DNA from: Dyella halodurans
GTDB lineage: Bacteria; Pseudomonadota; Gammaproteobacteria; Xanthomonadales; Rhodanobacteraceae
Direction: 5' to 3'
Assembly: GCF_026283925.1 (NCBI RefSeq)
Contig: NZ_JAPDPF010000011.1
Location: forward strand, 1-64,000
DNA length: 64,000 bases
Shown: piece after piece, positions 1-64,000 of the stretch
Layout: every line of letters begins with the position of its first letter
Numbering within the stretch: the first letter of the stretch is position 1
Notes under the pieces: generated by a model
Databases searched by the model: none
Seen by the model: only the letters and a program-made list of their open reading frames with translations
What the model was told of the DNA's origin: nothing
Made by a program: the position numbers and the translations under genes

Positions 1-54
1 TTTCGCGCCTTCGGATACTGCGAGCGTTTCGACCGTCGGCTGGACCTGCTTTAA
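1..54 (+). CDS. possible 3' end of an upstream gene (partial)
   Basis: Frame 1 is open from the window edge and ends at TAA (52-54), giving a 17-residue tail rich in Phe, Arg and Leu. The following sequence is non-coding repeat, which fits a gene ending here. The tail is too short to assign to a family, and an open stretch of this length can occur by chance. Confidence 0.3.
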   Translation, partial: FRAFGYCERFDRRLDLL

Positions 55-190
55 GTCCTCACCGCTTTGGCGCGTTGCGGTGTAGCCGCTGTGTAGCGGC
101 CGTGGGCCGCCCGCCATTTGCTCGCCTCGACCTTCCAACGCTTCTATTCAACGGAGTGCTACCAGCTTCTAGAGGCCATTTCTTTGGGTT

Positions 191-218
191 ACTTTTCTTT
201 GGGCCAGCAAAGAAAAGT
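191..218. repeat. short inverted repeat (hairpin element)
   Basis: A perfect 10-bp inverted repeat (ACTTTTCTTT / AAAGAAAAGT) flanks an 8-base loop GGGCCAGC. As I recall, hairpins of this type are common between genes in Xanthomonadales genomes, so this is probably a dispersed intergenic element. It could also act as a transcript-stabilising or terminating hairpin. Confidence 0.6.
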
Positions 219-254
219 GACTCGAGCGCCGGCAGGCGATCGAAACGCCCGCTG

Positions 255-520
255 CGTAAGCGGCAACCTGGCCAAAACGCTCGGTTGTAGCGTAACCGCA
301 AGCACCCACCCCTCATCCCAGCCTTCTCCCCTTTGGGGAGAAGGAGCACAGCAGCACCCGCTTCGTCCCACGGGCACTTCCTTCGGGCGTAAGCGGCAAG
401 CTGGCCATATCGCTCGGTTGTCGCGTGACCGGGAGCACCCGCCCCTCATCCCAACCTTCTCTCCAAGGGGGAGAAGGAGCAGAGCTCGCCCGTTGCACCC
501 CACAGGGACTACCTTCGGGT
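255..520. repeat. two tandem copies of a 133-bp intergenic repeat
   Basis: Copy 1 (255-387) and copy 2 (388-520) both start with CGTAAGCGGCAA or a one-base variant. Both then carry a CGCTCGGTTGT block, a GAGCACCC/AAGCACCC block, CCCTCATCCCA and a hairpin of the form CTTCTCCC...GGGAGAAGGAGC, and both end in CTTCGGG. The hairpin core recurs in inverse orientation near 62925-62974, so the element is dispersed in this genome. Together with the hairpin at 191-218, this accounts for most of the gene-free stretch 55-602. I see no convincing gene there. Confidence 0.75.
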
Positions 521-602
521 CACCCGGAGAGGAGAAGGGCCACAACGGCCCCCAGCCCCACACCAGCTATACTTTGCGACCCCCAAAGAACCAGTAACCG
601 CC

Positions 603-1523
603 GTGACCCACGAACTCGCCTCCATCATCGACTTCATTCGTTACGGCGCCAGCCGCTTCTCGGCGGCCGGGCTGACCTTCGGGCATAGCCACGACAATCC
701 CATCGACGAGGCCACCCATCTGGTGCTCGCCAGCGTGCACCTGCCGCCGGATATTCCGCCGGCCTATGGGGCAGGCAGGCTGACCACCGAAGAACGCGAG
801 CGCGTGCTGGCCTTGATCGAGCGTCGCGTCACCGAGCGCCTGCCGGTCGCCTACCTGGTGGGTGAAACCTGGTTCGCCGGCTTGAAGTTCAAGAGCGATC
901 GCCGCGCCCTGGTGCCGCGTTCGCCGATCGCCGAGCTGATCGAGTCGGGCTTCACGCCGTGGCTGGATCACCGCCAGGTCGAGCGGGCGCTGGACCTGTG
1001 CACCGGCTCGGGCTGCATCGGCATCGCGATGGCCGAGTACAACCCGGACTGGCAGGTCGATATCGTCGATGTCAGTGACGAGGCGCTGTCGCTGGCGCGC
1101 GAGAACATCGTGTTCCAGCATGTCGAAGGTCGCGTCGAGGCGGTCAAGTCTGACCTGTTCAATGGGCTGAAGGGACGCCGTTACGACCTTATCGTCTCCA
1201 ATCCGCCTTATGTCACCGAAGACGAATACGCCGCGCTGCCGGGCGAGTACAGCCATGAGCCCAAGCTTGGCCTGACTTCGGGCGAGGATGGCCTGGATAT
1301 CTGCGTGCGCATGCTGAACGAGGCGGCTGATTACCTGACTGAAGACGGCCTGCTGATCGTCGAGGTGGGCGAGAGCGAGCACGCGCTGGCGGCCCTGCTG
1401 CCGGAAGTCCCGTTTGTATGGATCGAGTTCAAGGTGGGTGCGATGGGCGTGTTCGCGCTGGAGCGGCGCGATCTCATCGAGCATGCCGGGGCGATTCGTG
1501 CGGCGGCCGAGGCACGTCGATAA
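603..1523 (+). CDS. prmB: 50S ribosomal protein L3 N5-glutamine methyltransferase
   Basis: This SAM-dependent methyltransferase modifies a glutamine side chain of ribosomal protein L3. The 306-residue product has the usual PrmB length. An N-terminal helical substrate-recognition region (about 1-110) is followed by a Rossmann-type domain. Its glycine motif reads [11 protein letters not shown], and the N5-glutamine signature NPPY lies near residues 200-203. The start is GTG at 603, and the Shine-Dalgarno sequence is weak. It lies upstream of aroC, the order usual in gammaproteobacteria. The related release-factor methyltransferase PrmC shares NPPY, but the N-terminal region and the aroC neighbour favour PrmB. 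Confidence 0.93.
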
Positions 1524-1662
1524 GCCGGGGCCCCCACGGTCCGCGCCGGAGCCTGGGCCGTGTTTGGTTGCAAGTAAAACCATCGGCGATACGGGGGCAA
1601 GCCCACCCGCTGGCGCGCCACAGAGGGTAAGCTGTGACGCTTTCCCGCTTGTCATTGCGCCC

Positions 1663-2751
1663 GTGTCCAGCAATTCCTTCGGCAAACTGTTTACCGTCAC
1701 CACCTTCGGCGAGAGCCACGGACCGGCCATTGGCTGCGTGATCGATGGTTGTCCGCCGGGCCTGGCCATTGCGCCGGAGGAATTCCGCGCCGATCTCGAT
1801 CGTCGCGCCACCGGCAAGAGTCGACACACCTCGCAGCGGCGCGAAGCCGACGAGGTGGAAATCCTTTCCGGCGTGTTCGAGGGTCGCACTACCGGCACGC
1901 CGATCGCGCTGCTGATCCGCAACACCGACCAGCGCAGCAAGGATTACGGCGATATCGCGGCGACGTTCCGCCCCGGGCACGCCGATTACACCTATTGGCA
2001 GAAGTACGGCATTCGCGATCCGCGCGGCGGCGGGCGTTCGTCCGCGCGCGAGACGACCATGCGCGTGGCCGCTGGCGTGATCGCGAAGAAATGGCTGGCC
2101 GAGCGCCATGGTGTGCGTGTGCGCGGCTACATGGCGCAGATCGGCGAGATCACCCCCGGCACCTTCGATTGGGATGTGGTCGAGCAGAATGCGTTCTTCT
2201 GGCCCGATGCCCATGAGGTGGCAGCGCTGGAGTCGTATATGGACGCCTTGCGCAAGTCCGGCGATTCGGTCGGTGCCCGCGTGAACGTGGTGGCCGAGGG
2301 CGTGCCTCCAGGCTGGGGCGAGCCGATCTACGGCAAGCTCGATGGCGACCTGGCCGCCGCGCTGATGTCAATCAATGCAGTGAAGGGCGTGGAGATTGGC
2401 GATGGTTTCGCCGTGGTCACCCAGCACGGCAGCCAGCATCGTGATGAAATGGCCGTGGACGGCTTTACGTCCAATCATGCGGGCGGGATCCTGGGTGGCA
2501 TCAGCACCGGCCAGGCGGTCATCGCCTCGATGGCGCTCAAGCCGACCTCCAGCATCCTCATCCCCGGGCGTAGCGTGAACCTGGCTGGCGAGGCGGTCGA
2601 GGTGGTGACCAAGGGGCGTCACGACCCTTGTGTCGGTATCCGCGCCACGCCGATTGCCGAGGCGATGGTGGCGCTCGTGCTGATGGATCACGCGCTGCGC
2701 CATCGCGCCCAATGCGGTGACGTGGGTGAGGTGAGTCCCCGCATTCCCTAG
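1663..2751 (+). CDS. aroC: chorismate synthase
   Basis: AroC converts 5-enolpyruvylshikimate-3-phosphate to chorismate, the last step of the shikimate pathway, and needs reduced FMN. The protein (362 aa) begins [19 protein letters not shown] after the initiator. It carries the GRSSARET flavin/substrate motif near residue 125 and the C-terminal [10 protein letters not shown] signature. The frame stays open upstream, but GTG at 1663 matches the family N-terminus and length, so I chose it over earlier candidates. It supplies chorismate to the trp genes about 7 kb downstream. The 139-bp gap after prmB holds no gene. Confidence 0.95.
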
Positions 2752-2807
2752 ATTTCGGGTGCCTGGCTTGATGCCTCGCCCCATGCAGAGAGTTTGAAGT
2801 ACCGCTG

Positions 2808-3827
2808 ATGATCGCCAAACCGAAAGTCTGGGTCGCGCGCCCTTTGTTTCCCGATGTGCTGGCGCGTCTGGCCGAATACGTGGACGTGCAGGCCGAGGCC
2901 GTGGAGCGAAAGCACAGCGCGGCGGAATTGCGGGAGAAACTGGCCCATGTCGATGGCGCCTTGATCGGGCTGTCGGACCGCATCGACGCCGCCGTGCTCG
3001 AGGGCAACCAGCGGCTCAAGGTGGTGGCCAATCTGGGCGTCGGCTACAACAATCTCGATCTCGATGCGATGTCCAAGGCCGGCGTGCTCGCCTGCAACAC
3101 GCCCGACGTGCTGACGGAAACCGTGGCCGACTACGCCTGGGCCCTGATGCTGGCCGCCGCCCGTCGCATGGGTGCGGCGGAACGCTGGCTGCGGGCAGGG
3201 CACTGGGCGACCAGCCGCATGCGTTTCGACGACTGGCTGGGCGTCGATGTGCACGGTCGGACGCTCGGCATCCTGGGCATGGGGCGCATCGGTCGCGCGA
3301 TCGCGCGCCGGGCTGCCGGCTTCGATATGCGGGTGATCTATCACAACCGTTCACGCTTGCCCGAGGCGGTCGAGCGCGAATCCGGCGCCACCCTGGTAGG
3401 CAAGCCCGAACTGCTGCGCCAGGCAGATCATCTGCTGCTGGTGCTACCTTTCACGGTCGCGAACCGGCATGCGATCGGCGCCGAAGAGCTGGCCCAGATG
3501 AAGCCCTCGGCGGTGCTGGTGAATATCGCCAGGGGCGGCATCGTGGATGATGCGGCGCTGGCGGCCGCCTTGCGCGATGGCAAACTGGCGGCAGCCGGCC
3601 TGGATGTCTTCGAGGGCGAACCGGTGGTGCATCCGGACCTGCTGGCGTTGGACAATGTGGTGCTGAGCCCGCATATCGCCAGCGCCAGCGAAGATACGCG
3701 CCGCTCCATGGCCCGGGTGGCGGCCGAAAATGTGATCGCTGCCCTGGGTTGCGGTGAAGCGGCCGGAAAGCCGCCGACGCCGCTCAATCCGGCGGTGATG
3801 AGCCACTGGGCGACACGCAAAGCGTGA
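2808..3827 (+). CDS. D-isomer-specific 2-hydroxyacid dehydrogenase (glyoxylate/hydroxypyruvate reductase-like)
   Basis: This is an NAD(P)-dependent reductase of 2-keto acids (339 aa). A split N- and C-terminal catalytic domain surrounds a Rossmann domain with ILGMGRIGRAIA near residues 155-166. The catalytic Arg lies in NIARGGIVDD, the Glu in the GLDVFEGEP region and the His in LSPHIA. The sequence resembles GhrB/glyoxylate-hydroxypyruvate reductases more than SerA, because there is no C-terminal ACT domain. The physiological substrate cannot be read from the sequence. It sits between aroC and asd on the same strand, 56 bp after aroC. Confidence 0.88.
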   Translation: MIAKPKVWVARPLFPDVLARLAEYVDVQAEAVERKHSAAELREKLAHVDGALIGLSDRIDAAVLEGNQRLKVVANLGVGYNNLDLDAMSKAGVLACNTPDVLTETVADYAWALMLAAARRMGAAERWLRAGHWATSRMRFDDWLGVDVHGRTLGILGMGRIGRAIARRAAGFDMRVIYHNRSRLPEAVERESGATLVGKPELLRQADHLLLVLPFTVANRHAIGAEELAQMKPSAVLVNIARGGIVDDAALAAALRDGKLAAAGLDVFEGEPVVHPDLLALDNVVLSPHIASASEDTRRSMARVAAENVIAALGCGEAAGKPPTPLNPAVMSHWATRKA

Positions 3828-3941
3828 CGATATTCACGCTCGGGCGTGTCGCAGGTTGTTTTGCGCGCCGTCCCGGCTAGATTTCCGCTAAGGCGGAGAT
3901 CGGCGGACGGTTTTCCGATTACCCCTACCTGATACCGGAAT

Positions 3942-4969
<1,028 letters not shown>

Positions 4970-4970
<1 letters not shown>

Positions 4971-5257
4971 TGAAAGGCATGCTGTCCGGGTTGGCGTGGT
5001 GTGTGCTGGCGCTGGCTGCGCCGGTCCGGGCAGCGGATGTCCAGTCGGCCGGCCCGATAAAGGACCCGAAGCGACTGGATCACGAAATCGCCACCCAGGC
5101 GGCGAAGGTCAAGGAGCTGCAAACGGGCGTTGAGCGGCAGGAATCCCTCACGCACCAGAACGATGCGAAACTGAAGCAGCAGGACCAGGCCATCGCCGAG
5201 CTGCAGCAACAACTCAAGGCACTCAAGGCGGCGCCACCGGGGAACGCGCACCCTTAG
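4970..5257 (+). CDS. small secreted coiled-coil protein of unknown function
   Basis: A 95-residue product with a Sec signal peptide (hydrophobic residues 5-18, likely cleavage after VRA at about residue 21). A charged, Gln/Lys/Glu-rich region (about 28-85) follows, with heptad spacing typical of a coiled coil. Its ATG overlaps the asd stop by one base, so it is probably co-transcribed and coupled. The coupling need not mean a shared function. I do not recognise a named family. The next gene downstream is fimV, 183 bp away, with its own promoter-sized gap. Confidence 0.75.
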
Positions 5258-5440
5258 GCGGGCGGGGCGCGCCCGGGGCGCCTTTCCAAGCAAGAACAAA
5301 CCGTAGCAAGATGTCGTAAGCATTGGCCAACGCTATTGTTGATTGGCCTTTACCTAACTAAAGTGACGCCTCGTTCCGGGTGCTGCCGCCAAGCGGTAAG
5401 CCGATAAGAAACGTCACGGGGTCGTTCGGGGGAATACGCG

Positions 5441-7807
5441 ATGAATCGTTCGTTGAAGCTGTCGATGCTAATGGCGCTTGCCTTGGGCAGCAGCCAGGCA
5501 ATGGCACTGGAGCTGGGCCAGATCCAGGTGAAGTCAGCCCTGGGACAGCCCTTGCTGGCCGAGATACCGGTAAACCCCGAGAGTCCGGCGGAATTGCAGA
5601 ACCTCACCGCGCGGCTCGCGTCGGCCCAGGACGCGGCCTCGGCCGGCGTCGCCGCCGGCCCGACGATTCCCCTGGAATTTGCCGTGGTGGACGCTGCCAA
5701 CGGCAAGAAGGTCATCCGCATCACCAGCAGTGCGCCAGTCAATGACCCCTATCTCGACCTGTTGGTCGAGGTCAACAACGGCGCCGGCAAGAGCCTGCGC
5801 GAATTCACCATCCTGCTCGATCCGCCGAATTCGACCGCCAGCGTGCCTGCCACGCGCGCGCCGGCGCAGGCCAGCCCCAAGGCTTCGCGTCACGCCACTG
5901 CGCCGACGCCGGCGGCTGCCAGCACCCAGAGCACGGCTGCCGCGGCACCCGCACCGGCTCCCGCAGCGAAGCCGGCCAAGCCAGCCCCCGCGCCTCGCGT
6001 GGCGGCCGGCGGCAGCTTCGGTCCGGTCGAAAGTGGCCAGACGCTCACCGCGATCGCGCATGAAACTGCGCCGGATGGCGTCGACGTCAACCAGATGATG
6101 CTGGCGCTCAAGCAGGCCAACCCGGATGCCTTCTACCGCGACAATATCAATGCCCTGAAGACCGGCGCCGTGCTGCGCGTGCCGTCTCGCGAGGATGCAC
6201 AGGCCACCGCCCTGGCCGCTGCCATGGCCGAGGTGCGCCGCCAGAACGGCGACTGGCGCTCGGGCGCCGCCCGCGCGCCGACCACCGTGGCCGACGCTGG
6301 CACGCGCGCCAATGCGTCGTCGGCACCCACGGCCACGGCACCTGCCGGCGATCACCTGGCCCTGGTCCCGGCCAAGGAGGGCGCCGATAGCGCCGCCGGT
6401 CACGGCGGCAAGGGCGACAAGGCCGAGAAGGGCATGGCTGCCCTGCATCAGGATCTGTTGCGCAGCCAGGAATCGCTCACCACCCTGACCAAGCAGGGTG
6501 ACGAGCTGAAGGCGCGCCTGAAAGACCTGGAAGACATCAACAGCAAGAACGAGCGCCTGCTCTCGCTCAAGGACAATGAGATCGCCGAGCTGCAGCACAA
6601 GCTGGCCGAAGCTCGCAAGGCGGCCGGCGCGCCTGCTGACGCGATGGTGGCCAAGCCGGCTGCGGCGACGACGGTGGCGACTGCGCCGGCCAGTGCGCCG
6701 GCCAAGGCGGTTACCGCGGAGACCGTGGTCAAGGCTGACGCCGCGACGGCCCAGCCCGCCCCAGCCAGCACCGCGCATGCTGCCGCCACCACGGCCACTG
6801 CCACGCCGGCTGCCAGCGCCAGCGCGCCGCAGGCCAGCGCGACACCGGCCGCGGCGAAGCCAGCGCCGGCCAAGCCGGTGGTGAAGCCGGCGCTCAAGCC
6901 GGCACCCGTGGCTGAGGAAGATCCCTGGTACATGCAGACCTGGGCCTGGGGCGCTGGTGCGGTAGCGGTGGTCGGACTGCTGCTGCTGGCCATGCGCGGA
7001 CGCAGCCGCAAGCCGGCCGCGGCCGGAGCGGCGGGCGCTTCGTCGCTGGCCGATCACTTCGGCACCATCCCTGCAGCAGGTCACGGCGGCCCCGATCTGG
7101 ATCAGGACGAACTGCTCGACCAGCTGGCCGAGCATCCGGACGACGTCGGCCTGCACCTGGAACTGGTCAGCCTTTATTACGTGCGCCGCGACGTCGAACA
7201 TTTCGAGGCGGCGGCCGAGGCCATGCATGCGCATATTGCCGATCCGCATCAGCCGGAATGGCAGGACGTCGTGCACATGGGCGAGGACCTGGTGCCGGAG
7301 CACCCGCTGTTCGCTGCCGCTGCACCGGTGCCGCCGCGTGGTGCGGACGAGCGTGATGCGCTGCATCATTTCGACCTGGACAGCTATGTCAACGAGAGCA
7401 AGGCGAGCGAGCCGCCGCCGGCCCCGCAGCATGCGGCAAACCACAAGGTCAGCGAGTATCACTTCGACTTCGACCTGACGCCGCGCCCGGCACACGGCGC
7501 CGCTAAGGCCCCGGCGCATGAGTCGGAGGCCGTCATGGCCGGCAAGGACGTCGAGGAAGAGCTCGAGCCGCGGCATGCTTCGACCTGGGAGTTCACCGAG
7601 CCGGCAGAGGACATGCTGGCCGAGGAATCCCATCATGAGCTGGGCCAGCTCAGCGACGACCCGGTCGATACCAAGCTGGACCTTGCCCGCGCTTACGTGG
7701 ACATGGGCGACCCGGATGGTGCACAGGCCATGCTCGAGGAAGTGATGCACGAAGGCACGCAGATGCAGAAGGACGTGGCCAAGCGCCTGCTCGACAGCCT
7801 GCACTGA
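5441..7807 (+). CDS. fimV: FimV/HubP-family pilus assembly and polar organising protein
   Basis: FimV proteins are inner-membrane peptidoglycan-binding scaffolds needed for type IV pilus assembly and polar localisation. The 788-residue product has a signal peptide (1-23) and the conserved N-terminal FimV domain starting LELGQIQVKSALGQPL. It continues with a LysM-like peptidoglycan-binding segment (about 190-245), an Ala/Pro-rich linker and a coiled coil (about 335-400). A second Ala/Pro stretch leads to one transmembrane helix (about 497-520). The acidic cytoplasmic region ends in a TPR-like FimV C-terminal motif (about 740-788). The asd-fimV-truA order is typical of pseudomonads and xanthomonads. 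Confidence 0.93.
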   Translation: MNRSLKLSMLMALALGSSQAMALELGQIQVKSALGQPLLAEIPVNPESPAELQNLTARLASAQDAASAGVAAGPTIPLEFAVVDAANGKKVIRITSSAPVNDPYLDLLVEVNNGAGKSLREFTILLDPPNSTASVPATRAPAQASPKASRHATAPTPAAASTQSTAAAAPAPAPAAKPAKPAPAPRVAAGGSFGPVESGQTLTAIAHETAPDGVDVNQMMLALKQANPDAFYRDNINALKTGAVLRVPSREDAQATALAAAMAEVRRQNGDWRSGAARAPTTVADAGTRANASSAPTATAPAGDHLALVPAKEGADSAAGHGGKGDKAEKGMAALHQDLLRSQESLTTLTKQGDELKARLKDLEDINSKNERLLSLKDNEIAELQHKLAEARKAAGAPADAMVAKPAAATTVATAPASAPAKAVTAETVVKADAATAQPAPASTAHAAATTATATPAASASAPQASATPAAAKPAPAKPVVKPALKPAPVAEEDPWYMQTWAWGAGAVAVVGLLLLAMRGRSRKPAAAGAAGASSLADHFGTIPAAGHGGPDLDQDELLDQLAEHPDDVGLHLELVSLYYVRRDVEHFEAAAEAMHAHIADPHQPEWQDVVHMGEDLVPEHPLFAAAAPVPPRGADERDALHHFDLDSYVNESKASEPPPAPQHAANHKVSEYHFDFDLTPRPAHGAAKAPAHESEAVMAGKDVEEELEPRHASTWEFTEPAEDMLAEESHHELGQLSDDPVDTKLDLARAYVDMGDPDGAQAMLEEVMHEGTQMQKDVAKRLLDSLH

Positions 7808-7834
7808 CGTACCCGGTGCATCATTGAGACTCCC

Positions 7835-7862
7835 ACTCGGGCCGGCCTTTGCCGGCCCGAGT
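7835..7862 (+). terminator. hairpin after fimV, probable terminator
   Basis: A perfect 12-bp stem (ACTCGGGCCGGC / GCCGGCCCGAGT) has a four-base loop CTTT, 28 bp after the fimV stop. The following T run is very short (TTCGT), so termination may be partial or Rho-assisted. It separates fimV from truA. Confidence 0.6.
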
Positions 7863-7914
7863 TCGTATGGAGCCTGCTAACCTGTGCGCCCTTGTTTTTC
7901 ACGTTTATTTTTTC

Positions 7915-8682
7915 ATGCGACTTGCCCTGGGTATCGAGTACGACGGCACCGACTTCTCCGGCTGGCAGCGCCTGAGCCACGGCGAAACCGTGCAAGGTGC
8001 GCTGGAGCGGGCGTTGTCGTTCGTCGCCGCCCAGCCCGTCGAAGTCACCTGCGCGGGGCGTACCGACGCCGGCGTGCATGGCCGTTGCCAGGTGGTGCAT
8101 TTCGACACGGAAGTGCAGCGCGATCCGCGCAGCTGGGTGCTGGGCGGCTGCTCCAACCTGCCGTCCAGCGTGGCGGTGTTGTGGGCGCAACCGGTGGACC
8201 AGGCATTCCATGCGCGGTTCTCGGCGCGCAGCCGACGCTATCGCTACCGCATCCTCAATCGCCAGGTCCGCGGGGCGCTGGAAGCGCGCTATGTGACCTG
8301 GGAGCGCTTGCCCCTGGATGCCGCGCGCATGCATGACGCGGCCCAGGTGCTGATGGGCGAGCATGATTTCAGCGCGTTCCGCGCCATTTCCTGTCAGGCA
8401 GCGCACGCGCGCCGCGAAGTACGAGCGGTCAGCGTGCGGCGCGAGGACGAGCAGGTGATCATCGAGATCGAGGCGAATGCGTTCCTCCACCACATGGTGC
8501 GCAACATCGTCGGCTCGCTGCTGCCGATCGGGCGCGGCGAGCAGCCGGTGTCGTGGATGGGCGAGCTGCTGGCGGGTCGCAGCCGGGAGGTCGCCGGTCC
8601 TACCGCGCTGGCGTCGGGGCTGACCTTTATCGGTCCGCGTTACGAAGCGCATTGGGGCCTGCCAGCCGAGGTAAGCCAATGA
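7915..8682 (+). CDS. truA: tRNA pseudouridine(38-40) synthase
   Basis: TruA isomerises uridines 38-40 in the tRNA anticodon stem-loop. The 255-residue protein opens [17 protein letters not shown]. It carries the catalytic aspartate in GRTDAGVHG (about residues 50-58) and the C-terminal [11 protein letters not shown] motif. ATG 7915 gives the family length; the frame extends upstream only into the fimV terminator. The last bases overlap the trpF start (ATGA), so truA and trpF are translationally coupled, a common arrangement in this group. Confidence 0.95.
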
Positions 8683-9302
8683 CCCGCATCAAATGCTGCG
8701 GCATGACCCGGGTCGAGGATGCGCTGCTGGCAGCGCGGTTGGGTGCGGATGCCATCGGTGTGGTGTTCACCGCGCGCAGTCGCCGTCGGGTGTCGTTGGA
8801 GCAGGCGCGCGCGATCTGCCGTGCCTTGCCACCCTTCGTTTCGACCGTGGCGTTGTTCATGGACGACGATGCGGGACTGGTGCAGGACGCGATCGACGCG
8901 GTGCAGCCCGATCTGTTGCAGTTCCACGGCAACGAACGCGACGACTGGTGCGCCCAATTCGGCCGGCGCTATCTGAAGGCCATCGCGATGGGCGAGGGCG
9001 CTGCCGCGTTGCCGCGCCTGCGCGACTATCCCGGCGCCGCTGGCCTGCTGCTGGATGGGCACGGTCTCGGCGAGGCGGGCGGCAGCGGCAAGGCGTTCGA
9101 CTGGACCTTGATGCCGAAGGATCTGGCGCAGCCCTTGATCCTGGCCGGCGGGCTCACGCCCGCGAACGTGGCGCAAGCGGTCCGCATCGCCCAGCCCTGG
9201 GCGGTGGACGTGGCCAGTGGCATCGAGTCGGCGCCGGGCATCAAGGACCCGCACAAGATGGCGGATTTTGTGCGCGCCGTACGCGAGGCGAGCGCCGGCT
9301 GA
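8679..9302 (+). CDS. trpF: phosphoribosylanthranilate isomerase
   Basis: TrpF catalyses the Amadori rearrangement of phosphoribosylanthranilate in tryptophan synthesis. The 207-residue TIM barrel starts with RIKCCGMTR, containing the catalytic cysteine. It continues through LQFHGNE and the [10 protein letters not shown] phosphate-binding loop, and ends with the [13 protein letters not shown] motif. The start ATG overlaps the truA stop. The gene is separated from trpBA by a convergently read LysR gene, so the trp genes here form at least two transcripts. Confidence 0.95.
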
Positions 9303-9332
9303 GCAAGTCGGCGGGCTTGGGTTGCCGCGCGC

Positions 9333-10226
9333 CTACGATGGCGCCATGAATTCCCGCTGCAGCCAGAAGGTCAGCGCTTCAGCCCGCAGGGACGGCCCGC
9401 GGGCTGGCACGGCCAGCACCCATTGGCCTGCTGTTTCCTGAAACCCCCACGGCGCGATCAGGCGCCCGCTGGCCAGGTCATCGGCGACAAGCTGCGCCGG
9501 GGCGATGGCAGCGCCGCGGCCGCCCACGGCAGCTTCAACCAGGTGGTACAGGTGGGGATAGCCCGGTCCGAGCAGCAGCGCATCGCCCGGTAGGCCGACG
9601 CCTTGAAACCAGGTCTGCCACGCCTTCGGTCGCGATAGCGTGTGCAGCAAGGGCAGGTCCAGCAAGGCTTCAGGCGCGGCGTGGACGAGTGCCTGGTCCT
9701 GGGCGTACTGCGGGCTGACCACCGGGCCGATCCGTTCGCGCGCCAGCGGTCGAACCTGCCAGGTCGCCGGCCACGGTGGTTCGCCGGCCAGCAGGGCGGC
9801 ATCGAGTCCGTTCAGCGCCTCGTCGAATCGCGTTTCCTGTGGGCGAAGATGCAGGGACAACTCAGGCAGGTCGGCCATCAGGCGCTCCAGCCGCGGAATC
9901 ATCCAGCGCGCCAACAGGCTGACCGGGCAGCCCAGCACGAACGGCGCCAGCGAGGCGTCCTGGCGCAGTTCTTCGCAGGCTTCGCGCAGCTGGGCGAAGG
10001 CGGCCGTGCTGGTGTCGCGCAGGCGCTGGCCTGCGGGCGTCAGCGCCAGTCCCCGCCCCTGGCGCTGAAACAGGCTGAGCCCCATTTCGTCTTCCAGTGC
10101 GCGAATGTGTCGGCTGACGGCGCCGTGGGTGACGTGCAATTCGGTCGCCGCACGACTGACGCTGCCCAGGCGTGCTGCGGCTTCAAAAGCATGCAGGGCG
10201 TTTAGCGAGGGCAGCGGGCGGGGCAT
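9333..10226 (-). CDS. LysR-family regulator divergent from trpBA (TrpI/GcvA-like)
   Basis: A 297-residue LysR-type regulator. The N-terminal helix-turn-helix (about 10-65) reads LNALHAFEAAARLGSVSRAA and is followed by the periplasmic-binding-protein-like effector domain. The N-terminus resembles the GcvA/TrpI/AmpR branch. It starts 120 bp from trpB on the opposite strand, the same geometry as trpI-trpBA in pseudomonads. There TrpI activates trpBA in response to indoleglycerol phosphate. That role is inferred here from sequence type and position. Its 3' end lies 30 bp from the trpF stop, so the two genes converge. Confidence 0.85.
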   Translation of the reverse strand: MPRPLPSLNALHAFEAAARLGSVSRAATELHVTHGAVSRHIRALEDEMGLSLFQRQGRGLALTPAGQRLRDTSTAAFAQLREACEELRQDASLAPFVLGCPVSLLARWMIPRLERLMADLPELSLHLRPQETRFDEALNGLDAALLAGEPPWPATWQVRPLARERIGPVVSPQYAQDQALVHAAPEALLDLPLLHTLSRPKAWQTWFQGVGLPGDALLLGPGYPHLYHLVEAAVGGRGAAIAPAQLVADDLASGRLIAPWGFQETAGQWVLAVPARGPSLRAEALTFWLQREFMAPS

Positions 10227-10254
10227 GGGATATGTGAGTTTTCCTGACAGTTTG

Positions 10255-10279
10255 TGGCCATCATATCGCTTTTGGCCAT
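10255..10279. promoter_or_regulatory. TGGCCAT direct repeat in the LysR-trpB intergenic region
   Basis: Two exact TGGCCAT heptamers start at 10255 and 10273, 18 bp apart, in the 120-bp space between the divergent regulator and trpB. LysR-type regulators bind repeated half-sites in such positions. The assignment as a binding site is inference; no TrpI footprint is known for this species. Confidence 0.35.
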
Positions 10280-10346
10280 GCGTTCTTTGGGGTAGGGTGA
10301 CCAGCGCATGGCGGGAGCGTTCCGCCGCCGTTTCACGAGTGGATTC

Positions 10347-11554
<1,208 letters not shown>

Positions 11555-11558
<4 letters not shown>

Positions 11559-12355
11559 GTCGCATCGATCGCCGCTTCGCCCAGCTGAAGGCGGCTGGCC
11601 GCACCGGCCTGATTCCTTTTGTCACCGCAGGCGATCCGGCGCCGCAACATGCAGTAGCCCTGATGCATGCCCTGGTCGAGGCGGGCGCCGACGTGATCGA
11701 GCTCGGTGTGCCGTTTTCCGATCCCATGGCCGATGGCCCGGTGATCCAGCACGCCAGCGAGCGCGCCATCGAGAAGGGTGTCGGCCTGGTCGATGTGCTG
11801 GGCTATGTGGCCGAGTTCCGGCGGCGTGATGCGGACACCCCGGTGGTGTTGATGGGCTACCTCAACCCGATCGAGATCCATGGTTACGCCCGTTTCGCTG
11901 CCGAGGCGGTGCAGGCGGGGGTCGATGGCGTGCTGGTGGTCGATTGTCCGCTGGAAGAATCGGCCGTGCTGCAGCCACTGCGCGATGCTGGCCTGCAGCA
12001 GATCCTGCTCGCGGCGCCCACCACCGCACCCGGGCGTATGGTGGAGTTGTGCGGGTCGGCCCAGGGTTTCCTGTACTATGTCTCGTTCGCCGGCATCACA
12101 GGCGCAGCGCGATTGAGCACCGGCGACATCGCCGCGCGCGTGGCCGAGATCCGGGCGAAGTCCAAGGCTCCGGTGGCCGTTGGCTTTGGTGTGCGCGATG
12201 CGCAGACCGCCACGGCAATCGCCGGTTTTGCGGATGCGGTGGTGATCGGCAGCGCGCTGGTGGAGCGGCTGGCCGGTGCGGAGGACGTCGAGGACGTCAC
12301 CGCGCGGGCACGCGCTTTCCTCGCCCCGATTCGCGCCGCGTTGGATGCGCATTGA
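11555..12355 (+). CDS. trpA: tryptophan synthase alpha chain
   Basis: TrpA cleaves indole-3-glycerol phosphate to indole and glyceraldehyde 3-phosphate, and channels indole to TrpB. The 266-residue TIM barrel contains the catalytic Glu/Asp pair in [15 protein letters not shown] (about residues 48-62). The phosphate-binding glycines lie in VGFGVRD and IGSALV. The start overlaps the trpB stop. Fifty-two bases later comes accD, which in many proteobacteria follows trpA in the same transcript. Confidence 0.97.
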
Positions 12356-12407
12356 GCACACGCTGCGTCTGACGCGGCGTCGCGTCATGAACGTTTGAGG
12401 TGTTGCG

Positions 12408-13280
12408 ATGAACTGGCTGCAGAAAATCATGACTCCGCGTGCCCGCACGCAGGCTTCCTCCACCGCCGGCAAGGGCAAGGTGCCCGAGGGCGTGTGGGAG
12501 AAGTGCGGCGGTTGCGGCACCGTGCTGTATCGCCCGGAGCTGGAACGCAACCTGATGGTCTGCCCCAAGTGCGGCCATCACCACAACATCGACGCCCGCG
12601 CGCGTCTCGATTCCTTCCTCGACGCGGGCTCGACGCAGGAGTTGTGGGCCAGCATGGAGCCCAGCGATCCGCTGAAGTTCCGCGACTCCAAGAAGTATCG
12701 CGACCGCATCATCGCGGCGCAAAAGTCGACCGGCGAAAAGGACGCTCTGCTGGCCATGAGCGGTCGCCTCAAGGGTCGTCCGTTGATGGCCGTCGCGTTC
12801 GAGTTCTCCTATATGGGCGGTTCGATGGGCTCGGTAGTGGGTGAGAAGTTCACCCGCGCCGCCGAACGCGCGCTGGCCGATCGCAGTGCCCTGGTGTGCT
12901 TCTCCGCCACCGGTGGCGCGCGTATGCAGGAGTCGCTGTTCTCGCTGATGCAGATGGCGAAGACGTCGGCGGCGCTGGCGCGCATGCGCGATGCCGGCGT
13001 GCCGTATATCAGCGTGCTGACGCACCCCACCACCGGCGGCGTGTCGGCCAGCCTGGGCATGCTGGGTGACATCAATGTCGCCGAGCCGAAGGCGCTGATC
13101 GGCTTTGCCGGCCCGCGCGTGATCGAACAGACCGTGCGCGAGACGCTGCCGGAAGGCTTCCAGCGTTCGGAGTTCCTGGTCGAGCATGGCGCCGTCGACC
13201 TGATCGTCGATCGTCGTGAGATGCGCGACAAGCTGGCCGATCTGCTCGGCCTGCTGATGAAGGCGCCGCGCGTCGCCTGA
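12408..13280 (+). CDS. accD: acetyl-CoA carboxylase, carboxyltransferase beta subunit
   Basis: AccD is the zinc-ribbon subunit of the carboxyltransferase that makes malonyl-CoA for fatty acid synthesis, with AccA as partner. The 290-residue protein has the four zinc cysteines C33-x2-C36 and C52-x2-C55, then the crotonase-like fold with [10 protein letters not shown] and the [10 protein letters not shown] motif. It has a normal start and length. Xanthomonads often have folC directly downstream of accD. Here a terminator and a repeat array follow instead. Confidence 0.96.
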
Positions 13281-13306
13281 TCGCGCTACAACGAGGCTTG
13301 ATCAAG

Positions 13307-13338
13307 AACAGCGTCTCGCCCAGCGAGGCGCTGTTTTC
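13307..13338 (+). terminator. Rho-independent terminator after accD
   Basis: A stem of about 13 bp (AACAGCG-T-CTCGC / GCGAG-G-CGCTGTT, with one T-G wobble) has a three-base CCA loop and is followed by TTTCGT. It starts 27 bp after the accD stop and fits the end of the trpBA-accD transcript. Confidence 0.75.
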
Positions 13339-13354
13339 GTTTGCGTCGATTGAA

Positions 13355-13794
13355 GTTCTCCACAACTAATGTGGATGCAACCTGGGTAAGCCTGTGGAAA
13401 AGCCCGCTTGGGGCCTTTGACGACAAGCACTTGCTACACCGTGATGAAGATATGACCAGAACGCGCGCAAGTGCGCTGCACTTTTCCACAGCCACTGTGG
13501 ACGCGCTCGGGGTAAGCCTGTGGAAAAGTGCTGTTGCATGCTTTGCGGTCAGGCACTTGCTACACCGTGATCACTATTTGCGCAGCTGCTGGCAGCGGCT
13601 GATGCGGAGTTTTCCACAGCGATTGTGGATGGTGTTTGCGTAAGCCTGTGGACAAGCTTGAATGTGACCTTTGCGAACAGGCACTTGTTACGCCGTGACG
13701 ATGTTTTGATCAGCACGCGCGCGCGAATCGGTGACGAGGGCCCGTGTGTTTTCCACAGCCGATGTGGATGCGCGACGGTAAAGCCTGTGGATAG
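13355..13794. repeat. degenerate tandem repeat array rich in DnaA-box-like 9-mers
   Basis: Three full units and a partial fourth recur at spacings of 126, 128 and 139 bp (GTGGA at 13371, 13497, 13625 and 13764). Each unit has TTTTCCACAG or a variant, then a GTGGA arm, then GTAAGCCTGTGG. Units 1-3 also carry CACTTGCTACACCGTGA or a close variant. Twelve TGTGGA/TCCACA-centred 9-mers occur. Those at 13356, 13393, 13482, 13519, 13610, 13647, 13749 and 13786 differ by one base from the DnaA box TTATCCACA or its complement. The stretch 13281-13860 shows no credible gene. A role in DnaA binding is inference. Confidence 0.7.
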
Positions 13795-13860
13795 GTGTGC
13801 TATCCGCTTGAGTTCAAAGCAACTGCGACGCACTGGCCACGAAATGCGCAGCGCGGTGAA

Positions 13861-14433
13861 TCACAGCATCAGCGAATGCAACGGCAGCAACCACAGCGAG
13901 AGCGCACCCAGCGCGCTGCCAATCAGCGTCGCCGCGAACACATCGCTGGGATAGTGCAATCCCAGTATCACGCGTGACGCGCCCACCAGGGTGGTGAACG
14001 TCAGCAGCAACGGGGCCAGCACCGGATACCAGGCGAGTGCCACCACGGTGAAGCTCACCGCCTGCAAGGTATGGCCGGAAGGAAAACTGAATTCGTCCAG
14101 CGGCGGCACGTGCGCGATCACGCCTGGGCAGGCGCGGAACGGGCGTGGCCGGCGCGTATAGCGTTTGAGCAGGCGATAGAGCAGCAATGCGGCGAGTCCC
14201 GTCACCGCCATCTGCGTGGCCGCGAGCAGGCCGTGGCGGCCGCCGACCAGGGCGAGCACCAGCATCAGCGAATACCAGAACACCCCATCACCGAGTCGGC
14301 TGATGATGCCGAAGAACACGCCGACGGCGCGGCGTGTGCCCCAGCGGTTCGCCGCCACGCACATGCGGCGGTCAATGGCCAGCCTGGGGCCGGCAGGCAA
14401 CTCAGGCGTGTGCAACGGCGGCATGGCGTTCAT
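13861..14433 (-). CDS. PAP2-family membrane phosphatase
   Basis: A 190-residue integral membrane lipid phosphatase, probably acting on undecaprenyl pyrophosphate, phosphatidic acid or a similar lipid phosphate. The three PAP2 motifs are visible: K90-x6-RP97, PSGH at 118-121, and SR153-x6-H160 with D164. Several hydrophobic segments surround them. I chose the ATG at 14433, which overlaps the upstream glycosyltransferase by 32 bp. A longer frame upstream lies entirely inside that gene and is unlikely to be used. The pair may act together in envelope lipid or glycolipid metabolism. Confidence 0.87.
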   Translation of the reverse strand: MNAMPPLHTPELPAGPRLAIDRRMCVAANRWGTRRAVGVFFGIISRLGDGVFWYSLMLVLALVGGRHGLLAATQMAVTGLAALLLYRLLKRYTRRPRPFRACPGVIAHVPPLDEFSFPSGHTLQAVSFTVVALAWYPVLAPLLLTFTTLVGASRVILGLHYPSDVFAATLIGSALGALSLWLLPLHSLML

Positions 14434-15562
14434 GAGTGAGCTCCTGGGCCAGTTCACGCAACAGGTTTTCGAACTCGCCGATAACCGCATCCGGCGAGAG
14501 ATTGGCGATGCTGGCGTGCGCCGCGCGCCCCATGTGACGAATCAGGCTCGCGTTGCTGGCCAGGGTCGTGGCGGATTGGATAAAGGCTTTCTCGTCGCCG
14601 ACGTCGATGCGATAGCCGTTGTGGCCGCTGTGCAGATGCTCGCGCGCGGCGCCTTCCTCGTAGGCGACCACGGGCAGGCCGGAGGCGAGCGCTTCGAGGA
14701 TGACGTTGCCGAACGTCTCGCTGAGGCTGGGAAACGGAAACAGGTCCGCGCTGGCGTAATGGCGCGCAAGCATTTCACCGCGCTGCATGCCGGCGAAAAT
14801 GAAATCCGGATTCGCTTCCTGCAATGCCGCGCGAGCCGGGCCATCGCCCACCCACACATAACGTGCGTTGGGCACCAGCTGCTGGATGGCGCGGAACGTA
14901 CGCACGGCAAGATCGAGGTTCTTCTCCGGCGCGATGCGTCCCACATACAACACGACCGGCGTGTTGCCATCCACGCCCCAGCTACGGCGCAGTTCGACAT
15001 CGCGGTAGCGCGGATGAAACAGCTGGGTGTCGACCGCGCGACGAAGCAGGCGAGCCGTGTCGACGCCGAGGGCGGCCAATTCCTTGGCCAAGGCCTCCGT
15101 CGGCACCAGGGTGGCTGCCGCGCGGCGATGGAATCGACGCAGGTAATTCCTCACCACCGGCGTAAGAAAGCCGACGCCGTAGTGGTCGGCATAGGTGTCA
15201 AAGCGGGTATGGAAGCCGGTGGCGGTGGGGATGCCGAGCCGCTTGGCAGTGCGCACGGCAGACCAGCCCAAGGGGCCTTCGGTGGCGACGTAGATCGCGT
15301 CGGGACGCAGGCGGGTCCAGCGCTCCCGCAGTGCGCTGCTGGCGGGAAGGCCGAAGCGCAGGCCTGGGTAGCGGGGCAGGGAGGCCCCACGGACTTCCAG
15401 CGTGGTGATGCCCGGTTCGTCGTCGAACACTTGCTGTTGGCGGGGGCGGATCAGATCGACCGTGTGGCCATGCGACGCCAGTCCGGCGGCGAGGCTGTGC
15501 ACGGTCAGTGCCACGCCGTTGATTTCGGGTGGATAAGTCTCGCTGACAATGCCGATGCGCAC
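14402..15562 (-). CDS. GT4-family glycosyltransferase (mannosyltransferase-like)
   Basis: A 386-residue retaining glycosyltransferase of the GT-B fold. The N-terminal domain begins with RIGIVSETYPPEINGVALTV. The C-terminal GT1-type domain contains YVGRIAPEKNLD and the nucleotide-sugar motif ALASGLPVVAYEEGAARE. It resembles the cytoplasmic GDP-mannose-dependent or diglucosyl/sulfolipid-type GT4 enzymes that modify lipids. The donor and acceptor cannot be read from sequence. GTG at 15562 is chosen because it starts right at the conserved first strand; the longer frame adds unrelated residues. It overlaps the PAP2 phosphatase gene. Confidence 0.87.
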   Translation of the reverse strand: MRIGIVSETYPPEINGVALTVHSLAAGLASHGHTVDLIRPRQQQVFDDEPGITTLEVRGASLPRYPGLRFGLPASSALRERWTRLRPDAIYVATEGPLGWSAVRTAKRLGIPTATGFHTRFDTYADHYGVGFLTPVVRNYLRRFHRRAAATLVPTEALAKELAALGVDTARLLRRAVDTQLFHPRYRDVELRRSWGVDGNTPVVLYVGRIAPEKNLDLAVRTFRAIQQLVPNARYVWVGDGPARAALQEANPDFIFAGMQRGEMLARHYASADLFPFPSLSETFGNVILEALASGLPVVAYEEGAAREHLHSGHNGYRIDVGDEKAFIQSATTLASNASLIRHMGRAAHASIANLSPDAVIGEFENLLRELAQELTHERHAAVAHA

Positions 15563-15728
15563 TTGTACATACCGTCTGCTGGCCCGGAGCAGATTCCACC
15601 CGTGGCGTTGCCGGGGCGTGGCGTACGTATGACGACGGCGTGACGGCGGTTCCGCAGCGTCGCTGCAAACGCTGAGAATGCTTTTGGACGAGTACACTCC
15701 CCGCACCTGTCACCGAGGAGACACGTCG

Positions 15729-16163
15729 ATGAAACGCATCTTGCTCGCCCTGGCCCTGGCCACCTTGACTTGCAGTGCCTTCGCCGCCGATGCACCGGGA
15801 TTGCCGGTGACAAAGGCCCCCGCGGGTGCCGAGGTCTACATCGTCTCGCCGAAGGACGGTGCCACCGTGGGCCAGGAATTCACCGTGGTATTCGGCCTCA
15901 AGGGCATGGGTGTCGCGCCCGCCGGGGTGAAGAAGGAAGGTACCGGCCACCATCACCTGCTGGTCGATGTGACCGACATGCCGGCCGCCGGCCAGCCGAT
16001 TCCAAAGGACGAGCACCACCTGCACTTCGGCAACGGCCAGACCGAAACCACGCTCAAGCTCGCACCGGGCACGCACACCCTGCAGCTGGAGCTGGCCGAC
16101 GAGAATCATCTTCCGTTCGACCCGCCGCTGGTGTCGCCGAAGATCACCGTGCACGTGAAGTAA
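15729..16163 (+). CDS. periplasmic DUF4399 protein
   Basis: A 144-residue secreted protein with a clear signal peptide (1-19, cleavage after AFA). The DUF4399 domain follows, with SPKDGATVGQEFTVVFGLKGM, then the histidine cluster GTGHHHLLVD, then DEHHLHFGNGQTE. The His-rich blocks suggest metal binding, but the function of the family is not established. It is divergent from the glycosyltransferase gene with 166 bp between starts. The next gene, gltX, follows on the same strand. Confidence 0.82.
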   Translation: MKRILLALALATLTCSAFAADAPGLPVTKAPAGAEVYIVSPKDGATVGQEFTVVFGLKGMGVAPAGVKKEGTGHHHLLVDVTDMPAAGQPIPKDEHHLHFGNGQTETTLKLAPGTHTLQLELADENHLPFDPPLVSPKITVHVK

Positions 16164-16270
16164 ATCCGGTCCGGGGCGGCGGTCCGATGCGATCGCCGCC
16201 TCCGGCTCGCCGGTCGACGGTGCGGATCGGCTAAAATCTTCGTTTTCGCCTTTCAAGACAGCCGCGTCCT

Positions 16271-17671
16271 ATGACCGTCCGCACCCGCTTTGCCCCCAGT
16301 CCCACCGGCTTCCTGCATATCGGCGGTGCACGCACCGCACTCTATTGCTGGCTGGAGGCGCGTCGCCGCGGTGGCGAATTCGTGCTGCGCATCGAGGATA
16401 CCGATCGCGAGCGCTCCACCGAGGAGGCCGTCCAGGCCATCCTCGACGGCATGCACTGGCTTGGCCTCAATCACGATGAAGGTCCGATCTACCAGACCGC
16501 CCGCCTGGAGCGCTACAAGCAGGTCGCCGACGAGCTGTTGAAGGCCGGCAAGGCCTACTACGCCTACGAGAGCAAGGACGAGATCGAGGCCATGCGCAAC
16601 GAGGCCATGGCCAAGGGCGAGAAGCCCCGCTACAACGGCTATTACCGCGAGCGCAACGAGCCGTATCGCGACGATCCGAACCGCGTGATCCGTTTCAAGA
16701 ACCCGACCGAAGGCTCGGTGGTGTTCGACGACAAGGTCAAGGGCCGGGTGGAGTGGAGCAATAGCGAGCTGGACGACCTGGTGATCTTCCGATCCGACGG
16801 TTGGCCCACCTACAACTTCGCTGTGGTGGTCGACGATATCGACATGGGCATCACCGAGGTGATCCGTGGCGACGACCATGTCAACAACACGCCGCGCCAG
16901 ATCAATATCTACCACGCGCTGGGCGCGCCGGTGCCGGAGTTCGCGCACCTGCCGATGATCCTGGGCCCGGACGGCCAGAAGCTCAGCAAGCGCCACGGTG
17001 CGGTAAGCGTGATGCAGTATCGCGACGACGGCTTCCTGCCGCACGCACTGCTGAACTACCTGGTGCGACTGGGCTGGTCGCATGGCGACCAGGAAATCTT
17101 CTCCGCCGAGGAGATGGTGCGTCTGTTCGACATCGGCGACGTCAACAAGGCCGCCTCGCGCTTCGACGTGACCAAGCTGTCCTGGCTCAACCAGCACTAC
17201 CTGAAGTCCGAAGATCCGGCCGCGATCGCGCCGGAATTCGAGTGGCACCTGAGCCAGGCGGGGATCGATTTCAACCAGGGACCGAAGCCGTCCGAAGTGA
17301 TCGTGGCGCTGCGCGACCGCGTGCAGACGCTGAAGGAAATGGCCGAGCGCGCGAAGATCTGGTACGGGCCAATCCTGGAGTGGGACGACAAGGCCGTCGC
17401 CAAGCACCTGCAGAACGATAGCGCCGTAGCGGTGCTGGAGGCCGCCAAGGCGCTGCTGGCGGGGTGCGACTGGACGCCCGAGGCGATCCATCAGGTGATC
17501 GAGCAGGTCGCCGCCAAGCTGGAGCTGGGCATGGGCAAGATCGCCCAGCCGCTGCGCGTGGCGATGACCGGTACACAAGTGTCGCCGTCGATCGAGCACA
17601 CCGTGTATCTGGCGGGCCGCGCGGAAGCGCTCAAGCGGGTCGATGACGCCATCGCCAAGGCGAAGGGCTGA
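16271..17671 (+). CDS. gltX: glutamyl-tRNA synthetase
   Basis: A class I aminoacyl-tRNA synthetase charging tRNA-Glu (466 aa). It has the HIGH-type motif HIGG at residues 16-19 inside the [18 protein letters not shown] block. The KMSKS-type loop KLSKR is at about 237-241, and an all-helical anticodon-binding domain follows. The length and the complete C-terminal domain show a full synthetase, not the truncated YadB/Glu-Q form. The gene is followed by an inverted-repeat element and converges on the efflux-pump operon. Confidence 0.96.
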
Positions 17672-17726
17672 GGCGCAAGAGGAAGCTGAGGCGAGCAGCG
17701 GCATAAAATCGGCTGGTCTCCCTCAT

Positions 17727-17832
17727 CGTCATCCCCGCGAAAGCGGGGATCCAGCGACTTTACTGGCCGAAGCCAAGACACTGGATCCCCGCTTGACCAG
17801 CCCTTCGGCTGTTGAAAGCCGTGGGGATGACG
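17727..17832. repeat. dispersed inverted repeat element (CGTCATCCCCGC type)
   Basis: The left arm at 17727-17754 contains CGTCATCCCCGC-GAAA-GCGGGGA followed by TCCAG. The right arm (17781-17832) starts CTGGATCCCCGC and ends GTGGGGATGACG, with about 28 extra bases inserted. The arms are mutual inverted repeats. This 'CGTCATCCC' hairpin family is very common in intergenic DNA of many proteobacteria. Here it lies between convergent gltX and the efflux outer-membrane gene and may end transcription from both sides. Confidence 0.7.
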
Positions 17833-17838
17833 GAGTCG

Positions 17839-19311
17839 TCAACCTGACTTCTCGCTCGCCTCCCACCCACCGCCCAGCGCCTGTATCAACGCCGCCGTAT
17901 CACTAAGCCGCGCTGCCTGGGCTTGGATGCGCGCAATGCGCGCCTGTTGGTACGCCTGTTGCGCATTGATCAGCACCAACACGTTCACGTAGCCAAGCTG
18001 CTGCTGTTTCTGGGTGAGTTCCAGCGTGCGCGCTGCCGCGTGTTCGGCGTCGTCGGCCGCGGCAAAGGCCCGTGCGTCGCTGTCGATGGCATACAAGGTG
18101 TCGGCCACGTTCTGGAACGCGCCGAGCACCACGCTGCGGTATTGCGCGGCTGATTGCTGCAAGGCGGCTTCCGCGGCCCGTTGCTTGTGCTTCAGCGCAC
18201 CGAAGTCGAACACGGTCTGGCTGACGCTGCCGGCCAGCGCCCAAAAAATATTGTCGTCGGTGAACATGCGGGTGAACGAGGTGGAACTACCGCCATAGGC
18301 ACCGGAGAGGGTGAACTGTGGCAGGCGATTGGCCAGGGCCACGCCGACTTCGGCGCTGGCCGCATGCACATTCTCCTCGGCGGCGCGCACGTCGGGACGC
18401 TGGTCCACCAGCTGCGAGGGCACGCCTTGCGGCAGCGTCACCGGCAGGTTGAGGTGTTCGAGATCGAACTGCGCAGCGCCAGCCTGGTCGGGCGTGTCGC
18501 CGCACAGCACGGCCAGCAGGTCGCGATTCTGCTCCAACTGCTTCTGCAGCCCGGGCAAGGCTTGTCTGGCCTGGGCGAGCGCGCTTTCCTGGGCGGCGAC
18601 ATCCAGCCCGGAGGCGTAACCAAGCCGTGCCTGGTTATGCAGGATGTCCAGCGCTCGCGTCTGCGCAGTAATGACCGCCTCGGTCGCGTCGATCTGCGCG
18701 CGCAGCGATGCTTCCTGGATGGCCGCATTCACCACGTTGGAGGCCAGGCTGAGGCGTGCCGCTTCGAGTTGATAGCGCTGGTTCTCGGCCTGCGCCTGCA
18801 GTGACTCCACGGTGCGCCGGTTGAGCCCAAACACGTCCGGTGCGTAGCTGATATTCAGCTGCGTGGTGTGCAGCGTGTAGTAGGTGGCATTGGATGCGAG
18901 CGTGGGCGCCAGCGTGCCCACGGCGTCGCGCTGACGCGATGGCGTGTAGTTGAGCTGGGCCGACGGGAAATAAGTGGCGCGCTGTGCGGCGACGTTCTCC
19001 TGTGCCTGGCGCAGTGCCGCCATCGCGGCATCCAGGTCCGGATTGTGGGCCAGCGCACGCTGCACGCGATCGTTCAACGCAGCGGAGCCGAACACCTGCC
19101 ACCACGTCTGCGCGATGGCCTGGCCGGCGGCCAGCTGCTGCAACTTGGCCTCGTCGTAGCCGGTCGCGGCAGGTAGCGCCTCGCGCGTGAACTGCGCAGG
19201 CGAGGGTGTTTCCGGACGCTGGTAGTTCGGGCCTACGGCGCACCCGCCGCAGCAGGTCGCCAGGGTCGTGGCCAGCAAGGTGCGGCGCCAGGTTTTCATG
19301 GGACGGCTCAT
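17839..19311 (-). CDS. outer-membrane lipoprotein of the RND efflux pump (NodT/OprM family)
   Basis: The TolC-like outer-membrane channel of a tripartite efflux pump (490 aa). The N-terminus has a lipoprotein signal ending in a Gly-Gly-Cys lipobox (Cys24), directly followed by AVGPNYQRP, the hallmark of the OprM/NodT family. Two repeated outer-membrane-efflux halves with long helical stretches follow. The ATG at 19311 overlaps the stop of the pump gene (ATGA), indicating coupled translation. It is the last gene of a minus-strand operon encoding regulator, kinase, adaptor, pump and channel. Confidence 0.92.
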   Translation of the reverse strand: MSRPMKTWRRTLLATTLATCCGGCAVGPNYQRPETPSPAQFTREALPAATGYDEAKLQQLAAGQAIAQTWWQVFGSAALNDRVQRALAHNPDLDAAMAALRQAQENVAAQRATYFPSAQLNYTPSRQRDAVGTLAPTLASNATYYTLHTTQLNISYAPDVFGLNRRTVESLQAQAENQRYQLEAARLSLASNVVNAAIQEASLRAQIDATEAVITAQTRALDILHNQARLGYASGLDVAAQESALAQARQALPGLQKQLEQNRDLLAVLCGDTPDQAGAAQFDLEHLNLPVTLPQGVPSQLVDQRPDVRAAEENVHAASAEVGVALANRLPQFTLSGAYGGSSTSFTRMFTDDNIFWALAGSVSQTVFDFGALKHKQRAAEAALQQSAAQYRSVVLGAFQNVADTLYAIDSDARAFAAADDAEHAAARTLELTQKQQQLGYVNVLVLINAQQAYQQARIARIQAQAARLSDTAALIQALGGGWEASEKSG

Positions 19312-22300
19312 GGCGCAGCTCCTTCCAGGCGTCGCTGCTTGCGTCGCTGCGACCATTCCACCACCAGCACCTGCAGGGCCGGTGCCACGACCAGCAGCAT
19401 CACCGGACCCAGCAGCATGCCGCCGACCACCACGGTGGCCAATGGTCGCTGCACCTGGCTGCCGATGCCGGTGGACAGTGCCGCCGGCAACAGTCCGATG
19501 CAGGCCGACAGCGCGGTCATCAGCATCGGTCGCATGCGTTGCTCGGCGGCTCGATACATCGCCTCAATCGGCGTATGGCCCTCGAACAGCAGATGGTTGA
19601 AATAAGTGATCACCAGGATGCCGTTCATCACCGACACGCCAAACAGCGACACGAAGCCGATCGCCGCGGAGACGCTTAAATCAAGCCCGGACAGGTAAAG
19701 CGCGATGATGCCGCCCGCAATCGAGAACGGAATCGCGGCGAGCGTCAACAGACTGTCGCGCATGGAGTTGAACAAGGCGAACAGCAGGGCCAGGATCAGG
19801 CCGATCGCGATGGGCAGCACCACCGCGAGGCGATGCTTGGCCTGCTGCAGGTCCTCGAATTCGCCTGCCCAGGCCAGGTGATAGCCAGTGGGCAGGATGA
19901 CGTGTTCGGCGATGCGCTGCTGGGCTTCGGCCACGGTGCTGCCCAGGTCGCGACCACGCACGCTGAATTTCACCGGCACGAAGCGCTCGTTGCGCTCGCG
20001 ATAAATGTACGAGGCACCCGTGTCCAGCGAGATGGCCGCGACATCGCGCAGCGGCACATAGGCCGTACCGCCGTTCGGCAGCGCGTAACCCACCTGGATG
20101 TTGCCAATGGCCTGGATGCTGGAACGGAACTGCGGCGCCAGCCGTACCTGCAGCGAGAATTGTCGTTCGCCTTCCTGCACCACGGTCGCTTCCGTACCGC
20201 CTGCGGCTGCCTGCACCACGGTATTGATATCGCCGGTATTGAGGCCATAGCGGGCCGCCTTGGCGCGGTCGACCGTGATGTTGAGGTTGGGCTGGCCCAG
20301 TACATGGAATACGCCCAGATCCTGCACGCCGGGCACTTGCCGCATCTCATGCATCACCTGGTCCGCCAGGCGTTCCAGTTCCGGTAGCTCGGGACCGACG
20401 ATCTTTACCGAATTCGCGCCCTTCACGCCGGACAGGCCTTCCTCGATGTTGTCCTGGATGTATTGGGAGAAATTGAAGTCGACGCCCGGCAAGGCGTTGT
20501 CGAACTCTTGCTGCAGCGAGGCGACCAGCTGGGCCTTGGTATGACCGCGAGGCCACTCACCCTCGGGTTTCAGTGGCACGAACAGCTCGACGTTGTAGAA
20601 GCCGGAGGCATCGCTGCCGTCGTCGGGGCGACCGTGCTGCGACACCGCGGTGATGACTTCGGGATGCTTCAACAGGATCTCGCGCATGCGGTCGACCTTG
20701 TCCTTGCCGGCCTCAAGCGAGATCGTGGTTGGCATCGATGCACGAATCCACAAATTGCCTTCTTCCAGCGCCGGCAGGAATTCGGTGCCGACCCGCGTCA
20801 ACAGCAGCGTGGCGAACAACAGGAAGCCCACGCCGACCGCCACCGTGGTCTTGCGACGATCCAGCGCCCAGCGCAACACCGGCGAATACACGCGACGGAT
20901 CGCGCGCACGAAGATCGTCTCGGTTTCCTTGATGTGCTTGGGCAGCAGCAAGGATGCCAGCACGGGCGAAATGGTAAACGTGGCAATCAAGGCGCCGGTC
21001 AGCGCATACGCATAGGTGCGCGCCATCGGATTGAAGATCTGTCCTTCCACGCCCTGCATGGTGAACAGCGGGATGAACGCGGCCACCGTGATGGCGGACG
21101 AAAACAGCACGGCGCGATCGACTTGGATCGTGCTGACAAACAGCAGGCGCAAGCGGTCGGTCCAGCCCTTGGCGGCACCGCCGCGCACATAGCCGGCCAT
21201 GTCGCTTTGCGCGAGGTCCTGCAGCAGCTCCTGGTGTTCTGCCGAGGATTTCTGGAAATTGCGGAAGATGTTCTCGATCAGGATCACCGCCGAGTCGACG
21301 ATGATGCCGAAGTCCACGGCGCCTACCGAGAGCAGGTTGGCCGAGTCGCCCAGGAGGACCAGGATGATGATGCTGAAGAACAGCGCGATGGGAATATTCG
21401 CGCTGACGATAATGGCGCTGCGCAGGTCGCCCAGGAAGATCCACTGGATCAGGAATACCAGCAGGCAGCCGAAAATCAGGTTGTGCAGCACCGTGTGCGT
21501 GGTCACCGCAATCAAGGTCGAGCGATCGTAGAACGGCACCAGCTTGACGCCCGCTGGCAGCGTGCCATCGCTATTGAGCTTGGTGATTTCGTCCTGGACC
21601 CTGGCCACCACTTCCTTGGTTTGCAGCGTGCGATTCATCACCACGATGCCGGTGACCACGTCGTCCTGGTGGTCGCGGCCGGCGCGCCCCAGTCGCGGCA
21701 CGAAGCCGATCTTGACCTTGGCCAGGTCCTTGACCAGCACGGGCGTGCCGTTGGACTGGTTGAGCACGATGTTGCCGATGTCGTCGACGTCCTTGATCAA
21801 GCCGACGCCGCGGATATTCACCGACTGTTGCCCGATATTGATCGTCCGGCCGCCCACGTTGGTGTTGGCGTTGCCGATCGCTGCGACCAGCTGGGGCAGG
21901 GTGATGCCGTAGCCTTGCAACTTGTGCAGGTCGGCTTCGACGTCGTACTCCTTGGTCGTGCCGCCCCAGGTGACGACTTGCGCGATACCCGGCACCGACA
22001 GCAGCCGGCGCGTTACCACCCAGTCCTGCAGCGTGCGCAGATCGGTAAGGCTGGTGCCCGGCGGCCCCACCAGTTGGTAGCGGAAGATCTCACCGACCAG
22101 GCTGGAGGCCTGGATCTGCGGCTGCACGTTGTTTGGCAAGCTGACGTTTTGCTGCAGTGCCAGCGCGGCCTGCGTGTAGTCGAAGTAATAGTCCGTGCCG
22201 TACTTGAAGGTGACGCGCACGAAGGACAAGCCGTAGAACGAGGTGGAGCGGATGCTTTCCACGCCGGGCGTGGTGGCAAGCCCGACTTCCATCGGACGGG

Positions 22301-22496
22301 TATAGCTGCGCTCCATCTCCTCGGCCGACAGGCCGGGCGCCTGCGCAGTAATCTCCAGGATGACCGGTGCAGGGTTGGGATAGGCCTCGATATTGAGCCT
22401 GGAGTAAGCCGCCACGCCGGCCACGGCGAAGGCGGCCAGCGCCATCAGCACAATGGCGCGACGGGTCAGCGCGAACGCGACGATACCTCTGAGCAC
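19308..22496 (-). CDS. RND efflux pump inner-membrane protein, CzcA/CusA-like
   Basis: A 1062-residue proton-driven RND transporter with twelve predicted membrane helices and two large periplasmic loops. Helix 4 reads VDFGIIVDSAVILIE. Its two Asp residues six apart and a Glu seven further on match the proton-relay pattern of heavy-metal RND pumps (D402, D408, E415 in CzcA). Family and neighbours (Zur, MerC, CDF) favour divalent metal export. The exact ion is not decided by sequence, and some pumps of this branch export organic compounds. Confidence 0.92.
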   Translation of the reverse strand: MLRGIVAFALTRRAIVLMALAAFAVAGVAAYSRLNIEAYPNPAPVILEITAQAPGLSAEEMERSYTRPMEVGLATTPGVESIRSTSFYGLSFVRVTFKYGTDYYFDYTQAALALQQNVSLPNNVQPQIQASSLVGEIFRYQLVGPPGTSLTDLRTLQDWVVTRRLLSVPGIAQVVTWGGTTKEYDVEADLHKLQGYGITLPQLVAAIGNANTNVGGRTINIGQQSVNIRGVGLIKDVDDIGNIVLNQSNGTPVLVKDLAKVKIGFVPRLGRAGRDHQDDVVTGIVVMNRTLQTKEVVARVQDEITKLNSDGTLPAGVKLVPFYDRSTLIAVTTHTVLHNLIFGCLLVFLIQWIFLGDLRSAIIVSANIPIALFFSIIILVLLGDSANLLSVGAVDFGIIVDSAVILIENIFRNFQKSSAEHQELLQDLAQSDMAGYVRGGAAKGWTDRLRLLFVSTIQVDRAVLFSSAITVAAFIPLFTMQGVEGQIFNPMARTYAYALTGALIATFTISPVLASLLLPKHIKETETIFVRAIRRVYSPVLRWALDRRKTTVAVGVGFLLFATLLLTRVGTEFLPALEEGNLWIRASMPTTISLEAGKDKVDRMREILLKHPEVITAVSQHGRPDDGSDASGFYNVELFVPLKPEGEWPRGHTKAQLVASLQQEFDNALPGVDFNFSQYIQDNIEEGLSGVKGANSVKIVGPELPELERLADQVMHEMRQVPGVQDLGVFHVLGQPNLNITVDRAKAARYGLNTGDINTVVQAAAGGTEATVVQEGERQFSLQVRLAPQFRSSIQAIGNIQVGYALPNGGTAYVPLRDVAAISLDTGASYIYRERNERFVPVKFSVRGRDLGSTVAEAQQRIAEHVILPTGYHLAWAGEFEDLQQAKHRLAVVLPIAIGLILALLFALFNSMRDSLLTLAAIPFSIAGGIIALYLSGLDLSVSAAIGFVSLFGVSVMNGILVITYFNHLLFEGHTPIEAMYRAAEQRMRPMLMTALSACIGLLPAALSTGIGSQVQRPLATVVVGGMLLGPVMLLVVAPALQVLVVEWSQRRKQRRLEGAAP

Positions 22497-22536
22497 GATC
22501 AGTCCCTGATAAGGAAGGGGAGTGGCGCCACCGGCC

Positions 22537-23712
22537 CTACTGCGACTGCAGGGTCAGTGCGTTGCTGAGGAACAGCGCGCCTTCCGCCGCAATCTGCTCG
22601 TGGCTCGAAAGGCCGGACAGCACCGGGAAGTAGCCGTCCTGCGGTGCGCCGAGTTTCACCGGACGACGAGTGAAGCTGCGGCCGTCGCGGGTCGTGAAGA
22701 TCACCATGCTGCCGTCGCCCTCACGCACCACCGCGTCTTCAGGCACCGCAATGTGGCGTGTCGGTTCGGCGGTACGGATGGTGTAGTCGGCCAACATCTG
22801 CGGCCGAAGGCCGGCGGCCGGCGCATGCAAGGTGGCGCGCACGACGACGCGATGCGTATTCGGATCGGAGCTGCTGCCCACGTAGTCGATCGGGCTCTCG
22901 AAGCGCTGGCCTGGTAGTGCGTCCAGGTTGGCGACCAGCGGCAGGCCTGGATGCAACAGGGGCGAATCAGTCTCGGCGACGTTCGCAACCAGCCACAAGC
23001 TGGACGCATCGGCGACATTGAACGGCGCCGGACTGCTGCCGGGCTGAATCAGGCTGCCGGGAGCGATATTGCGCGTGGCCACCAGGCCGGTGATCGGGCT
23101 GTTGATGCGCAATTCGCCATCGACGCGGCGTGCGGCCGCGATGCGGTCGATGTCGGCCTCGCTCTTGCCAAAAATCAGCAAGGCGCGACGTGCCGCCTGG
23201 TAATTGCCCTCGGCGGTTTGCTGGTCGGCTACGGCTTGTTCCAGGTCACGCGGTGCATTGGCCTGGACTTGCGCCATGCCCTTGGCCCGCGTCAGCGCGG
23301 CCCGGGTCTGCGTCCAACTGGCCGCGGCACTGACCAGGGTGGCTTCCGCCTGGGCGAGGTCGGGGCTGTCCACCGAAAACAGCGGCTGGCCCCGCGTCAC
23401 GGCGTCGCCGGCCTTGGCGAATACCTCGCGCACGCGCCCTGCATACGGCGAGGTGACCTGGGCCAGGTGATCCTGATCGAAGTCCACATAGCCGACGGCC
23501 TGGATGTAAGGCGCAAAATCGCGATCGGTAGTCGAGGTCACATGGACCTGGCGCGCCTGCTCGGCATTGATCGTGACGGTCTGGCTCGATGCCGGCGCGG
23601 TGCGTGACGCGGCACCCGGTGGTGTAGTGCCGTGCTGTTGGCAAGACCAGGCGAGCAACATGGCCGCCAACAGGCAGCCGCCAGCGATGAATCGTTCGCC
23701 GAGTTTCTTCAT
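22537..23712 (-). CDS. periplasmic adaptor (membrane fusion) lipoprotein of the RND pump
   Basis: A 391-residue HlyD/CzcB-type adaptor linking the inner-membrane pump to the outer-membrane channel. A lipoprotein signal ends at Cys24 (AWSC). Next come a lipoyl-like segment (VTSPYAGRVREVFAKAGDAVTRGQPL), a helical hairpin (about 110-175), a second lipoyl half (INSPITGLVATRNIAPGSLIQPG) and beta-barrel/membrane-proximal domains. I use ATG 23712; ATG 23721 is also possible. It lies 40 bp upstream of the pump gene. The 147-bp gap before it could hold a separate promoter. Confidence 0.9.
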   Translation of the reverse strand: MKKLGERFIAGGCLLAAMLLAWSCQQHGTTPPGAASRTAPASSQTVTINAEQARQVHVTSTTDRDFAPYIQAVGYVDFDQDHLAQVTSPYAGRVREVFAKAGDAVTRGQPLFSVDSPDLAQAEATLVSAAASWTQTRAALTRAKGMAQVQANAPRDLEQAVADQQTAEGNYQAARRALLIFGKSEADIDRIAAARRVDGELRINSPITGLVATRNIAPGSLIQPGSSPAPFNVADASSLWLVANVAETDSPLLHPGLPLVANLDALPGQRFESPIDYVGSSSDPNTHRVVVRATLHAPAAGLRPQMLADYTIRTAEPTRHIAVPEDAVVREGDGSMVIFTTRDGRSFTRRPVKLGAPQDGYFPVLSGLSSHEQIAAEGALFLSNALTLQSQ

Positions 23713-23859
23713 GGCCCTCATTGCCGATCGCGCCAAACGCCGGGAGTGGCGTTTTGGTCTGGCTGGCGCTCGCGCACGGTATCGACGACGGCCGTCGTGA
23801 CGGGGATGACGCAAGAGCTGCCCGCGCGCACCTTAGTCGCGCGCTGGCGCCGGCAACAG

Positions 23860-25233
23860 TTACGGTTTGGAAAGGTTGGCGGCGGGCAGCAGCATGCTCA
23901 CTTTCAGCCCAGGCGAGGTGTTTTCCAGGGTCAGCTGGCCTCGGTGCAGCGAAACCACGGCAGCCACGATGCTGAGGCCCAGGCCGTTGCCGCGCTGGTG
24001 GCGACTGCTATCGACCCGAAAGAAGCGCTCGGTGGCGCGCGACAGCGCGGCGGCGGGGATGCCCGGCCCGTTGTCCTGCACGGTAATGGCCACCATCCCG
24101 TTCGCTTCCACGGTACGCACGTCGACCGTTGCCCCATGGCCGGCGTACTTGAACGCGTTATCCAGCAAATTGGCCAAGGTGTTGGCCAGTAGATGGCGAT
24201 CCGCGAGGATCTGGGGTTCGCCGTCGACGTCATGGGTCAGATGGATCGAGAGGGACTCCGCTGCGGGCTGGTAGAGCTCGATGATGTCGTCGAGCAGTTC
24301 GCGCACCGGCAGGGTTTCGAAGCTTTGTCGCCGGACGCCTGATTCCGCCTCGGCGATCTGCAACAGCTTGTCGAGCACCGTAATGAGGCCGTCGATCTCG
24401 TCGATGGCGTACTGCCCGGCCTGGGGCAGGCGCTCGGGGCGCTGGGGTGAGCGCAACGCCTGTTCCAGCGCCGCGCGAATGCGGCCCAGCGGCGTGCGCA
24501 GATCGTGCGCGATGGCATTGGACACCTGGCGGGAGGTATCCATCAAACGCTCGATCTCGTCGAGCATGTCGTTGACGTCGCGGGCCACCACGGCGAACTC
24601 GTCCTTGGAGGCGCCGATGGTGATGCGGCGGTCCAGCCGACCCGCGGCGATCTCTGTGGTCGCATGGTGGATGGCCTTCAGCTGCCGCTGCAGCTGGTCG
24701 CGAAACAGGATCGAGCCCGCGCCCGCCAGCAGGATCGCGAGCAGGCCACCCAGCCCCAGCGCCACCAGCACCATGTGCTCCAGTTCGCGCACGTCCTGCA
24801 TGTCGCGGCCGACCAGCAGCATGCCGCCGTCGGCGAAACGATAAGTCAGCAGGCGGCTGCTGGATTGCCGGCCGACGCGTTCCACGTCGACCTTTTCCAG
24901 CCCTTCGGCAATCGTTGCCGGGCGCGGCCATGCGGTGAGGTTGCCGATGAGCTTGTGGCCGTCGGCATCGAGCAGCAGATAGATCTCCGTATCGCTGTCC
25001 TGGTTGTCGGTCAGCAGGTTGTGGATCTCGCGCACCAGCGCGTCGCTGCCGCGTTGCTCGCGTACCTGCACCAGGTGGCGCGAGGTGCTGCGCAGCTGGG
25101 TGTCGATGTTGCGGCCAAGCAGGCCGGCCGTGCCGATATAGAACACGGTGGAAATCAAGGCCACCGAGAGCAGCAGCAGCGCGCCGTAGCCGGCCGACAT
25201 GCGAAACACCACCGAGTGGCGAAAGCTAGCCAT
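23860..25233 (-). CDS. sensor histidine kinase of the efflux locus (CzcS/CusS-like)
   Basis: A membrane histidine kinase of 457 residues. Two transmembrane helices (about 14-36 and 150-172) flank a periplasmic sensor loop. A HAMP domain follows, then the phospho-acceptor H box (NAIAHDLRTPLGR) and the HATPase domain with N box LLDNAFKYA, DNGPGIP and GNGLGLSIV. The start ATG 25233 overlaps the response-regulator stop by eight bases. The position in front of the efflux genes suggests it senses periplasmic metal and switches on the pump; this is inferred from CzcRS/CusRS. Confidence 0.92.
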   Translation of the reverse strand: MASFRHSVVFRMSAGYGALLLLSVALISTVFYIGTAGLLGRNIDTQLRSTSRHLVQVREQRGSDALVREIHNLLTDNQDSDTEIYLLLDADGHKLIGNLTAWPRPATIAEGLEKVDVERVGRQSSSRLLTYRFADGGMLLVGRDMQDVRELEHMVLVALGLGGLLAILLAGAGSILFRDQLQRQLKAIHHATTEIAAGRLDRRITIGASKDEFAVVARDVNDMLDEIERLMDTSRQVSNAIAHDLRTPLGRIRAALEQALRSPQRPERLPQAGQYAIDEIDGLITVLDKLLQIAEAESGVRRQSFETLPVRELLDDIIELYQPAAESLSIHLTHDVDGEPQILADRHLLANTLANLLDNAFKYAGHGATVDVRTVEANGMVAITVQDNGPGIPAAALSRATERFFRVDSSRHQRGNGLGLSIVAAVVSLHRGQLTLENTSPGLKVSMLLPAANLSKP

Positions 25234-25924
25234 CGCTGGAGTCCTGGCTACGCATACCAAGGGTGAAACCCACGCCACGCACCGTGCGTATCAGTGGCTG
25301 CGTGTTGTCCTTGTCGATCTTGTTGCGCAAGCGGCTCATCTGCACGTCGATCACATTCGTCTCCGGATCGAAGTGATAGCCCCAGACCGCGGCCAGCAGC
25401 ATCTTGCGCGTGACCACCTCGTCCTGATGACGCATCAGGTATTCCAGCAGCAGGTATTCGCGTGGTTGCAGCGGAATCGGCAGGTTGTCGCGGAACACGC
25501 GGCGGGTGCGCGGGTCCAGCGTCAGGTCGCCAACGCTCAGCAACTCCGGCTCGATGCGCGGGCTGGCGCGCCGTGCCAGGGCTTCGATGCGAGCCAGCAG
25601 CTCGTCCAGGGCAAACGGCTTGGTCAGGTAGTCGTCGCCGCCGCTGCGCAGGCCGCGGATACGTTCATCCAGGCTGCTGAGTGCGCTGAGCACCAGCACC
25701 GGCGTGCGGTCGTCGCGCGAACGCAGCGTCGCGAGGATCTCCAGTCCATCCACGCCGCCAGGCAGCATGCGGTCCAGGACGATGAGGTCCCACAGCTCGC
25801 CATTGGCGCGCTCTACGCCGTCCGTGCCGCTATGGCATACCTCGACCTGATGGCCAGCTTCGTGGAGGCCTTCGCGGATCAGGTCGGCGGTGTGGAGGTC
25901 ATCCTCGATCAACAGGCAGCGCAT
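25226..25924 (-). CDS. OmpR-family response regulator of the efflux locus (CzcR/CusR-like)
   Basis: A 232-residue response regulator with a receiver domain (phospho-acceptor Asp51, acidic pair ED at 7-8, Lys in DYLTKPF) and a C-terminal winged helix (about 130-222). It is the first gene of the minus-strand five-gene efflux operon and shares an overlap with the kinase. The loop after the phosphorylated Asp reads RMLPGGVDG, one residue longer than the usual MLPGxDG. Regulation of the pump by phosphorylated regulator is inferred from the order of genes. Confidence 0.93.
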   Translation of the reverse strand: MRCLLIEDDLHTADLIREGLHEAGHQVEVCHSGTDGVERANGELWDLIVLDRMLPGGVDGLEILATLRSRDDRTPVLVLSALSSLDERIRGLRSGGDDYLTKPFALDELLARIEALARRASPRIEPELLSVGDLTLDPRTRRVFRDNLPIPLQPREYLLLEYLMRHQDEVVTRKMLLAAVWGYHFDPETNVIDVQMSRLRNKIDKDNTQPLIRTVRGVGFTLGMRSQDSSDG

Positions 25925-26014
25925 GGTTTCCGTCCGGTATGCGACGCCCGTGGGTGCAAGCCGGGTGTCGACGCTTCATCATCGGCACTATCGTAGTGAT
26001 TCGGCGGGGTCGAC

Positions 26015-26299
26015 GTGGAGCAATGGCTGGAAAAGGCAATGCAGGGCGTGGATCCCGACAGTCCCGATGCCTTCATGCACATCTTCCTGAACCTGATGGC
26101 CTTGCTGCCCTGGGCGGCGCTGTTCTGGTGGAGCGTGGTCTTTGTGGTGGTGGGGGCCGTGCTGGGCTGGTGGCGTGGACGGCTGGTGGAAGGCATCGTC
26201 TGGGCCGTGGTGCTGGGGCCGCTCGGCTGGATCGTGGTGCTGGGGCGTTCCCGCCCCAAGCCGCGACCCGAGCCGCCGCCGCTGCCGCGCAGGCGCTAA
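26015..26299 (+). CDS. small membrane protein, two predicted helices
   Basis: A 94-residue product beginning at GTG. Two hydrophobic stretches (about 28-50 and 55-77) precede a basic, Pro-rich tail ending in RRR. I do not recognise the family; the topology recalls small 'DUF'-type inner-membrane proteins. It starts 90 bp from the divergent response regulator and ends 23 bp before zur, so it may be the first gene of the zur transcript. Real expression is likely but not certain. Confidence 0.6.
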   Translation: MEQWLEKAMQGVDPDSPDAFMHIFLNLMALLPWAALFWWSVVFVVVGAVLGWWRGRLVEGIVWAVVLGPLGWIVVLGRSRPKPRPEPPPLPRRR

Positions 26300-26322
26300 C
26301 GGAGGTTCTCGGGCGGGAGTGT

Positions 26323-26835
26323 ATGATGGCTACCGAGGTGAATTCTTTGAGTCATATCGCTTCCGACAAGCTGCACGTGCATCACCACCATGATCACGAC
26401 GACGCCCAGAGCTTCGTGCGTGCGGTGGAGCATGCCAGCGAGGCGCGCGGCCTGCGGCTGACGCCGTTGCGCAAGGAAGTGCTGGAATTGGTCGCCGCTG
26501 CGGGCCAGCCGGTCAAGGCTTACGATCTGCTCGACCAGCTGCGTGAGCGCCATGGCAATGCGGCGCCGCCCACGGTGTACCGCGCCCTCGACTTCCTGCT
26601 CGAACACGGCTTCATCCACAAGCTGGAATCGATCAACGCCTTCGTCTCCTGCCATCACCCGGCGGAGGCGCATCAAGTGCCGTTCCTGATCTGCGACAAC
26701 TGCTCCAGCGCCCAGGAAGTCTGCGACGAGCGCGTGGCCGAGCTGATCGAAGCCCAGGCCAAGGCGTTCGGCTTCCGGCCGCAGGCGCAGACGCTGGAAG
26801 TGCACGGTCTCTGCAAGAACTGCCGCAAGGGCTAA
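26323..26835 (+). CDS. zur: Fur-family zinc uptake regulator Zur
   Basis: A 170-residue Fur-superfamily repressor. The winged helix (about 40-105) includes PTVYRALDFLLEHG. The dimerisation region has two CxxC pairs (C124/C127 and C164/C167) forming the structural zinc site, and C110 with nearby His is a likely regulatory site. LICDNCSSAQE is typical of Zur, not Fur. The N-terminus carries an unusual His/Asp stretch (residues 18-27) absent from E. coli Zur. ATG at 26323 and the next codon (26326) are both possible starts after GGGAG. A Zur operator lies 38 bp downstream of the gene. Confidence 0.92.
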   Translation: MMATEVNSLSHIASDKLHVHHHHDHDDAQSFVRAVEHASEARGLRLTPLRKEVLELVAAAGQPVKAYDLLDQLRERHGNAAPPTVYRALDFLLEHGFIHKLESINAFVSCHHPAEAHQVPFLICDNCSSAQEVCDERVAELIEAQAKAFGFRPQAQTLEVHGLCKNCRKG

Positions 26836-26839
26836 GGCC

Positions 26840-26864
26840 GCGAAGCGTCTGGTCGGCGCTTCGC
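26840..26864 (+). terminator. hairpin after zur, possible terminator
   Basis: A perfect 8-bp stem GCGAAGCG / CGCTTCGC with a 9-base loop starts four bases after the zur stop and is followed by TTGCGTTT. The T content is modest. It would separate zur from the Zur-regulated promoter immediately downstream. Confidence 0.5.
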
Positions 26865-26872
26865 TTGCGTTT

Positions 26873-26895
26873 GCTACGTTATAATGTAACATGTC
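26873..26895. promoter_or_regulatory. Zur operator overlapping a TATAAT -10 box
   Basis: The core GTTATA-A-TGTAAC is a near-perfect palindrome. Over 23 bp it agrees with the gammaproteobacterial Zur consensus (GTTATA-N-TATAAC core with ATG/CAT flanks) at 18 of 22 defined positions by my count. A perfect TATAAT (26880-26885) lies inside it, so bound Zur would block RNA polymerase. No good -35 hexamer is seen. The next gene is the MerC-domain protein at 26945. Confidence 0.72.
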
Positions 26896-26944
26896 TCGCC
26901 TGGGGTGGCCCAGCTCGACTCGCGGTGCGCTTCGGTCTTATCCG

Positions 26945-27370
26945 ATGGATGCCAGGCAAGAAAAAAAATCCCGCTGGTGGTTCATGGCCGACCGGATTGG
27001 TGCAACGGCATCCTTCCTGTGCGCCATCCACTGCGCCGCCTTGCCGTTCGTACTGGCGGTACTGCCCCTGCTCGGGTTGAGTTTTCTTGCCGACCACCGC
27101 TTCGAGCGTGGCTTTGTCATGTTTGCCTGTGCGCTCGCCCTGGTCAGCCTGATCAGCGGTTATCGGCGCCACCATCGTCAGCGACCGTTGCTGCTGGCCT
27201 TGCCCGGCCTCGCCCTGCTGATCACCGGCGTCACGTTTGCCGAAAACTATTCCATCGTTCTGCACAGCGTGCTGGTGACCTGCGGCGGTTTGCTGGTGGC
27301 GTCCGCGCATTTCATCAATCTGCGCACGCATCGCGCCGCGCACGTGCACGGCCCACAGTGTGCGCACTGA
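26945..27370 (+). CDS. MerC-domain inner-membrane protein under a Zur operator
   Basis: A 141-residue protein with about four hydrophobic helices. The MerC-domain opening DRIGATASFLCAIHCAALP carries the Cys and His residues typical of this metal-related family. A His-containing tail follows (HRAAHVHGPQCAH). An ATG at 26891 lies inside the operator, at the predicted transcription start, and is unlikely to be used. I use 26945; 26984 is an alternative. The upstream Zur box suggests repression in zinc-replete cells, hence a possible role in zinc acquisition or handling. MerC itself is known from mercury uptake; the substrate here is inference. Confidence 0.8.
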   Translation: MDARQEKKSRWWFMADRIGATASFLCAIHCAALPFVLAVLPLLGLSFLADHRFERGFVMFACALALVSLISGYRRHHRQRPLLLALPGLALLITGVTFAENYSIVLHSVLVTCGGLLVASAHFINLRTHRAAHVHGPQCAH

Positions 27371-27430
27371 AAACGCCGGTAAGCGCTGCCGTGATTGTGT
27401 AACGGGGCCCGTGCTTTCTAGCATTCGCGT

Positions 27431-28414
27431 ATGAATACCGCTCACGTGCGGACGCACGACCATGACCACCACGATCATGAGCACGGGCATCATGGTCACG
27501 CCCATGGCGCGACGCATGACCACCGCGGCGTAAGCGGGCGCGAGCGCAAGTTGATCGTCGCCTTCGTGCTCACCACGCTGATGATGGTGATCGAGGTCGT
27601 TGGCGGCTTCTGGTCCGGTTCGCTGGCCTTGCTGGCCGATGCCGGCCATATGCTGATCGACTCGCTGGCCTTGCTATTGGCCGTGGTCGGCGCGTGGTTT
27701 GCCCGGCGGCCAGCCGATGCGCGGCGCACGTACGGCTACGGGCGCCTGGAAGTGCTCGCTGGTTTCGTCAACGCGCTCACGCAGTTTGTACTGGTCGCCT
27801 TCATCGCCTTTGAGGCCATTGGGCGCTTGTTCCATCCAGCGGAAATCCTCTCCGGCATGATGCTGGGGGTGGCGAGCGCCGGCCTGGTCGTGAACCTGCT
27901 GGTGCTGCGCACGCTGCATGGCCATGCGCATGACGACGTCAACCTCGCCGGCGCCACGCTGCACGTGCTGGGTGATCTGCTCGGCTCGGTGGCGGCGGTG
28001 GTTGCCGCCTTGCTGGTGCGCTGGATGCATTGGAACTGGGCGGATCCGGTGCTTTCGCTGCTGGTGTCGCTGTTGATCCTCAACAGCGCGTGGCGCCTGC
28101 TGCGCCGGTCCGCGCACATCCTGCTCGAAGGCGTGCCCGAAGGCATGAATACCGGCGACGTGGCCGATGCGTTGCGCGTCGCGGACGCGTCGATTCGCGA
28201 CATCCACCATTTGCATGTGTGGCAGTTGGCCACCGGCTCGCGCATGGCCACCTTGCATGCAGAGCTGAACGAAAGCGGCAACAGTGCTGCCGCGATCAGT
28301 GCCATCAACCAGGTCCTGGCCGAGCGTTTCGGTATTCGGCACGTCACGGTGCAGATCGATTCGGAGCCATGTCCTGAACACCAGCGCGACTGCGCGGGTC
28401 ACGACCATCGCTGA
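27431..28414 (+). CDS. cation diffusion facilitator, zinc exporter type
   Basis: A 327-residue CDF transporter with six predicted helices. The His/Asp-rich N-terminus (residues 4-31, alternating H and D/G) typically binds or senses zinc. The helix-2 metal site is in ADAGHMLID (HxxxD), and the helix-5 region has the matching site. The C-terminal cytoplasmic domain contains DIHHLHVWQLATG. It resembles ZitB/CzcD/DmeF exporters of zinc, cobalt or nickel. It lies 60 bp after the MerC-domain gene and could be co-transcribed from the Zur-controlled promoter. That would be unusual for an exporter. Confidence 0.92.
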   Translation: MNTAHVRTHDHDHHDHEHGHHGHAHGATHDHRGVSGRERKLIVAFVLTTLMMVIEVVGGFWSGSLALLADAGHMLIDSLALLLAVVGAWFARRPADARRTYGYGRLEVLAGFVNALTQFVLVAFIAFEAIGRLFHPAEILSGMMLGVASAGLVVNLLVLRTLHGHAHDDVNLAGATLHVLGDLLGSVAAVVAALLVRWMHWNWADPVLSLLVSLLILNSAWRLLRRSAHILLEGVPEGMNTGDVADALRVADASIRDIHHLHVWQLATGSRMATLHAELNESGNSAAAISAINQVLAERFGIRHVTVQIDSEPCPEHQRDCAGHDHR

Positions 28415-28483
28415 CTATTGCGATTTGAGCGGTCGCTGATAGGATGGATGACTGTTCACCCTCATGAATCAAGGAGTTCCCTT

Positions 28484-28645
28484 ATGGGCAAGGGCGATCG
28501 CAAGACCCGTCGTGGCAAGACTTACCGTGGCAGCTATGGCAACTCCCGCGCGCATTCGCTGCAGCCGGCCGTTGCTGGCGCCAAGGCGACCGTGACCAAG
28601 CCGGCCGCCGCCAAGAAGGCTGCTCCCAAGAAGAAGTCGGCATAA
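28484..28645 (+). CDS. 30S ribosomal protein THX
   Basis: A 53-residue basic protein starting MGKGDRKTRRGKTYRGSYGNSR, the conserved THX signature that binds the top of the 30S head. An Ala/Lys-rich extension follows. The start is ATG 28484, eight bases after a strong AAGGAG Shine-Dalgarno. It stands alone between the CDF gene and a strong terminator. Confidence 0.92.
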   Translation: MGKGDRKTRRGKTYRGSYGNSRAHSLQPAVAGAKATVTKPAAAKKAAPKKKSA

Positions 28646-28662
28646 GCCGTACTCGCTTCGAC

Positions 28663-28691
28663 AAAACCCCCGCGCTTGCGGGGGTTTTTTT
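28663..28691 (+). terminator. strong Rho-independent terminator, bidirectional
   Basis: The stem CCCCCGC / GCGGGGG with a GCTT loop is flanked by an AAAA run on the left and seven T residues on the right. This allows termination of the THX gene on the plus strand and of the hutI operon on the minus strand. Confidence 0.9.
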
Positions 28692-28721
28692 ATGGCCGAT
28701 CCTCCTGGTGAGGCGACTGGC

Positions 28722-29957
28722 TCAGGGCTCGGGCGACAGCAGTTCGCCACCGAGGAAAATTTCCCGCAGTACATTGCTGCCGCCGATCCAGTAGCAGAGC
28801 TCGGCCGGCGAGTGCACATTCCACCGCGCGAGATCGGCGCGCTGCCCGACGGCCAGGGTGCCGCGATCGGCAAGACCAAGCGCCTTGGCGGCATGCACGG
28901 TGACGCCCCGCAGGGCTTCTTCCGGGGTCAGGCGAAACAGCGTGCACGCCATGCCGGCGGCAAGACGCAACGAAAGCAGGGGCGAGGTGCCTGGATTGCA
29001 GTCGGTAGCCACGGCCATGGCGACGCCGTGTTCGCGCAGGCTGGCGATTGGCGGAAGCTTTGTTTCGCGCAGGGCGTAGTACGCGCCAGGCAGCAGCACG
29101 GCGACCGTGCCTGCATGGGCCATCGCGTGGACACCATGCTCGCTGAGATGTTCCAGGTGATCGGCGGAAAGCCCGTTGAAGGAAGCAACCAGGGCCGCCC
29201 CGTCGAGATCGGACAACTGCTCGGCGTGCAGCTTGACCGGCAGGCCGAGTTGCGTCGCGCGCTCGAAGACGCGAAGCGTTTCCGCGGGGGTGAAGCCGAT
29301 GTTTTCGCAAAACGCATCAACGGCGTCGACCAGCCCTTCGCCAGCCAGCGTGGGCAACATCACGTCGCAGACCAGGTCGACATAGGTATCACGATCGTCG
29401 CGAAATTCCGGCGGCAGCGCATGCAGGCCGAGAAAGGTGGTGCGCACGGTGATGTCCAGCGCCTTGCCGAGGCGACGTGCGACCCGCAGCATGCGGCGTT
29501 CGGTGTCGAGATCCAGGCCGTAGCCGGATTTGATCTCGATCGTGGTGACGCCGTCGGCGAGCAGGGCATGCGCTCGCGGTAGCGCCTGCGCGAACAGCGC
29601 ATCTTCGCTGGCTTCGCGGGTGGCCTTGACGGTGGAGACAATGCCGCCTCCGGCGCGTGCGATCTCCTCGTAGCTGGCGCCATTGAGGCGCAGGTCGAAT
29701 TCGTGCGCGCGGTTGCCGCCAAATACGAGATGGGTGTGGCAATCGATCAGTCCTGGCGTGACCAGCGCACCGTCCAGGTAGTCCACGCGCGTGGCCAGCG
29801 TCTCGGCATCGCCGGGCAGCTCACGCTGTGGTCCGACCCAGGCAATGCGTCCCTGGTGTAGCGCGATCGCGCCGTTCTCGATCAGTCCATAAGGCGCTTC
29901 GCCGACAAACGTGGCCAGCGTGGCATCGAGCAGCAAGTGGTCCCAGCGTGTGGTCAT
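28722..29957 (-). CDS. hutI: imidazolonepropionase
   Basis: HutI opens the ring of 4-imidazolone-5-propanoate to N-formimino-L-glutamate, the third step of histidine degradation. The 411-residue amidohydrolase-superfamily protein has the metal-binding [16 protein letters not shown] motif near residue 70, [10 protein letters not shown], and the metal ligands in KLHAEQ and ATDCNPGT. It is the last gene of a minus-strand set, five bases after the ClC channel gene. hutF lies nearby on the other strand and hutU 20 kb away. hutH and hutG are not in the window. Confidence 0.95.
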
Positions 29958-29962
29958 GAGCG

Positions 29963-31489
29963 TCAGCGCGGTTGTGGGGACGACGCGTGGTCGTCCGGGT
30001 GATCGTCGGAAGGCGGAATCGGCGTGGCCGGGTCTTCAACCATGGGCCTGCTGGCGCGCTCTTGCATCGCCCTATCGCTGGCGGAAAGATCGTCGTCGGC
30101 AAGCTCATCGCGCTGGGCGTCTGCATGACGCCGCGCCAGCTCATGCTCGTAGCCCTCGATCAGCTTGTCGGCCAGCGCGCGGTACACCGGCTTGTGCGAA
30201 AAAATGGATGACGCAGCTCGCGCGATCAGGCAGGTCGCCATGATCGGCAAGACCATCTGCTGGTTGGCGGTCAGTTCCATGGAGATCACGGTGGCGGTGA
30301 GCGGTGCCTGGGTGACGCCGGCGAGATAGGCCGCCATGCCGAGCAGGACCATCGCCGAGACGTCGACGCCGGGCATGATCGTGCTGAGGTTCTGGCCCAG
30401 GCCCGCGCCCACCGCCAGGGCCGGCGAGAAGATGCCGCCGGGAATGCCCGCCCAGTACGAGGCGATATTGCCGAGGAACTTCAGCGCGCCAAAGCTCGTC
30501 ACGGTTTCGGCATGACCCTCGAGGATTTCCTTCGCCTGCGCGTAACCCGTGCCGTAGAGTCCGGTGCGCGTAAGCTGGCTGAGCAGCACCAGGGCGAGGC
30601 CGCATGCAGCGGCGAACACTACCGGCTGACGCGCGCGCAGGCGGCCGACGACGCCACGGAAGCCGTGGTCGCTGGGCTGGATGAGGCGGGCGAACAATCC
30701 GCCCACCAGGCCGCAGACGATGCCGGCGGCGAGCACGGCCCACCATGCCTCGCCCAGCGGCAGGCCGATATCGAAATGGCCGAAATAAGCGTAGTTGCCA
30801 AGTATGCCGAGCGAGACGACACCCGAGACAATCACGGCCGTCAGCAAGGTGCCGCTCATGCGGTGCTCGAACGCGCCGCTCATTTCTTCGATGGCGAATA
30901 CCACGCCAGCCAGCGGCGTATTGAAGGCTGCGGCGAGGCCGGCGGCGGAGCCCGCCAGGATGAAACGACCCGCCGCAGCGGGTTCATCGAAGCCGAAGCG
31001 GCGACCCAGCGAATAGAGCAGACCCGCACCAACGTGCACGGTAGGGCCTTCGCGTCCCACCGACGCACCACCGGCCAGTGCGGCGAGCGTCAGCGCCATC
31101 TTGCCGATCGCCACGCGCAGCGACAGCAGGCTGTGGCGAAAGTCTTCGTCTTCCACCTTGAGTGCGGCGATGGCCTGGGGAATGCCTGAGCCGCGTGTGG
31201 GTTTCAGCGCGCCCTGGGTGAGCCAGGCGAGCAGGGCGAACGTGGCCGGCGTGATCAGGAACGCCCAGAAACGGTTGTGCGTCACCACGCCACGGAACAA
31301 ACCGTAGGCATAGTCGGCCGCCTGCGCAAAGCCCACGGCGGCCAAGCCCACCAGCACGGCGCCGCTCCAGAACAGCACGCGCCGACGCCACTGCATGGGC
31401 GAAAACAGCTCGGAATCGGTCAGGCGCTTGAGCCGTCCGGTGGCACCCGGCGAAGCGGTGCCGGCGACTTCGTCCTCGGCATCGCTCAC
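29963..31489 (-). CDS. ClC-family chloride channel/transporter
   Basis: A 508-residue ClC protein, either a chloride/proton antiporter or an anion channel. The selectivity-filter motifs are all present: [16 protein letters not shown] with the gating glutamate, and [11 protein letters not shown]. The C-terminal tail is acidic and polar without clear CBS domains, as in ClcA. Its start overlaps the stop of the GNAT/hydrolase gene (ATGA), and hutI follows after five bases. The three form an operon. A functional link between anion transport and histidine use is not obvious. Confidence 0.92.
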
Positions 31490-33060
31490 TTCTTCACCTC
31501 GGACTTGCGCGTCCAGCGTGTCTCGTAAAGATCGAAGCGGCGATCCTTGAGGTTTTGCACGGCGCCGGCGTTGCGGGCACGGGCAAGGCTGCCCAGATGG
31601 AGATCGGCGAATAGCACGGTTTCTATATTCGGCGTGGAGTCGGCGGCGATGCCATCGCGCGCGAACGGAAAGTCACTCGGCGTCAGGATGCAGCTCTGGC
31701 CGTACTGGATGTCGAAATTGTTCACGCCAGGCAGGTTGCCGACGTTGCCCGACAGCACGACGTAGCACTGGTTTTCGATCGCGCGCGCCTGCGAGCAGTA
31801 GCGCACGCGCAGGTAACCTTCGCGCACATCGGTGCAGAACGGCACGAACAGGATCAGCGCGCCCTGGTCGACCAGGTGGCGCGCCACCTCGGGAAACTCC
31901 GCGTCATAGCAGATCATCACGCCGATCGGGCCGCAGTCGGTGGGGATGGTCGCCGCGCTGTCGCCGCCGGTGATGTTCCACACCGTGCGTTCGCTCGGCG
32001 TCGGATGGATTTTTTCCTGCTCGTGGATCGAGCCGTCGCGCAGGCATACATAGCAGACATTGTGGATGTCGCCGTTGGGCTGCTCGGTCGGGTGCGAGCC
32101 GGCGATGATGTTGATGTTGTAGTGCACCGCCAGATGGCTGAACAGCTGCTTCACCTGCGGTGTGTACTGGCTGAGCTTGCGAATCGACTCGACAGGCGAC
32201 AGTTCCTCGTTCTCGATCGACAGCAGCTGCAGCGTGATCAATTCGGGGAAGGTGACGAAATCCGCGCTGTAGTCGGCCGCGATATCGGTGAAGTATTCCA
32301 CCTGGGTCGCGAATTCCTCGAACGAACGGATGCGCCGCTGCAGGTACTGCACCGAAGCGACGCGTACCAGGTCGGGCAGTCGCTGGGTCGACGGAATCGA
32401 CGGGATATCCGGCTGGTTGAGCAGCTCCGGATTGCGCCAGACCAGATGCGCTGCGTAGCCCAGCGATTCGTAATCGGACGGCACGTAGCCGCGCAGCAGC
32501 CCGATCACCTCGAAGTCGTTGCTCAGCTGGAAGCTCAGCGTGGGGTCGCGCCGCTTGCCTTCCACCACGGCATGCACGTAGGCATCGGCGCTGCCGTAGC
32601 GGTGCAGGTTGCGCGCCAGGCCCGGGATGCGTCCGCCGAACACGATGCCGCGCAGTTTCAGGTCGGTGCACAGGCGCTTGCGTGCCTGGTACAGGCGTTG
32701 GCCAATGCGCATGTTGCGGTAGTCGGGATGGACCACCACCTCCATGCCGTACAGCCAGTTGCCATCGGTCTTGTGGCGCGAGCCCATGCCGCCACCGGTG
32801 ATCTGCATCCATGTATGCGGCGCCAGCGCGGTCGCTTCGTCGATGCGGAAGGTGGCGCAATAGCCGACGATCTTGCCTTCGTACTCGACCACGAACTGGC
32901 CTTCGGGGAAGTGCGTCTGCTGGGATCGCAGCATTTCCGCGGAATGACCCCACTCGGGCGTATAGACACGGGCGGTGAGGTCGACCAGCCCGGGGACATC
33001 GGCGGGCTTGGCCTGGCGGACCAGCAGCTTCGGGGCGTCTTCGCGGATCTTCTTGGCCAT
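31486..33060 (-). CDS. GNAT acetyltransferase fused to a carbon-nitrogen hydrolase
   Basis: A two-domain protein of 524 residues. The N-terminal GNAT region (about 10-200) contains VVHPDYRNMRIGQRLY, the acetyl-CoA loop. The C-terminal nitrilase-superfamily domain (about 230-505) has the full catalytic triad: Glu273 in FPE, Lys350 in EKIHP and Cys384 in ICYDAEFPE. Such fusions occur in many bacteria with unknown substrate. ATG 33060 is preferred over 33081. It leads the operon with the ClC gene and hutI and is divergent from hutF, so a role near histidine or amide metabolism is conceivable but unproven. Confidence 0.9.
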   Translation of the reverse strand: MAKKIREDAPKLLVRQAKPADVPGLVDLTARVYTPEWGHSAEMLRSQQTHFPEGQFVVEYEGKIVGYCATFRIDEATALAPHTWMQITGGGMGSRHKTDGNWLYGMEVVVHPDYRNMRIGQRLYQARKRLCTDLKLRGIVFGGRIPGLARNLHRYGSADAYVHAVVEGKRRDPTLSFQLSNDFEVIGLLRGYVPSDYESLGYAAHLVWRNPELLNQPDIPSIPSTQRLPDLVRVASVQYLQRRIRSFEEFATQVEYFTDIAADYSADFVTFPELITLQLLSIENEELSPVESIRKLSQYTPQVKQLFSHLAVHYNINIIAGSHPTEQPNGDIHNVCYVCLRDGSIHEQEKIHPTPSERTVWNITGGDSAATIPTDCGPIGVMICYDAEFPEVARHLVDQGALILFVPFCTDVREGYLRVRYCSQARAIENQCYVVLSGNVGNLPGVNNFDIQYGQSCILTPSDFPFARDGIAADSTPNIETVLFADLHLGSLARARNAGAVQNLKDRRFDLYETRWTRKSEVKK

Positions 33061-33142
33061 TTGCGCATTATGCCGCAGCACGCTGAACGACGCGGCCGGG
33101 CAGGGCGGTTAAACTCCGCGGGATATCCCAAGGAGCAGGCTG

Positions 33143-34510
33143 ATGGGCGCCACCATTCCGACCCACTACGTTGCAGATCGACTCTGGACGGCCCAAGGCT
33201 GGAGCCGCGATGCCGGGCTCGCGGTCGACGATCGCGGTTACCTGGTCGGCGCCAGCGCTGCTGGGGCCGAACGCCTGGGACACTGGGTGCTACCGGGCAT
33301 GCCCAACCTGCATTCGCACGCCTTCCAGCGCGCCATGGCCGGGCTGGCGGAACGCAAAGGCAAGAGTGACGACAGTTTCTGGACCTGGCGCGAAACCATG
33401 TACGCGTTCGCTGCCGCCATCGGTCCGGAGGAACTCAAGGCCATTGCTGCGCAGCTCTACGTGGAAATGCTCAAGAGCGGCTACACCCAGGTGTGCGAGT
33501 TTCATTACCTGCATCATCAGCCGGACGGCACGCCCTACGCGCAGCCTGAGGCGATGTCGCTGGCGTTGATCGAGGCCGCGCGCGAAGCAGGGATCACCTT
33601 GACCTTGCTGCCGGTGCTGTACATGAGTGGTGGTTTCGATGGCCGGCCACTGACGCCGCGTCAGTGTCGTTTTGGTCACGACGTCCCTTCCTACCTGCGC
33701 CTGTTGGAAGCGTTGCGAGCCCATGAAAACGAGAAGCTGCGGATAGGTATCGCGTTGCACTCGTTGCGCGCCGTGCCGGAGCAGGCGCTGCAAAGCGTGC
33801 TCGCCAGCGATGCGGCGCGGGATTGTCCCATTCACATCCATATCGCCGAACAAATCGGCGAGGTACAGGACTGCCTCGCTACCCGCGGCGCCCGTCCGGT
33901 GGAATGGTTGTTCGACCACGCCGAGGTGAATGCGCGATGGACCCTGGTGCATGCCACGCATCTCAGCGCGCAGGAAACCTCGCGGCTGGCGCGCAGCGGG
34001 GCCGTGGCTGGCCTGTGTCCCACGACCGAGGCGAATCTAGGCGATGGCCTGTTCCCACTCGCCGATTATCTGGACGCGCAGGGCACGCTCGGCGTCGGTT
34101 CGGATTCGCATATCTCGGTGTCGCCGGTAGAGGAATTGCGCTGGCTCGAATACGGTCAGCGCCTGTCGACGCGCCATCGCAATATCGCCGCGCGCCATCA
34201 GGGCGATAGCGTGGGTGAAACCTTGTGGCGTGCCGCGCTGCGTGGTGGCGCGCTGTCAGCGGGCCTGCCGGTCGGCGAACTGCGGGAGGGCGCGCGTGCC
34301 GATCTGCTCGTGCTGGACGATCGCGCGCCACTGCTGGCGGCGCGTGATGAGCGTTCCGTGATCGACAGCTTCCTGTTTGCTGGCAATGCAGCGCTGGTGC
34401 GTGACGTGATGGTGGGCGGCGAATGGGTCGTGCGCCATTTCATGCATCGCGATGAGGAGCGCATCGCCGCGCGCTATCGCTCGACCATGGAACGCTTGGC
34501 GCAGCAGTGA
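33143..34510 (+). CDS. hutF: formimidoylglutamate deiminase
   Basis: HutF converts N-formimino-L-glutamate to N-formyl-L-glutamate plus ammonia, the branch of histidine degradation that later releases formate. The 455-residue amidohydrolase has the metal-binding NLHSHAFQRA, the extended helix SFWTWRETMY typical of HutF, IHIAEQ, and the VGSDSHIS site. A good AAGGAG precedes the ATG. It is divergent from the GNAT/hydrolase-ClC-hutI operon, 82 bp away. The next enzyme of this branch, N-formylglutamate deformylase (HutG), is not in the window. Confidence 0.93.
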   Translation: MGATIPTHYVADRLWTAQGWSRDAGLAVDDRGYLVGASAAGAERLGHWVLPGMPNLHSHAFQRAMAGLAERKGKSDDSFWTWRETMYAFAAAIGPEELKAIAAQLYVEMLKSGYTQVCEFHYLHHQPDGTPYAQPEAMSLALIEAAREAGITLTLLPVLYMSGGFDGRPLTPRQCRFGHDVPSYLRLLEALRAHENEKLRIGIALHSLRAVPEQALQSVLASDAARDCPIHIHIAEQIGEVQDCLATRGARPVEWLFDHAEVNARWTLVHATHLSAQETSRLARSGAVAGLCPTTEANLGDGLFPLADYLDAQGTLGVGSDSHISVSPVEELRWLEYGQRLSTRHRNIAARHQGDSVGETLWRAALRGGALSAGLPVGELREGARADLLVLDDRAPLLAARDERSVIDSFLFAGNAALVRDVMVGGEWVVRHFMHRDEERIAARYRSTMERLAQQ

Positions 34511-34642
34511 CGCGTAAGCTTTCCGTCAGGCTGAATGGTGGCTGCGAAATGCATGAACCGCAGCCATCGCGTTCGGGTGATTTCGTCATCGACTCCTCCA
34601 GGCTGGCGTTCTCCGTGGCTAACACCCACCAAGGAGAACACC

Positions 34643-34810
34643 ATGCGTCGACTCATGCTGATTGGTCTCGGCCTCGTCGTGATGTTCAGCGCGAGCCTCT
34701 CGCTCACCGGCTGCGTGGTGGTGGCGCCAAGGCCGCATTACGCGGCACGTGTCTGGGTGCCGGCCTACTATGCACCGGGCAGTGTTTATGTGTCCGGACA
34801 CTGGCGCTGA
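34643..34810 (+). CDS. small lipoprotein with a Tyr/His-rich mature part
   Basis: A 55-residue precursor with a strong AAGGAG before the ATG. The lipoprotein signal ends LTGC (Cys24). A short mature part follows with VWVPAYYAPGSVYVSGHWR, recalling the aromatic WxxGHW-type tails of YXWGXW/BcpO-like envelope proteins. The function is unknown. It lies between hutF and a LysR gene on the opposite strand. Confidence 0.72.
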   Translation: MRRLMLIGLGLVVMFSASLSLTGCVVVAPRPHYAARVWVPAYYAPGSVYVSGHWR

Positions 34811-34822
34811 TGATGGTGCCGC

Positions 34823-35740
34823 TCAGGTGCCCGTCACGAGTTGCCTGCGCAAGTGTTCGATGAACACGCGCAGCTTCGGCGGCACCTGCAGCCGGCTGGG
34901 GTAATACAGATAGAAGCCATCGAACGGCGGTAGCCAGTCGTCCAGCACGGTTTCCAGTTGGCCGGCAGCGATGGCTGCACGCACGGATGGTTCCACCATA
35001 TGCGTCAACGCCAGCCCGTCGAGCGCCGCGCGTATCGCCATGGCGGGCTCGTTGGTGGTCAGCGGACCATCCACGTCGATTTCGAACCATTGTCCCTTGG
35101 ATGGGCCGGCGGGATGCGCGAATTCCCAGCGATAGATCGCACCGCTGTTGAAGCGGAAGCGCACGCAGTCGTGTGCGGCCAGCTCGCGTGGATGCCGTGG
35201 CTTGCCGTGTTGATTGAAGTAAGACGGTGAGCCCACCACGACGGCGCGTTGCGGACCGCCCAGCGGTATCGCCACCACGTCACGCGCAAGGCGCTCGCCG
35301 AGCCGGATGCCGGCATCGAAACCCTCGGCGATCAGATCGGTCAGCCGGTTCTCGACGTGGATGTCGAGTTTCAGTTCCGGCCATGCGCGGATGAAGTCCG
35401 CCAGCATCGGCGCGATCAGGTGATCGAGCACCATCTGCGGCACGGCGATGCGCAGCGTGCCGATGGGCCTGTCGCCGTGCTGGCGCAGCGCCTCGATGGC
35501 GGCATCGATTTCGCCGAGGGCAGGGGAAATGCGTTCCAGAAACGCGCGGCCGGCCTCGGTCAGGCCGACGCGGCGCGTGGTCCGATGCAGCAGGCGCACG
35601 CCGACATGGGCCTCCAAATGGCGCAGCGACTGGCTGAGGGCGGAGGCGGTGACCTCCATCTCGGCCGCGGCACGGGTAAAGCTGCCATGCCGGGCGATCA
35701 GCCGGAACGCGCGCAGGGCGGTGGTGTCATCGAGGCGCAT
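34823..35740 (-). CDS. LysR-family transcriptional regulator
   Basis: A 305-residue LysR regulator. The helix-turn-helix (about 8-62) reads ALRAFRLIARHGSFTRAAAEM, and the effector-binding domain spans about 92-300. It resembles the DsdC/AaeR-like 'transcriptional regulator near oxidoreductase' group. It is divergent from an aldo/keto reductase gene with 103 bp between starts, a layout in which LysR proteins usually control the neighbour and themselves. An inverted repeat lies just upstream of its own start. Confidence 0.9.
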   Translation of the reverse strand: MRLDDTTALRAFRLIARHGSFTRAAAEMEVTASALSQSLRHLEAHVGVRLLHRTTRRVGLTEAGRAFLERISPALGEIDAAIEALRQHGDRPIGTLRIAVPQMVLDHLIAPMLADFIRAWPELKLDIHVENRLTDLIAEGFDAGIRLGERLARDVVAIPLGGPQRAVVVGSPSYFNQHGKPRHPRELAAHDCVRFRFNSGAIYRWEFAHPAGPSKGQWFEIDVDGPLTTNEPAMAIRAALDGLALTHMVEPSVRAAIAAGQLETVLDDWLPPFDGFYLYYPSRLQVPPKLRVFIEHLRRQLVTGT

Positions 35741-35749
35741 TAGTTAGCC

Positions 35750-35765
35750 ATGCTTAATAAAGCAT
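35750..35765. promoter_or_regulatory. inverted repeat ATGCTT-N4-AAGCAT, candidate LysR operator
   Basis: A perfect 6-bp inverted repeat with a four-base AT-only spacer lies in the intergenic space between the divergent LysR and aldo/keto reductase genes, nine bases before the LysR ATG. The size and position fit the LysR recognition element (T-N11-A type). Binding is inferred. Confidence 0.45.
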
Positions 35766-35843
35766 CTACAAAATGCCGATTTTTCTCCGCAATGGCAAGG
35801 CGCAGACTGCGCCCATCCGATCCATCCACCGGGAGTTCTCGCC

Positions 35844-36959
35844 ATGTCGCTCGACACCTACTACACCCTGGGCCGCTCCGGCCTGCGCGTCAGCCGCCTC
35901 GCCCTGGGCACGATGACTTTCGGTGACAACTGGGGCTGGGGCGCGGCGGAGGACACCGCCCGCACCATGTTCGACCGTTACCTGGCCGCGGGCGGCAACT
36001 TCGTCGACACCGCCGATCTGTACACCGACGGCGCCAGCGAGGAGCTGCTGGGACGCTTCATGGCCGAGACGGGGACGCGCGATCGCGTCGTACTCAGCAC
36101 CAAGTTCAGCTACAACGCGCAGCCGGGCAACCCGAATGCGGGGGGCAACGGTCGCAAGCACATCCTGCGCGCGGTGGACGGCTCGCTGCGTCGCCTGCGC
36201 ACCGACTACATCGATCTCTACCTGCTGCATACCTGGGACCGCCTGACCCCGGCCGAGGAAGTGGTGCGCACGCTCGACGACCTCGTGCGGGCCGGCAAGA
36301 TCCGCTACGCGGGGCTGTCGGACGTGCCGGCCTGGTATGCCGCGCGGGCGCAGACCTATGCCGAGGCGCATGCGCTGACCCCGCTGGTGAACCTGCAGTT
36401 GGAGTACTCCCTGATCGAGCGGCATATCGAACACGAGTTCGTGCCGATGAGCGCCGAGTTGGGCATGGGCATCACGGCCTGGAGTCCGCTGGGCATGGGC
36501 CTGTTGTCGGGCAAGTACAAGGCCAGCGAGGCCGGCGGCAGCGGCGAGGGACGCCTGGCCAAGATTTCGGGAGCGCCGGGATTTGATCGTTTTACCGAGC
36601 GCAACTGGCGTGTCGTCGCGGCATTGGAGGAAGTGGCGGCGGCGATGGGCCGGCCGATGGCCCAGGTGGCGCTGAACTGGGTGGCGACGCAGCCTGGCGT
36701 GGCGTCGGTCATCGTAGGCGCTACCAAGCTTGCGCAGCTGGACGACAACCTCGCGGCCCTGTCCTTCGAGATCCCGCTCGAGTTGCGCGCCCGCCTGGAT
36801 GCCGCCAGCGCGCTGGAGCCGACCTTTCCCTACTGGTTCTTCAGCGACGTGCAGCAGTCGCGCCTGCATGGCGGCGTGGCCGTGGGCAACAAGCCGGCGG
36901 GTTATGCGCCGCCGGTTTATGTGCCTGCCCAGGCGCAGGGCGGCTTCAAGGCGGACTGA
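35844..36959 (+). CDS. aldo/keto reductase
   Basis: A 371-residue NADPH-dependent oxidoreductase with a TIM-barrel fold. It shows FVDTADLYTDGASEELLG (the catalytic Asp and Tyr), the catalytic Lys in LSTKFS, and a His in the YLLHTWD strand. The C-terminal GATKLAQLDDNLAAL segment binds the cofactor. It is similar to the YajO/Tas and potassium-channel-beta-like group. The substrate is unknown. Regulation by the divergent LysR gene is likely. Confidence 0.92.
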   Translation: MSLDTYYTLGRSGLRVSRLALGTMTFGDNWGWGAAEDTARTMFDRYLAAGGNFVDTADLYTDGASEELLGRFMAETGTRDRVVLSTKFSYNAQPGNPNAGGNGRKHILRAVDGSLRRLRTDYIDLYLLHTWDRLTPAEEVVRTLDDLVRAGKIRYAGLSDVPAWYAARAQTYAEAHALTPLVNLQLEYSLIERHIEHEFVPMSAELGMGITAWSPLGMGLLSGKYKASEAGGSGEGRLAKISGAPGFDRFTERNWRVVAALEEVAAAMGRPMAQVALNWVATQPGVASVIVGATKLAQLDDNLAALSFEIPLELRARLDAASALEPTFPYWFFSDVQQSRLHGGVAVGNKPAGYAPPVYVPAQAQGGFKAD

Positions 36960-36960
36960 G

Positions 36961-36998
36961 CCAAAAAAAACGGCGCCAGCATGCAGGCTGGCGCCGTT
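36961..36998 (-). terminator. Rho-independent terminator for the Spy-like gene
   Basis: A perfect 12-bp stem AACGGCGCCAGC / GCTGGCGCCGTT has a six-base loop. An eight-base A run (36963-36970) partly overlaps the left arm and becomes the T tract on the minus strand. It lies 57 bp beyond the stop of the minus-strand LTXXQ gene, and may also help end the aldo/keto reductase transcript. Confidence 0.85.
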
Positions 36999-37055
36999 GG
37001 TGTTGCCGGCGTGAGGAGCGCCGTGGTCTTGTTATGACGTCGTCCGAATCACTCT

Positions 37056-37544
37056 TTACTGGGCCGAGCTGGAACCACTCACCGGATGCTGGGCCTTGAA
37101 CTGCTGCCACTGCTGGCGGCGAGCCTGGTTCTGCGCCTGGATGGTGGCAAGCTGGCTCTGCTGTGCCGGGGTCAGGATCGAATAGATCTGCGCGCGGATG
37201 GCGGCGCGCTGCTGCACGCGGGCCTGCATCGCGGCGCCTTCGGCCTGGGCCAGGGCGGTAGCGGCGGCCTGGTAGCCGCTGGCGTTCGGCGCCATCGCCT
37301 CAAACGCCTGACGCTGCTGCTGCAGGGCCTGGCGCTGCGGCTTGTTCTGCGCGAACGCGTTCTGCATGACCTGCTTGATGCTGGCCTTCTGCGCGTCGGT
37401 CAGGTTGAGCTTGCTGTATGCCTCGAAGCCGCCATGGTGGCCGTGGCCACCATGAAAACCGCCATCCTGGGCGGCAGCCATGGCGAACGGGGCGAGGGCC
37501 ATGGCCGATGCCAGCACCAGGGCGACAGTTACATTCTTGCGCAT
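37056..37544 (-). CDS. periplasmic Spy/CpxP-family LTXXQ protein
   Basis: A 162-residue secreted protein with signal peptide (1-24, cleavage near AMAAA). A Gly/His stretch GGFHGGHGHHGG may bind metal. The helical domain has two LTXXQ motifs (LTDAQKAS and LTPAQQSQ), the defining repeats of Spy and CpxP. CpxP inhibits the CpxA kinase and Spy is a periplasmic chaperone. ATG 37544 is chosen for the clean signal peptide. The gene is divergent from a CpxRA-like pair with a CpxR box between, so a CpxP-like role is favoured. Confidence 0.87.
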   Translation of the reverse strand: MRKNVTVALVLASAMALAPFAMAAAQDGGFHGGHGHHGGFEAYSKLNLTDAQKASIKQVMQNAFAQNKPQRQALQQQRQAFEAMAPNASGYQAAATALAQAEGAAMQARVQQRAAIRAQIYSILTPAQQSQLATIQAQNQARRQQWQQFKAQHPVSGSSSAQ

Positions 37545-37623
37545 GGGGAATTCCTTGGTCGTTGGGGTGGACTTGCTGGTGTCCATTTGACGACAGCGCT
37601 ATGTGTATGTTCTTTGCCGAAAG

Positions 37624-37638
37624 GTAAAGAAGCGTAAA
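37624..37638. promoter_or_regulatory. CpxR box GTAAA-N5-GTAAA
   Basis: An exact match to the known CpxR recognition sequence (two GTAAA pentamers five bases apart) lies in the 151-bp space between the Spy/CpxP-like gene and the response regulator gene, 57 bp before the regulator ATG. It fits autoregulation of the CpxRA pair and control of the divergent periplasmic gene. Confidence 0.75.
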
Positions 37639-37695
37639 GCCGATAGAGTTCGCCCGGTGGCGCGGCTTGAATGGCCTCGCAGCTACGGATCACCC

Positions 37696-38382
37696 ATGCC
37701 AAGAATCCTTATTGTCGACGACGATCGTGCCCTGTGCAGCTTGCTGGCGGAGTATTTGCAGCGTGAAGGCTTTGTGGTGGATGTCGCCCATGACAGCGAG
37801 TCTGGCCTGGCCCAGTTGCATAACCAGTCCACGCGCCCCGACCTGCTGATCCTGGATGTGATGATGCCCGGCCGCGACGGGCTGGAGACGCTGCGCGAGC
37901 TGCGCCTGAAACACCGCCTCCCGGTCATCATGCTGTCTGCGCGAGGTGAACCGGTGGATCGTGTGATCGGGCTGGAGCTGGGGGCGGACGACTACCTGAC
38001 CAAACCTTGCCTGCCGCGCGAGCTGCTGGCCCGGGTGCGCGCGCAGCTGCGGCGCAATACGCCGATCGCGGCGGGTACGCTCCAGGTCGGCGCGTTGCGG
38101 CTGGAGCCCAGCGAGCGGCGCGCCTATGTGGAGGAGCAGGAACTGTCCCTGACCGGCGCGGAATTCCAGCTGCTGCTGGCCCTGGCGCAGCGCACCGGCG
38201 AGCTGGTGGACAAGGCGACCTTGACGCGCATGGCGCTGGGGCGCGAGCTGGAGCGCTTCGATCGCAGCATCGACGTGCATGTGAGCCGCTTGCGCCACAA
38301 GCTGACCGAAGCCTCGGCGCAGTCGCCGCGCATCGAGTCGGTGCGCGGCGCCGGCTACAGTCTGGTCGCGGGGGGCGCGTGA
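37696..38382 (+). CDS. cpxR: OmpR-family response regulator, CpxR-like
   Basis: A 228-residue response regulator with a receiver domain (acidic residues at 8-10, phospho-acceptor Asp54 in LILDVMMPGRDG, Lys in DYLTKPC) and a winged-helix DNA-binding domain (about 130-225). The sequence is close to CpxR, and the context (LTXXQ protein, CpxR box, kinase) supports it. Its stop overlaps the kinase GTG start (GTGA). It would control envelope-stress genes. The gene name rests on context as well as similarity. Confidence 0.88.
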   Translation: MPRILIVDDDRALCSLLAEYLQREGFVVDVAHDSESGLAQLHNQSTRPDLLILDVMMPGRDGLETLRELRLKHRLPVIMLSARGEPVDRVIGLELGADDYLTKPCLPRELLARVRAQLRRNTPIAAGTLQVGALRLEPSERRAYVEEQELSLTGAEFQLLLALAQRTGELVDKATLTRMALGRELERFDRSIDVHVSRLRHKLTEASAQSPRIESVRGAGYSLVAGGA

Positions 38383-39746
38383 GTCCGTTCAAGAGTTCGC
38401 TGTACTGGCGCCTGCTGATCAGCTTCTGCGCCGTCAATCTGCTGGCGTTGGCGCTCGGTGGTTTCCTCACCACGCGCTTTGCCGCGTACACCACGGCCGT
38501 GGAAATCAATTGGGCCAATCTGGCCCAGGGTGCCGACCAGGCGTATGAGGCAGGCGGTACCGCCGCGCTGGCCGAGTGGGCGCTGCAGCAGCGTCACGAG
38601 GGCATCGAGGCCAGCTTGTACGAACAAGGGCAGGCGCTGGTGCCGATTCGCCTGCCGTCATCCGTGCAGGGCTCGCTGCAGACCTGGCTCGACGCCAAAC
38701 GCGACGTGGTGTTGCAGCCATGGCCGAATCTCTATCTCGCCGTGCAGCAAGTGACGGGGGCGGACGGCAAGACGCGTCAACTGGTCGCCTTGAGTCGCGT
38801 GCACACGCGCTTGCGGCCGCAGACGCGGCAGACCATTTTCCTGGCCATTCAGGGCGTGCTGTCGCTGATCTTCATCGGCATGGTGGGCTGGTGGGTGGCG
38901 CGCAACGTGGCGGGACCGGTGGAAGCGATTCGGCATGCAACGCAACGCATGGCAGCGGGGGAGCTGTCCGCCCGCGTGGGTCGCGACCAAGGCCACGCGC
39001 ATGACGAGCTCGCCCAGCTGGCGCGCGATTTCGACACGATGGCCGAACGCATCGAAGCGCTGGTCGCGCACGATCGCAGCGTGCTGCAGGACCTGTCGCA
39101 CGAACTGCGCTCGCCACTGGCGCGCCTGCACCTGATCCTCGATCTGGCCCGGCGCAGCAAGCATGCCGACGAAGCGGCTGGCTATTTTCAGCAGGCCGAG
39201 CAGGAAATCGACCGGCTCGACAGCATGACTGGCGAGATGCTCGCGCTCTCGCGCCTCGAAGGTGGCATTCCGGGCGTCAGCCGTGAGCCGGTCGAGCTGG
39301 TCGGGCTGTTGAGCGAATGCGTGCGCCGCGCCGGGCTGGAGGCGCATGCGCGCGAGATCACGCTGGCGCTGCACCCGGCCGCGGCGGTGATGGTGTCCGG
39401 CAACGAGCTATTGCTGGAGCGCGCGTTCGACAACCTGCTCTCCAATGCCATCAAGTTCAGCCCGGTGGGTGGTCGTGTCGAGCTGTCCGTGCAGGCCGGC
39501 AAGGACAAGGTCGCGTTGTCGATCCGCGACCATGGTCCCGGCGTGCCGTCCGCCGAGCTGGAATCCTTGTTCCGGCCGCTGTTTCGCGGCAGCAACGCTG
39601 CACGCGCTGACGGTCACGGCCTGGGGCTGGCGATCGTGCAGCGCGTGGTGCGCGCGCATGGTGGCGATATCCGCGCCAGCAATGCCGATGGCGGTGGCCT
39701 GATCGTGCAACTGGACCTGCCGCTGGCACCGGCGGAGCGGGCCTGA
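38379..39746 (+). CDS. cpxA: sensor histidine kinase, CpxA-like
   Basis: A 455-residue inner-membrane kinase. Transmembrane helices at about 11-33 and 150-172 enclose a periplasmic sensor domain. A HAMP domain is followed by the H box DLSHELRSPLARL and the HATPase domain with N box FDNLLSNAIKFSP, DHGPGVP and GHGLGLAIV. It starts with GTG overlapping the response-regulator stop. Members with this HELRSPL H box belong to the CpxA group. It presumably senses envelope stress with the divergent LTXXQ protein as inhibitor. Confidence 0.88.
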   Translation: MSPFKSSLYWRLLISFCAVNLLALALGGFLTTRFAAYTTAVEINWANLAQGADQAYEAGGTAALAEWALQQRHEGIEASLYEQGQALVPIRLPSSVQGSLQTWLDAKRDVVLQPWPNLYLAVQQVTGADGKTRQLVALSRVHTRLRPQTRQTIFLAIQGVLSLIFIGMVGWWVARNVAGPVEAIRHATQRMAAGELSARVGRDQGHAHDELAQLARDFDTMAERIEALVAHDRSVLQDLSHELRSPLARLHLILDLARRSKHADEAAGYFQQAEQEIDRLDSMTGEMLALSRLEGGIPGVSREPVELVGLLSECVRRAGLEAHAREITLALHPAAAVMVSGNELLLERAFDNLLSNAIKFSPVGGRVELSVQAGKDKVALSIRDHGPGVPSAELESLFRPLFRGSNAARADGHGLGLAIVQRVVRAHGGDIRASNADGGGLIVQLDLPLAPAERA

Positions 39747-39845
39747 GGTCTTGCCGGCAGGAAACCGGGCAGGGCTTGTTCCCTTGCAGCTCTACGAAAA
39801 CGCCGCGACATTTGCCACACTCGGTTCCTTTGCCGTGGGTCGCCG

Positions 39846-40832
39846 ATGCGCTCGAACGCTCTAGCCGCAGTGGGTCTGGCGCTATGCGCGGCGCTGTTCT
39901 TCACCATGACCTATGTGCTCAACCGCAGCCTGGTGGCGGGTGGTGGCCATTGGGCGTGGGCGGTCATCCTGCGCTATCTCATCACGCTGCCCCTGCTGGC
40001 GCTGGCCTTGCCCTGGCAAGGCGGCCTGGGCGAGTTGCCCAGGGAACTGCGCCAGTCCCCGCGCACGTGGTTGTTGTGGAGCGCGGTCGGCTTCGTCCTG
40101 TTCGGCCTGCCGCTCACCTGGGCGGCCAATAGCGGACCTTCGTGGCTGGTGGCGGGCAGCTTCCAGACCACGGTACTGGCGGGGCCATTGTTGTCGCCTT
40201 TCATTTATCGCGACGAAAGGCGGCGGCTGCCTTGGCGCAGCGTGGCCATCGGCGTGTTGATTGTGGCCGGCGTGTTCGCGCTTCAGTGGGGGCACGCGCA
40301 GGGGCGCCTGCGGCCGGGCGACTGGTTGGCGATGGCTGCCGTGGTGTTCGCCGCCTTCGCCTATCCGCTGGGCAACCGCATGCTGTTGTTGCATCTCGAG
40401 CAGAGCGGCTTGCGTATTGGCGCGACGCAACGCGTGTTCGGCATGACCTTGTGCAGCTGGCCGCTGTGGTGGCTGCTGGCGGCGGTGGCGTGGTGGACGA
40501 TCGGGCCGCCCAGCTTGCGTGAAGTCTGCCTGGCCGGTGGCGTGGCGCTATCGTCCGGTGTGATCGCCACCGTGCTGTTTTTCCGCGCCACCGACATGGT
40601 GCGCAGCGAGCCGACCTCGCTGGCGGCGGTGGAAGCGATGCAGGCGGCGGAGCTGCTGTTCGCCACGGTGATCGGTGCGAGTTTTCTCGGCGAAGCCTGG
40701 CCGCACGGTTTCTCGGCAGCCGGCGCACTGATGATCATCGTCGGCATTGGCCTGTTTGGCTGGGTCAGCGGACGCTCGGCGGCCGGGCACGATGAGGTCG
40801 TGCGCACGCTGCGCACCGATCGCGGCGCCTGA
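39846..40832 (+). CDS. DMT-superfamily (EamA-like) multidrug/metabolite exporter
   Basis: A 328-residue membrane protein with about ten predicted helices in two repeated halves, typical of the drug/metabolite transporter superfamily. It resembles the 'putative multidrug resistance efflux' family related to EmrE. The second half includes SEPTSLAAVEAMQAAELLFA and SAAGALMIIVGI. The substrate is unknown. It lies 99 bp after the Cpx-like kinase and 120 bp before the glycosidase gene. Confidence 0.85.
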   Translation: MRSNALAAVGLALCAALFFTMTYVLNRSLVAGGGHWAWAVILRYLITLPLLALALPWQGGLGELPRELRQSPRTWLLWSAVGFVLFGLPLTWAANSGPSWLVAGSFQTTVLAGPLLSPFIYRDERRRLPWRSVAIGVLIVAGVFALQWGHAQGRLRPGDWLAMAAVVFAAFAYPLGNRMLLLHLEQSGLRIGATQRVFGMTLCSWPLWWLLAAVAWWTIGPPSLREVCLAGGVALSSGVIATVLFFRATDMVRSEPTSLAAVEAMQAAELLFATVIGASFLGEAWPHGFSAAGALMIIVGIGLFGWVSGRSAAGHDEVVRTLRTDRGA

Positions 40833-40952
40833 CCCGGACGTTTGGACCTTGCCTCCAGCCGCAGGCTCGGGTTACACCCTAGGTTCCGGCAGCTGCGCGC
40901 GCATCCGAAGCTGCAGCGCGTTGCCGGCTTCCTTTCGCAATCTGGGGTGGTG

Positions 40953-43900
40953 ATGGGTTATCGGCGTAGTGCATGGATCATGGCGGGCGTGTTGCTGGGA
41001 GCAACGTCCTGGGTCAACGCGACAGCACCAGAGATGCCGCCATCATTGCGCTGGGACGCATCGACCCTGGGCAACCATCGGTATCTGGTGCAAGTGGATG
41101 CGCCGGCTGCCGCGGTGCATGTGGTGATCCCGTGGCGTCGCCGCGACGCGCACCCCGAGCAGGTCGCCGTCGTCGTCACCGATCCAAGCGGCAAGCCGGT
41201 CGGCAATGTGCTGCGTGGAAACATCGACCGCGCCAGCGGCGAACTCGTGTTTCAGGCGGCGCAGGCGGGTGTGTACGCGATTTATTACCAGCCCTACGTC
41301 AGCGTGGGTCGCAGCAACTATCCCACGGTCACCTATGCGACGCCGAAGGACAGCGCCGAGGCCGCCTGGTCACGCAAGATCGGCAGTGGCGCGCAGGCCT
41401 GGGCCAAGCTGCCGCAGGCAAGCGTGCTGCGCTATGAAGCCGTGGACGATTTCGACGCCTATACCGGGATGGAGCGAACCGCCACGCCGGCGCAAGTGCA
41501 GGCGTTGCTGGCAGCGCATCCGTCCGAATCCTTGCTCCTGTTCCCGGAAACGCGGGCCAACCCGGTACGCATGTTCGACAGCATTCCCGAAAGCTGGGCG
41601 CAGCGTGGAGCGGGCGGCAGCTTGAGCGAGCGCGCGCTGCGCGGCGAATACCTGAGCTTCCAGATAGGCGCCTGGGCCCCGCGCGGCAAGGTCGACAACC
41701 TGCGTGTCGAGTTCAGTGACCTGGTCGGCGCTGAGGGTGCGCGCATCCCTGCCAGTGCATTCACCGTTTTGAACCTCGGCGGTGTCGATTCAATCGGCAA
41801 GCCATTCTCGTTGCGCGTCGACGTGGCGCAGGGGCGAGTGCAGCCCTTGTGGATGGGGCTTGATGTGCCGGCGTCTGCCAAGGCGGATGTGTACCGTGGC
41901 GAAGTCACCATCGCTGCCGATGGCGTGGCGGCGCAGAAAGTGCCGCTGCTCATCACGGTGGGCGAGGGCCAGGCGGTGGCGCATGGCGATGACGACCCGT
42001 TCAAGCTGACCCGCATGCGCTGGCTCAATTCCACCCTGGCCCAGGACGATTCGCTGGTAAAGCCGTTCACCGCGATCAGCGTGAACGGGCCGACGCTAGG
42101 CATCCTCGGGCGCGACGTGAAACTAGCGGCCAGTGGCCTGCCGGCGCAGATCACCAGCGCCTTCGACGAGCGCATGACCGGCTTTGCTAAACAACCGACG
42201 GCGCTGCTGGCAGCTCCCATGCGCCTGGTGGTGCAGGACGGCACGGGTGACCATGCGCTGGACGCATCCGGGGTAGCCAAGATGCAGCGCGATGGCCCCG
42301 GCAAGGTGCACTGGCAGGTGGCAGGAAGTGCGGGGCCGCTGCAGGGCGAGGTCAAGGCCAGCCTAGAGGCGGATGGCACGCTGACTTATGCGATTGCCCT
42401 CACCGCGAAACAGGCCACTACGCTGCGTGATATCCGGCTGGAAATTCCGCTGAATCACGACGTGGCCAAGTATCAGCTCGGCCTTGGCCGCCAAGGCGAT
42501 CGCGCGCCTGCCGCTTTCGACTGGAAGTGGAACGTTCAGAACAACCAGGATGGCGCCTGGATCGGCACGGTGAATGCCGGCCTGGCCTTCCATTTGCGCG
42601 ACGAACACTACCTGCGCCCGCTGAATACGAATTTCTACCACCAGCAGCCGTTGCGCATGCCCCTGTCGTGGGACAACCAGGGGCAAGGCGGCATCCGCTT
42701 GCGCAGCCAGCCAAACGCGTACCTGGCCGAGGCGTTCAGTGGTCCGCGCACGATGAAGGCGGGCGAGACCTTGCGCTACGACATCGTGATGCGCGTGACG
42801 CCGTTCAAGACGATCAACCCGGCCGAGCATTTCTCCGAACGCTACTTCCACAAGTACGGCGATCTCGATGCAATCAAGGCCGAAGGCGCGAACGTGGTGA
42901 ATATCCATCACGCCACGCCGATCAATCCCTGGATCAACTACCCGTTCCTCGAAGCCGGCGCGATGCGTGCGTATGTCGATGCGGCCCACCAGCGCGGCAT
43001 GCGCGTGAAGATCTATGACACCGTACGCGAGCTTTCCGACCGTGCGCCCGAACTGCCCATGCTGGAAAGCCTGGGCCATGAAGTGATCAGCGCCGGCAAG
43101 GGCGGCGGTTTCTCGTGGCTGCAGGAGCATCTGGACGGCGACTACATCGCGGCATGGCACGTGCCGGAGAATCGCGATGCAGCGGTGATCAATGCGGGCC
43201 AGAGCCGCTGGCACAACTACTACATCGAAGGGCTGGACTGGCTTGCCCGCAATGTCGGGATCGATGGCCTGTACCTCGACGATGTCGCATACGATCGCAC
43301 CACCATGAAGCGCGTGCGCAAGGTGCTGGAAGCGCGGCGCCCGCATCCGCTGATCGACCTGCATTCGGCGAGCCAGTACAACCCGCGCGACGGCTATATC
43401 AACAGCGCGCTGCTCTACATGGAGCTGTTTCCCTATATCGACCGGCTGTGGTTCGGCGAGGAGTTCGATTACGAGAAGACCTCGCCCGCTTATTGGCTCA
43501 CCGAGATCTCGGGCATTCCGTATGGCCTGATGGGCGAGATGCTGCAGAACGACGGCAACCCGTGGCGCGGCATGCTGTTCGGCATGACGAACCGGCTGGG
43601 CTGGTCGCCGGGCAGCGATCCCCGCGGGCTGTGGAAGCTATGGGACGGCTTTGGCATCGCCCAGGCGGAGATGATCGGCTGGTGGGTGCACGACACGCCG
43701 GTGAAGACCGATCGCGACGACGTGCTGGCGACCAGTTATGTGCGCAAGGGCAAAAAGACGCTGATCGCCCTGGCTTCATGGGCGCCTGAAAAAACCGCAG
43801 TGAAGCTCAGCATCGACTGGCATGCGCTGGGTCTTTCGGCCAGCAAGGTCACCCTGGTGGCGCCGGCGGTCGACGGCTTCCAGCCGCAGGCGACGTTCAA

Positions 43901-43958
43901 GCCGGGTGATGCGGTTCCCGTCGAGCCCGGCAAGGGCTGGTTGCTGGTCGTCGAATGA
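40953..43958 (+). CDS. large secreted glycoside-hydrolase-like protein (DUF6067/GH123-like)
   Basis: A 1001-residue exported protein with a signal peptide (about 1-23, cleavage after VNA). N-terminal beta-rich modules (about 25-620) precede a TIM-barrel-like domain (about 640-930). This contains NIHHATPINPWINYP, GIDGLYLDDVAYDR, LIDLHSA and WFGEEFDYEKTSPAYW, all rich in acidic and aromatic residues as in glycosidase active sites. A small beta domain ends the protein. It resembles the DUF6067 family related to GH123. The substrate is unknown; a host or plant glycan is possible. It overlaps the esterase gene by four bases (ATGA), so the two are translated together. Confidence 0.78.
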   Translation: MGYRRSAWIMAGVLLGATSWVNATAPEMPPSLRWDASTLGNHRYLVQVDAPAAAVHVVIPWRRRDAHPEQVAVVVTDPSGKPVGNVLRGNIDRASGELVFQAAQAGVYAIYYQPYVSVGRSNYPTVTYATPKDSAEAAWSRKIGSGAQAWAKLPQASVLRYEAVDDFDAYTGMERTATPAQVQALLAAHPSESLLLFPETRANPVRMFDSIPESWAQRGAGGSLSERALRGEYLSFQIGAWAPRGKVDNLRVEFSDLVGAEGARIPASAFTVLNLGGVDSIGKPFSLRVDVAQGRVQPLWMGLDVPASAKADVYRGEVTIAADGVAAQKVPLLITVGEGQAVAHGDDDPFKLTRMRWLNSTLAQDDSLVKPFTAISVNGPTLGILGRDVKLAASGLPAQITSAFDERMTGFAKQPTALLAAPMRLVVQDGTGDHALDASGVAKMQRDGPGKVHWQVAGSAGPLQGEVKASLEADGTLTYAIALTAKQATTLRDIRLEIPLNHDVAKYQLGLGRQGDRAPAAFDWKWNVQNNQDGAWIGTVNAGLAFHLRDEHYLRPLNTNFYHQQPLRMPLSWDNQGQGGIRLRSQPNAYLAEAFSGPRTMKAGETLRYDIVMRVTPFKTINPAEHFSERYFHKYGDLDAIKAEGANVVNIHHATPINPWINYPFLEAGAMRAYVDAAHQRGMRVKIYDTVRELSDRAPELPMLESLGHEVISAGKGGGFSWLQEHLDGDYIAAWHVPENRDAAVINAGQSRWHNYYIEGLDWLARNVGIDGLYLDDVAYDRTTMKRVRKVLEARRPHPLIDLHSASQYNPRDGYINSALLYMELFPYIDRLWFGEEFDYEKTSPAYWLTEISGIPYGLMGEMLQNDGNPWRGMLFGMTNRLGWSPGSDPRGLWKLWDGFGIAQAEMIGWWVHDTPVKTDRDDVLATSYVRKGKKTLIALASWAPEKTAVKLSIDWHALGLSASKVTLVAPAVDGFQPQATFKPGDAVPVEPGKGWLLVVE

Positions 43959-44986
43959 TGCGCATCGGGATTAAACGGAAGAAGGGTGCGCGTTCGCTCG
44001 CCTGGGTGGTGGCGCTGGTGTTGTTCTGGGCCACGTCTGCGAGCGCTGATGTTGCCGACGCGTCGCCGGCACCCGAGCAGGCGCCGCCGCCTGTCACCCG
44101 ACTCGTGTTGGATGCGCCGGCGTTCGCGCCGGAGAAGATCAAGGTGTCCGTCTATCTGCCGCCGGGCTATGACGCGACGTCGTCGGCAAGCATCCGCTAC
44201 CCGGTTCTATACGCGAATGACGGCCAGGACATGGCCGCGGTGGGTTTGCAGAAGACGCTGGACAAGCTGTATGCCGAGCATGCGCTGCAGCCGGTCATCG
44301 TGATCGCGATCGATATGCTTGCCGACCGTGCGTCCGCTTACGGCCTGTCCGATCGCCGGGCGAAGCGCAGCCTGGTCGGCGATTCGCGCATCGGTCCGAT
44401 CGGTCGTCGTGCCTACGAGTACTCCGACTGGCTGGCGACGCAGCTGGTGCCCTATGTCGATGCCCATTACCGCACGCAGCGAACGGCACGCGGGCGCACC
44501 ATGCTGGGCTGGTCGCTGGGTGGCCTCAACGCGTTCAACCTGGGCTGGCAGTATCCCGAGGTGTTCGCTCGTGTTGCGGCGTTCTCGCCATCGTTCTGGT
44601 TGGCGGGCGATCGCAGCAGTGCGCAGGCGATCGAATCATCGCGTCTGGCGCAAGCCATGGTGAACGACTCGACCCGGCATCGCGACCTGCGCTTCTGGTT
44701 CTCCGTGGGCGCACGCGAGGAAACCAATGACCGCAATGGCAACGGCATCATCGATGCGGTCGAGGATGTACAGGATCTGGTCGGCGGCTACCGCGCAGCC
44801 GACGGGTCGCAGCTGCGCGGGCTGCGCGATCTCGGCTATGCGGTGGACATGGACTATCTCCAGCACCCCTCGCGCAGTGCCAGTGTCGCCTTGTATGTGC
44901 TCCCTGATGGCGAACACAACCAGGCCACCTGGAAGCGCGTGTTGCCGGTTTTCCTGACCTGGGCCTACGGCACCAACCGGCCTTGA
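43955..44986 (+). CDS. secreted esterase (Fes/esterase-D-like) with an EF-hand-type loop
   Basis: A 343-residue alpha/beta hydrolase with a signal peptide (about 1-31). The nucleophile Ser187 is in GWSLGG, and the C-terminal His is in LPDGEHNQATW. It belongs to the putative esterase family that includes enterochelin and feruloyl esterases and antigen-85-like enzymes. Residues 259-270 (DRNGNGIIDAVE) match a 12-residue EF-hand calcium loop exactly at positions 1, 3, 5, 6, 8, 9 and 12. It is co-translated with the upstream glycosidase, suggesting joint removal of acyl groups and sugars from a glycan. Confidence 0.87.
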   Translation: MMRIGIKRKKGARSLAWVVALVLFWATSASADVADASPAPEQAPPPVTRLVLDAPAFAPEKIKVSVYLPPGYDATSSASIRYPVLYANDGQDMAAVGLQKTLDKLYAEHALQPVIVIAIDMLADRASAYGLSDRRAKRSLVGDSRIGPIGRRAYEYSDWLATQLVPYVDAHYRTQRTARGRTMLGWSLGGLNAFNLGWQYPEVFARVAAFSPSFWLAGDRSSAQAIESSRLAQAMVNDSTRHRDLRFWFSVGAREETNDRNGNGIIDAVEDVQDLVGGYRAADGSQLRGLRDLGYAVDMDYLQHPSRSASVALYVLPDGEHNQATWKRVLPVFLTWAYGTNRP

Positions 44987-45009
44987 ATGAGCCGGCGCCA
45001 GCGGGCGCC

Positions 45010-46731
45010 TCAGGTGCCCGTGGCGGCGAGTGGCGGATGCGACACGATGCGATTGCGACCGTCGCTCTTGGCGCGATAAAGCGCGGCATCGGCGCGCGCC
45101 AGCAGTTCATCGGCCGTGTCGGTGGGGCCGTCGAGGCTGGCCGCACCGAGGCTTACTGTCGTCTGTAGCGTGGTGCCGCGGGAATGGACGTGCAAGGTCT
45201 CGATACGCTTGCGGATGCGCTCGCCAATCGCCACGGCGTTGTCATGGCTGGCACCAGGCAGGCCGACGATGAATTCCTCGCCGCCATAGCGGCCTAGCCA
45301 GTCCGCTGGACGCAGCTCTTCGGCGATCGCCACGACCACGGCGCGCAGGCAGGCATCGCCGACCGCATGCCCGAAACGGTCGTTGATGGACTTGAAGTGG
45401 TCCATGTCCAGGAACAACAGCGCAAACGGTTCCTTCTGCAGGCGCGCCTCGGTGATCGCGGCGTTGAGGCGGCGCACCAGGGCACGGCGATTGAGTACGC
45501 CGGTGAGCGCGTCATGGTCGGCGAGGTGATGCGCCATGTCGCGCTCGCGCCGTGCGCGCAGCGAGGCATCCGCCAAACCGATCGTGACCACGATGCTGGC
45601 GAACGCCATGGTGAACGGGTAGCCGTATTCGAGCCAGCGTGGCTGGTCGAGGTTGAGCAGGACCTGGCTCAGGCGCAGCAGGGTAAACATCACCTGCGGC
45701 ATCCAGGCGATCAGAAAGAACCGGGCCTGGCGGCCGTGACGCGACACCGCCAGCACGACCGTGCTCAAGGTCCACAACTCGGTCAGCATGAACCACACGT
45801 TGAAGCTGCTGGCCAGCAAGTGCGTGCGCACGGCAAACGGCAGGCATAGCAGCAGCGCGGCAAGCAGGAACGGCCAGCGCATCCAGCCCAGGATCTTCGC
45901 GGCCGTGGGGGTGATCTGCCGCAGTTCGCAGAATTCAAGGATGAACGAGACCAGCAGCGGTGTGCTCAGCGCCGCGAACAGCCAGGGCGCGTGCGTACCC
46001 AGGGGCACCAGCAGCTTGCCGCCCGGCAGCTCGTAGATCTCGCCGCTGGTGAGCATCTGGAACATCAGCTGGAACGTGGTGTAGCCGATGAAATACACTA
46101 GCACGCGGTCACGCAGCACCATCCACAGGCACAGCGCCGCCAGGATCATGGTGACCTGCACGCTGGCAAACATGGTGGTCAGGCGGACGTGGTTGAGATC
46201 CTCGGACTGGTAGCTGGCCAGGTCCGTCAGTGCGGGTTTGATCTGCCGCGTGAAGCTGTCGGCAGCGATCTGCACGTAGATCGGCTGTCCAGCGTGCAGG
46301 TCATGCGGCAGCTCCATCGCGAGGCGATGGCGCGAGAAGCGCGAGTTCTCCTCGGTTTGCGCAAACCACAGTGCACGCGGCTGGTAGTCGGGCGGCGCGT
46401 AAACCGTGATCCGTATGTACGTCGCGCCCGTGAAACTCAGCACCGGCGACGTCTCGCCCTGCCAGTCCGCGTTCGTATCCAGTCGATACCAGCGTTCGCT
46501 TTCGACGGCGTTGGGGGTATAAGCCGAGTGGCTCGGCACGAACAAGGCGTCCATTGGGCCATGCACGACTTGCGCCGGATCGACGACTTGCGTCGTCGCT
46601 GGCAGCGCCGCTATCTGCAGTGCGCTTCCGGGCTCCGCGGCAGGCGCCGCATGCGCCACCAGCACATAGAGCGCGGCGAACAGGCATGCAACGAAAACCA
46701 CGATGGGTCCGCGATACATAAATCCCCCCAT
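45010..46731 (-). CDS. diguanylate cyclase with 7TMR-DISM sensor
   Basis: A 573-residue membrane enzyme that makes cyclic di-GMP. After a signal sequence comes an extracytoplasmic DISM-type domain (about 35-175) and seven predicted helices (about 180-395). The GGDEF domain follows, with active site GGEEF near residue 483 and the DMDHFKSINDRFGH metal motif. GGEEF variants are catalytically competent. No RxxD inhibitory site is obvious just before it. ATG 46731 is used; 46719 is also possible. The sensed signal is unknown. It converges with the esterase gene. Confidence 0.9.
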   Translation of the reverse strand: MGGFMYRGPIVVFVACLFAALYVLVAHAAPAAEPGSALQIAALPATTQVVDPAQVVHGPMDALFVPSHSAYTPNAVESERWYRLDTNADWQGETSPVLSFTGATYIRITVYAPPDYQPRALWFAQTEENSRFSRHRLAMELPHDLHAGQPIYVQIAADSFTRQIKPALTDLASYQSEDLNHVRLTTMFASVQVTMILAALCLWMVLRDRVLVYFIGYTTFQLMFQMLTSGEIYELPGGKLLVPLGTHAPWLFAALSTPLLVSFILEFCELRQITPTAAKILGWMRWPFLLAALLLCLPFAVRTHLLASSFNVWFMLTELWTLSTVVLAVSRHGRQARFFLIAWMPQVMFTLLRLSQVLLNLDQPRWLEYGYPFTMAFASIVVTIGLADASLRARRERDMAHHLADHDALTGVLNRRALVRRLNAAITEARLQKEPFALLFLDMDHFKSINDRFGHAVGDACLRAVVVAIAEELRPADWLGRYGGEEFIVGLPGASHDNAVAIGERIRKRIETLHVHSRGTTLQTTVSLGAASLDGPTDTADELLARADAALYRAKSDGRNRIVSHPPLAATGT

Positions 46732-46951
46732 TGTCCGGCCCCCCGTTGCCGGTACCCCGAGTGCAGCCGATCGATCGGCTGATACCTCGTTGTGCACTAT
46801 GTATCACGTTCGGCGGGCCGCTTGCAGGCTACCGGCGAAAAATTTGGCGCGTAAGAAACTGCAATGCGAACAGACGTTTGAGTGACCCTCGATCACGGCC
46901 GCCGCAAGTTCTATGCTTGCCACTTCGAGACGTGGGCAAGGCGGTTGCAAC

Positions 46952-48250
46952 ATGGCAAGTCAGGGCGAAGTGGAATCGGTGCCTCACTCAGGACATCGGC
47001 CAGCACCGCCGGAGCTTGAGCCGGCACCATTCATTCGCCACGGCACGCCGATCTTCAGGCAGACCAACCTGGCCTTGTTCGCCGCGGGCTTGGCGACGTT
47101 CGGGCTGCTGTATTGCACCCAGCCGCTGATGCCGGAATTCAGCAAGGACTACGGCGTGAGTGCCGCCACGGCATCGCTGTCCTTGTCGCTCACCACCGGC
47201 GTGCTGGCGGTTGCCATGCTGTTTGCCGGCGGCGTGTCCGATGCCTGGGGACGCAAGTCGGTGATGGCGGCATCGCTGCTGTCCTCGGCCGTGCTGGTGC
47301 TGTTGACCGCCCTGGTGCCGGACTGGCACATGCTGCTGATCCTGCGCACCCTGCTGGGGCTGACCCTGAGCGGCTTGCCCGCGGTGGCGATGACCTATCT
47401 CAGCGAAGAGATGCATCCGGAATCGATTGGCCTGGGCATGGGCTTGTACATCAGCGGCAATGCCATTGGTGGCATGGGTGGGCGCCTGGTCGCCGGCGTG
47501 ATGGCCGATTTCTTCAGCTGGCGCGTCGGCGTCGCCACCGTCGGCACGATCGGACTGATTGCTGGCCTGGTGTTCTGGCGCAGCTTGCCGCCGTCACGAC
47601 ACCATATGCGGCAGCCGTTGCATCTGGGTGCCTTGATGGGACGCTTCCGGCTGGCGTTTCGTGACGCCGGCTTGCCGTGGCTGTTTGCCGAGGGCTTCCT
47701 GCTGCTGGGCGCGTTCGTCACGATCTACAACTACATCGGCTATCGCTTGCTGGCGCCACCCTACGGACTGAGCCAGGCCGTGGTGGGTACGATCTTCAGT
47801 GTGTACCTTATCGGCACGTTCAGCTCGGCGTGGATGGGACATCTGGCCGGGCGATTGGGGCGGCGCAAAGTGTTGTGGACGGCGTTCGCGCTGATGCTGT
47901 TCGGCGTGGGGCTGACCATGACGCGTCCGCTCATCTTGATCGTTGCGGGTATCGTGGCGGTGACGTTTGGCTTCTTCGGGGGACACTCGATCGCGAGCAG
48001 CTGGGTGGGGCGCCGCGCCGGCAATGCCAAGGCCCAGGCATCGTCGATGTATCTGTTTTCGTACTACATGGGCTCCAGCCTGGCAGGGGCGAGTGGCGGC
48101 CTGTTCTATGCGTCGCACGGCTGGAATGGCGTGGCGTTGTTCGTGGCGGCGCTGGTGATCGCGGGGCTGCTGATCGCCTGGCGGCTGTACTTCCTGCCGC
48201 CGCTGCCCGGTCCGCCGTCCCCCGGCACCGAGCCGCCGTTGCCGCAATAA
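46952..48250 (+). CDS. MFS transporter (YnfM/arabinose-efflux-like)
   Basis: A 432-residue major facilitator with twelve predicted helices after a cytoplasmic N-terminal extension of about 45 residues. It shows GVSDAWGRKSVMAAS (MFS motif A) between helices 2 and 3 and its counterpart GRLGRRKVLW in the second half. It resembles the drug/proton antiporter-1 branch (YnfM). The substrate is unknown. It is divergent from the diguanylate cyclase and convergent with the phosphodiesterase gene, with a GC-rich hairpin (about 48259-48276) between. Confidence 0.88.
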   Translation: MASQGEVESVPHSGHRPAPPELEPAPFIRHGTPIFRQTNLALFAAGLATFGLLYCTQPLMPEFSKDYGVSAATASLSLSLTTGVLAVAMLFAGGVSDAWGRKSVMAASLLSSAVLVLLTALVPDWHMLLILRTLLGLTLSGLPAVAMTYLSEEMHPESIGLGMGLYISGNAIGGMGGRLVAGVMADFFSWRVGVATVGTIGLIAGLVFWRSLPPSRHHMRQPLHLGALMGRFRLAFRDAGLPWLFAEGFLLLGAFVTIYNYIGYRLLAPPYGLSQAVVGTIFSVYLIGTFSSAWMGHLAGRLGRRKVLWTAFALMLFGVGLTMTRPLILIVAGIVAVTFGFFGGHSIASSWVGRRAGNAKAQASSMYLFSYYMGSSLAGASGGLFYASHGWNGVALFVAALVIAGLLIAWRLYFLPPLPGPPSPGTEPPLPQ

Positions 48251-48305
48251 GCCGGAACGGCAGCGGCCCCGCTGCCTGGCGGAGCCGCCACGGCTGTGGA
48301 AGCGC

Positions 48306-49580
48306 TTACTGCGCTTCCGGCCTGAGCATGTCCTTCACGGCCTGGTAATCGCCGTCATTTGCAGCCGCGGGCAGGCCGAGCAGGTGAGTCATCAGCGGAT
48401 AGACGTCGACATTCGGGAACGAGGCGACCTTGATGCCCTCGCGGAACGCCGGGCCGTGCGCCACAAACACGGCCTGCATCAGCGGCGATGCATTGTCGTA
48501 GCCATGCTCGCCGAGGCTGAGCTTGCCATGCTTCTTCGCGATAAAGTCCGTCGTGGTGATGCGCCAGCCAACATCGGCCAGGCACAGCAGCTGGGGCACG
48601 CGCGGGTTGCTGCCATAGGCGAGTCGCGCGGGCACCCGTGACTTGTCCCAGCACGTCATATGCCTCTGCGGCTTCTCCAGCTGCGCTTCGATCTTCGCGA
48701 AATCATGACCTGGCGTGGGATTCAGGCCTGCCAGCACGCCCAGGCTGACGACGTCCACGCGCGTGAGCGGAATGACCTTGTCCAGCAGGATGCTGTTCTG
48801 CGCAGGCACGGAAGCCATGCCGTGGTCGGCCAGCACGATCATGTTCACGCGGTCGAACAAGCCACGTTGCTTCAGGCCTTGCACGAGGCGGGCGAGGGCG
48901 GCATCGGTCTCGCGCAGCGCCTGGTCCACCTGCGGCGTGTCCGGGCCGAACGTGTGGCCGGCATGATCGACTTCATCGAAGTACAGCGTGAGGAAGCTGG
49001 GGCGCTGGTCGGCAGGAAGATCCAGCCAGGCCAGCACCTGGTCTACGCGCTGGTCGGGCGTGACATGGCCGTCGTACGGTTGCCAGAAGTCCGGGTGCTG
49101 GCCATGAATGCCGGCTTCGGAGCCCGGCCAGAACATGGTGGCGCTCTTGAGGCCGTGCTGACTCGCGGTTATCCATAACGGCGTGCCCTGGTCCCACCAG
49201 CGGCCGTCGCCGACCGCATCGCGGTCACTCAACGAGAATTTGCCCAGCACCGGATCGACCATCGTGTTGTTCACGATGCCGTGGTGATCGGGCCGCAGGC
49301 CGGTCACGATCGTGTAGTGATTCGGGAATGTCAGCGAAGGAAACGAGGGCTGCATGCTGGCGGCATGCACGCCGTCGTTCGCAAGCGCGTCCAGCGCGGG
49401 GCTGAGGCCACGCTGGATATAGTCGGCGCGATAGCCATCAATGGAAATCAGCAGCAAGGGCGTGACTGCTGGTTTCGCCGTGCTGGCGGTAGGCGCGGGG
49501 CGCGCGGGTGAGGGTTGATTGGCGCAACCCGCACTGAACGCGATCAGCGAGCAAAGCAGCAGGCGAAACAGGAATTTCAT
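48306..49580 (-). CDS. NPP-family nucleotide pyrophosphatase/phosphodiesterase lipoprotein
   Basis: A 424-residue lipoprotein (lipobox SAGC, Cys19) of the alkaline-phosphatase superfamily. It has the two-metal site: Asp48 in SIDGYRADY, the nucleophile Thr84 in SLTFPNHYT, and Asp/His in FDEVDHAGHTFG, LADHGM and GEHGYDN. It is close to the well-studied Xanthomonas NPP, which cleaves nucleotide and phosphodiester bonds outside the cytoplasm. It may recover phosphate or nucleotides from the surroundings. Confidence 0.92.
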   Translation of the reverse strand: MKFLFRLLLCSLIAFSAGCANQPSPARPAPTASTAKPAVTPLLLISIDGYRADYIQRGLSPALDALANDGVHAASMQPSFPSLTFPNHYTIVTGLRPDHHGIVNNTMVDPVLGKFSLSDRDAVGDGRWWDQGTPLWITASQHGLKSATMFWPGSEAGIHGQHPDFWQPYDGHVTPDQRVDQVLAWLDLPADQRPSFLTLYFDEVDHAGHTFGPDTPQVDQALRETDAALARLVQGLKQRGLFDRVNMIVLADHGMASVPAQNSILLDKVIPLTRVDVVSLGVLAGLNPTPGHDFAKIEAQLEKPQRHMTCWDKSRVPARLAYGSNPRVPQLLCLADVGWRITTTDFIAKKHGKLSLGEHGYDNASPLMQAVFVAHGPAFREGIKVASFPNVDVYPLMTHLLGLPAAANDGDYQAVKDMLRPEAQ

Positions 49581-49628
49581 GCGACGGTCCGTACGATGGA
49601 ATCAAACGCCGTATCATCGCCTAGTCAT

Positions 49629-49970
49629 ATGACCATTACACGATCTTTTTACCGTTTCACCACGCTTGTTCTGCTCGCCACGCTCGCCTGGGCTGGCGTG
49701 GCTTGTGCGCAACAGGCGAGCACAGGCGGAACGGACGCGCCGTCACCTCAGGCTGCGGTAAACGCAGGTCATCGTCGGCCGCCGGCAACATCCGCCAAAG
49801 CGCAAAGCACCCGCGTGCCGGCGACAACGACGCGGGCGGAAAACCGGATGGCAAGCGTGCGGGCCAAAGCGGGCGACAAAGCGCATGACGATCACTATCA
49901 ACCGGCCCAGCGCAATCTGATCGGGCAGTATCAGAATGCCGTGACGCCGCCGGTGGATGAGGGTCGCTAG
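49629..49970 (+). CDS. small secreted protein, unknown
   Basis: A 113-residue product with a signal peptide (1-27, cleavage near ACA/Q). The mature part is Ala/Thr/Pro-rich and low in complexity, and ends with DDHYQPAQRNLIGQYQNAVTPPVDEGR. There is no recognised domain. It is divergent from the NPP gene (49 bp between starts) and converges with ogt. It is a plausible but unproven gene. Confidence 0.55.
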   Translation: MTITRSFYRFTTLVLLATLAWAGVACAQQASTGGTDAPSPQAAVNAGHRRPPATSAKAQSTRVPATTTRAENRMASVRAKAGDKAHDDHYQPAQRNLIGQYQNAVTPPVDEGR

Positions 49971-49990
49971 CCGTTTGCGCGTGTGCCCAG

Positions 49991-50518
49991 TCAGCGTGTT
50001 CGCAGTGCTGAGCCAAACAAATCGCCGTGGGCGACGCCGTTCTCCAATGCCAACAGATAACGCTTCGTCGGCAAGCCCCCGCCGAAGCCGGTAAGGCTGC
50101 CGTCACTGCCGATCACGCGGTGGCAGGGCAGCACGATCGGCAATGGATTGCGGCCGTTCGCGGCGCCGACGGCGCGCACGGCTAGCGGTTGATCGATGCG
50201 CTGTGCCAGCTGACCGTAACTGATCGTGGCGCCGTAAGGGATGCGCGCCAGTTCCCACCACACCTTCAACTGGAACGCCGTGCCGTGCGGGTGCAGCGGC
50301 AGCTCAAACTGCTGGCGCTCGCCTGCGAAATATTCCTCCAGCTGTCGTCGCACCAGCACGAACGGTGCGGCCGCGCGCCGCCACTGCGAATGCGGCGCTT
50401 TCTGGTGACGTCCGTTTTCGAACCAGATTTCGCGCAGCCCGCTGTCGTCCGCCACCAGTCGCAGGATCCCGACCGGGCTCGGCAGTTCGTCATACCAGAT
50501 CGGCTCGTTTGATGACAT
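49991..50518 (-). CDS. ogt: methylated-DNA--protein-cysteine methyltransferase
   Basis: A suicide repair protein that takes the methyl group from O6-methylguanine onto its own cysteine. The 175-residue protein has the active site PCHRV with Cys132, the helix motif AVGAANGRNPLPI and an Ogt-type N-terminal domain. ATG 50518 overlaps the stop of the upstream Ada-AlkA gene by one base (TGATG). The two form a compact alkylation-repair operon on the minus strand. Confidence 0.94.
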   Translation of the reverse strand: MSSNEPIWYDELPSPVGILRLVADDSGLREIWFENGRHQKAPHSQWRRAAAPFVLVRRQLEEYFAGERQQFELPLHPHGTAFQLKVWWELARIPYGATISYGQLAQRIDQPLAVRAVGAANGRNPLPIVLPCHRVIGSDGSLTGFGGGLPTKRYLLALENGVAHGDLFGSALRTR

Positions 50519-52020
50519 CAGCTCGCTCGCTTCTTCGGTGCGGCGCTCGCCGCATCGCTGGCGCTGCGCCACAAATGCATCACCGCATAAGCACGCCAGG
50601 GACGCCACGCTTCCGCCAGTGCGGCAAGCGCCTTCGTGCTCAGTTCCGCGGCATCGCCGGCGGCAGCCCGGCGCAGGATCAGGTCCGCCGCAGGGAACGC
50701 GTCGGGATGGCTCAACGCGCGCATCGCCATGTAGTGCGCCGTCCACTCACCAATACCCGGCAAGGCCACCCAGCGTTCGACGAACGTGTCGAGCGGCTGT
50801 TCGCTGCGAAAATCGATGCGACCATCCAGCAGCGCCTGGGCCACGCCACGAACCGTTGCCGCCCGTGCCGTGGTCAGGCCGCACTCGCGCAGATCGACAT
50901 CGGCCAACGCGTGCGGGCTCGGAAACAACCGCTCCAAGCCGGGTATCGGCGACGCCGCGAGCGGCATGCCGTAGCGCTGCACGATGCGCGTCGCGAGCGT
51001 GCGCGCGGCGGCCACGCTGACTTGCTGGCCAAGAATCGCACGCACGGCGATTTCGAAGCCGTCCCAGCCACCTGGCAGACGCAGACCGGGACGCTTGCGC
51101 AGCAACGGCGCCAGCACAGCACTTTGTTTCAGCGTGTCGCTGATCGAACCAGGGTTCGCATCCAGATCGAACATGCGGCGAAGTTTCGCGACGACGCCAA
51201 GCATGTGCGCCGGTTGCGGGCAATGCAGCTGTAGCTGCAGCGCATGCTCGCCATTTGGCCACGCGCTCAAGCGCAGCCATCCCGGTGCATCGGCGGGACC
51301 GAACACACGCGCGTAACTGTGTTCGTCCACCAGTTCCACGCCAGGCAGTGCGCGCCCGCGCAGAAACGCGAGTATCGCCTCGAAGTCGTACGGCGGACGG
51401 TAGCCTAGCCGTAGCGTGATCGCGTCGCCGCTCACTGCACCCGGGTGGCGCCGGAGTTCGCGTGGCTGCATGCGGTTTGCCTGCAGGAACGCCGCATTGA
51501 ATCGACGCTGGCTACGGAAGCCGGACGCCAGCGCAACTTCCGTGACGGGCAGGGCGGTCTCCGTCAGCAGCTGTTTTGCGAACAGCAGGCGACGCGTCGT
51601 GTGCACGCTGATCGGTGGCGCGCCAAGGCGCTCCACGAACAGGCGTCGCAACTGCCGTGAGCCGACGCCGACGCGCGCGGCCATCGCGTCCATCGACAGC
51701 TCTTCCAGCGCGCCGTCCTCCATCAGCTTCAGCGTTCGCGCGATGACGTGGTCACCGCGTTGCCAAGCGTCATTGCCGGGCGCGAGTTCCGGGCGGCAAC
51801 GCAGGCACGGGCGAAAACCGGCCGCTTCGGCTGCTGCCGCGCTGCCGTAATAGCGCACGTTCCCCGGTTTCGGCGACGGCGCAGGGCATATCGGGCGGCA
51901 ATAGATACGCGTGCTGGTGACGGCCGTGAAGAAGAGGCCGTCGAAGCGCGCATCGCGGCTCAGGCGAGCCTGTTCGCAGGCGCGCTCATCGGGAAGTTGC
52001 GGGTCATGGATCGGTGCCAT
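50518..52020 (-). CDS. Ada N-terminal/AraC domain fused to 3-methyladenine DNA glycosylase II
   Basis: A 500-residue fusion for alkylation repair. Residues 1-80 form the Ada zinc domain with C41, C45, C72 and C75; C41 corresponds to the methyl-phosphotriester acceptor of Ada. An AraC-type helix-turn-helix (about 85-190) follows. The AlkA part (about 195-495) has the helix-hairpin-helix LPGIGEWTAHYMAMR and the catalytic Asp in FPAADLILRR. The methylated protein probably both activates transcription and excises damaged bases. Ogt is encoded next in the operon and supplies the part of Ada missing here. Confidence 0.93.
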   Translation of the reverse strand: MAPIHDPQLPDERACEQARLSRDARFDGLFFTAVTSTRIYCRPICPAPSPKPGNVRYYGSAAAAEAAGFRPCLRCRPELAPGNDAWQRGDHVIARTLKLMEDGALEELSMDAMAARVGVGSRQLRRLFVERLGAPPISVHTTRRLLFAKQLLTETALPVTEVALASGFRSQRRFNAAFLQANRMQPRELRRHPGAVSGDAITLRLGYRPPYDFEAILAFLRGRALPGVELVDEHSYARVFGPADAPGWLRLSAWPNGEHALQLQLHCPQPAHMLGVVAKLRRMFDLDANPGSISDTLKQSAVLAPLLRKRPGLRLPGGWDGFEIAVRAILGQQVSVAAARTLATRIVQRYGMPLAASPIPGLERLFPSPHALADVDLRECGLTTARAATVRGVAQALLDGRIDFRSEQPLDTFVERWVALPGIGEWTAHYMAMRALSHPDAFPAADLILRRAAAGDAAELSTKALAALAEAWRPWRAYAVMHLWRSASDAASAAPKKRAS

Positions 52021-52095
52021 GCCTGCAGGCTAGCACCGATCGGGTGACCAGACTCGCCGTTTTCGGACATCAATGCCGGCGTGGTTTTCGGCCGC

Positions 52096-52662
52096 TCATT
52101 TGATCGGCGCCATCAGGTGCTGGTACGGCGTGCCAGCCCACATTACATACGGCGCGCTCGTATCCGGGTCCGCGCCTTTCGGATAGTTGTCGTAGAACGA
52201 CGGCTCCGCGCCCACGATCATCACGTGCGCCCCCGTCTTGATCCAATGATTGCCAGCCGTCGGTTTCGTTGCGTACGGATCCGTGTTGCTCGCATCCGTG
52301 CCGCCCGCCAGCATGTAAATGAAGCCGACTTTGCCGCTCGGCGGCGGCTTGTGCGACATGTAGGCGTTCGCCCAGTCCAACGCATTCTTATCCATGCACA
52401 TCGGGTCCGGCCCTGGCGTGGCCGGGTTGTCCGGCATGCAGGTGAAGCCGTTCGTGCCCTCGCGCAGCGTGCGCATGCCGCCTTTCTCGTCCGCCACCAC
52501 GATCGTTGCGTTTTTCGCGATGCCCGCTGGCGCCGCGCTCATCGCACTCGCGATCAGCGCCGCGTCCGTCGGGATCGCCTTGTCCGCCGCCCAGGCGCCG
52601 GCGCTGATGCTCACCATGGCCGTGACGACGATGACCGGTCCGATCAGGTATTTCGCGCTCAT
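52096..52662 (-). CDS. secreted protein of unknown function
   Basis: A 188-residue product with a signal peptide (about 1-26, cleavage after AWA). The mature part is Gly/Pro/Asp-rich with CMPDNPATPGPDPMCMDKNALDWA, followed by WIKTGAHVMIVGAEPSFYDNYP. Similar hypothetical proteins exist in other proteobacteria, but I know of no function. ATG 52662 gives a proper signal peptide. It stands alone, 75 bp downstream of the Ada-AlkA start and 246 bp from hutU on the opposite strand. Confidence 0.75.
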   Translation of the reverse strand: MSAKYLIGPVIVVTAMVSISAGAWAADKAIPTDAALIASAMSAAPAGIAKNATIVVADEKGGMRTLREGTNGFTCMPDNPATPGPDPMCMDKNALDWANAYMSHKPPPSGKVGFIYMLAGGTDASNTDPYATKPTAGNHWIKTGAHVMIVGAEPSFYDNYPKGADPDTSAPYVMWAGTPYQHLMAPIK

Positions 52663-52908
52663 GGACGTGTACTCCCATGTGGATTCACGATGGCCCACCT
52701 GGATCCCCTTGCCCAGCCTGGGTGCGGAGAAATCGCGAATCAATCAGCCGGATGGCAGAGCGGCTTGAGACGGCTCGTGCCGGCGCGGGCGTCACGGCCG
52801 CTTGCGCGCATCGGACCGCCGTGGACGCGCTTTTTGCCGCAGTGCGGTTTGCGGGTGCCGGCCCGCCCCGCCACAATCGGCTTTTCCCACCGATCGTGAC
52901 CTTCGTCC

Positions 52909-54579
52909 ATGAACGCTCCCACCCGCATCGACACCACCCGCACCGTGCGTGCACCGCGCGGCACCGAGCTGAGCTGCAAGAGCTGGCTCACCGAGGCGCC
53001 GTTCCGCATGCTGCAGAACAACCTCGATCCCGAAGTGGCAGAAAATCCCGCCGAACTCGTCGTCTATGGCGGCATTGGCCGTGCCGCGCGCAACTGGGAA
53101 TGTTTCGACGCGATCTTGCGCGCGCTGCGCGACTTGCGCGACGACGAGACGCTGCTGATCCAGTCCGGCAAGCCGGTCGGCGTGTTTCCGTCCCACGTGG
53201 ATGCGCCGCGCGTGCTGCTCGCGAATTCCAACCTCGTGCCGGCGTGGGCAAACTGGGAGCATTTCAACGAGCTCGATAAGAAGGGCTTGATGATGTATGG
53301 CCAGATGACGGCCGGCTCGTGGATCTATATCGGTTCGCAGGGCATCGTGCAGGGCACTTACGAGACGTTTGTCGAGATGGGCCGCCAGCACTACGGCGGC
53401 AGCCTCAAGGGCAAGTGGATTCTCACCGCCGGCCTTGGCGGCATGGGCGGCGCGCAGCCGCTTGCCGCGACCTTGGCAGGCGCTTGCTCGCTGAACATCG
53501 AATGCCAGCAGAAGAGCATCGATTTCCGCCTGAAGACGCGTTACGTCGACGAGCAGGCGACTGACCTGGACGATGCGCTTGCCCGCATCGCGAAATACAC
53601 CGCCGCCGGTGAGGCGAAGTCCATCGCGCTGCTCGGCAACGCAGCGGATGTATTGCCCGAACTCGTGCGCCGCGGCGTTCGCCCGGATGCCGTGACCGAC
53701 CAGACCAGCGCGCACGATCCGGTCAACGGCTATTTGCCGAGTGGCTGGACGGTGGAGCAGTGGTTCGAGCGTCGCAAGAGCGATCCGGCAGGTACCGCCA
53801 AGGCCGCGAAGCAGTCCATGCGCAAGCATGTGGAAGCGATGCTCGCGTTCCACGAGCAAGGCATTCCCACGTTCGACTACGGCAACAACATCCGCCAGAT
53901 GGCGAAGGACGAAGGGCTGGCCAACGCGTTTGCGTTCCCGGGTTTTGTGCCCGCGTTCGTGCGCCCGCTGTTCTGCCGTGGCGTGGGCCCGTTCCGCTGG
54001 GTCGCGCTGTCGGGCGATCCGGAAGACATCTACAAGACCGACCAGAAGGTGAAGGAGCTGATCCCCGACGATCCGCACCTGCATCGCTGGCTGGACATGG
54101 CGAAGGACCGCATCAGCTTCCAGGGCCTGCCGGCGCGTATCTGCTGGGTTGGCCTGGGCCTGCGCCACAAGCTTGGCCTCGCGTTCAACGAGATGGTGCG
54201 CAACGGCGAGTTGAAGGCGCCGGTGGTGATTGGCCGTGATCATCTCGACGCCGGTTCCGTCGCCAGCCCGAATCGCGAAACCGAAGCGATGCGCGATGGC
54301 TCCGACGCGGTCAGCGATTGGCCGCTGCTGAATGCGATGCTCAACGTGGCCGGTGGCGCCACCTGGGTGTCGCTGCATCATGGCGGCGGCGTCGGCATGG
54401 GTTACTCGCAGCATTCCGGCGTGGTGATCGTCTGCGACGGCACCGAAGCGGCCGACAAGCGCATCGCGCGCGTGCTGTGGAACGATCCTGGTACCGGCGT
54501 CATGCGCCATGCCGATGCCGGTTACGAGATCGCAATCGAGTGTGCGAAGGAACAGGGCCTGAAGCTGCCGATGCTTTGA
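52909..54579 (+). CDS. hutU: urocanate hydratase
   Basis: HutU converts urocanate to 4-imidazolone-5-propanoate using tightly bound NAD as electrophile, the second step of histidine degradation. The 556-residue protein has the usual length and the conserved blocks [37 protein letters not shown] and [13 protein letters not shown], plus the NAD-attacking region around RPLFCRG. It is separated from hutI and hutF by about 18-23 kb. It is followed at once by a hairpin, so it appears to be a single-gene transcript. Confidence 0.96.
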
Positions 54580-54587
54580 GCCTGGTC

Positions 54588-54615
54588 GCGTACCGCGCCA
54601 CCCAGCGCGGTACGC
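54588..54615 (+). terminator. hairpin after hutU, probable terminator
   Basis: A perfect 11-bp stem GCGTACCGCGC / GCGCGGTACGC has a six-base loop, 9 bp after the hutU stop. No T tract follows, so it may be a Rho-assisted terminator or an RNA-stabilising hairpin. Confidence 0.55.
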
Positions 54616-54718
54616 ACCTGCTTCAGCTCGCCCGCTCCGGCCGCCCAGCAAACCGAGTCTTGGCGCTGCCCAGCCGAGCGCGCATGATGGCGCCACATCC
54701 AATAGGGGGAGTGGCAAC

Positions 54719-55108
54719 ATGCCGGTCGAACTGAAGATGCTTGCGTGGTCGATCCTGCTTGGGGTGATTTATGTCCTGCTCGCGACGACGCTCGGTATAC
54801 CGCAGCGTGGCATGGCCTGGCTTGCCAGCAACCGGGAAGGCGAGTCGAAGTTGCTGTCTGGGGCTGCCGGCCGCTGTGATCGGGCCAGCAGGAATTTCCT
54901 GGAAACGTTTGTGTTCTTTGCGGCGGCCGTCCTGGCCGTCATCGCGGCGCAACGCACGAATGCGTCGACTGCGCTCGGTGCGCAATTGTTCTTCTGGGCC
55001 CGCGTGGTGTACCTGCCGGTTTATGTGGTCGGCATTCCGTATTTGCGCACCCTGGTATGGGCCACCTCGCTGGCTGGCCTGTTGATGGTGGCCTTCGCGC
55101 TTCTCTGA
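54719..55108 (+). CDS. MAPEG-family membrane protein
   Basis: A 129-residue protein with four predicted helices and the MAPEG pattern (eicosanoid/glutathione metabolism family). The RASRNFLETFVFFAAAVL block and the FFWARVVYLPVYVVGIPYLRTLVW segment are typical of the bacterial branch. Bacterial members may have glutathione transferase or peroxidase activity, but most are uncharacterised. It has a clear GGGGGAG Shine-Dalgarno before ATG 54719. Confidence 0.88.
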   Translation: MPVELKMLAWSILLGVIYVLLATTLGIPQRGMAWLASNREGESKLLSGAAGRCDRASRNFLETFVFFAAAVLAVIAAQRTNASTALGAQLFFWARVVYLPVYVVGIPYLRTLVWATSLAGLLMVAFALL

Positions 55109-55146
55109 TCCGAAGCCCGCGGCGACTCCGCCAGCGACAACTTCTC

Positions 55147-55170
55147 CCCCAGGCCCACGTGGGCCTGGGG
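55147..55170. other. perfect 24-bp palindrome after the MAPEG gene
   Basis: CCCCAGGCCCAC and its exact complement abut without a loop, 38 bp after the MAPEG stop. The spacing suits a terminator hairpin, but no T tract follows. It could also be a binding site. The rest of 55109-55436 is promoter-like, AT-rich sequence without a gene. Confidence 0.5.
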
Positions 55171-55276
55171 CACGAGTGCCGTCATTCATATGACGGTCGT
55201 CGATTTCTTGACGCCAGTAACTCGCCATCTCCGCGGCATGGATTCGCGCCGGGGCATCAGCCTGCGATTAATTATC

Positions 55277-55294
55277 AACTAATATCAGTTAGTT
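55277..55294. promoter_or_regulatory. AT-rich inverted repeat AACTAA-N6-TTAGTT
   Basis: A perfect 6-bp inverted repeat with a six-base spacer lies in a markedly AT-rich patch (about 55262-55325) of an otherwise GC-rich region, 143 bp upstream of the TenA-like gene. TTATC and GATAA flank it almost symmetrically. The composition and symmetry suggest a promoter with an operator for an unidentified regulator. Confidence 0.45.
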
Positions 55295-55436
55295 AAGATA
55301 ACTTCGTGCCGTTTAACATTAAGTAGGGTGTTCGCAAGAGCACCAGAGCATGACCACTATGCGGCTCCGACGCCTACCCGCGTCGGGCCGCCGGCAAGGG
55401 GTCGGCGGTTTTCCCTACTGATGATTGGAGAACTGC

Positions 55437-56210
55437 ATGAAAGCTCAATTTGAACGCACCGGCTCGCTGACTGAACTCGCCAGCTACCCGCAGTGGGCGC
55501 AAAACATGATCGCCGCCTGCGAACCCGCCCGCCGGAGCGTCCGTGACCACGCCATGTGGGATCTGATGAGCGAGGGGCGTATCGATCACCAGACCATGCG
55601 CAATTTCATGGTCGGTACCTGGTCGCTGATCGAGCGCTTTCCCTCGTTCATGGCGCAGAACCTGCTGAAGACCCAGTACGGCCGTAGCCCGGGCGACAAC
55701 CTCGCCCGCCGCTGGCTGGTGCGCAACATCCGCGTCGAGCAGAACCATGCCGAATACTGGCTGGACTGGGCCGAAGGCTCTGGCGTGGCGCGCGAGGACG
55801 TGCTGAATGCGCGCCCGCCGCGGGGAACCCAGACCGCGGCCGACTGGTGCCATGAGGTGTGCGGCCGCGACACCCTGGCCGCGGGCATCGCCGCAACCAG
55901 TTACGCCATCGAGGGCGTGACCGGCGACTGGTCGCAAAAAGTCTACGACAGCGTAGCCTACGCGCAGAGCCTGCCGGAGAAGGGGCGCAAGGCGACGTTG
56001 CGCTGGCTTCAGTTGCACGCTGCCTATGACGATACCCATCCCTGGGAGGCGTTGGAAATCGTGTGCACGCTGATGGGCACGCGGCCGGCGCCGGAGCAGG
56101 TCGAGCATGTGCGTGAATGCATCGCGCGCAGCTATACCAGCCTCCATTACGGACTGGAGCGTTGCATGGTGCCGCAGCTGGCCGAGGAGATCGGGGAGCG
56201 CGCTGCCTAA
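55437..56210 (+). CDS. TenA/PqqC-like (heme-oxygenase-fold) protein
   Basis: A 257-residue all-helical protein of the TenA/THI-4/PqqC superfamily. It has RNFMVGTWSLIERFPSF, NIRVEQNHAEYWLDWA and YAIEGVTGDWS, in which Glu and His residues could bind two metal ions as in heme-oxygenase-like diiron oxidases. Thiaminase II activity cannot be assumed, since no thiamine gene is nearby. GGAG precedes ATG 55437. The long AT-rich upstream region suggests dedicated regulation. Confidence 0.78.
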   Translation: MKAQFERTGSLTELASYPQWAQNMIAACEPARRSVRDHAMWDLMSEGRIDHQTMRNFMVGTWSLIERFPSFMAQNLLKTQYGRSPGDNLARRWLVRNIRVEQNHAEYWLDWAEGSGVAREDVLNARPPRGTQTAADWCHEVCGRDTLAAGIAATSYAIEGVTGDWSQKVYDSVAYAQSLPEKGRKATLRWLQLHAAYDDTHPWEALEIVCTLMGTRPAPEQVEHVRECIARSYTSLHYGLERCMVPQLAEEIGERAA

Positions 56211-56283
56211 GTTTCAGACGGCGTCGTCGACAGTGTGATCAGCGAGATGTTGGTTTTTGAAGTGGTCGTGTAAAAGGTACGCC

Positions 56284-59034
56284 ATGGATTCGATCCGTAG
56301 CACCTCTCAAAGACCTCTGTCGCGGCGCTTGAGGCCACTGGCCTATGGGCTGGTGGCCGTGATTGGTCTGATTCTTCTATTGACCTGGGGGGCGCTCCAG
56401 GTCCAGGTCACTCTCGCCGGTTTCCTCAACGGCGAGAGTGTCTGGAGCAAGGCCGAGAAACAGACGGTCATCGACCTGCTGAACTTCGCCGAGACCGGCG
56501 ATGCGGCTCGGTTGGCCAGCTTCAATGACAATTATGGCTTGTTGATCTCCGATGGCCGGGCGCGCGACGCGATTGCATCCGGCGTGTTCGATCGCGCGGA
56601 CGTGCACAAGGCGTTCGCCCGCGGCAGGATCCTGCCGGCGGCCGAACCCGGCATGATCTTCATGCTCCGGTATCTGACCAACGCGCGCCACATGCGCGAG
56701 GCCGTGGAGGCCTGGCGCGCCGCCGACGGTCCCATCGCACAACTCGGCGGCATTGCCGGGGATCTGCAGCGCGCCTATGCGCAGGGGCGGCCCGACGATG
56801 CGCTGATTGCCGCACAGCGGGCGCGAATCAATGCGCTCAACGACGAGCTGGAGCCGCTGACCAAGCGATTCTCGCTGGAGGTTGCGCATGGTGCGATCTG
56901 GCTGGGGCGCGTGTTGTTCGTTGGCGTGTTCTTCGCCGCCTGCCTGGCTTCCTTGCTGTGGCTAAGCATGGCGCAGCGGGCGCTGTCGCGCATTCGCGGC
57001 ACGGAAGAGCGTTACAGCCTGCTGTTCGATAGCGCCGCCGACGCCATCGTGATGGTGGACGAGGCGAGCGGCCGCGTGCTTGGCGCGAATCGCACGGCGC
57101 GTGAATGGACCGGACTCAGCACGGAGGTGCTGATCGGTACCGAGCTGTCCCGCTTGTTCGTGCCCTTGCTGCACCGTGCCGACGGCGCCGTCACCGGCGA
57201 GCTGCACGGTCCCGACGGACGCATGCGCCCGGTGGAAATGCGCAGCAGCGTGGCGAAGTGGGGCGAGCAGAGCGTGCGCCAGTCGATCCTGCGCGACATC
57301 ACCGAGCGAGTGAACCTGGAACAGCAGCGGCGCATAGCTTCCGAAGCGCTGGCAGGCATTGCCGAGGGCGTGATCATTGCGGATGCCGAGCGGCGGGTGA
57401 CGCGGGTGAACGCGGCGCACATCCGCATGACCGGATTCACGGCGCAGGCACTGCAAGGCGTGCGCTTCGACGACTTGCGCAGCCTGCCCGATGGATCGCC
57501 GCTGCCCGATTCGGTATGGAAGGCCATCGACATCGACAGCAACTGGGTGGGCGAGGTGCGCAGCCGGCGACTCGACGGCTCGGCGTATCCCGAACTGCTG
57601 AGCATCAGCGCGATCCGTGACCCGGACGGCGGCGTGCAGCACTACGTGGCGGTGATCAACAACGTCAGTGCCGCGAAAGCCAACGAGAAACGCCTCCAGT
57701 ACATGGCGGCACATGATCCGCTGACCGGTCTGGTCAATCGCGCGGAGTTCGAGCGCCGCTGCGTACAGGCGATTGCCCAGGCCGAACGCGACCGGGGCAT
57801 GATCGCCGTGCTGTTCATCGACCTGGATGCGTTCAAGGCGGTCAATGACAGCTATACCCATGCGATTGGCGATCACCTGCTGGTGAAGGTGGCCGAACGG
57901 ATCGCGTATGAATTGGGCGAACGTGGCCTGGCGGGTCGCATCGGTGGTGACGAGTTCACCGTCCTGCTCGGCGACCTGTATTCGCGCGAGCAGGCCAGCG
58001 CCCTGGCCGGGCGCCTGCTCACCACGCTGGCCGCGCCGGTGGTGGTGGGCGAATACGAAGTCGCGCTGAGCGCCAGCATCGGCATCGCCTGCTATCCGCT
58101 GGACGGCATGGATGTGCCGACCCTCGTCACCAATGCCGACGCAGCGATGTACGCGGCGAAGACCGAGGAGCGCAACGCGTTTCGCTTCTATTCGCCACGC
58201 ATGCATGCCGATGTGCTGCGACGGATCGCCCTGGCCTCCGAGTTGCGCAAGGCGCTCGCGGAGCAGGAGTTCCGCCTGGTCTATCAGCCCACGGTGGACA
58301 TGCGCAGCGGCCGCATCGTGGCGGTGGAGGCGCTGTTGCGCTGGCATCATCCAGAGCGTGGCGCGATTTCGCCCGGCGAATTCATCCCCATGGCGGAGAA
58401 GCTGGGGCTGATCCGCCGCATCGACCAGTGGGTGCTGCAGGCGGCCTGCACGCAAATGCATCGATGGGACCTGGCCGGCGTGCCGCCGCTGCGCATGGCG
58501 ATCAATGTCTCCGCGCACTGGTTCGGCCAGGCCAATTTCGTCGATGACATCCGTTCCCTGCTCGAATCGCGCCGGCTGGCCCCGGAGCGCCTGATGCTGG
58601 AAATCACCGAGGGCGCGATCCTGCGCCTGGGCGAGGAAATGGAACGCACGCTGCACGCGCTGCATGCGCTGGGCGTGGGCGTCGCCATCGACGACTTCGG
58701 CACCGGCTACTCGTCGATGCGCTATCTGAAACTGCGCGCCATTGCTTACCTGAAGATCGACCAGAGCTTCGTCTTCGGCTTGCCGGACGACAGTAGCGAC
58801 GCGGCCATCGTCGAAGCCATGCTCACGCTATGCCGCAACCTGGGCATCAGCCCCATCGCGGAAGGCATCGAGACCGAGGAGCAACATCGCTTCCTGCTCC
58901 GCGCCGGATGCGTGGAAGGGCAGGGCTTCCTCTATTCCAAGCCGGTCGACCCGGACGTGATCGTGCAATTGTTGAGCCCTGGCCGACGCCAGGGTGGGCC
59001 GCATCTACGGCTGGTACCGCCGGAATCGATCTGA
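56284..59034 (+). CDS. membrane PAS-GGDEF-EAL cyclic di-GMP protein
   Basis: A 916-residue regulator. Transmembrane helix 1 (about 20-42) precedes an extracytoplasmic domain (about 45-200) and helix 2 (about 204-228). Two PAS domains (about 240-350 and 360-470) follow. The GGDEF domain keeps an intact GGDEF near residues 554-558, and the EAL domain starts with the EALLRW motif near 682 and also has DDFGTGYSS and KIDQSFV. Both catalytic signatures look intact, so it could make and break cyclic di-GMP. The upstream TenA-like gene lies 73 bp away, and no operon link is clear. ATG 56284 is chosen over an earlier TTG-type start. Confidence 0.93.
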   Translation: MDSIRSTSQRPLSRRLRPLAYGLVAVIGLILLLTWGALQVQVTLAGFLNGESVWSKAEKQTVIDLLNFAETGDAARLASFNDNYGLLISDGRARDAIASGVFDRADVHKAFARGRILPAAEPGMIFMLRYLTNARHMREAVEAWRAADGPIAQLGGIAGDLQRAYAQGRPDDALIAAQRARINALNDELEPLTKRFSLEVAHGAIWLGRVLFVGVFFAACLASLLWLSMAQRALSRIRGTEERYSLLFDSAADAIVMVDEASGRVLGANRTAREWTGLSTEVLIGTELSRLFVPLLHRADGAVTGELHGPDGRMRPVEMRSSVAKWGEQSVRQSILRDITERVNLEQQRRIASEALAGIAEGVIIADAERRVTRVNAAHIRMTGFTAQALQGVRFDDLRSLPDGSPLPDSVWKAIDIDSNWVGEVRSRRLDGSAYPELLSISAIRDPDGGVQHYVAVINNVSAAKANEKRLQYMAAHDPLTGLVNRAEFERRCVQAIAQAERDRGMIAVLFIDLDAFKAVNDSYTHAIGDHLLVKVAERIAYELGERGLAGRIGGDEFTVLLGDLYSREQASALAGRLLTTLAAPVVVGEYEVALSASIGIACYPLDGMDVPTLVTNADAAMYAAKTEERNAFRFYSPRMHADVLRRIALASELRKALAEQEFRLVYQPTVDMRSGRIVAVEALLRWHHPERGAISPGEFIPMAEKLGLIRRIDQWVLQAACTQMHRWDLAGVPPLRMAINVSAHWFGQANFVDDIRSLLESRRLAPERLMLEITEGAILRLGEEMERTLHALHALGVGVAIDDFGTGYSSMRYLKLRAIAYLKIDQSFVFGLPDDSSDAAIVEAMLTLCRNLGISPIAEGIETEEQHRFLLRAGCVEGQGFLYSKPVDPDVIVQLLSPGRRQGGPHLRLVPPESI

Positions 59035-59059
59035 GCCCGGCGGCACGCGGGCATCATGC

Positions 59060-59767
59060 TCAATGCAGCTGCACGTCCACCACCATCTGCTCCGGCTGAT
59101 ACAGGTTTGGCAACAGCTGCTTGAGATGGGTCACTTTCGGTGCGTCGTTGAACACGATGTACGGATCATTCGGATGCCGCTGCGCGTACTCCTGGTGATA
59201 GGCCTCGGCCACGTAGAACGCCTGTAGCGGCACCACCTGGGTCACGATCGGGCCAGGGAACGATTTCGCTGCCGTCAGCTGCGCGATATAGGCCGTGGCG
59301 ACGCGCTTCTGCTCGTCGTTGCCGTAGAAGATCACCGAGCGGTACTGCGTGCCCACGTCCGGGCCCTGGCGGTTGAGTTGGGTCGGATCGGTGGCGACGG
59401 AGAAGTACACCTTCAGCAACTGGCCGTAGCTGACCTTGGCCGGGTCGTAGAGGATCTTCACGGTTTCCGCATGGCCGGTGTCGCCATCGCTGACCCGCTC
59501 ATACTCCGCAGTGTTCGCGGCGCCACCCGAGTAGCCGGCCCAGACCTTCTTGACGCCCTTCACATGCTCGAACACCGACTGCAGGCCCCAGAAGCAGCCG
59601 CCCGCCAGTACCGCAACCTGGTTGCCCTGGCCCGGGCTGGCATCGACCGCAGGGTCGGGCAGGCTGACGGCATCGCTACCTATGGCGGGCAGGCTGCAGG
59701 CGACCAGGCCGGCGGTGAGCAACAGGCTGGCGAGGCCCGGTAGCAGCTTGAATCGGCGGATACTCAT
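59060..59767 (-). CDS. msrA: peptide methionine sulfoxide reductase A, lipoprotein form
   Basis: MsrA reduces the S-epimer of methionine sulfoxide in oxidised proteins. The 235-residue protein has the GGCFWG active site with Cys58 and the GTQYRSVIFY segment. Unlike cytosolic MsrA it starts with a lipoprotein signal ending LVAC (Cys24). It is therefore probably anchored in the envelope and repairs periplasmic proteins. The C-terminal part has no clear resolving cysteine after the catalytic one, so recycling may need an external reductant. Confidence 0.93.
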   Translation of the reverse strand: MSIRRFKLLPGLASLLLTAGLVACSLPAIGSDAVSLPDPAVDASPGQGNQVAVLAGGCFWGLQSVFEHVKGVKKVWAGYSGGAANTAEYERVSDGDTGHAETVKILYDPAKVSYGQLLKVYFSVATDPTQLNRQGPDVGTQYRSVIFYGNDEQKRVATAYIAQLTAAKSFPGPIVTQVVPLQAFYVAEAYHQEYAQRHPNDPYIVFNDAPKVTHLKQLLPNLYQPEQMVVDVQLH

Positions 59768-59981
59768 AACGGAACGCTCCATCGACAGATGAGACGATGT
59801 GCCCCGGCCCAGGCGTGGGTCGCCGGCACGATGGCCCGCTGGATGAGCCGGGCCGCCAACCCTGTATTCGCCGCACCGGCATGCCCGGTTACCTTGATGC
59901 TCGCACACGCCCGCGGCCGACGTGCAAAGCCGGCGGCAACGCGGTGTTATGTTGCCTTCCAGCTTGCTCACGGGCTTATCC

Positions 59982-60803
59982 ATGTCGCATGTGATTGACC
60001 TGAATGCGTACCTGCAGCGGATTGGCCATGGCGGCCCGGTAGCGGCCAACCTCGCCACGCTGCGGGCACTCGCCACCGCCCACGTCGCCGCGATTCCGTT
60101 CGAGAACCTGGACCCGCTGCTGCGCGTGCCGGTGTCGCTGGAGCTGGATGCGGTCGAACGAAAACTCGTGCATGAAGGGCGGGGCGGCTACTGCTTCGAA
60201 CAGAACCGACTGTTCCTCGAAGTGCTCAAGGCCATTGGATTCGAGGTCTCGGGCCTTATCGCGCGCGTGTTGTGGATGCAGCCGGAAGACGCGGAAACGG
60301 CCCAGACGCACATGTTGCTGCGCATTGAACTGAATGGCGTGAGCTGGCTGGCCGATGTGGGCTTCGGCAGCATGGCGCTAAGCGGCGCCTTGCGGCTGCA
60401 GGCGGATATACCGCAGTCCACGGGAAACGAGCCATTTCGCTTGCTCAATCAGGGCGGAGATTGGCGCATGCAGTCGCTGGTTCGCGACGAATGGAGGACG
60501 CTCTACCGATTTGATCTGCAACCACGCCAGGATATCGACTACGTGGTGGCCAATCACTACACGTCGACCTATCCGGGCTCGCACTTCCTGCATGGGCTGA
60601 TCGCCGCGCGCACGCTCGCGGACCGACGCATCGGCCTGCGTAATCGCGAGTTCGCCGTGCATCCCACGGGCGGCGAGTCAGTCCGGCGCACGCTGCTCAG
60701 CGTCGCAGAGATCAAGCAAGTATTGCAGGAGCAGTTCGGAATTCGACTACCGCTTCATGCGGATCTGGATCGCCGGCTGGAAGCGCTGCCGCCACCCGCA
60801 TAA
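59982..60803 (+). CDS. arylamine N-acetyltransferase
   Basis: The NAT family transfers acetyl groups from acetyl-CoA to arylamines, hydrazines and related compounds. The 273-residue protein has the full catalytic triad Cys71 (RGGYCFEQN), His110 (AQTHMLL) and Asp125 (ADVGFG), and the typical IPFENLDPL N-terminal block. The native substrate is unknown; detoxification or acetylation of an aromatic amine is possible. It converges with the S4-domain gene, 31 bp away. Confidence 0.93.
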   Translation: MSHVIDLNAYLQRIGHGGPVAANLATLRALATAHVAAIPFENLDPLLRVPVSLELDAVERKLVHEGRGGYCFEQNRLFLEVLKAIGFEVSGLIARVLWMQPEDAETAQTHMLLRIELNGVSWLADVGFGSMALSGALRLQADIPQSTGNEPFRLLNQGGDWRMQSLVRDEWRTLYRFDLQPRQDIDYVVANHYTSTYPGSHFLHGLIAARTLADRRIGLRNREFAVHPTGGESVRRTLLSVAEIKQVLQEQFGIRLPLHADLDRRLEALPPPA

Positions 60804-60834
60804 GGCACGCTCCGAAAGAGCGTGGCGGCCTTAC

Positions 60835-61056
60835 TCACTCTGCCGCGTGCACGTGGATGACGATGTCTTCAATCTGCACCACCTGGCCCGCGTGGATCTT
60901 GCAGGTCTTGCGCAGCTCCTGCGCGCCGTCCACGGATACTGCGCCGCTGGCCACGATGGCCTTGCCGGCGCCGCCGCTGTCGCATAAGCCCACCAGCTTC
61001 AGCAGCTGGTTCAGTTCGATGAAGTCGCGGTCCAGTTCAAAATCGAGTTCTTGCAT
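60835..61056 (-). CDS. S4-domain RNA-binding protein (YbcJ-like)
   Basis: A 73-residue protein made of a single S4 domain: FIELNQLLKLVGLCDSGGAGKAIVASGAVSVDG and so on, close to YbcJ. Such proteins bind structured RNA, probably around the ribosome. It lies six bases after the barstar-like gene and is the last gene of a three-gene minus-strand operon. Confidence 0.87.
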   Translation of the reverse strand: MQELDFELDRDFIELNQLLKLVGLCDSGGAGKAIVASGAVSVDGAQELRKTCKIHAGQVVQIEDIVIHVHAAE

Positions 61057-61062
61057 GGTGGC

Positions 61063-61497
61063 TCAGGTATCGGTTTCGTCAAAGGCGCTTTCGGGTAGCG
61101 CGAAGAAAACAAAGAACGGCGCGCCCGCGTCCTGCCAGAAGTCCACGGCCTCCTCGAGAATATCGAGCAGGGCGTCGAAGTCTTCCTCGTTCGAATCGCG
61201 CATGCCTTCCGCGTGATCGAACAGCAGGATATAGCCCGGCGCCTTCAACCAGGACAGGTCGCGCAGGCTATCGGCCAGTGCGTCCCAGTTGCGGCCAAAG
61301 TCGGGCGGCAGGCGAAGCGTGACGGTCAGCTGGTCGAACAGCGCCTCGCGGTCATGGTATTCGGCCAGGTCGAGCCGACAAACGCGCAAACCCTGCATGC
61401 CGGCGGCTTCCGCCAACGGCTCAAGGTCGTCCGAGGTGACGAAGAAAATCCCGCCGTGCGAGGCATCGCCAAAGTCGAGATCGAATTGCGCATTCAT
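61063..61497 (-). CDS. barstar-family ribonuclease inhibitor
   Basis: A 144-residue acidic protein with a barstar domain in its middle. It shows VCRLDLAEYHDREALFDQLTVTLRLPPDFGRNWDAL, where the helix ending in GRNWDAL is the barnase-facing signature, and an acidic C-terminus. It would bind and block the ribonuclease of the adjacent gene. Its ATG overlaps the stop of the ribonuclease gene (ATGA), which ensures coupled production of inhibitor with toxin. Confidence 0.9.
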   Translation of the reverse strand: MNAQFDLDFGDASHGGIFFVTSDDLEPLAEAAGMQGLRVCRLDLAEYHDREALFDQLTVTLRLPPDFGRNWDALADSLRDLSWLKAPGYILLFDHAEGMRDSNEEDFDALLDILEEAVDFWQDAGAPFFVFFALPESAFDETDT

Positions 61498-61916
61498 CGG
61501 GCTACCTCAAAGGGGCGGAAACTGCGGTAGTGATCGTCGGTGTAGTAGTAGACCTGCGGTGGCGTGCCGCCGGTGATGATGCGGCGAGCACCCCGATAAT
61601 CGAGATTCGGGGTCTCCACCGTGTACTCGTGATAATAGCCTTCAGGCATCGGGGGCAGGCGGCCTTCGCGGTTGTTGAACACCACGCCGTCCTGGCGGTG
61701 CGTGAACGGGCCACCGCGCGCGATGCGCGCCAGCGTGTCGGCCGCCTCTGGCGGCAGGAAGCTGGGCAGCGTGCCGGGGTTGCCGGCGGTGGCGACGGCG
61801 CGTGATGCCGCCGGCGTGCCGGTTCCCGCGGGAACCGAATCCGGCGTATGCCGCCCCCACAGCAGGGCCGCAACCGCCAGTACAACCAGCAACAGCAAAG
61901 GTTTGAGTGCGCGCAT
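61494..61916 (-). CDS. exported barnase/RNase Sa-type ribonuclease
   Basis: A 140-residue guanyl-preferring ribonuclease of the barnase/T1 superfamily. The N-terminal hydrophobic segment (about 5-20) is a signal peptide or membrane anchor. The catalytic set is visible by comparison with RNase Sa: Glu97 in YHEYTV, Arg108 and Arg112 in RGARR, and His129 in TDDHYRSF. The FNNREGRLP loop matches barnase. The inhibitor gene follows with an overlapping ATGA. A role in nutrient scavenging or in competition with other cells is inferred. Confidence 0.9.
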   Translation of the reverse strand: MRALKPLLLLVVLAVAALLWGRHTPDSVPAGTGTPAASRAVATAGNPGTLPSFLPPEAADTLARIARGGPFTHRQDGVVFNNREGRLPPMPEGYYHEYTVETPNLDYRGARRIITGGTPPQVYYYTDDHYRSFRPFEVAR

Positions 61917-61984
61917 GGCACGGGCCCGGATGGAGTGGCGCGAGTGTAGAGCTTCCGCCCCGCTCAGGCACGCATGGCCGAGCC

Positions 61985-62842
61985 TCAGGCGCTGGCGTCG
62001 ACTCGCCGTTGCAAGGCCATGGCGGCGGCCGGGTTGCGCTCCTTGGCGCTGCTGATGAAGTAGATGTACACGTCGCGCGGCGTCTTCTTCGCCACGGGCG
62101 CGGTGACGTGGGGCAGCTCGGCCGGATCGTCACCTTGCGCCCAGGCATGCGCACGCATGGCCCAGGCGTCGAGATCATCGGCGGCATAGCCGCTGTCGAT
62201 ATGCGACTCGCTGCGCATAAGCCGTGCATAGGCGAAATCGCCGGTGAGGTCGGCCAAGGAGGGGTACTGCCGCGAATCGGTGAACACCGTGGGGATGCGA
62301 TGCTCGCGCGCCAGCGCCACGTAGCGCTCATCCAGGAAACTGGAGTGGCGCACTTCCAGCACATGCCGCATCGGCCGGCCGGCAAGCTCCTGTGGCAGAA
62401 GGTCGAGGAAGGCGGCCAGGTCGTCCGCATCGAACGCACGCGATGTCGGCAACTGCCACAGTACGGGGCCGAGCCGATCCCCAAAAGCCTCCAGTCCGCC
62501 AAACACAAAGCCCTCGATGCCACGTGCCGTATCCGCGAGCCGCTTGCCCTCGGTGATATAGCGCGGCGCCTTCAGAGAAAACACGAAACCTTCCGGTGTC
62601 TCCGCCGCCCATTTCGCATAGGTCGCCGGCTTCTGCGCGCCGTAGTAGGTGCCGTTGATCTCGATCGCCCGCAACTGACGACTCGCAAATTCCAGCTCGC
62701 GACGCTGCACCAGGCCAGCCGGATAGAAGTTGTTCCGCCACGGCGCGAAGTTCCAGCCACCGATGCCGACGCGGATCGGCGCGGCCGCGCGGTGGTTCGG
62801 TACGTGGGAGAACAGCTCGGTGGTTGGGGAGGACTTGGGCAT
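61985..62842 (-). CDS. DUF72 family protein
   Basis: A 285-residue TIM-barrel protein of the DUF72 family (YecE-like). It has GIGGWNFAPWRNNFYP at the start, AIEINGTYYG, FSLKAPRYITEGKRL, LWQLP and VFTDSRQYPS, all conserved across the family. Its biochemical function is not established. It sits 68 bp upstream of the ribonuclease gene on the same strand, and a functional link is not evident. Confidence 0.9.
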   Translation of the reverse strand: MPKSSPTTELFSHVPNHRAAAPIRVGIGGWNFAPWRNNFYPAGLVQRRELEFASRQLRAIEINGTYYGAQKPATYAKWAAETPEGFVFSLKAPRYITEGKRLADTARGIEGFVFGGLEAFGDRLGPVLWQLPTSRAFDADDLAAFLDLLPQELAGRPMRHVLEVRHSSFLDERYVALAREHRIPTVFTDSRQYPSLADLTGDFAYARLMRSESHIDSGYAADDLDAWAMRAHAWAQGDDPAELPHVTAPVAKKTPRDVYIYFISSAKERNPAAAMALQRRVDASA

Positions 62843-62924
62843 GGGGTGGCTCCCTTGGGAGGGCGCATGATGCCATGGCGCGGCGATGGCCTTAATGAGG
62901 CATCGTCACAGCGTGGGCCTTCAA

Positions 62925-62974
62925 CTCCCTCTCCCCTGCGGGGAGAGGGTTGGGGTGAGGGGCGGGTGCTCGCG
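62925..62974. repeat. dispersed hairpin repeat, inverse copy of the 255-520 element core
   Basis: CTCCCTCTCCCC-TGC-GGGGAGAGGG forms a hairpin and is followed by TTGGGGTGAGGGGCGGGTGCTCGCG. The complement of this block matches the GAGCACCCGCCCCTCA-CCCAACC core of the tandem element near the window start. The remaining sequence of 62843-63270 is T/C-rich and shows no gene. Confidence 0.7.
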
Positions 62975-63270
62975 GTCGCGTCGATCGTGTTGTCGTCTTT
63001 GCCGATCTCTTTGCGCTTTTCTTTGCGTCTTTCTTTCGTTCCGCTCTTACTTCCACATTCTGTTCCTCGTGGACTAACCCGCCCCTACGCCCTCCGGCCT
63101 ATGGAAGCAGCCAGCACTTGCGCGCATCGTTCCGCGCCAGTGCAACGCTCCCCCGTTGATACCGGCTCCCGCGACACGCCGCTGACCTGAGCATGACTTT
63201 CGGGCGCGCTGCCGCATGCTTCATGCCCATCATCACCGTCGATCCATGCCCCCAGATCTGGAGATGTCCG

Positions 63271-64000
63271 ATGAGCGCACCAGCGTTAAAGAGTCTGCCC
63301 ATGTATTTCCCGTCTGGCTTTGTACAGACCGAAGCCTATCGCTGTGCGTCCCTGGTTTTGACGGCCTACGATCAATTTGAACAGTGGGCGCAACAGAATT
63401 ATCCGGCGCAGCCCAACTTCGTCTGGAAGCCGAACGGCTTTGCCTTGAATTACAGCGAGGCCCTTTGGGGAACGCTGACCGTCTTTGAGCGGCAGTATCC
63501 GGAGCCTTTCGGCTTTGTCGCCTGGGATGGCGCAGGCAACGCTTACGTGGTTTTCCGCGGCACCATGACGAATCCTGATGCCGTCATTGATGCCTCAATA
63601 GACCAGACGCCGTATACCCTGGCCCCAGGCTTCGGCAATGTTCACGTCGGCTGGAACAGCGTTTACGAGACGATGAGTCCTTGGTTGCTGGCGCAGCTAG
63701 GCAAGGTCGGCACGATTACGCGTCTATTTTTCACGGGTCACAGCATGGGGTCAGCCTATTCATCGTTGGCCGTGCCCGATGTCGCGATGAATTCGACTGT
63801 CCCACCGAGCGTCAGTCGCAGCTACGTCCACTACAACTTCGCCAGTCCTCGTTTAGGCGACCCGGGGTTCGCGATGGGCCTCAACTGGAACGTACAGACG
63901 CCCACGTTTCGGGTGGTCAATACGGAGGATATCGTACCGGATGTCCCCCCGCCGCTGATGGGGTCAACGGTATATCAGCACATTGGAACACCAGTGGATT
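63271..64000 (+). CDS. class 3 lipase family protein (partial, runs off the window)
   Basis: An open frame from ATG 63271 (TGGAG Shine-Dalgarno about seven bases upstream) continues to the window end, 243 residues so far. It has the alpha/beta-hydrolase features of lipase class 3: YVVFRGTM strand, nucleophile Ser158 in FTGHSMGSA, FASPRLGDPGFA, and the likely catalytic Asp220 in RVVNTEDIVPDVPPP. The catalytic His is probably beyond the end. No signal peptide is seen. Triacylglycerol or phospholipid hydrolysis is likely. Confidence 0.88.
   Translation, partial: MSAPALKSLPMYFPSGFVQTEAYRCASLVLTAYDQFEQWAQQNYPAQPNFVWKPNGFALNYSEALWGTLTVFERQYPEPFGFVAWDGAGNAYVVFRGTMTNPDAVIDASIDQTPYTLAPGFGNVHVGWNSVYETMSPWLLAQLGKVGTITRLFFTGHSMGSAYSSLAVPDVAMNSTVPPSVSRSYVHYNFASPRLGDPGFAMGLNWNVQTPTFRVVNTEDIVPDVPPPLMGSTVYQHIGTPVD

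Follow-up and report, generated by a model that had tools for sequence, protein, structure and literature searches.

What does a tandem array packed with DnaA-box-like sequences do between accD and a PAP2-superfamily gene, away from the origin of replication? The question arose from the 64,000-nucleotide stretch of Dyella halodurans DNA analyzed here (the window), in which an earlier note, made from the sequence alone, had described repeat units of 126-139 bp. We found four 49-nt core copies starting at 13356, 13482, 13610, and 13749 (spacings of 126, 128, and 139 bp) and together spanning 13356-13797. The counts given in the note were reproduced: twelve 9-mers are centered on TCCACA or TGTGGA, with hexamers from 13359 to 13791, and eight of the twelve, namely boxes I and III in every unit, are one base off the DnaA box TTATCCACA. 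The box II 9-mers are two to three bases off. Units 1-3 carry the additional motif CACTTGCTACACCGTGA or a variant of it, as described. In each unit, box I on the + strand is followed after 14 bp by box II and after a further 23 bp by box III, both on the - strand (9-mer start to start), and this spacing is rigid across all four copies. The element runs past 13794, since a Fis-like site of unit 4 lies at 13835-13849. The features of the locus are as follows.

12408-13280, + strand: accD, 5′ of the array, which comes after its stop codon (ORF; TIGR00515 above cut-off)
13356-13364, + strand: unit 1 DnaA box I, TTCTCCACA (sequence scan)
13370-13378, - strand: unit 1 DnaA box II, weak 9-mer with hexamer TGTGGA, 14 bp from box I
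13393-13401, - strand: unit 1 DnaA box III, TTTTCCACA, 23 bp from box II
13424-13436, - strand: unit 1 IHF-like site, 1 mismatch to consensus, weak evidence
13443-13457, unstranded: unit 1 Fis-like site, 1 mismatch to consensus
13482-13490, + strand: unit 2 DnaA box I, TTTTCCACA
13496-13504, - strand: unit 2 DnaA box II, weak, by its hexamer
13519-13527, - strand: unit 2 DnaA box III, TTTTCCACA
13547-13559, + strand: unit 2 IHF-like site, 2 mismatches to consensus, weak evidence
13569-13583, unstranded: unit 2 Fis-consensus site GATCACTATTTGCGC, 0 mismatches, at the enriched position +44 after box III
13610-13618, + strand: unit 3 DnaA box I, TTTTCCACA
13624-13632, - strand: unit 3 DnaA box II, weak, by its hexamer
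13647-13655, - strand: unit 3 DnaA box III, TTGTCCACA
13675-13687, + strand: unit 3 IHF-like site, 2 mismatches to consensus, weak evidence
13697-13711, unstranded: unit 3 Fis-like site, 1 mismatch to consensus
13749-13757, + strand: unit 4 DnaA box I, TTTTCCACA
13763-13771, - strand: unit 4 DnaA box II, weak, by its hexamer
13786-13794, - strand: unit 4 DnaA box III, CTATCCACA
13801-13813, - strand: unit 4 IHF-like site, 2 mismatches to consensus, weak evidence
13835-13849, unstranded: unit 4 Fis-consensus site GGCCACGAAATGCGC, 0 mismatches, +43 after box III
13861-14490, - strand: PAP2-superfamily gene, convergent with accD, with relatives at array loci (ORF; PF01569 above cut-off)

The supposition that far fewer such sites would occur by chance held: when the window was simulated 300 times with a first-order Markov model, the count never exceeded four hexamers per 440 bp, against the twelve observed. 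The pattern TTNTCCACA had 39 sites in the 4.69-Mb genome (25 contigs), seven of them in the array, and the reversed control pattern had 52. The inverted pair TCCACA-N{2,8}-TGTGGA occurred at six genome sites, always with 5 bp between the hexamers, and its reversed control at none; four of the six are in the array, so that the genome scan proposed in the note left only two places outside it. A second locus of 14/23 geometry (gap 17 between the hexamers of boxes II and III) lies in the same genome beside an SDR-family gene, at C19:379028-379187, and consists of two opposed units, one of which has lost box II (C19:379028-379073). An exact core of 14/12 geometry (gap 6), with two perfect facing TTATCCACA boxes, lies directly upstream of priA at C19:386532-386566 (L020 16533-16567; PriA assigned by profile match). 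We rejected a genome-wide mobile repeat because, beyond the window array, our searches gave only this one gap-17 locus and the priA core. The origin itself was also rejected, as dnaA lies on contig C1 with boxes of its own and the array on C2. Two ATATCCACA boxes lie 12 bp apart upstream of dnaA (L237, C1:50619-50639) and two perfect TTATCCACA boxes downstream of it (L237, C1:52122-52164); these flanking groups are likely to be the dnaA control region and oriC.

Detailed knowledge of DARS sites (DnaA-reactivating sequences) comes from E. coli. We fetched DARS1 (bioD-uvrB interval) and DARS2 (rppH-mutH interval) of E. coli K-12, scanned them for boxes, and found that in both the offsets are 14 bp from box I to box II and 12 bp from box II to box III. 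PMC5742627, PMC8682772, and PMC4245941 provided the DARS anatomy, and the first two name the head-to-head box I-II pair as the feature of DARS sites. The window units, judged by their hexamers, share with E. coli DARS the three boxes, with box I opposed to boxes II and III, and the 14-bp I-II offset. They also share with DARS2 a Fis-consensus site downstream of the core, which in the window is a consensus match only and which lies at +43/44 after box III in 14/23 units, compared with +113 in DARS2. The principal difference is the II-III offset of 23 instead of 12 bp, which displaces box III by 11 bp, roughly a turn of the helix. In addition, the window modules are in tandem, their box II is weak, their IHF sites are uncertain, and they lie at accD or an SDR gene rather than at bioD-uvrB or rppH-mutH. 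By comparison, the core at priA in this genome has the E. coli box order and both spacings. We therefore do not file the window array as DARS, given that one defining spacing and the locus differ; it is a DARS-like variant.

To see how these geometries are distributed, we used the open-gap pattern TCCACA-N5-TGTGGA-N{2,32}-TGTGGA, which needs the box II hexamer and so leaves units without box II uncounted. It matched 109 times across 22 single-contig relatives; gap 6 accounted for 22 of these matches, one in every genome, gap 17 for 86, and gap 20 for one. The 14/12 and 14/23 geometries thus cover 108 of the 109, and the reversed pattern had no match in these genomes. Families f2 and f12 gave 94 matches in 28 genomes that had been chosen because they already matched in the order-level search (11 with gap 6, 75 with gap 17, and eight with gap 18). 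The pattern was present in 206 of 233 family genomes, representing 25 of 26 genera, with no exact match in the remaining 27; in 246 of 398 genomes of the order-level search; and in 165 of 369 of the class-level search. Among the class-level matches listed, nearly all had gap 6, the E. coli type, a handful had other gaps, and none had gap 17 outside the source's order. Units number from one to six per array. Slightly different keys for removing duplicates gave 86, 87, or 85 gap-17 units in family f1, and loci added later brought the number to 92. Box II of the gap-17 units is weak, with 0 of 85 matching TTWTNCACA and 57 of 85 having two mismatches. In the priA cores the weak box is III instead, so the strong pair has changed. 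Some genomes carry extra dispersed gap-17 copies, among them two members of the genus, in which closely similar single units are scattered at C1:963370, C1:1119856, C13:281979, and C15:599943 (G044) and at C1:474740 and C1:1212379 (G048); these look as if they had been copied recently. A gap-12 version of closely similar sequence (TGTGGACGGAA.TGTTC.TGTGGA) was seen in two distant families (G029 C2:491418 and G529 C4:237296).

The position of the Fis site links the two geometries. With the Fis consensus GNNYANNNNNTRNNC, taken from PMC8682772, 31 of 87 gap-17 units had a perfect match at +43/44 after box III, where 100 shuffled sets gave at most two at any position, and 14 of 18 priA cores had one at +54/55, where the shuffled maximum was one. 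Measured from the end of the box II hexamer, the Fis site lies 66-67 bp away in both the 14/23 and the 14/12 form. The Fis site and boxes I-II thus stay at a constant distance from each other and only box III shifts between the forms, which points to two versions of a single element. In f2, the Fis position carries a dyad close to TGGCGAAAATTTCGCCA, and perfect consensus matches there, at +41 to +43, were confined to 10 of 65 units. Altogether the f2 units (L240-L294) have two conserved dyads after box III, this one at +43 and another at +14 (near CCTTGCG..GCAAGG). For IHF we searched with WATCARNNNNTTR, which we take to be its consensus. With at most one mismatch, IHF-like sites of gap-17 units were found at +22 on the forward strand in 6 of 87 and at +9 on the reverse strand in 8 of 87 (shuffled maximum two); allowing two mismatches raised the reverse +9 position to 34 of 87 (shuffled maximum four). 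An IHF-like site at +88 is common to 8 of 18 priA cores. The IHF sites in the array units are therefore weakly supported candidates. As to the protein partners, the DnaA of this organism is 55% identical to that of E. coli, with R399, D433, H434, T435, and L290 unchanged, the first four of which we take to be DNA contacts. L290 is described as needed at DARS2 in PMC5742627. Homologs of Fis and of Hda were present in 16 of 16 genomes tested for each.

The conservation in relatives that the note had proposed to look for was found. Searched with the array, 129 of 233 family genomes had a DNA match at E ≤ 0.001, in 21 of 26 genera, and accD lay within 3 kb of the array and shared its orientation at 16 of the 20 array loci fetched (eight genera), which had been drawn from places that already matched the open-gap pattern. 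The flanks of these loci in relatives include trpB, trpA, and usually PAP2 and gltX relatives. In four genus members (G047, G048, G055, and G062), one more array is located roughly 1 kb upstream of trpB, and a third is close to the SDR gene. Among the best 80 of 587 accD loci from named genomes, the inverted pair was present at five, from four Rhodanobacter records and Dyella marensis (L021-L024 and L027), whose AccD is 91% identical to that of the window; it was absent from the accD stretches of Luteibacter sp. dw_328 (L025) and a MAG (L026). Within the family, gap-6 cores lay upstream of PriA at all 18 loci inspected, 17 fetched from relatives and one from the genome under study.

What stands of the functional suggestion in the earlier note, with good backing from the sequence, is that this DnaA-box cluster lies away from oriC and is probably tied to replication control; it also belongs to a repeated family that had gone unrecognized; the analogy with datA has weakened because of layout and position. 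A datA-like array, on which ATP-DnaA and IHF would assemble and hydrolyze ATP and so lower DnaA activity, has in its favor the clustering of DnaA boxes outside the origin and the IHF-like sequences of some units. Nevertheless, datA is origin-proximal, at 0.10 genome length from oriC, whereas the main array is found at 0.28-0.47 genome length from dnaA in each of 19 single-contig relatives (16 with the accD array and three with the g16 main cluster). In this it is like DARS1 (0.33; DARS2, 0.21), the E. coli distances being calculated from an oriC coordinate that we presume to be correct. The SDR-linked 14/23 arrays are nearer the origin, at 0.11-0.19 in five of five genomes; eight other dispersed 14/23 loci, on recounting, lay at 0.16-0.44, and the priA core at 0.03-0.24 from dnaA in 22 of 22 single-contig genomes. 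Gene order is conserved, so these positions are not independent and the argument from position is confounded. The box layout differs as well. With at most one mismatch allowed, the E. coli datA stretch (L236) has boxes at 1878+, 1945+, 2107+, and 2119-, among which there is no 14-bp head-to-head pair with a third box; the head-to-head pair is the feature named for DARS sites, and datA has an IHF site between its boxes, according to PMC5742627. The same text calls clusters of DnaA boxes in B. subtilis and Streptomyces datA-like and says that they repress untimely initiation. We rejected identity with datA on the box layout and on the distance of the main array from the origin in relatives, the nearer SDR-linked arrays notwithstanding, and regard a datA-like function as very unlikely.

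Passive titration, in which the modules would be dense DnaA sinks after replication, working without nucleotide exchange and adding capacity with each further module, accounts readily for the crowding of many boxes, for the variable number of units per array, and for the extra dispersed copies in some genomes. Titration, however, needs box number and affinity rather than a fixed three-box geometry, and it would not call for the two-valued spacing, for a Fis-like site at a fixed offset, or for a box II that is weak yet retained, although retention of box II is built into the search pattern, which counts only units with its hexamer. We consider it rather unlikely; it remains the chief rival to recharging because binding and exchange look the same in sequence. 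A role in transcription, as a DnaA-regulated promoter, or as RNA hairpins was suggested by the 14-bp perfect stem GCACTTTTCCACAG/CTGTGGAAAAGTGC that unit 2 can form. Against this, the two genes flanking the window array converge on it with their 3′ ends, and flanks were convergent at 23 of 36 f1 gap-17/18 clusters and 8 of 22 loci of other families, as counted with a crude gene caller that wrongly labeled the window's own locus tandem. Base pairing between the flanks of boxes I and III does not exceed that of shuffled partners, with -1/+1 pairing in only 20% of 85 units, and the best Rfam match to 12800-14400 scored 23.8 bits, nowhere near the gathering score of 95. A structured RNA was rejected on these last two results, and we hold the promoter and RNA explanations together to be highly improbable.

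We conclude that the 14/23 module is a new spacing variant of a DARS-like element. On balance we favor, with moderate confidence, the explanation that the array consists of four tandem DnaA-binding modules that are related to the DARS core and recharge ADP-DnaA. Its parts differ in strength: DnaA is likely to bind the array, going by the boxes; Fis is predicted to bind it, as we infer from the consensus matches; and recharging by ADP release, as opposed to titration or ATP hydrolysis, is suggested less certainly, by analogy with DARS. Under this model, two DnaA molecules would sit head-to-head on boxes I and II of each module, and a third would occupy box III, oriented as on box II and a helical turn farther away than in E. 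coli. ADP-DnaA would assemble on the modules, and Fis would bend the DNA and distort the DnaA complex, possibly helped by IHF from a site that may lie between the Fis site and box II. ADP would then be lost, and the released apo-DnaA could rebind ATP. The array would in this way raise ATP-DnaA ahead of the next initiation, alongside the single classical DARS core upstream of priA, and its tandem copies would multiply the dose.

We also considered whether the modules have a direction. Among 65 loci from 23 single-contig genomes, 63 run with the replication fork when read from box I to box III, the exceptions being a locus of G100 at 4.158 Mb and the priA core of G019, and GC skew agrees with the dnaA-based arm at 31 of 31 loci. 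In f2, 42 of 55 fetched loci are co-directional with the fork by GC skew; loci on G298, G429, and G490, some of those on G432 and G433, and the gap-6 loci are outside this set. Judged by coordinates, DARS1 of E. coli is co-directional with the fork and DARS2 is opposed to it. Because many of the loci in relatives are orthologs of one another, the bias is no more than suggestive. A bolder idea is that the 14/23 modules are an order-specific class of DnaA-switching arrays that are polar, their direction being coupled to the passing fork; we think this unlikely, its probability being lowered by the SDR-linked arrays in the origin half. If it were true, late passage of the fork through the accD arrays of the terminus half could recharge or release DnaA, thereby linking the completion of one replication round to the following initiation.

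We found no report of DARS in the source's order in the literature searched, mostly open-access texts and in part only. There, conservation of DARS is described for E. coli-proximal species, DARS-like sequences are noted in Vibrio cholerae (PMC6090056), and PMC13220808 has E. coli and B. subtilis as its subject. Our results indicate that the classical core spacing extends far across the class. Within it, a tandemly amplified form in one order, with box III one turn away, amounts to a natural spacing experiment on how DnaA must be arranged for recharging, and it offers testable replication-control loci in the relatives of Dyella and Rhodanobacter.
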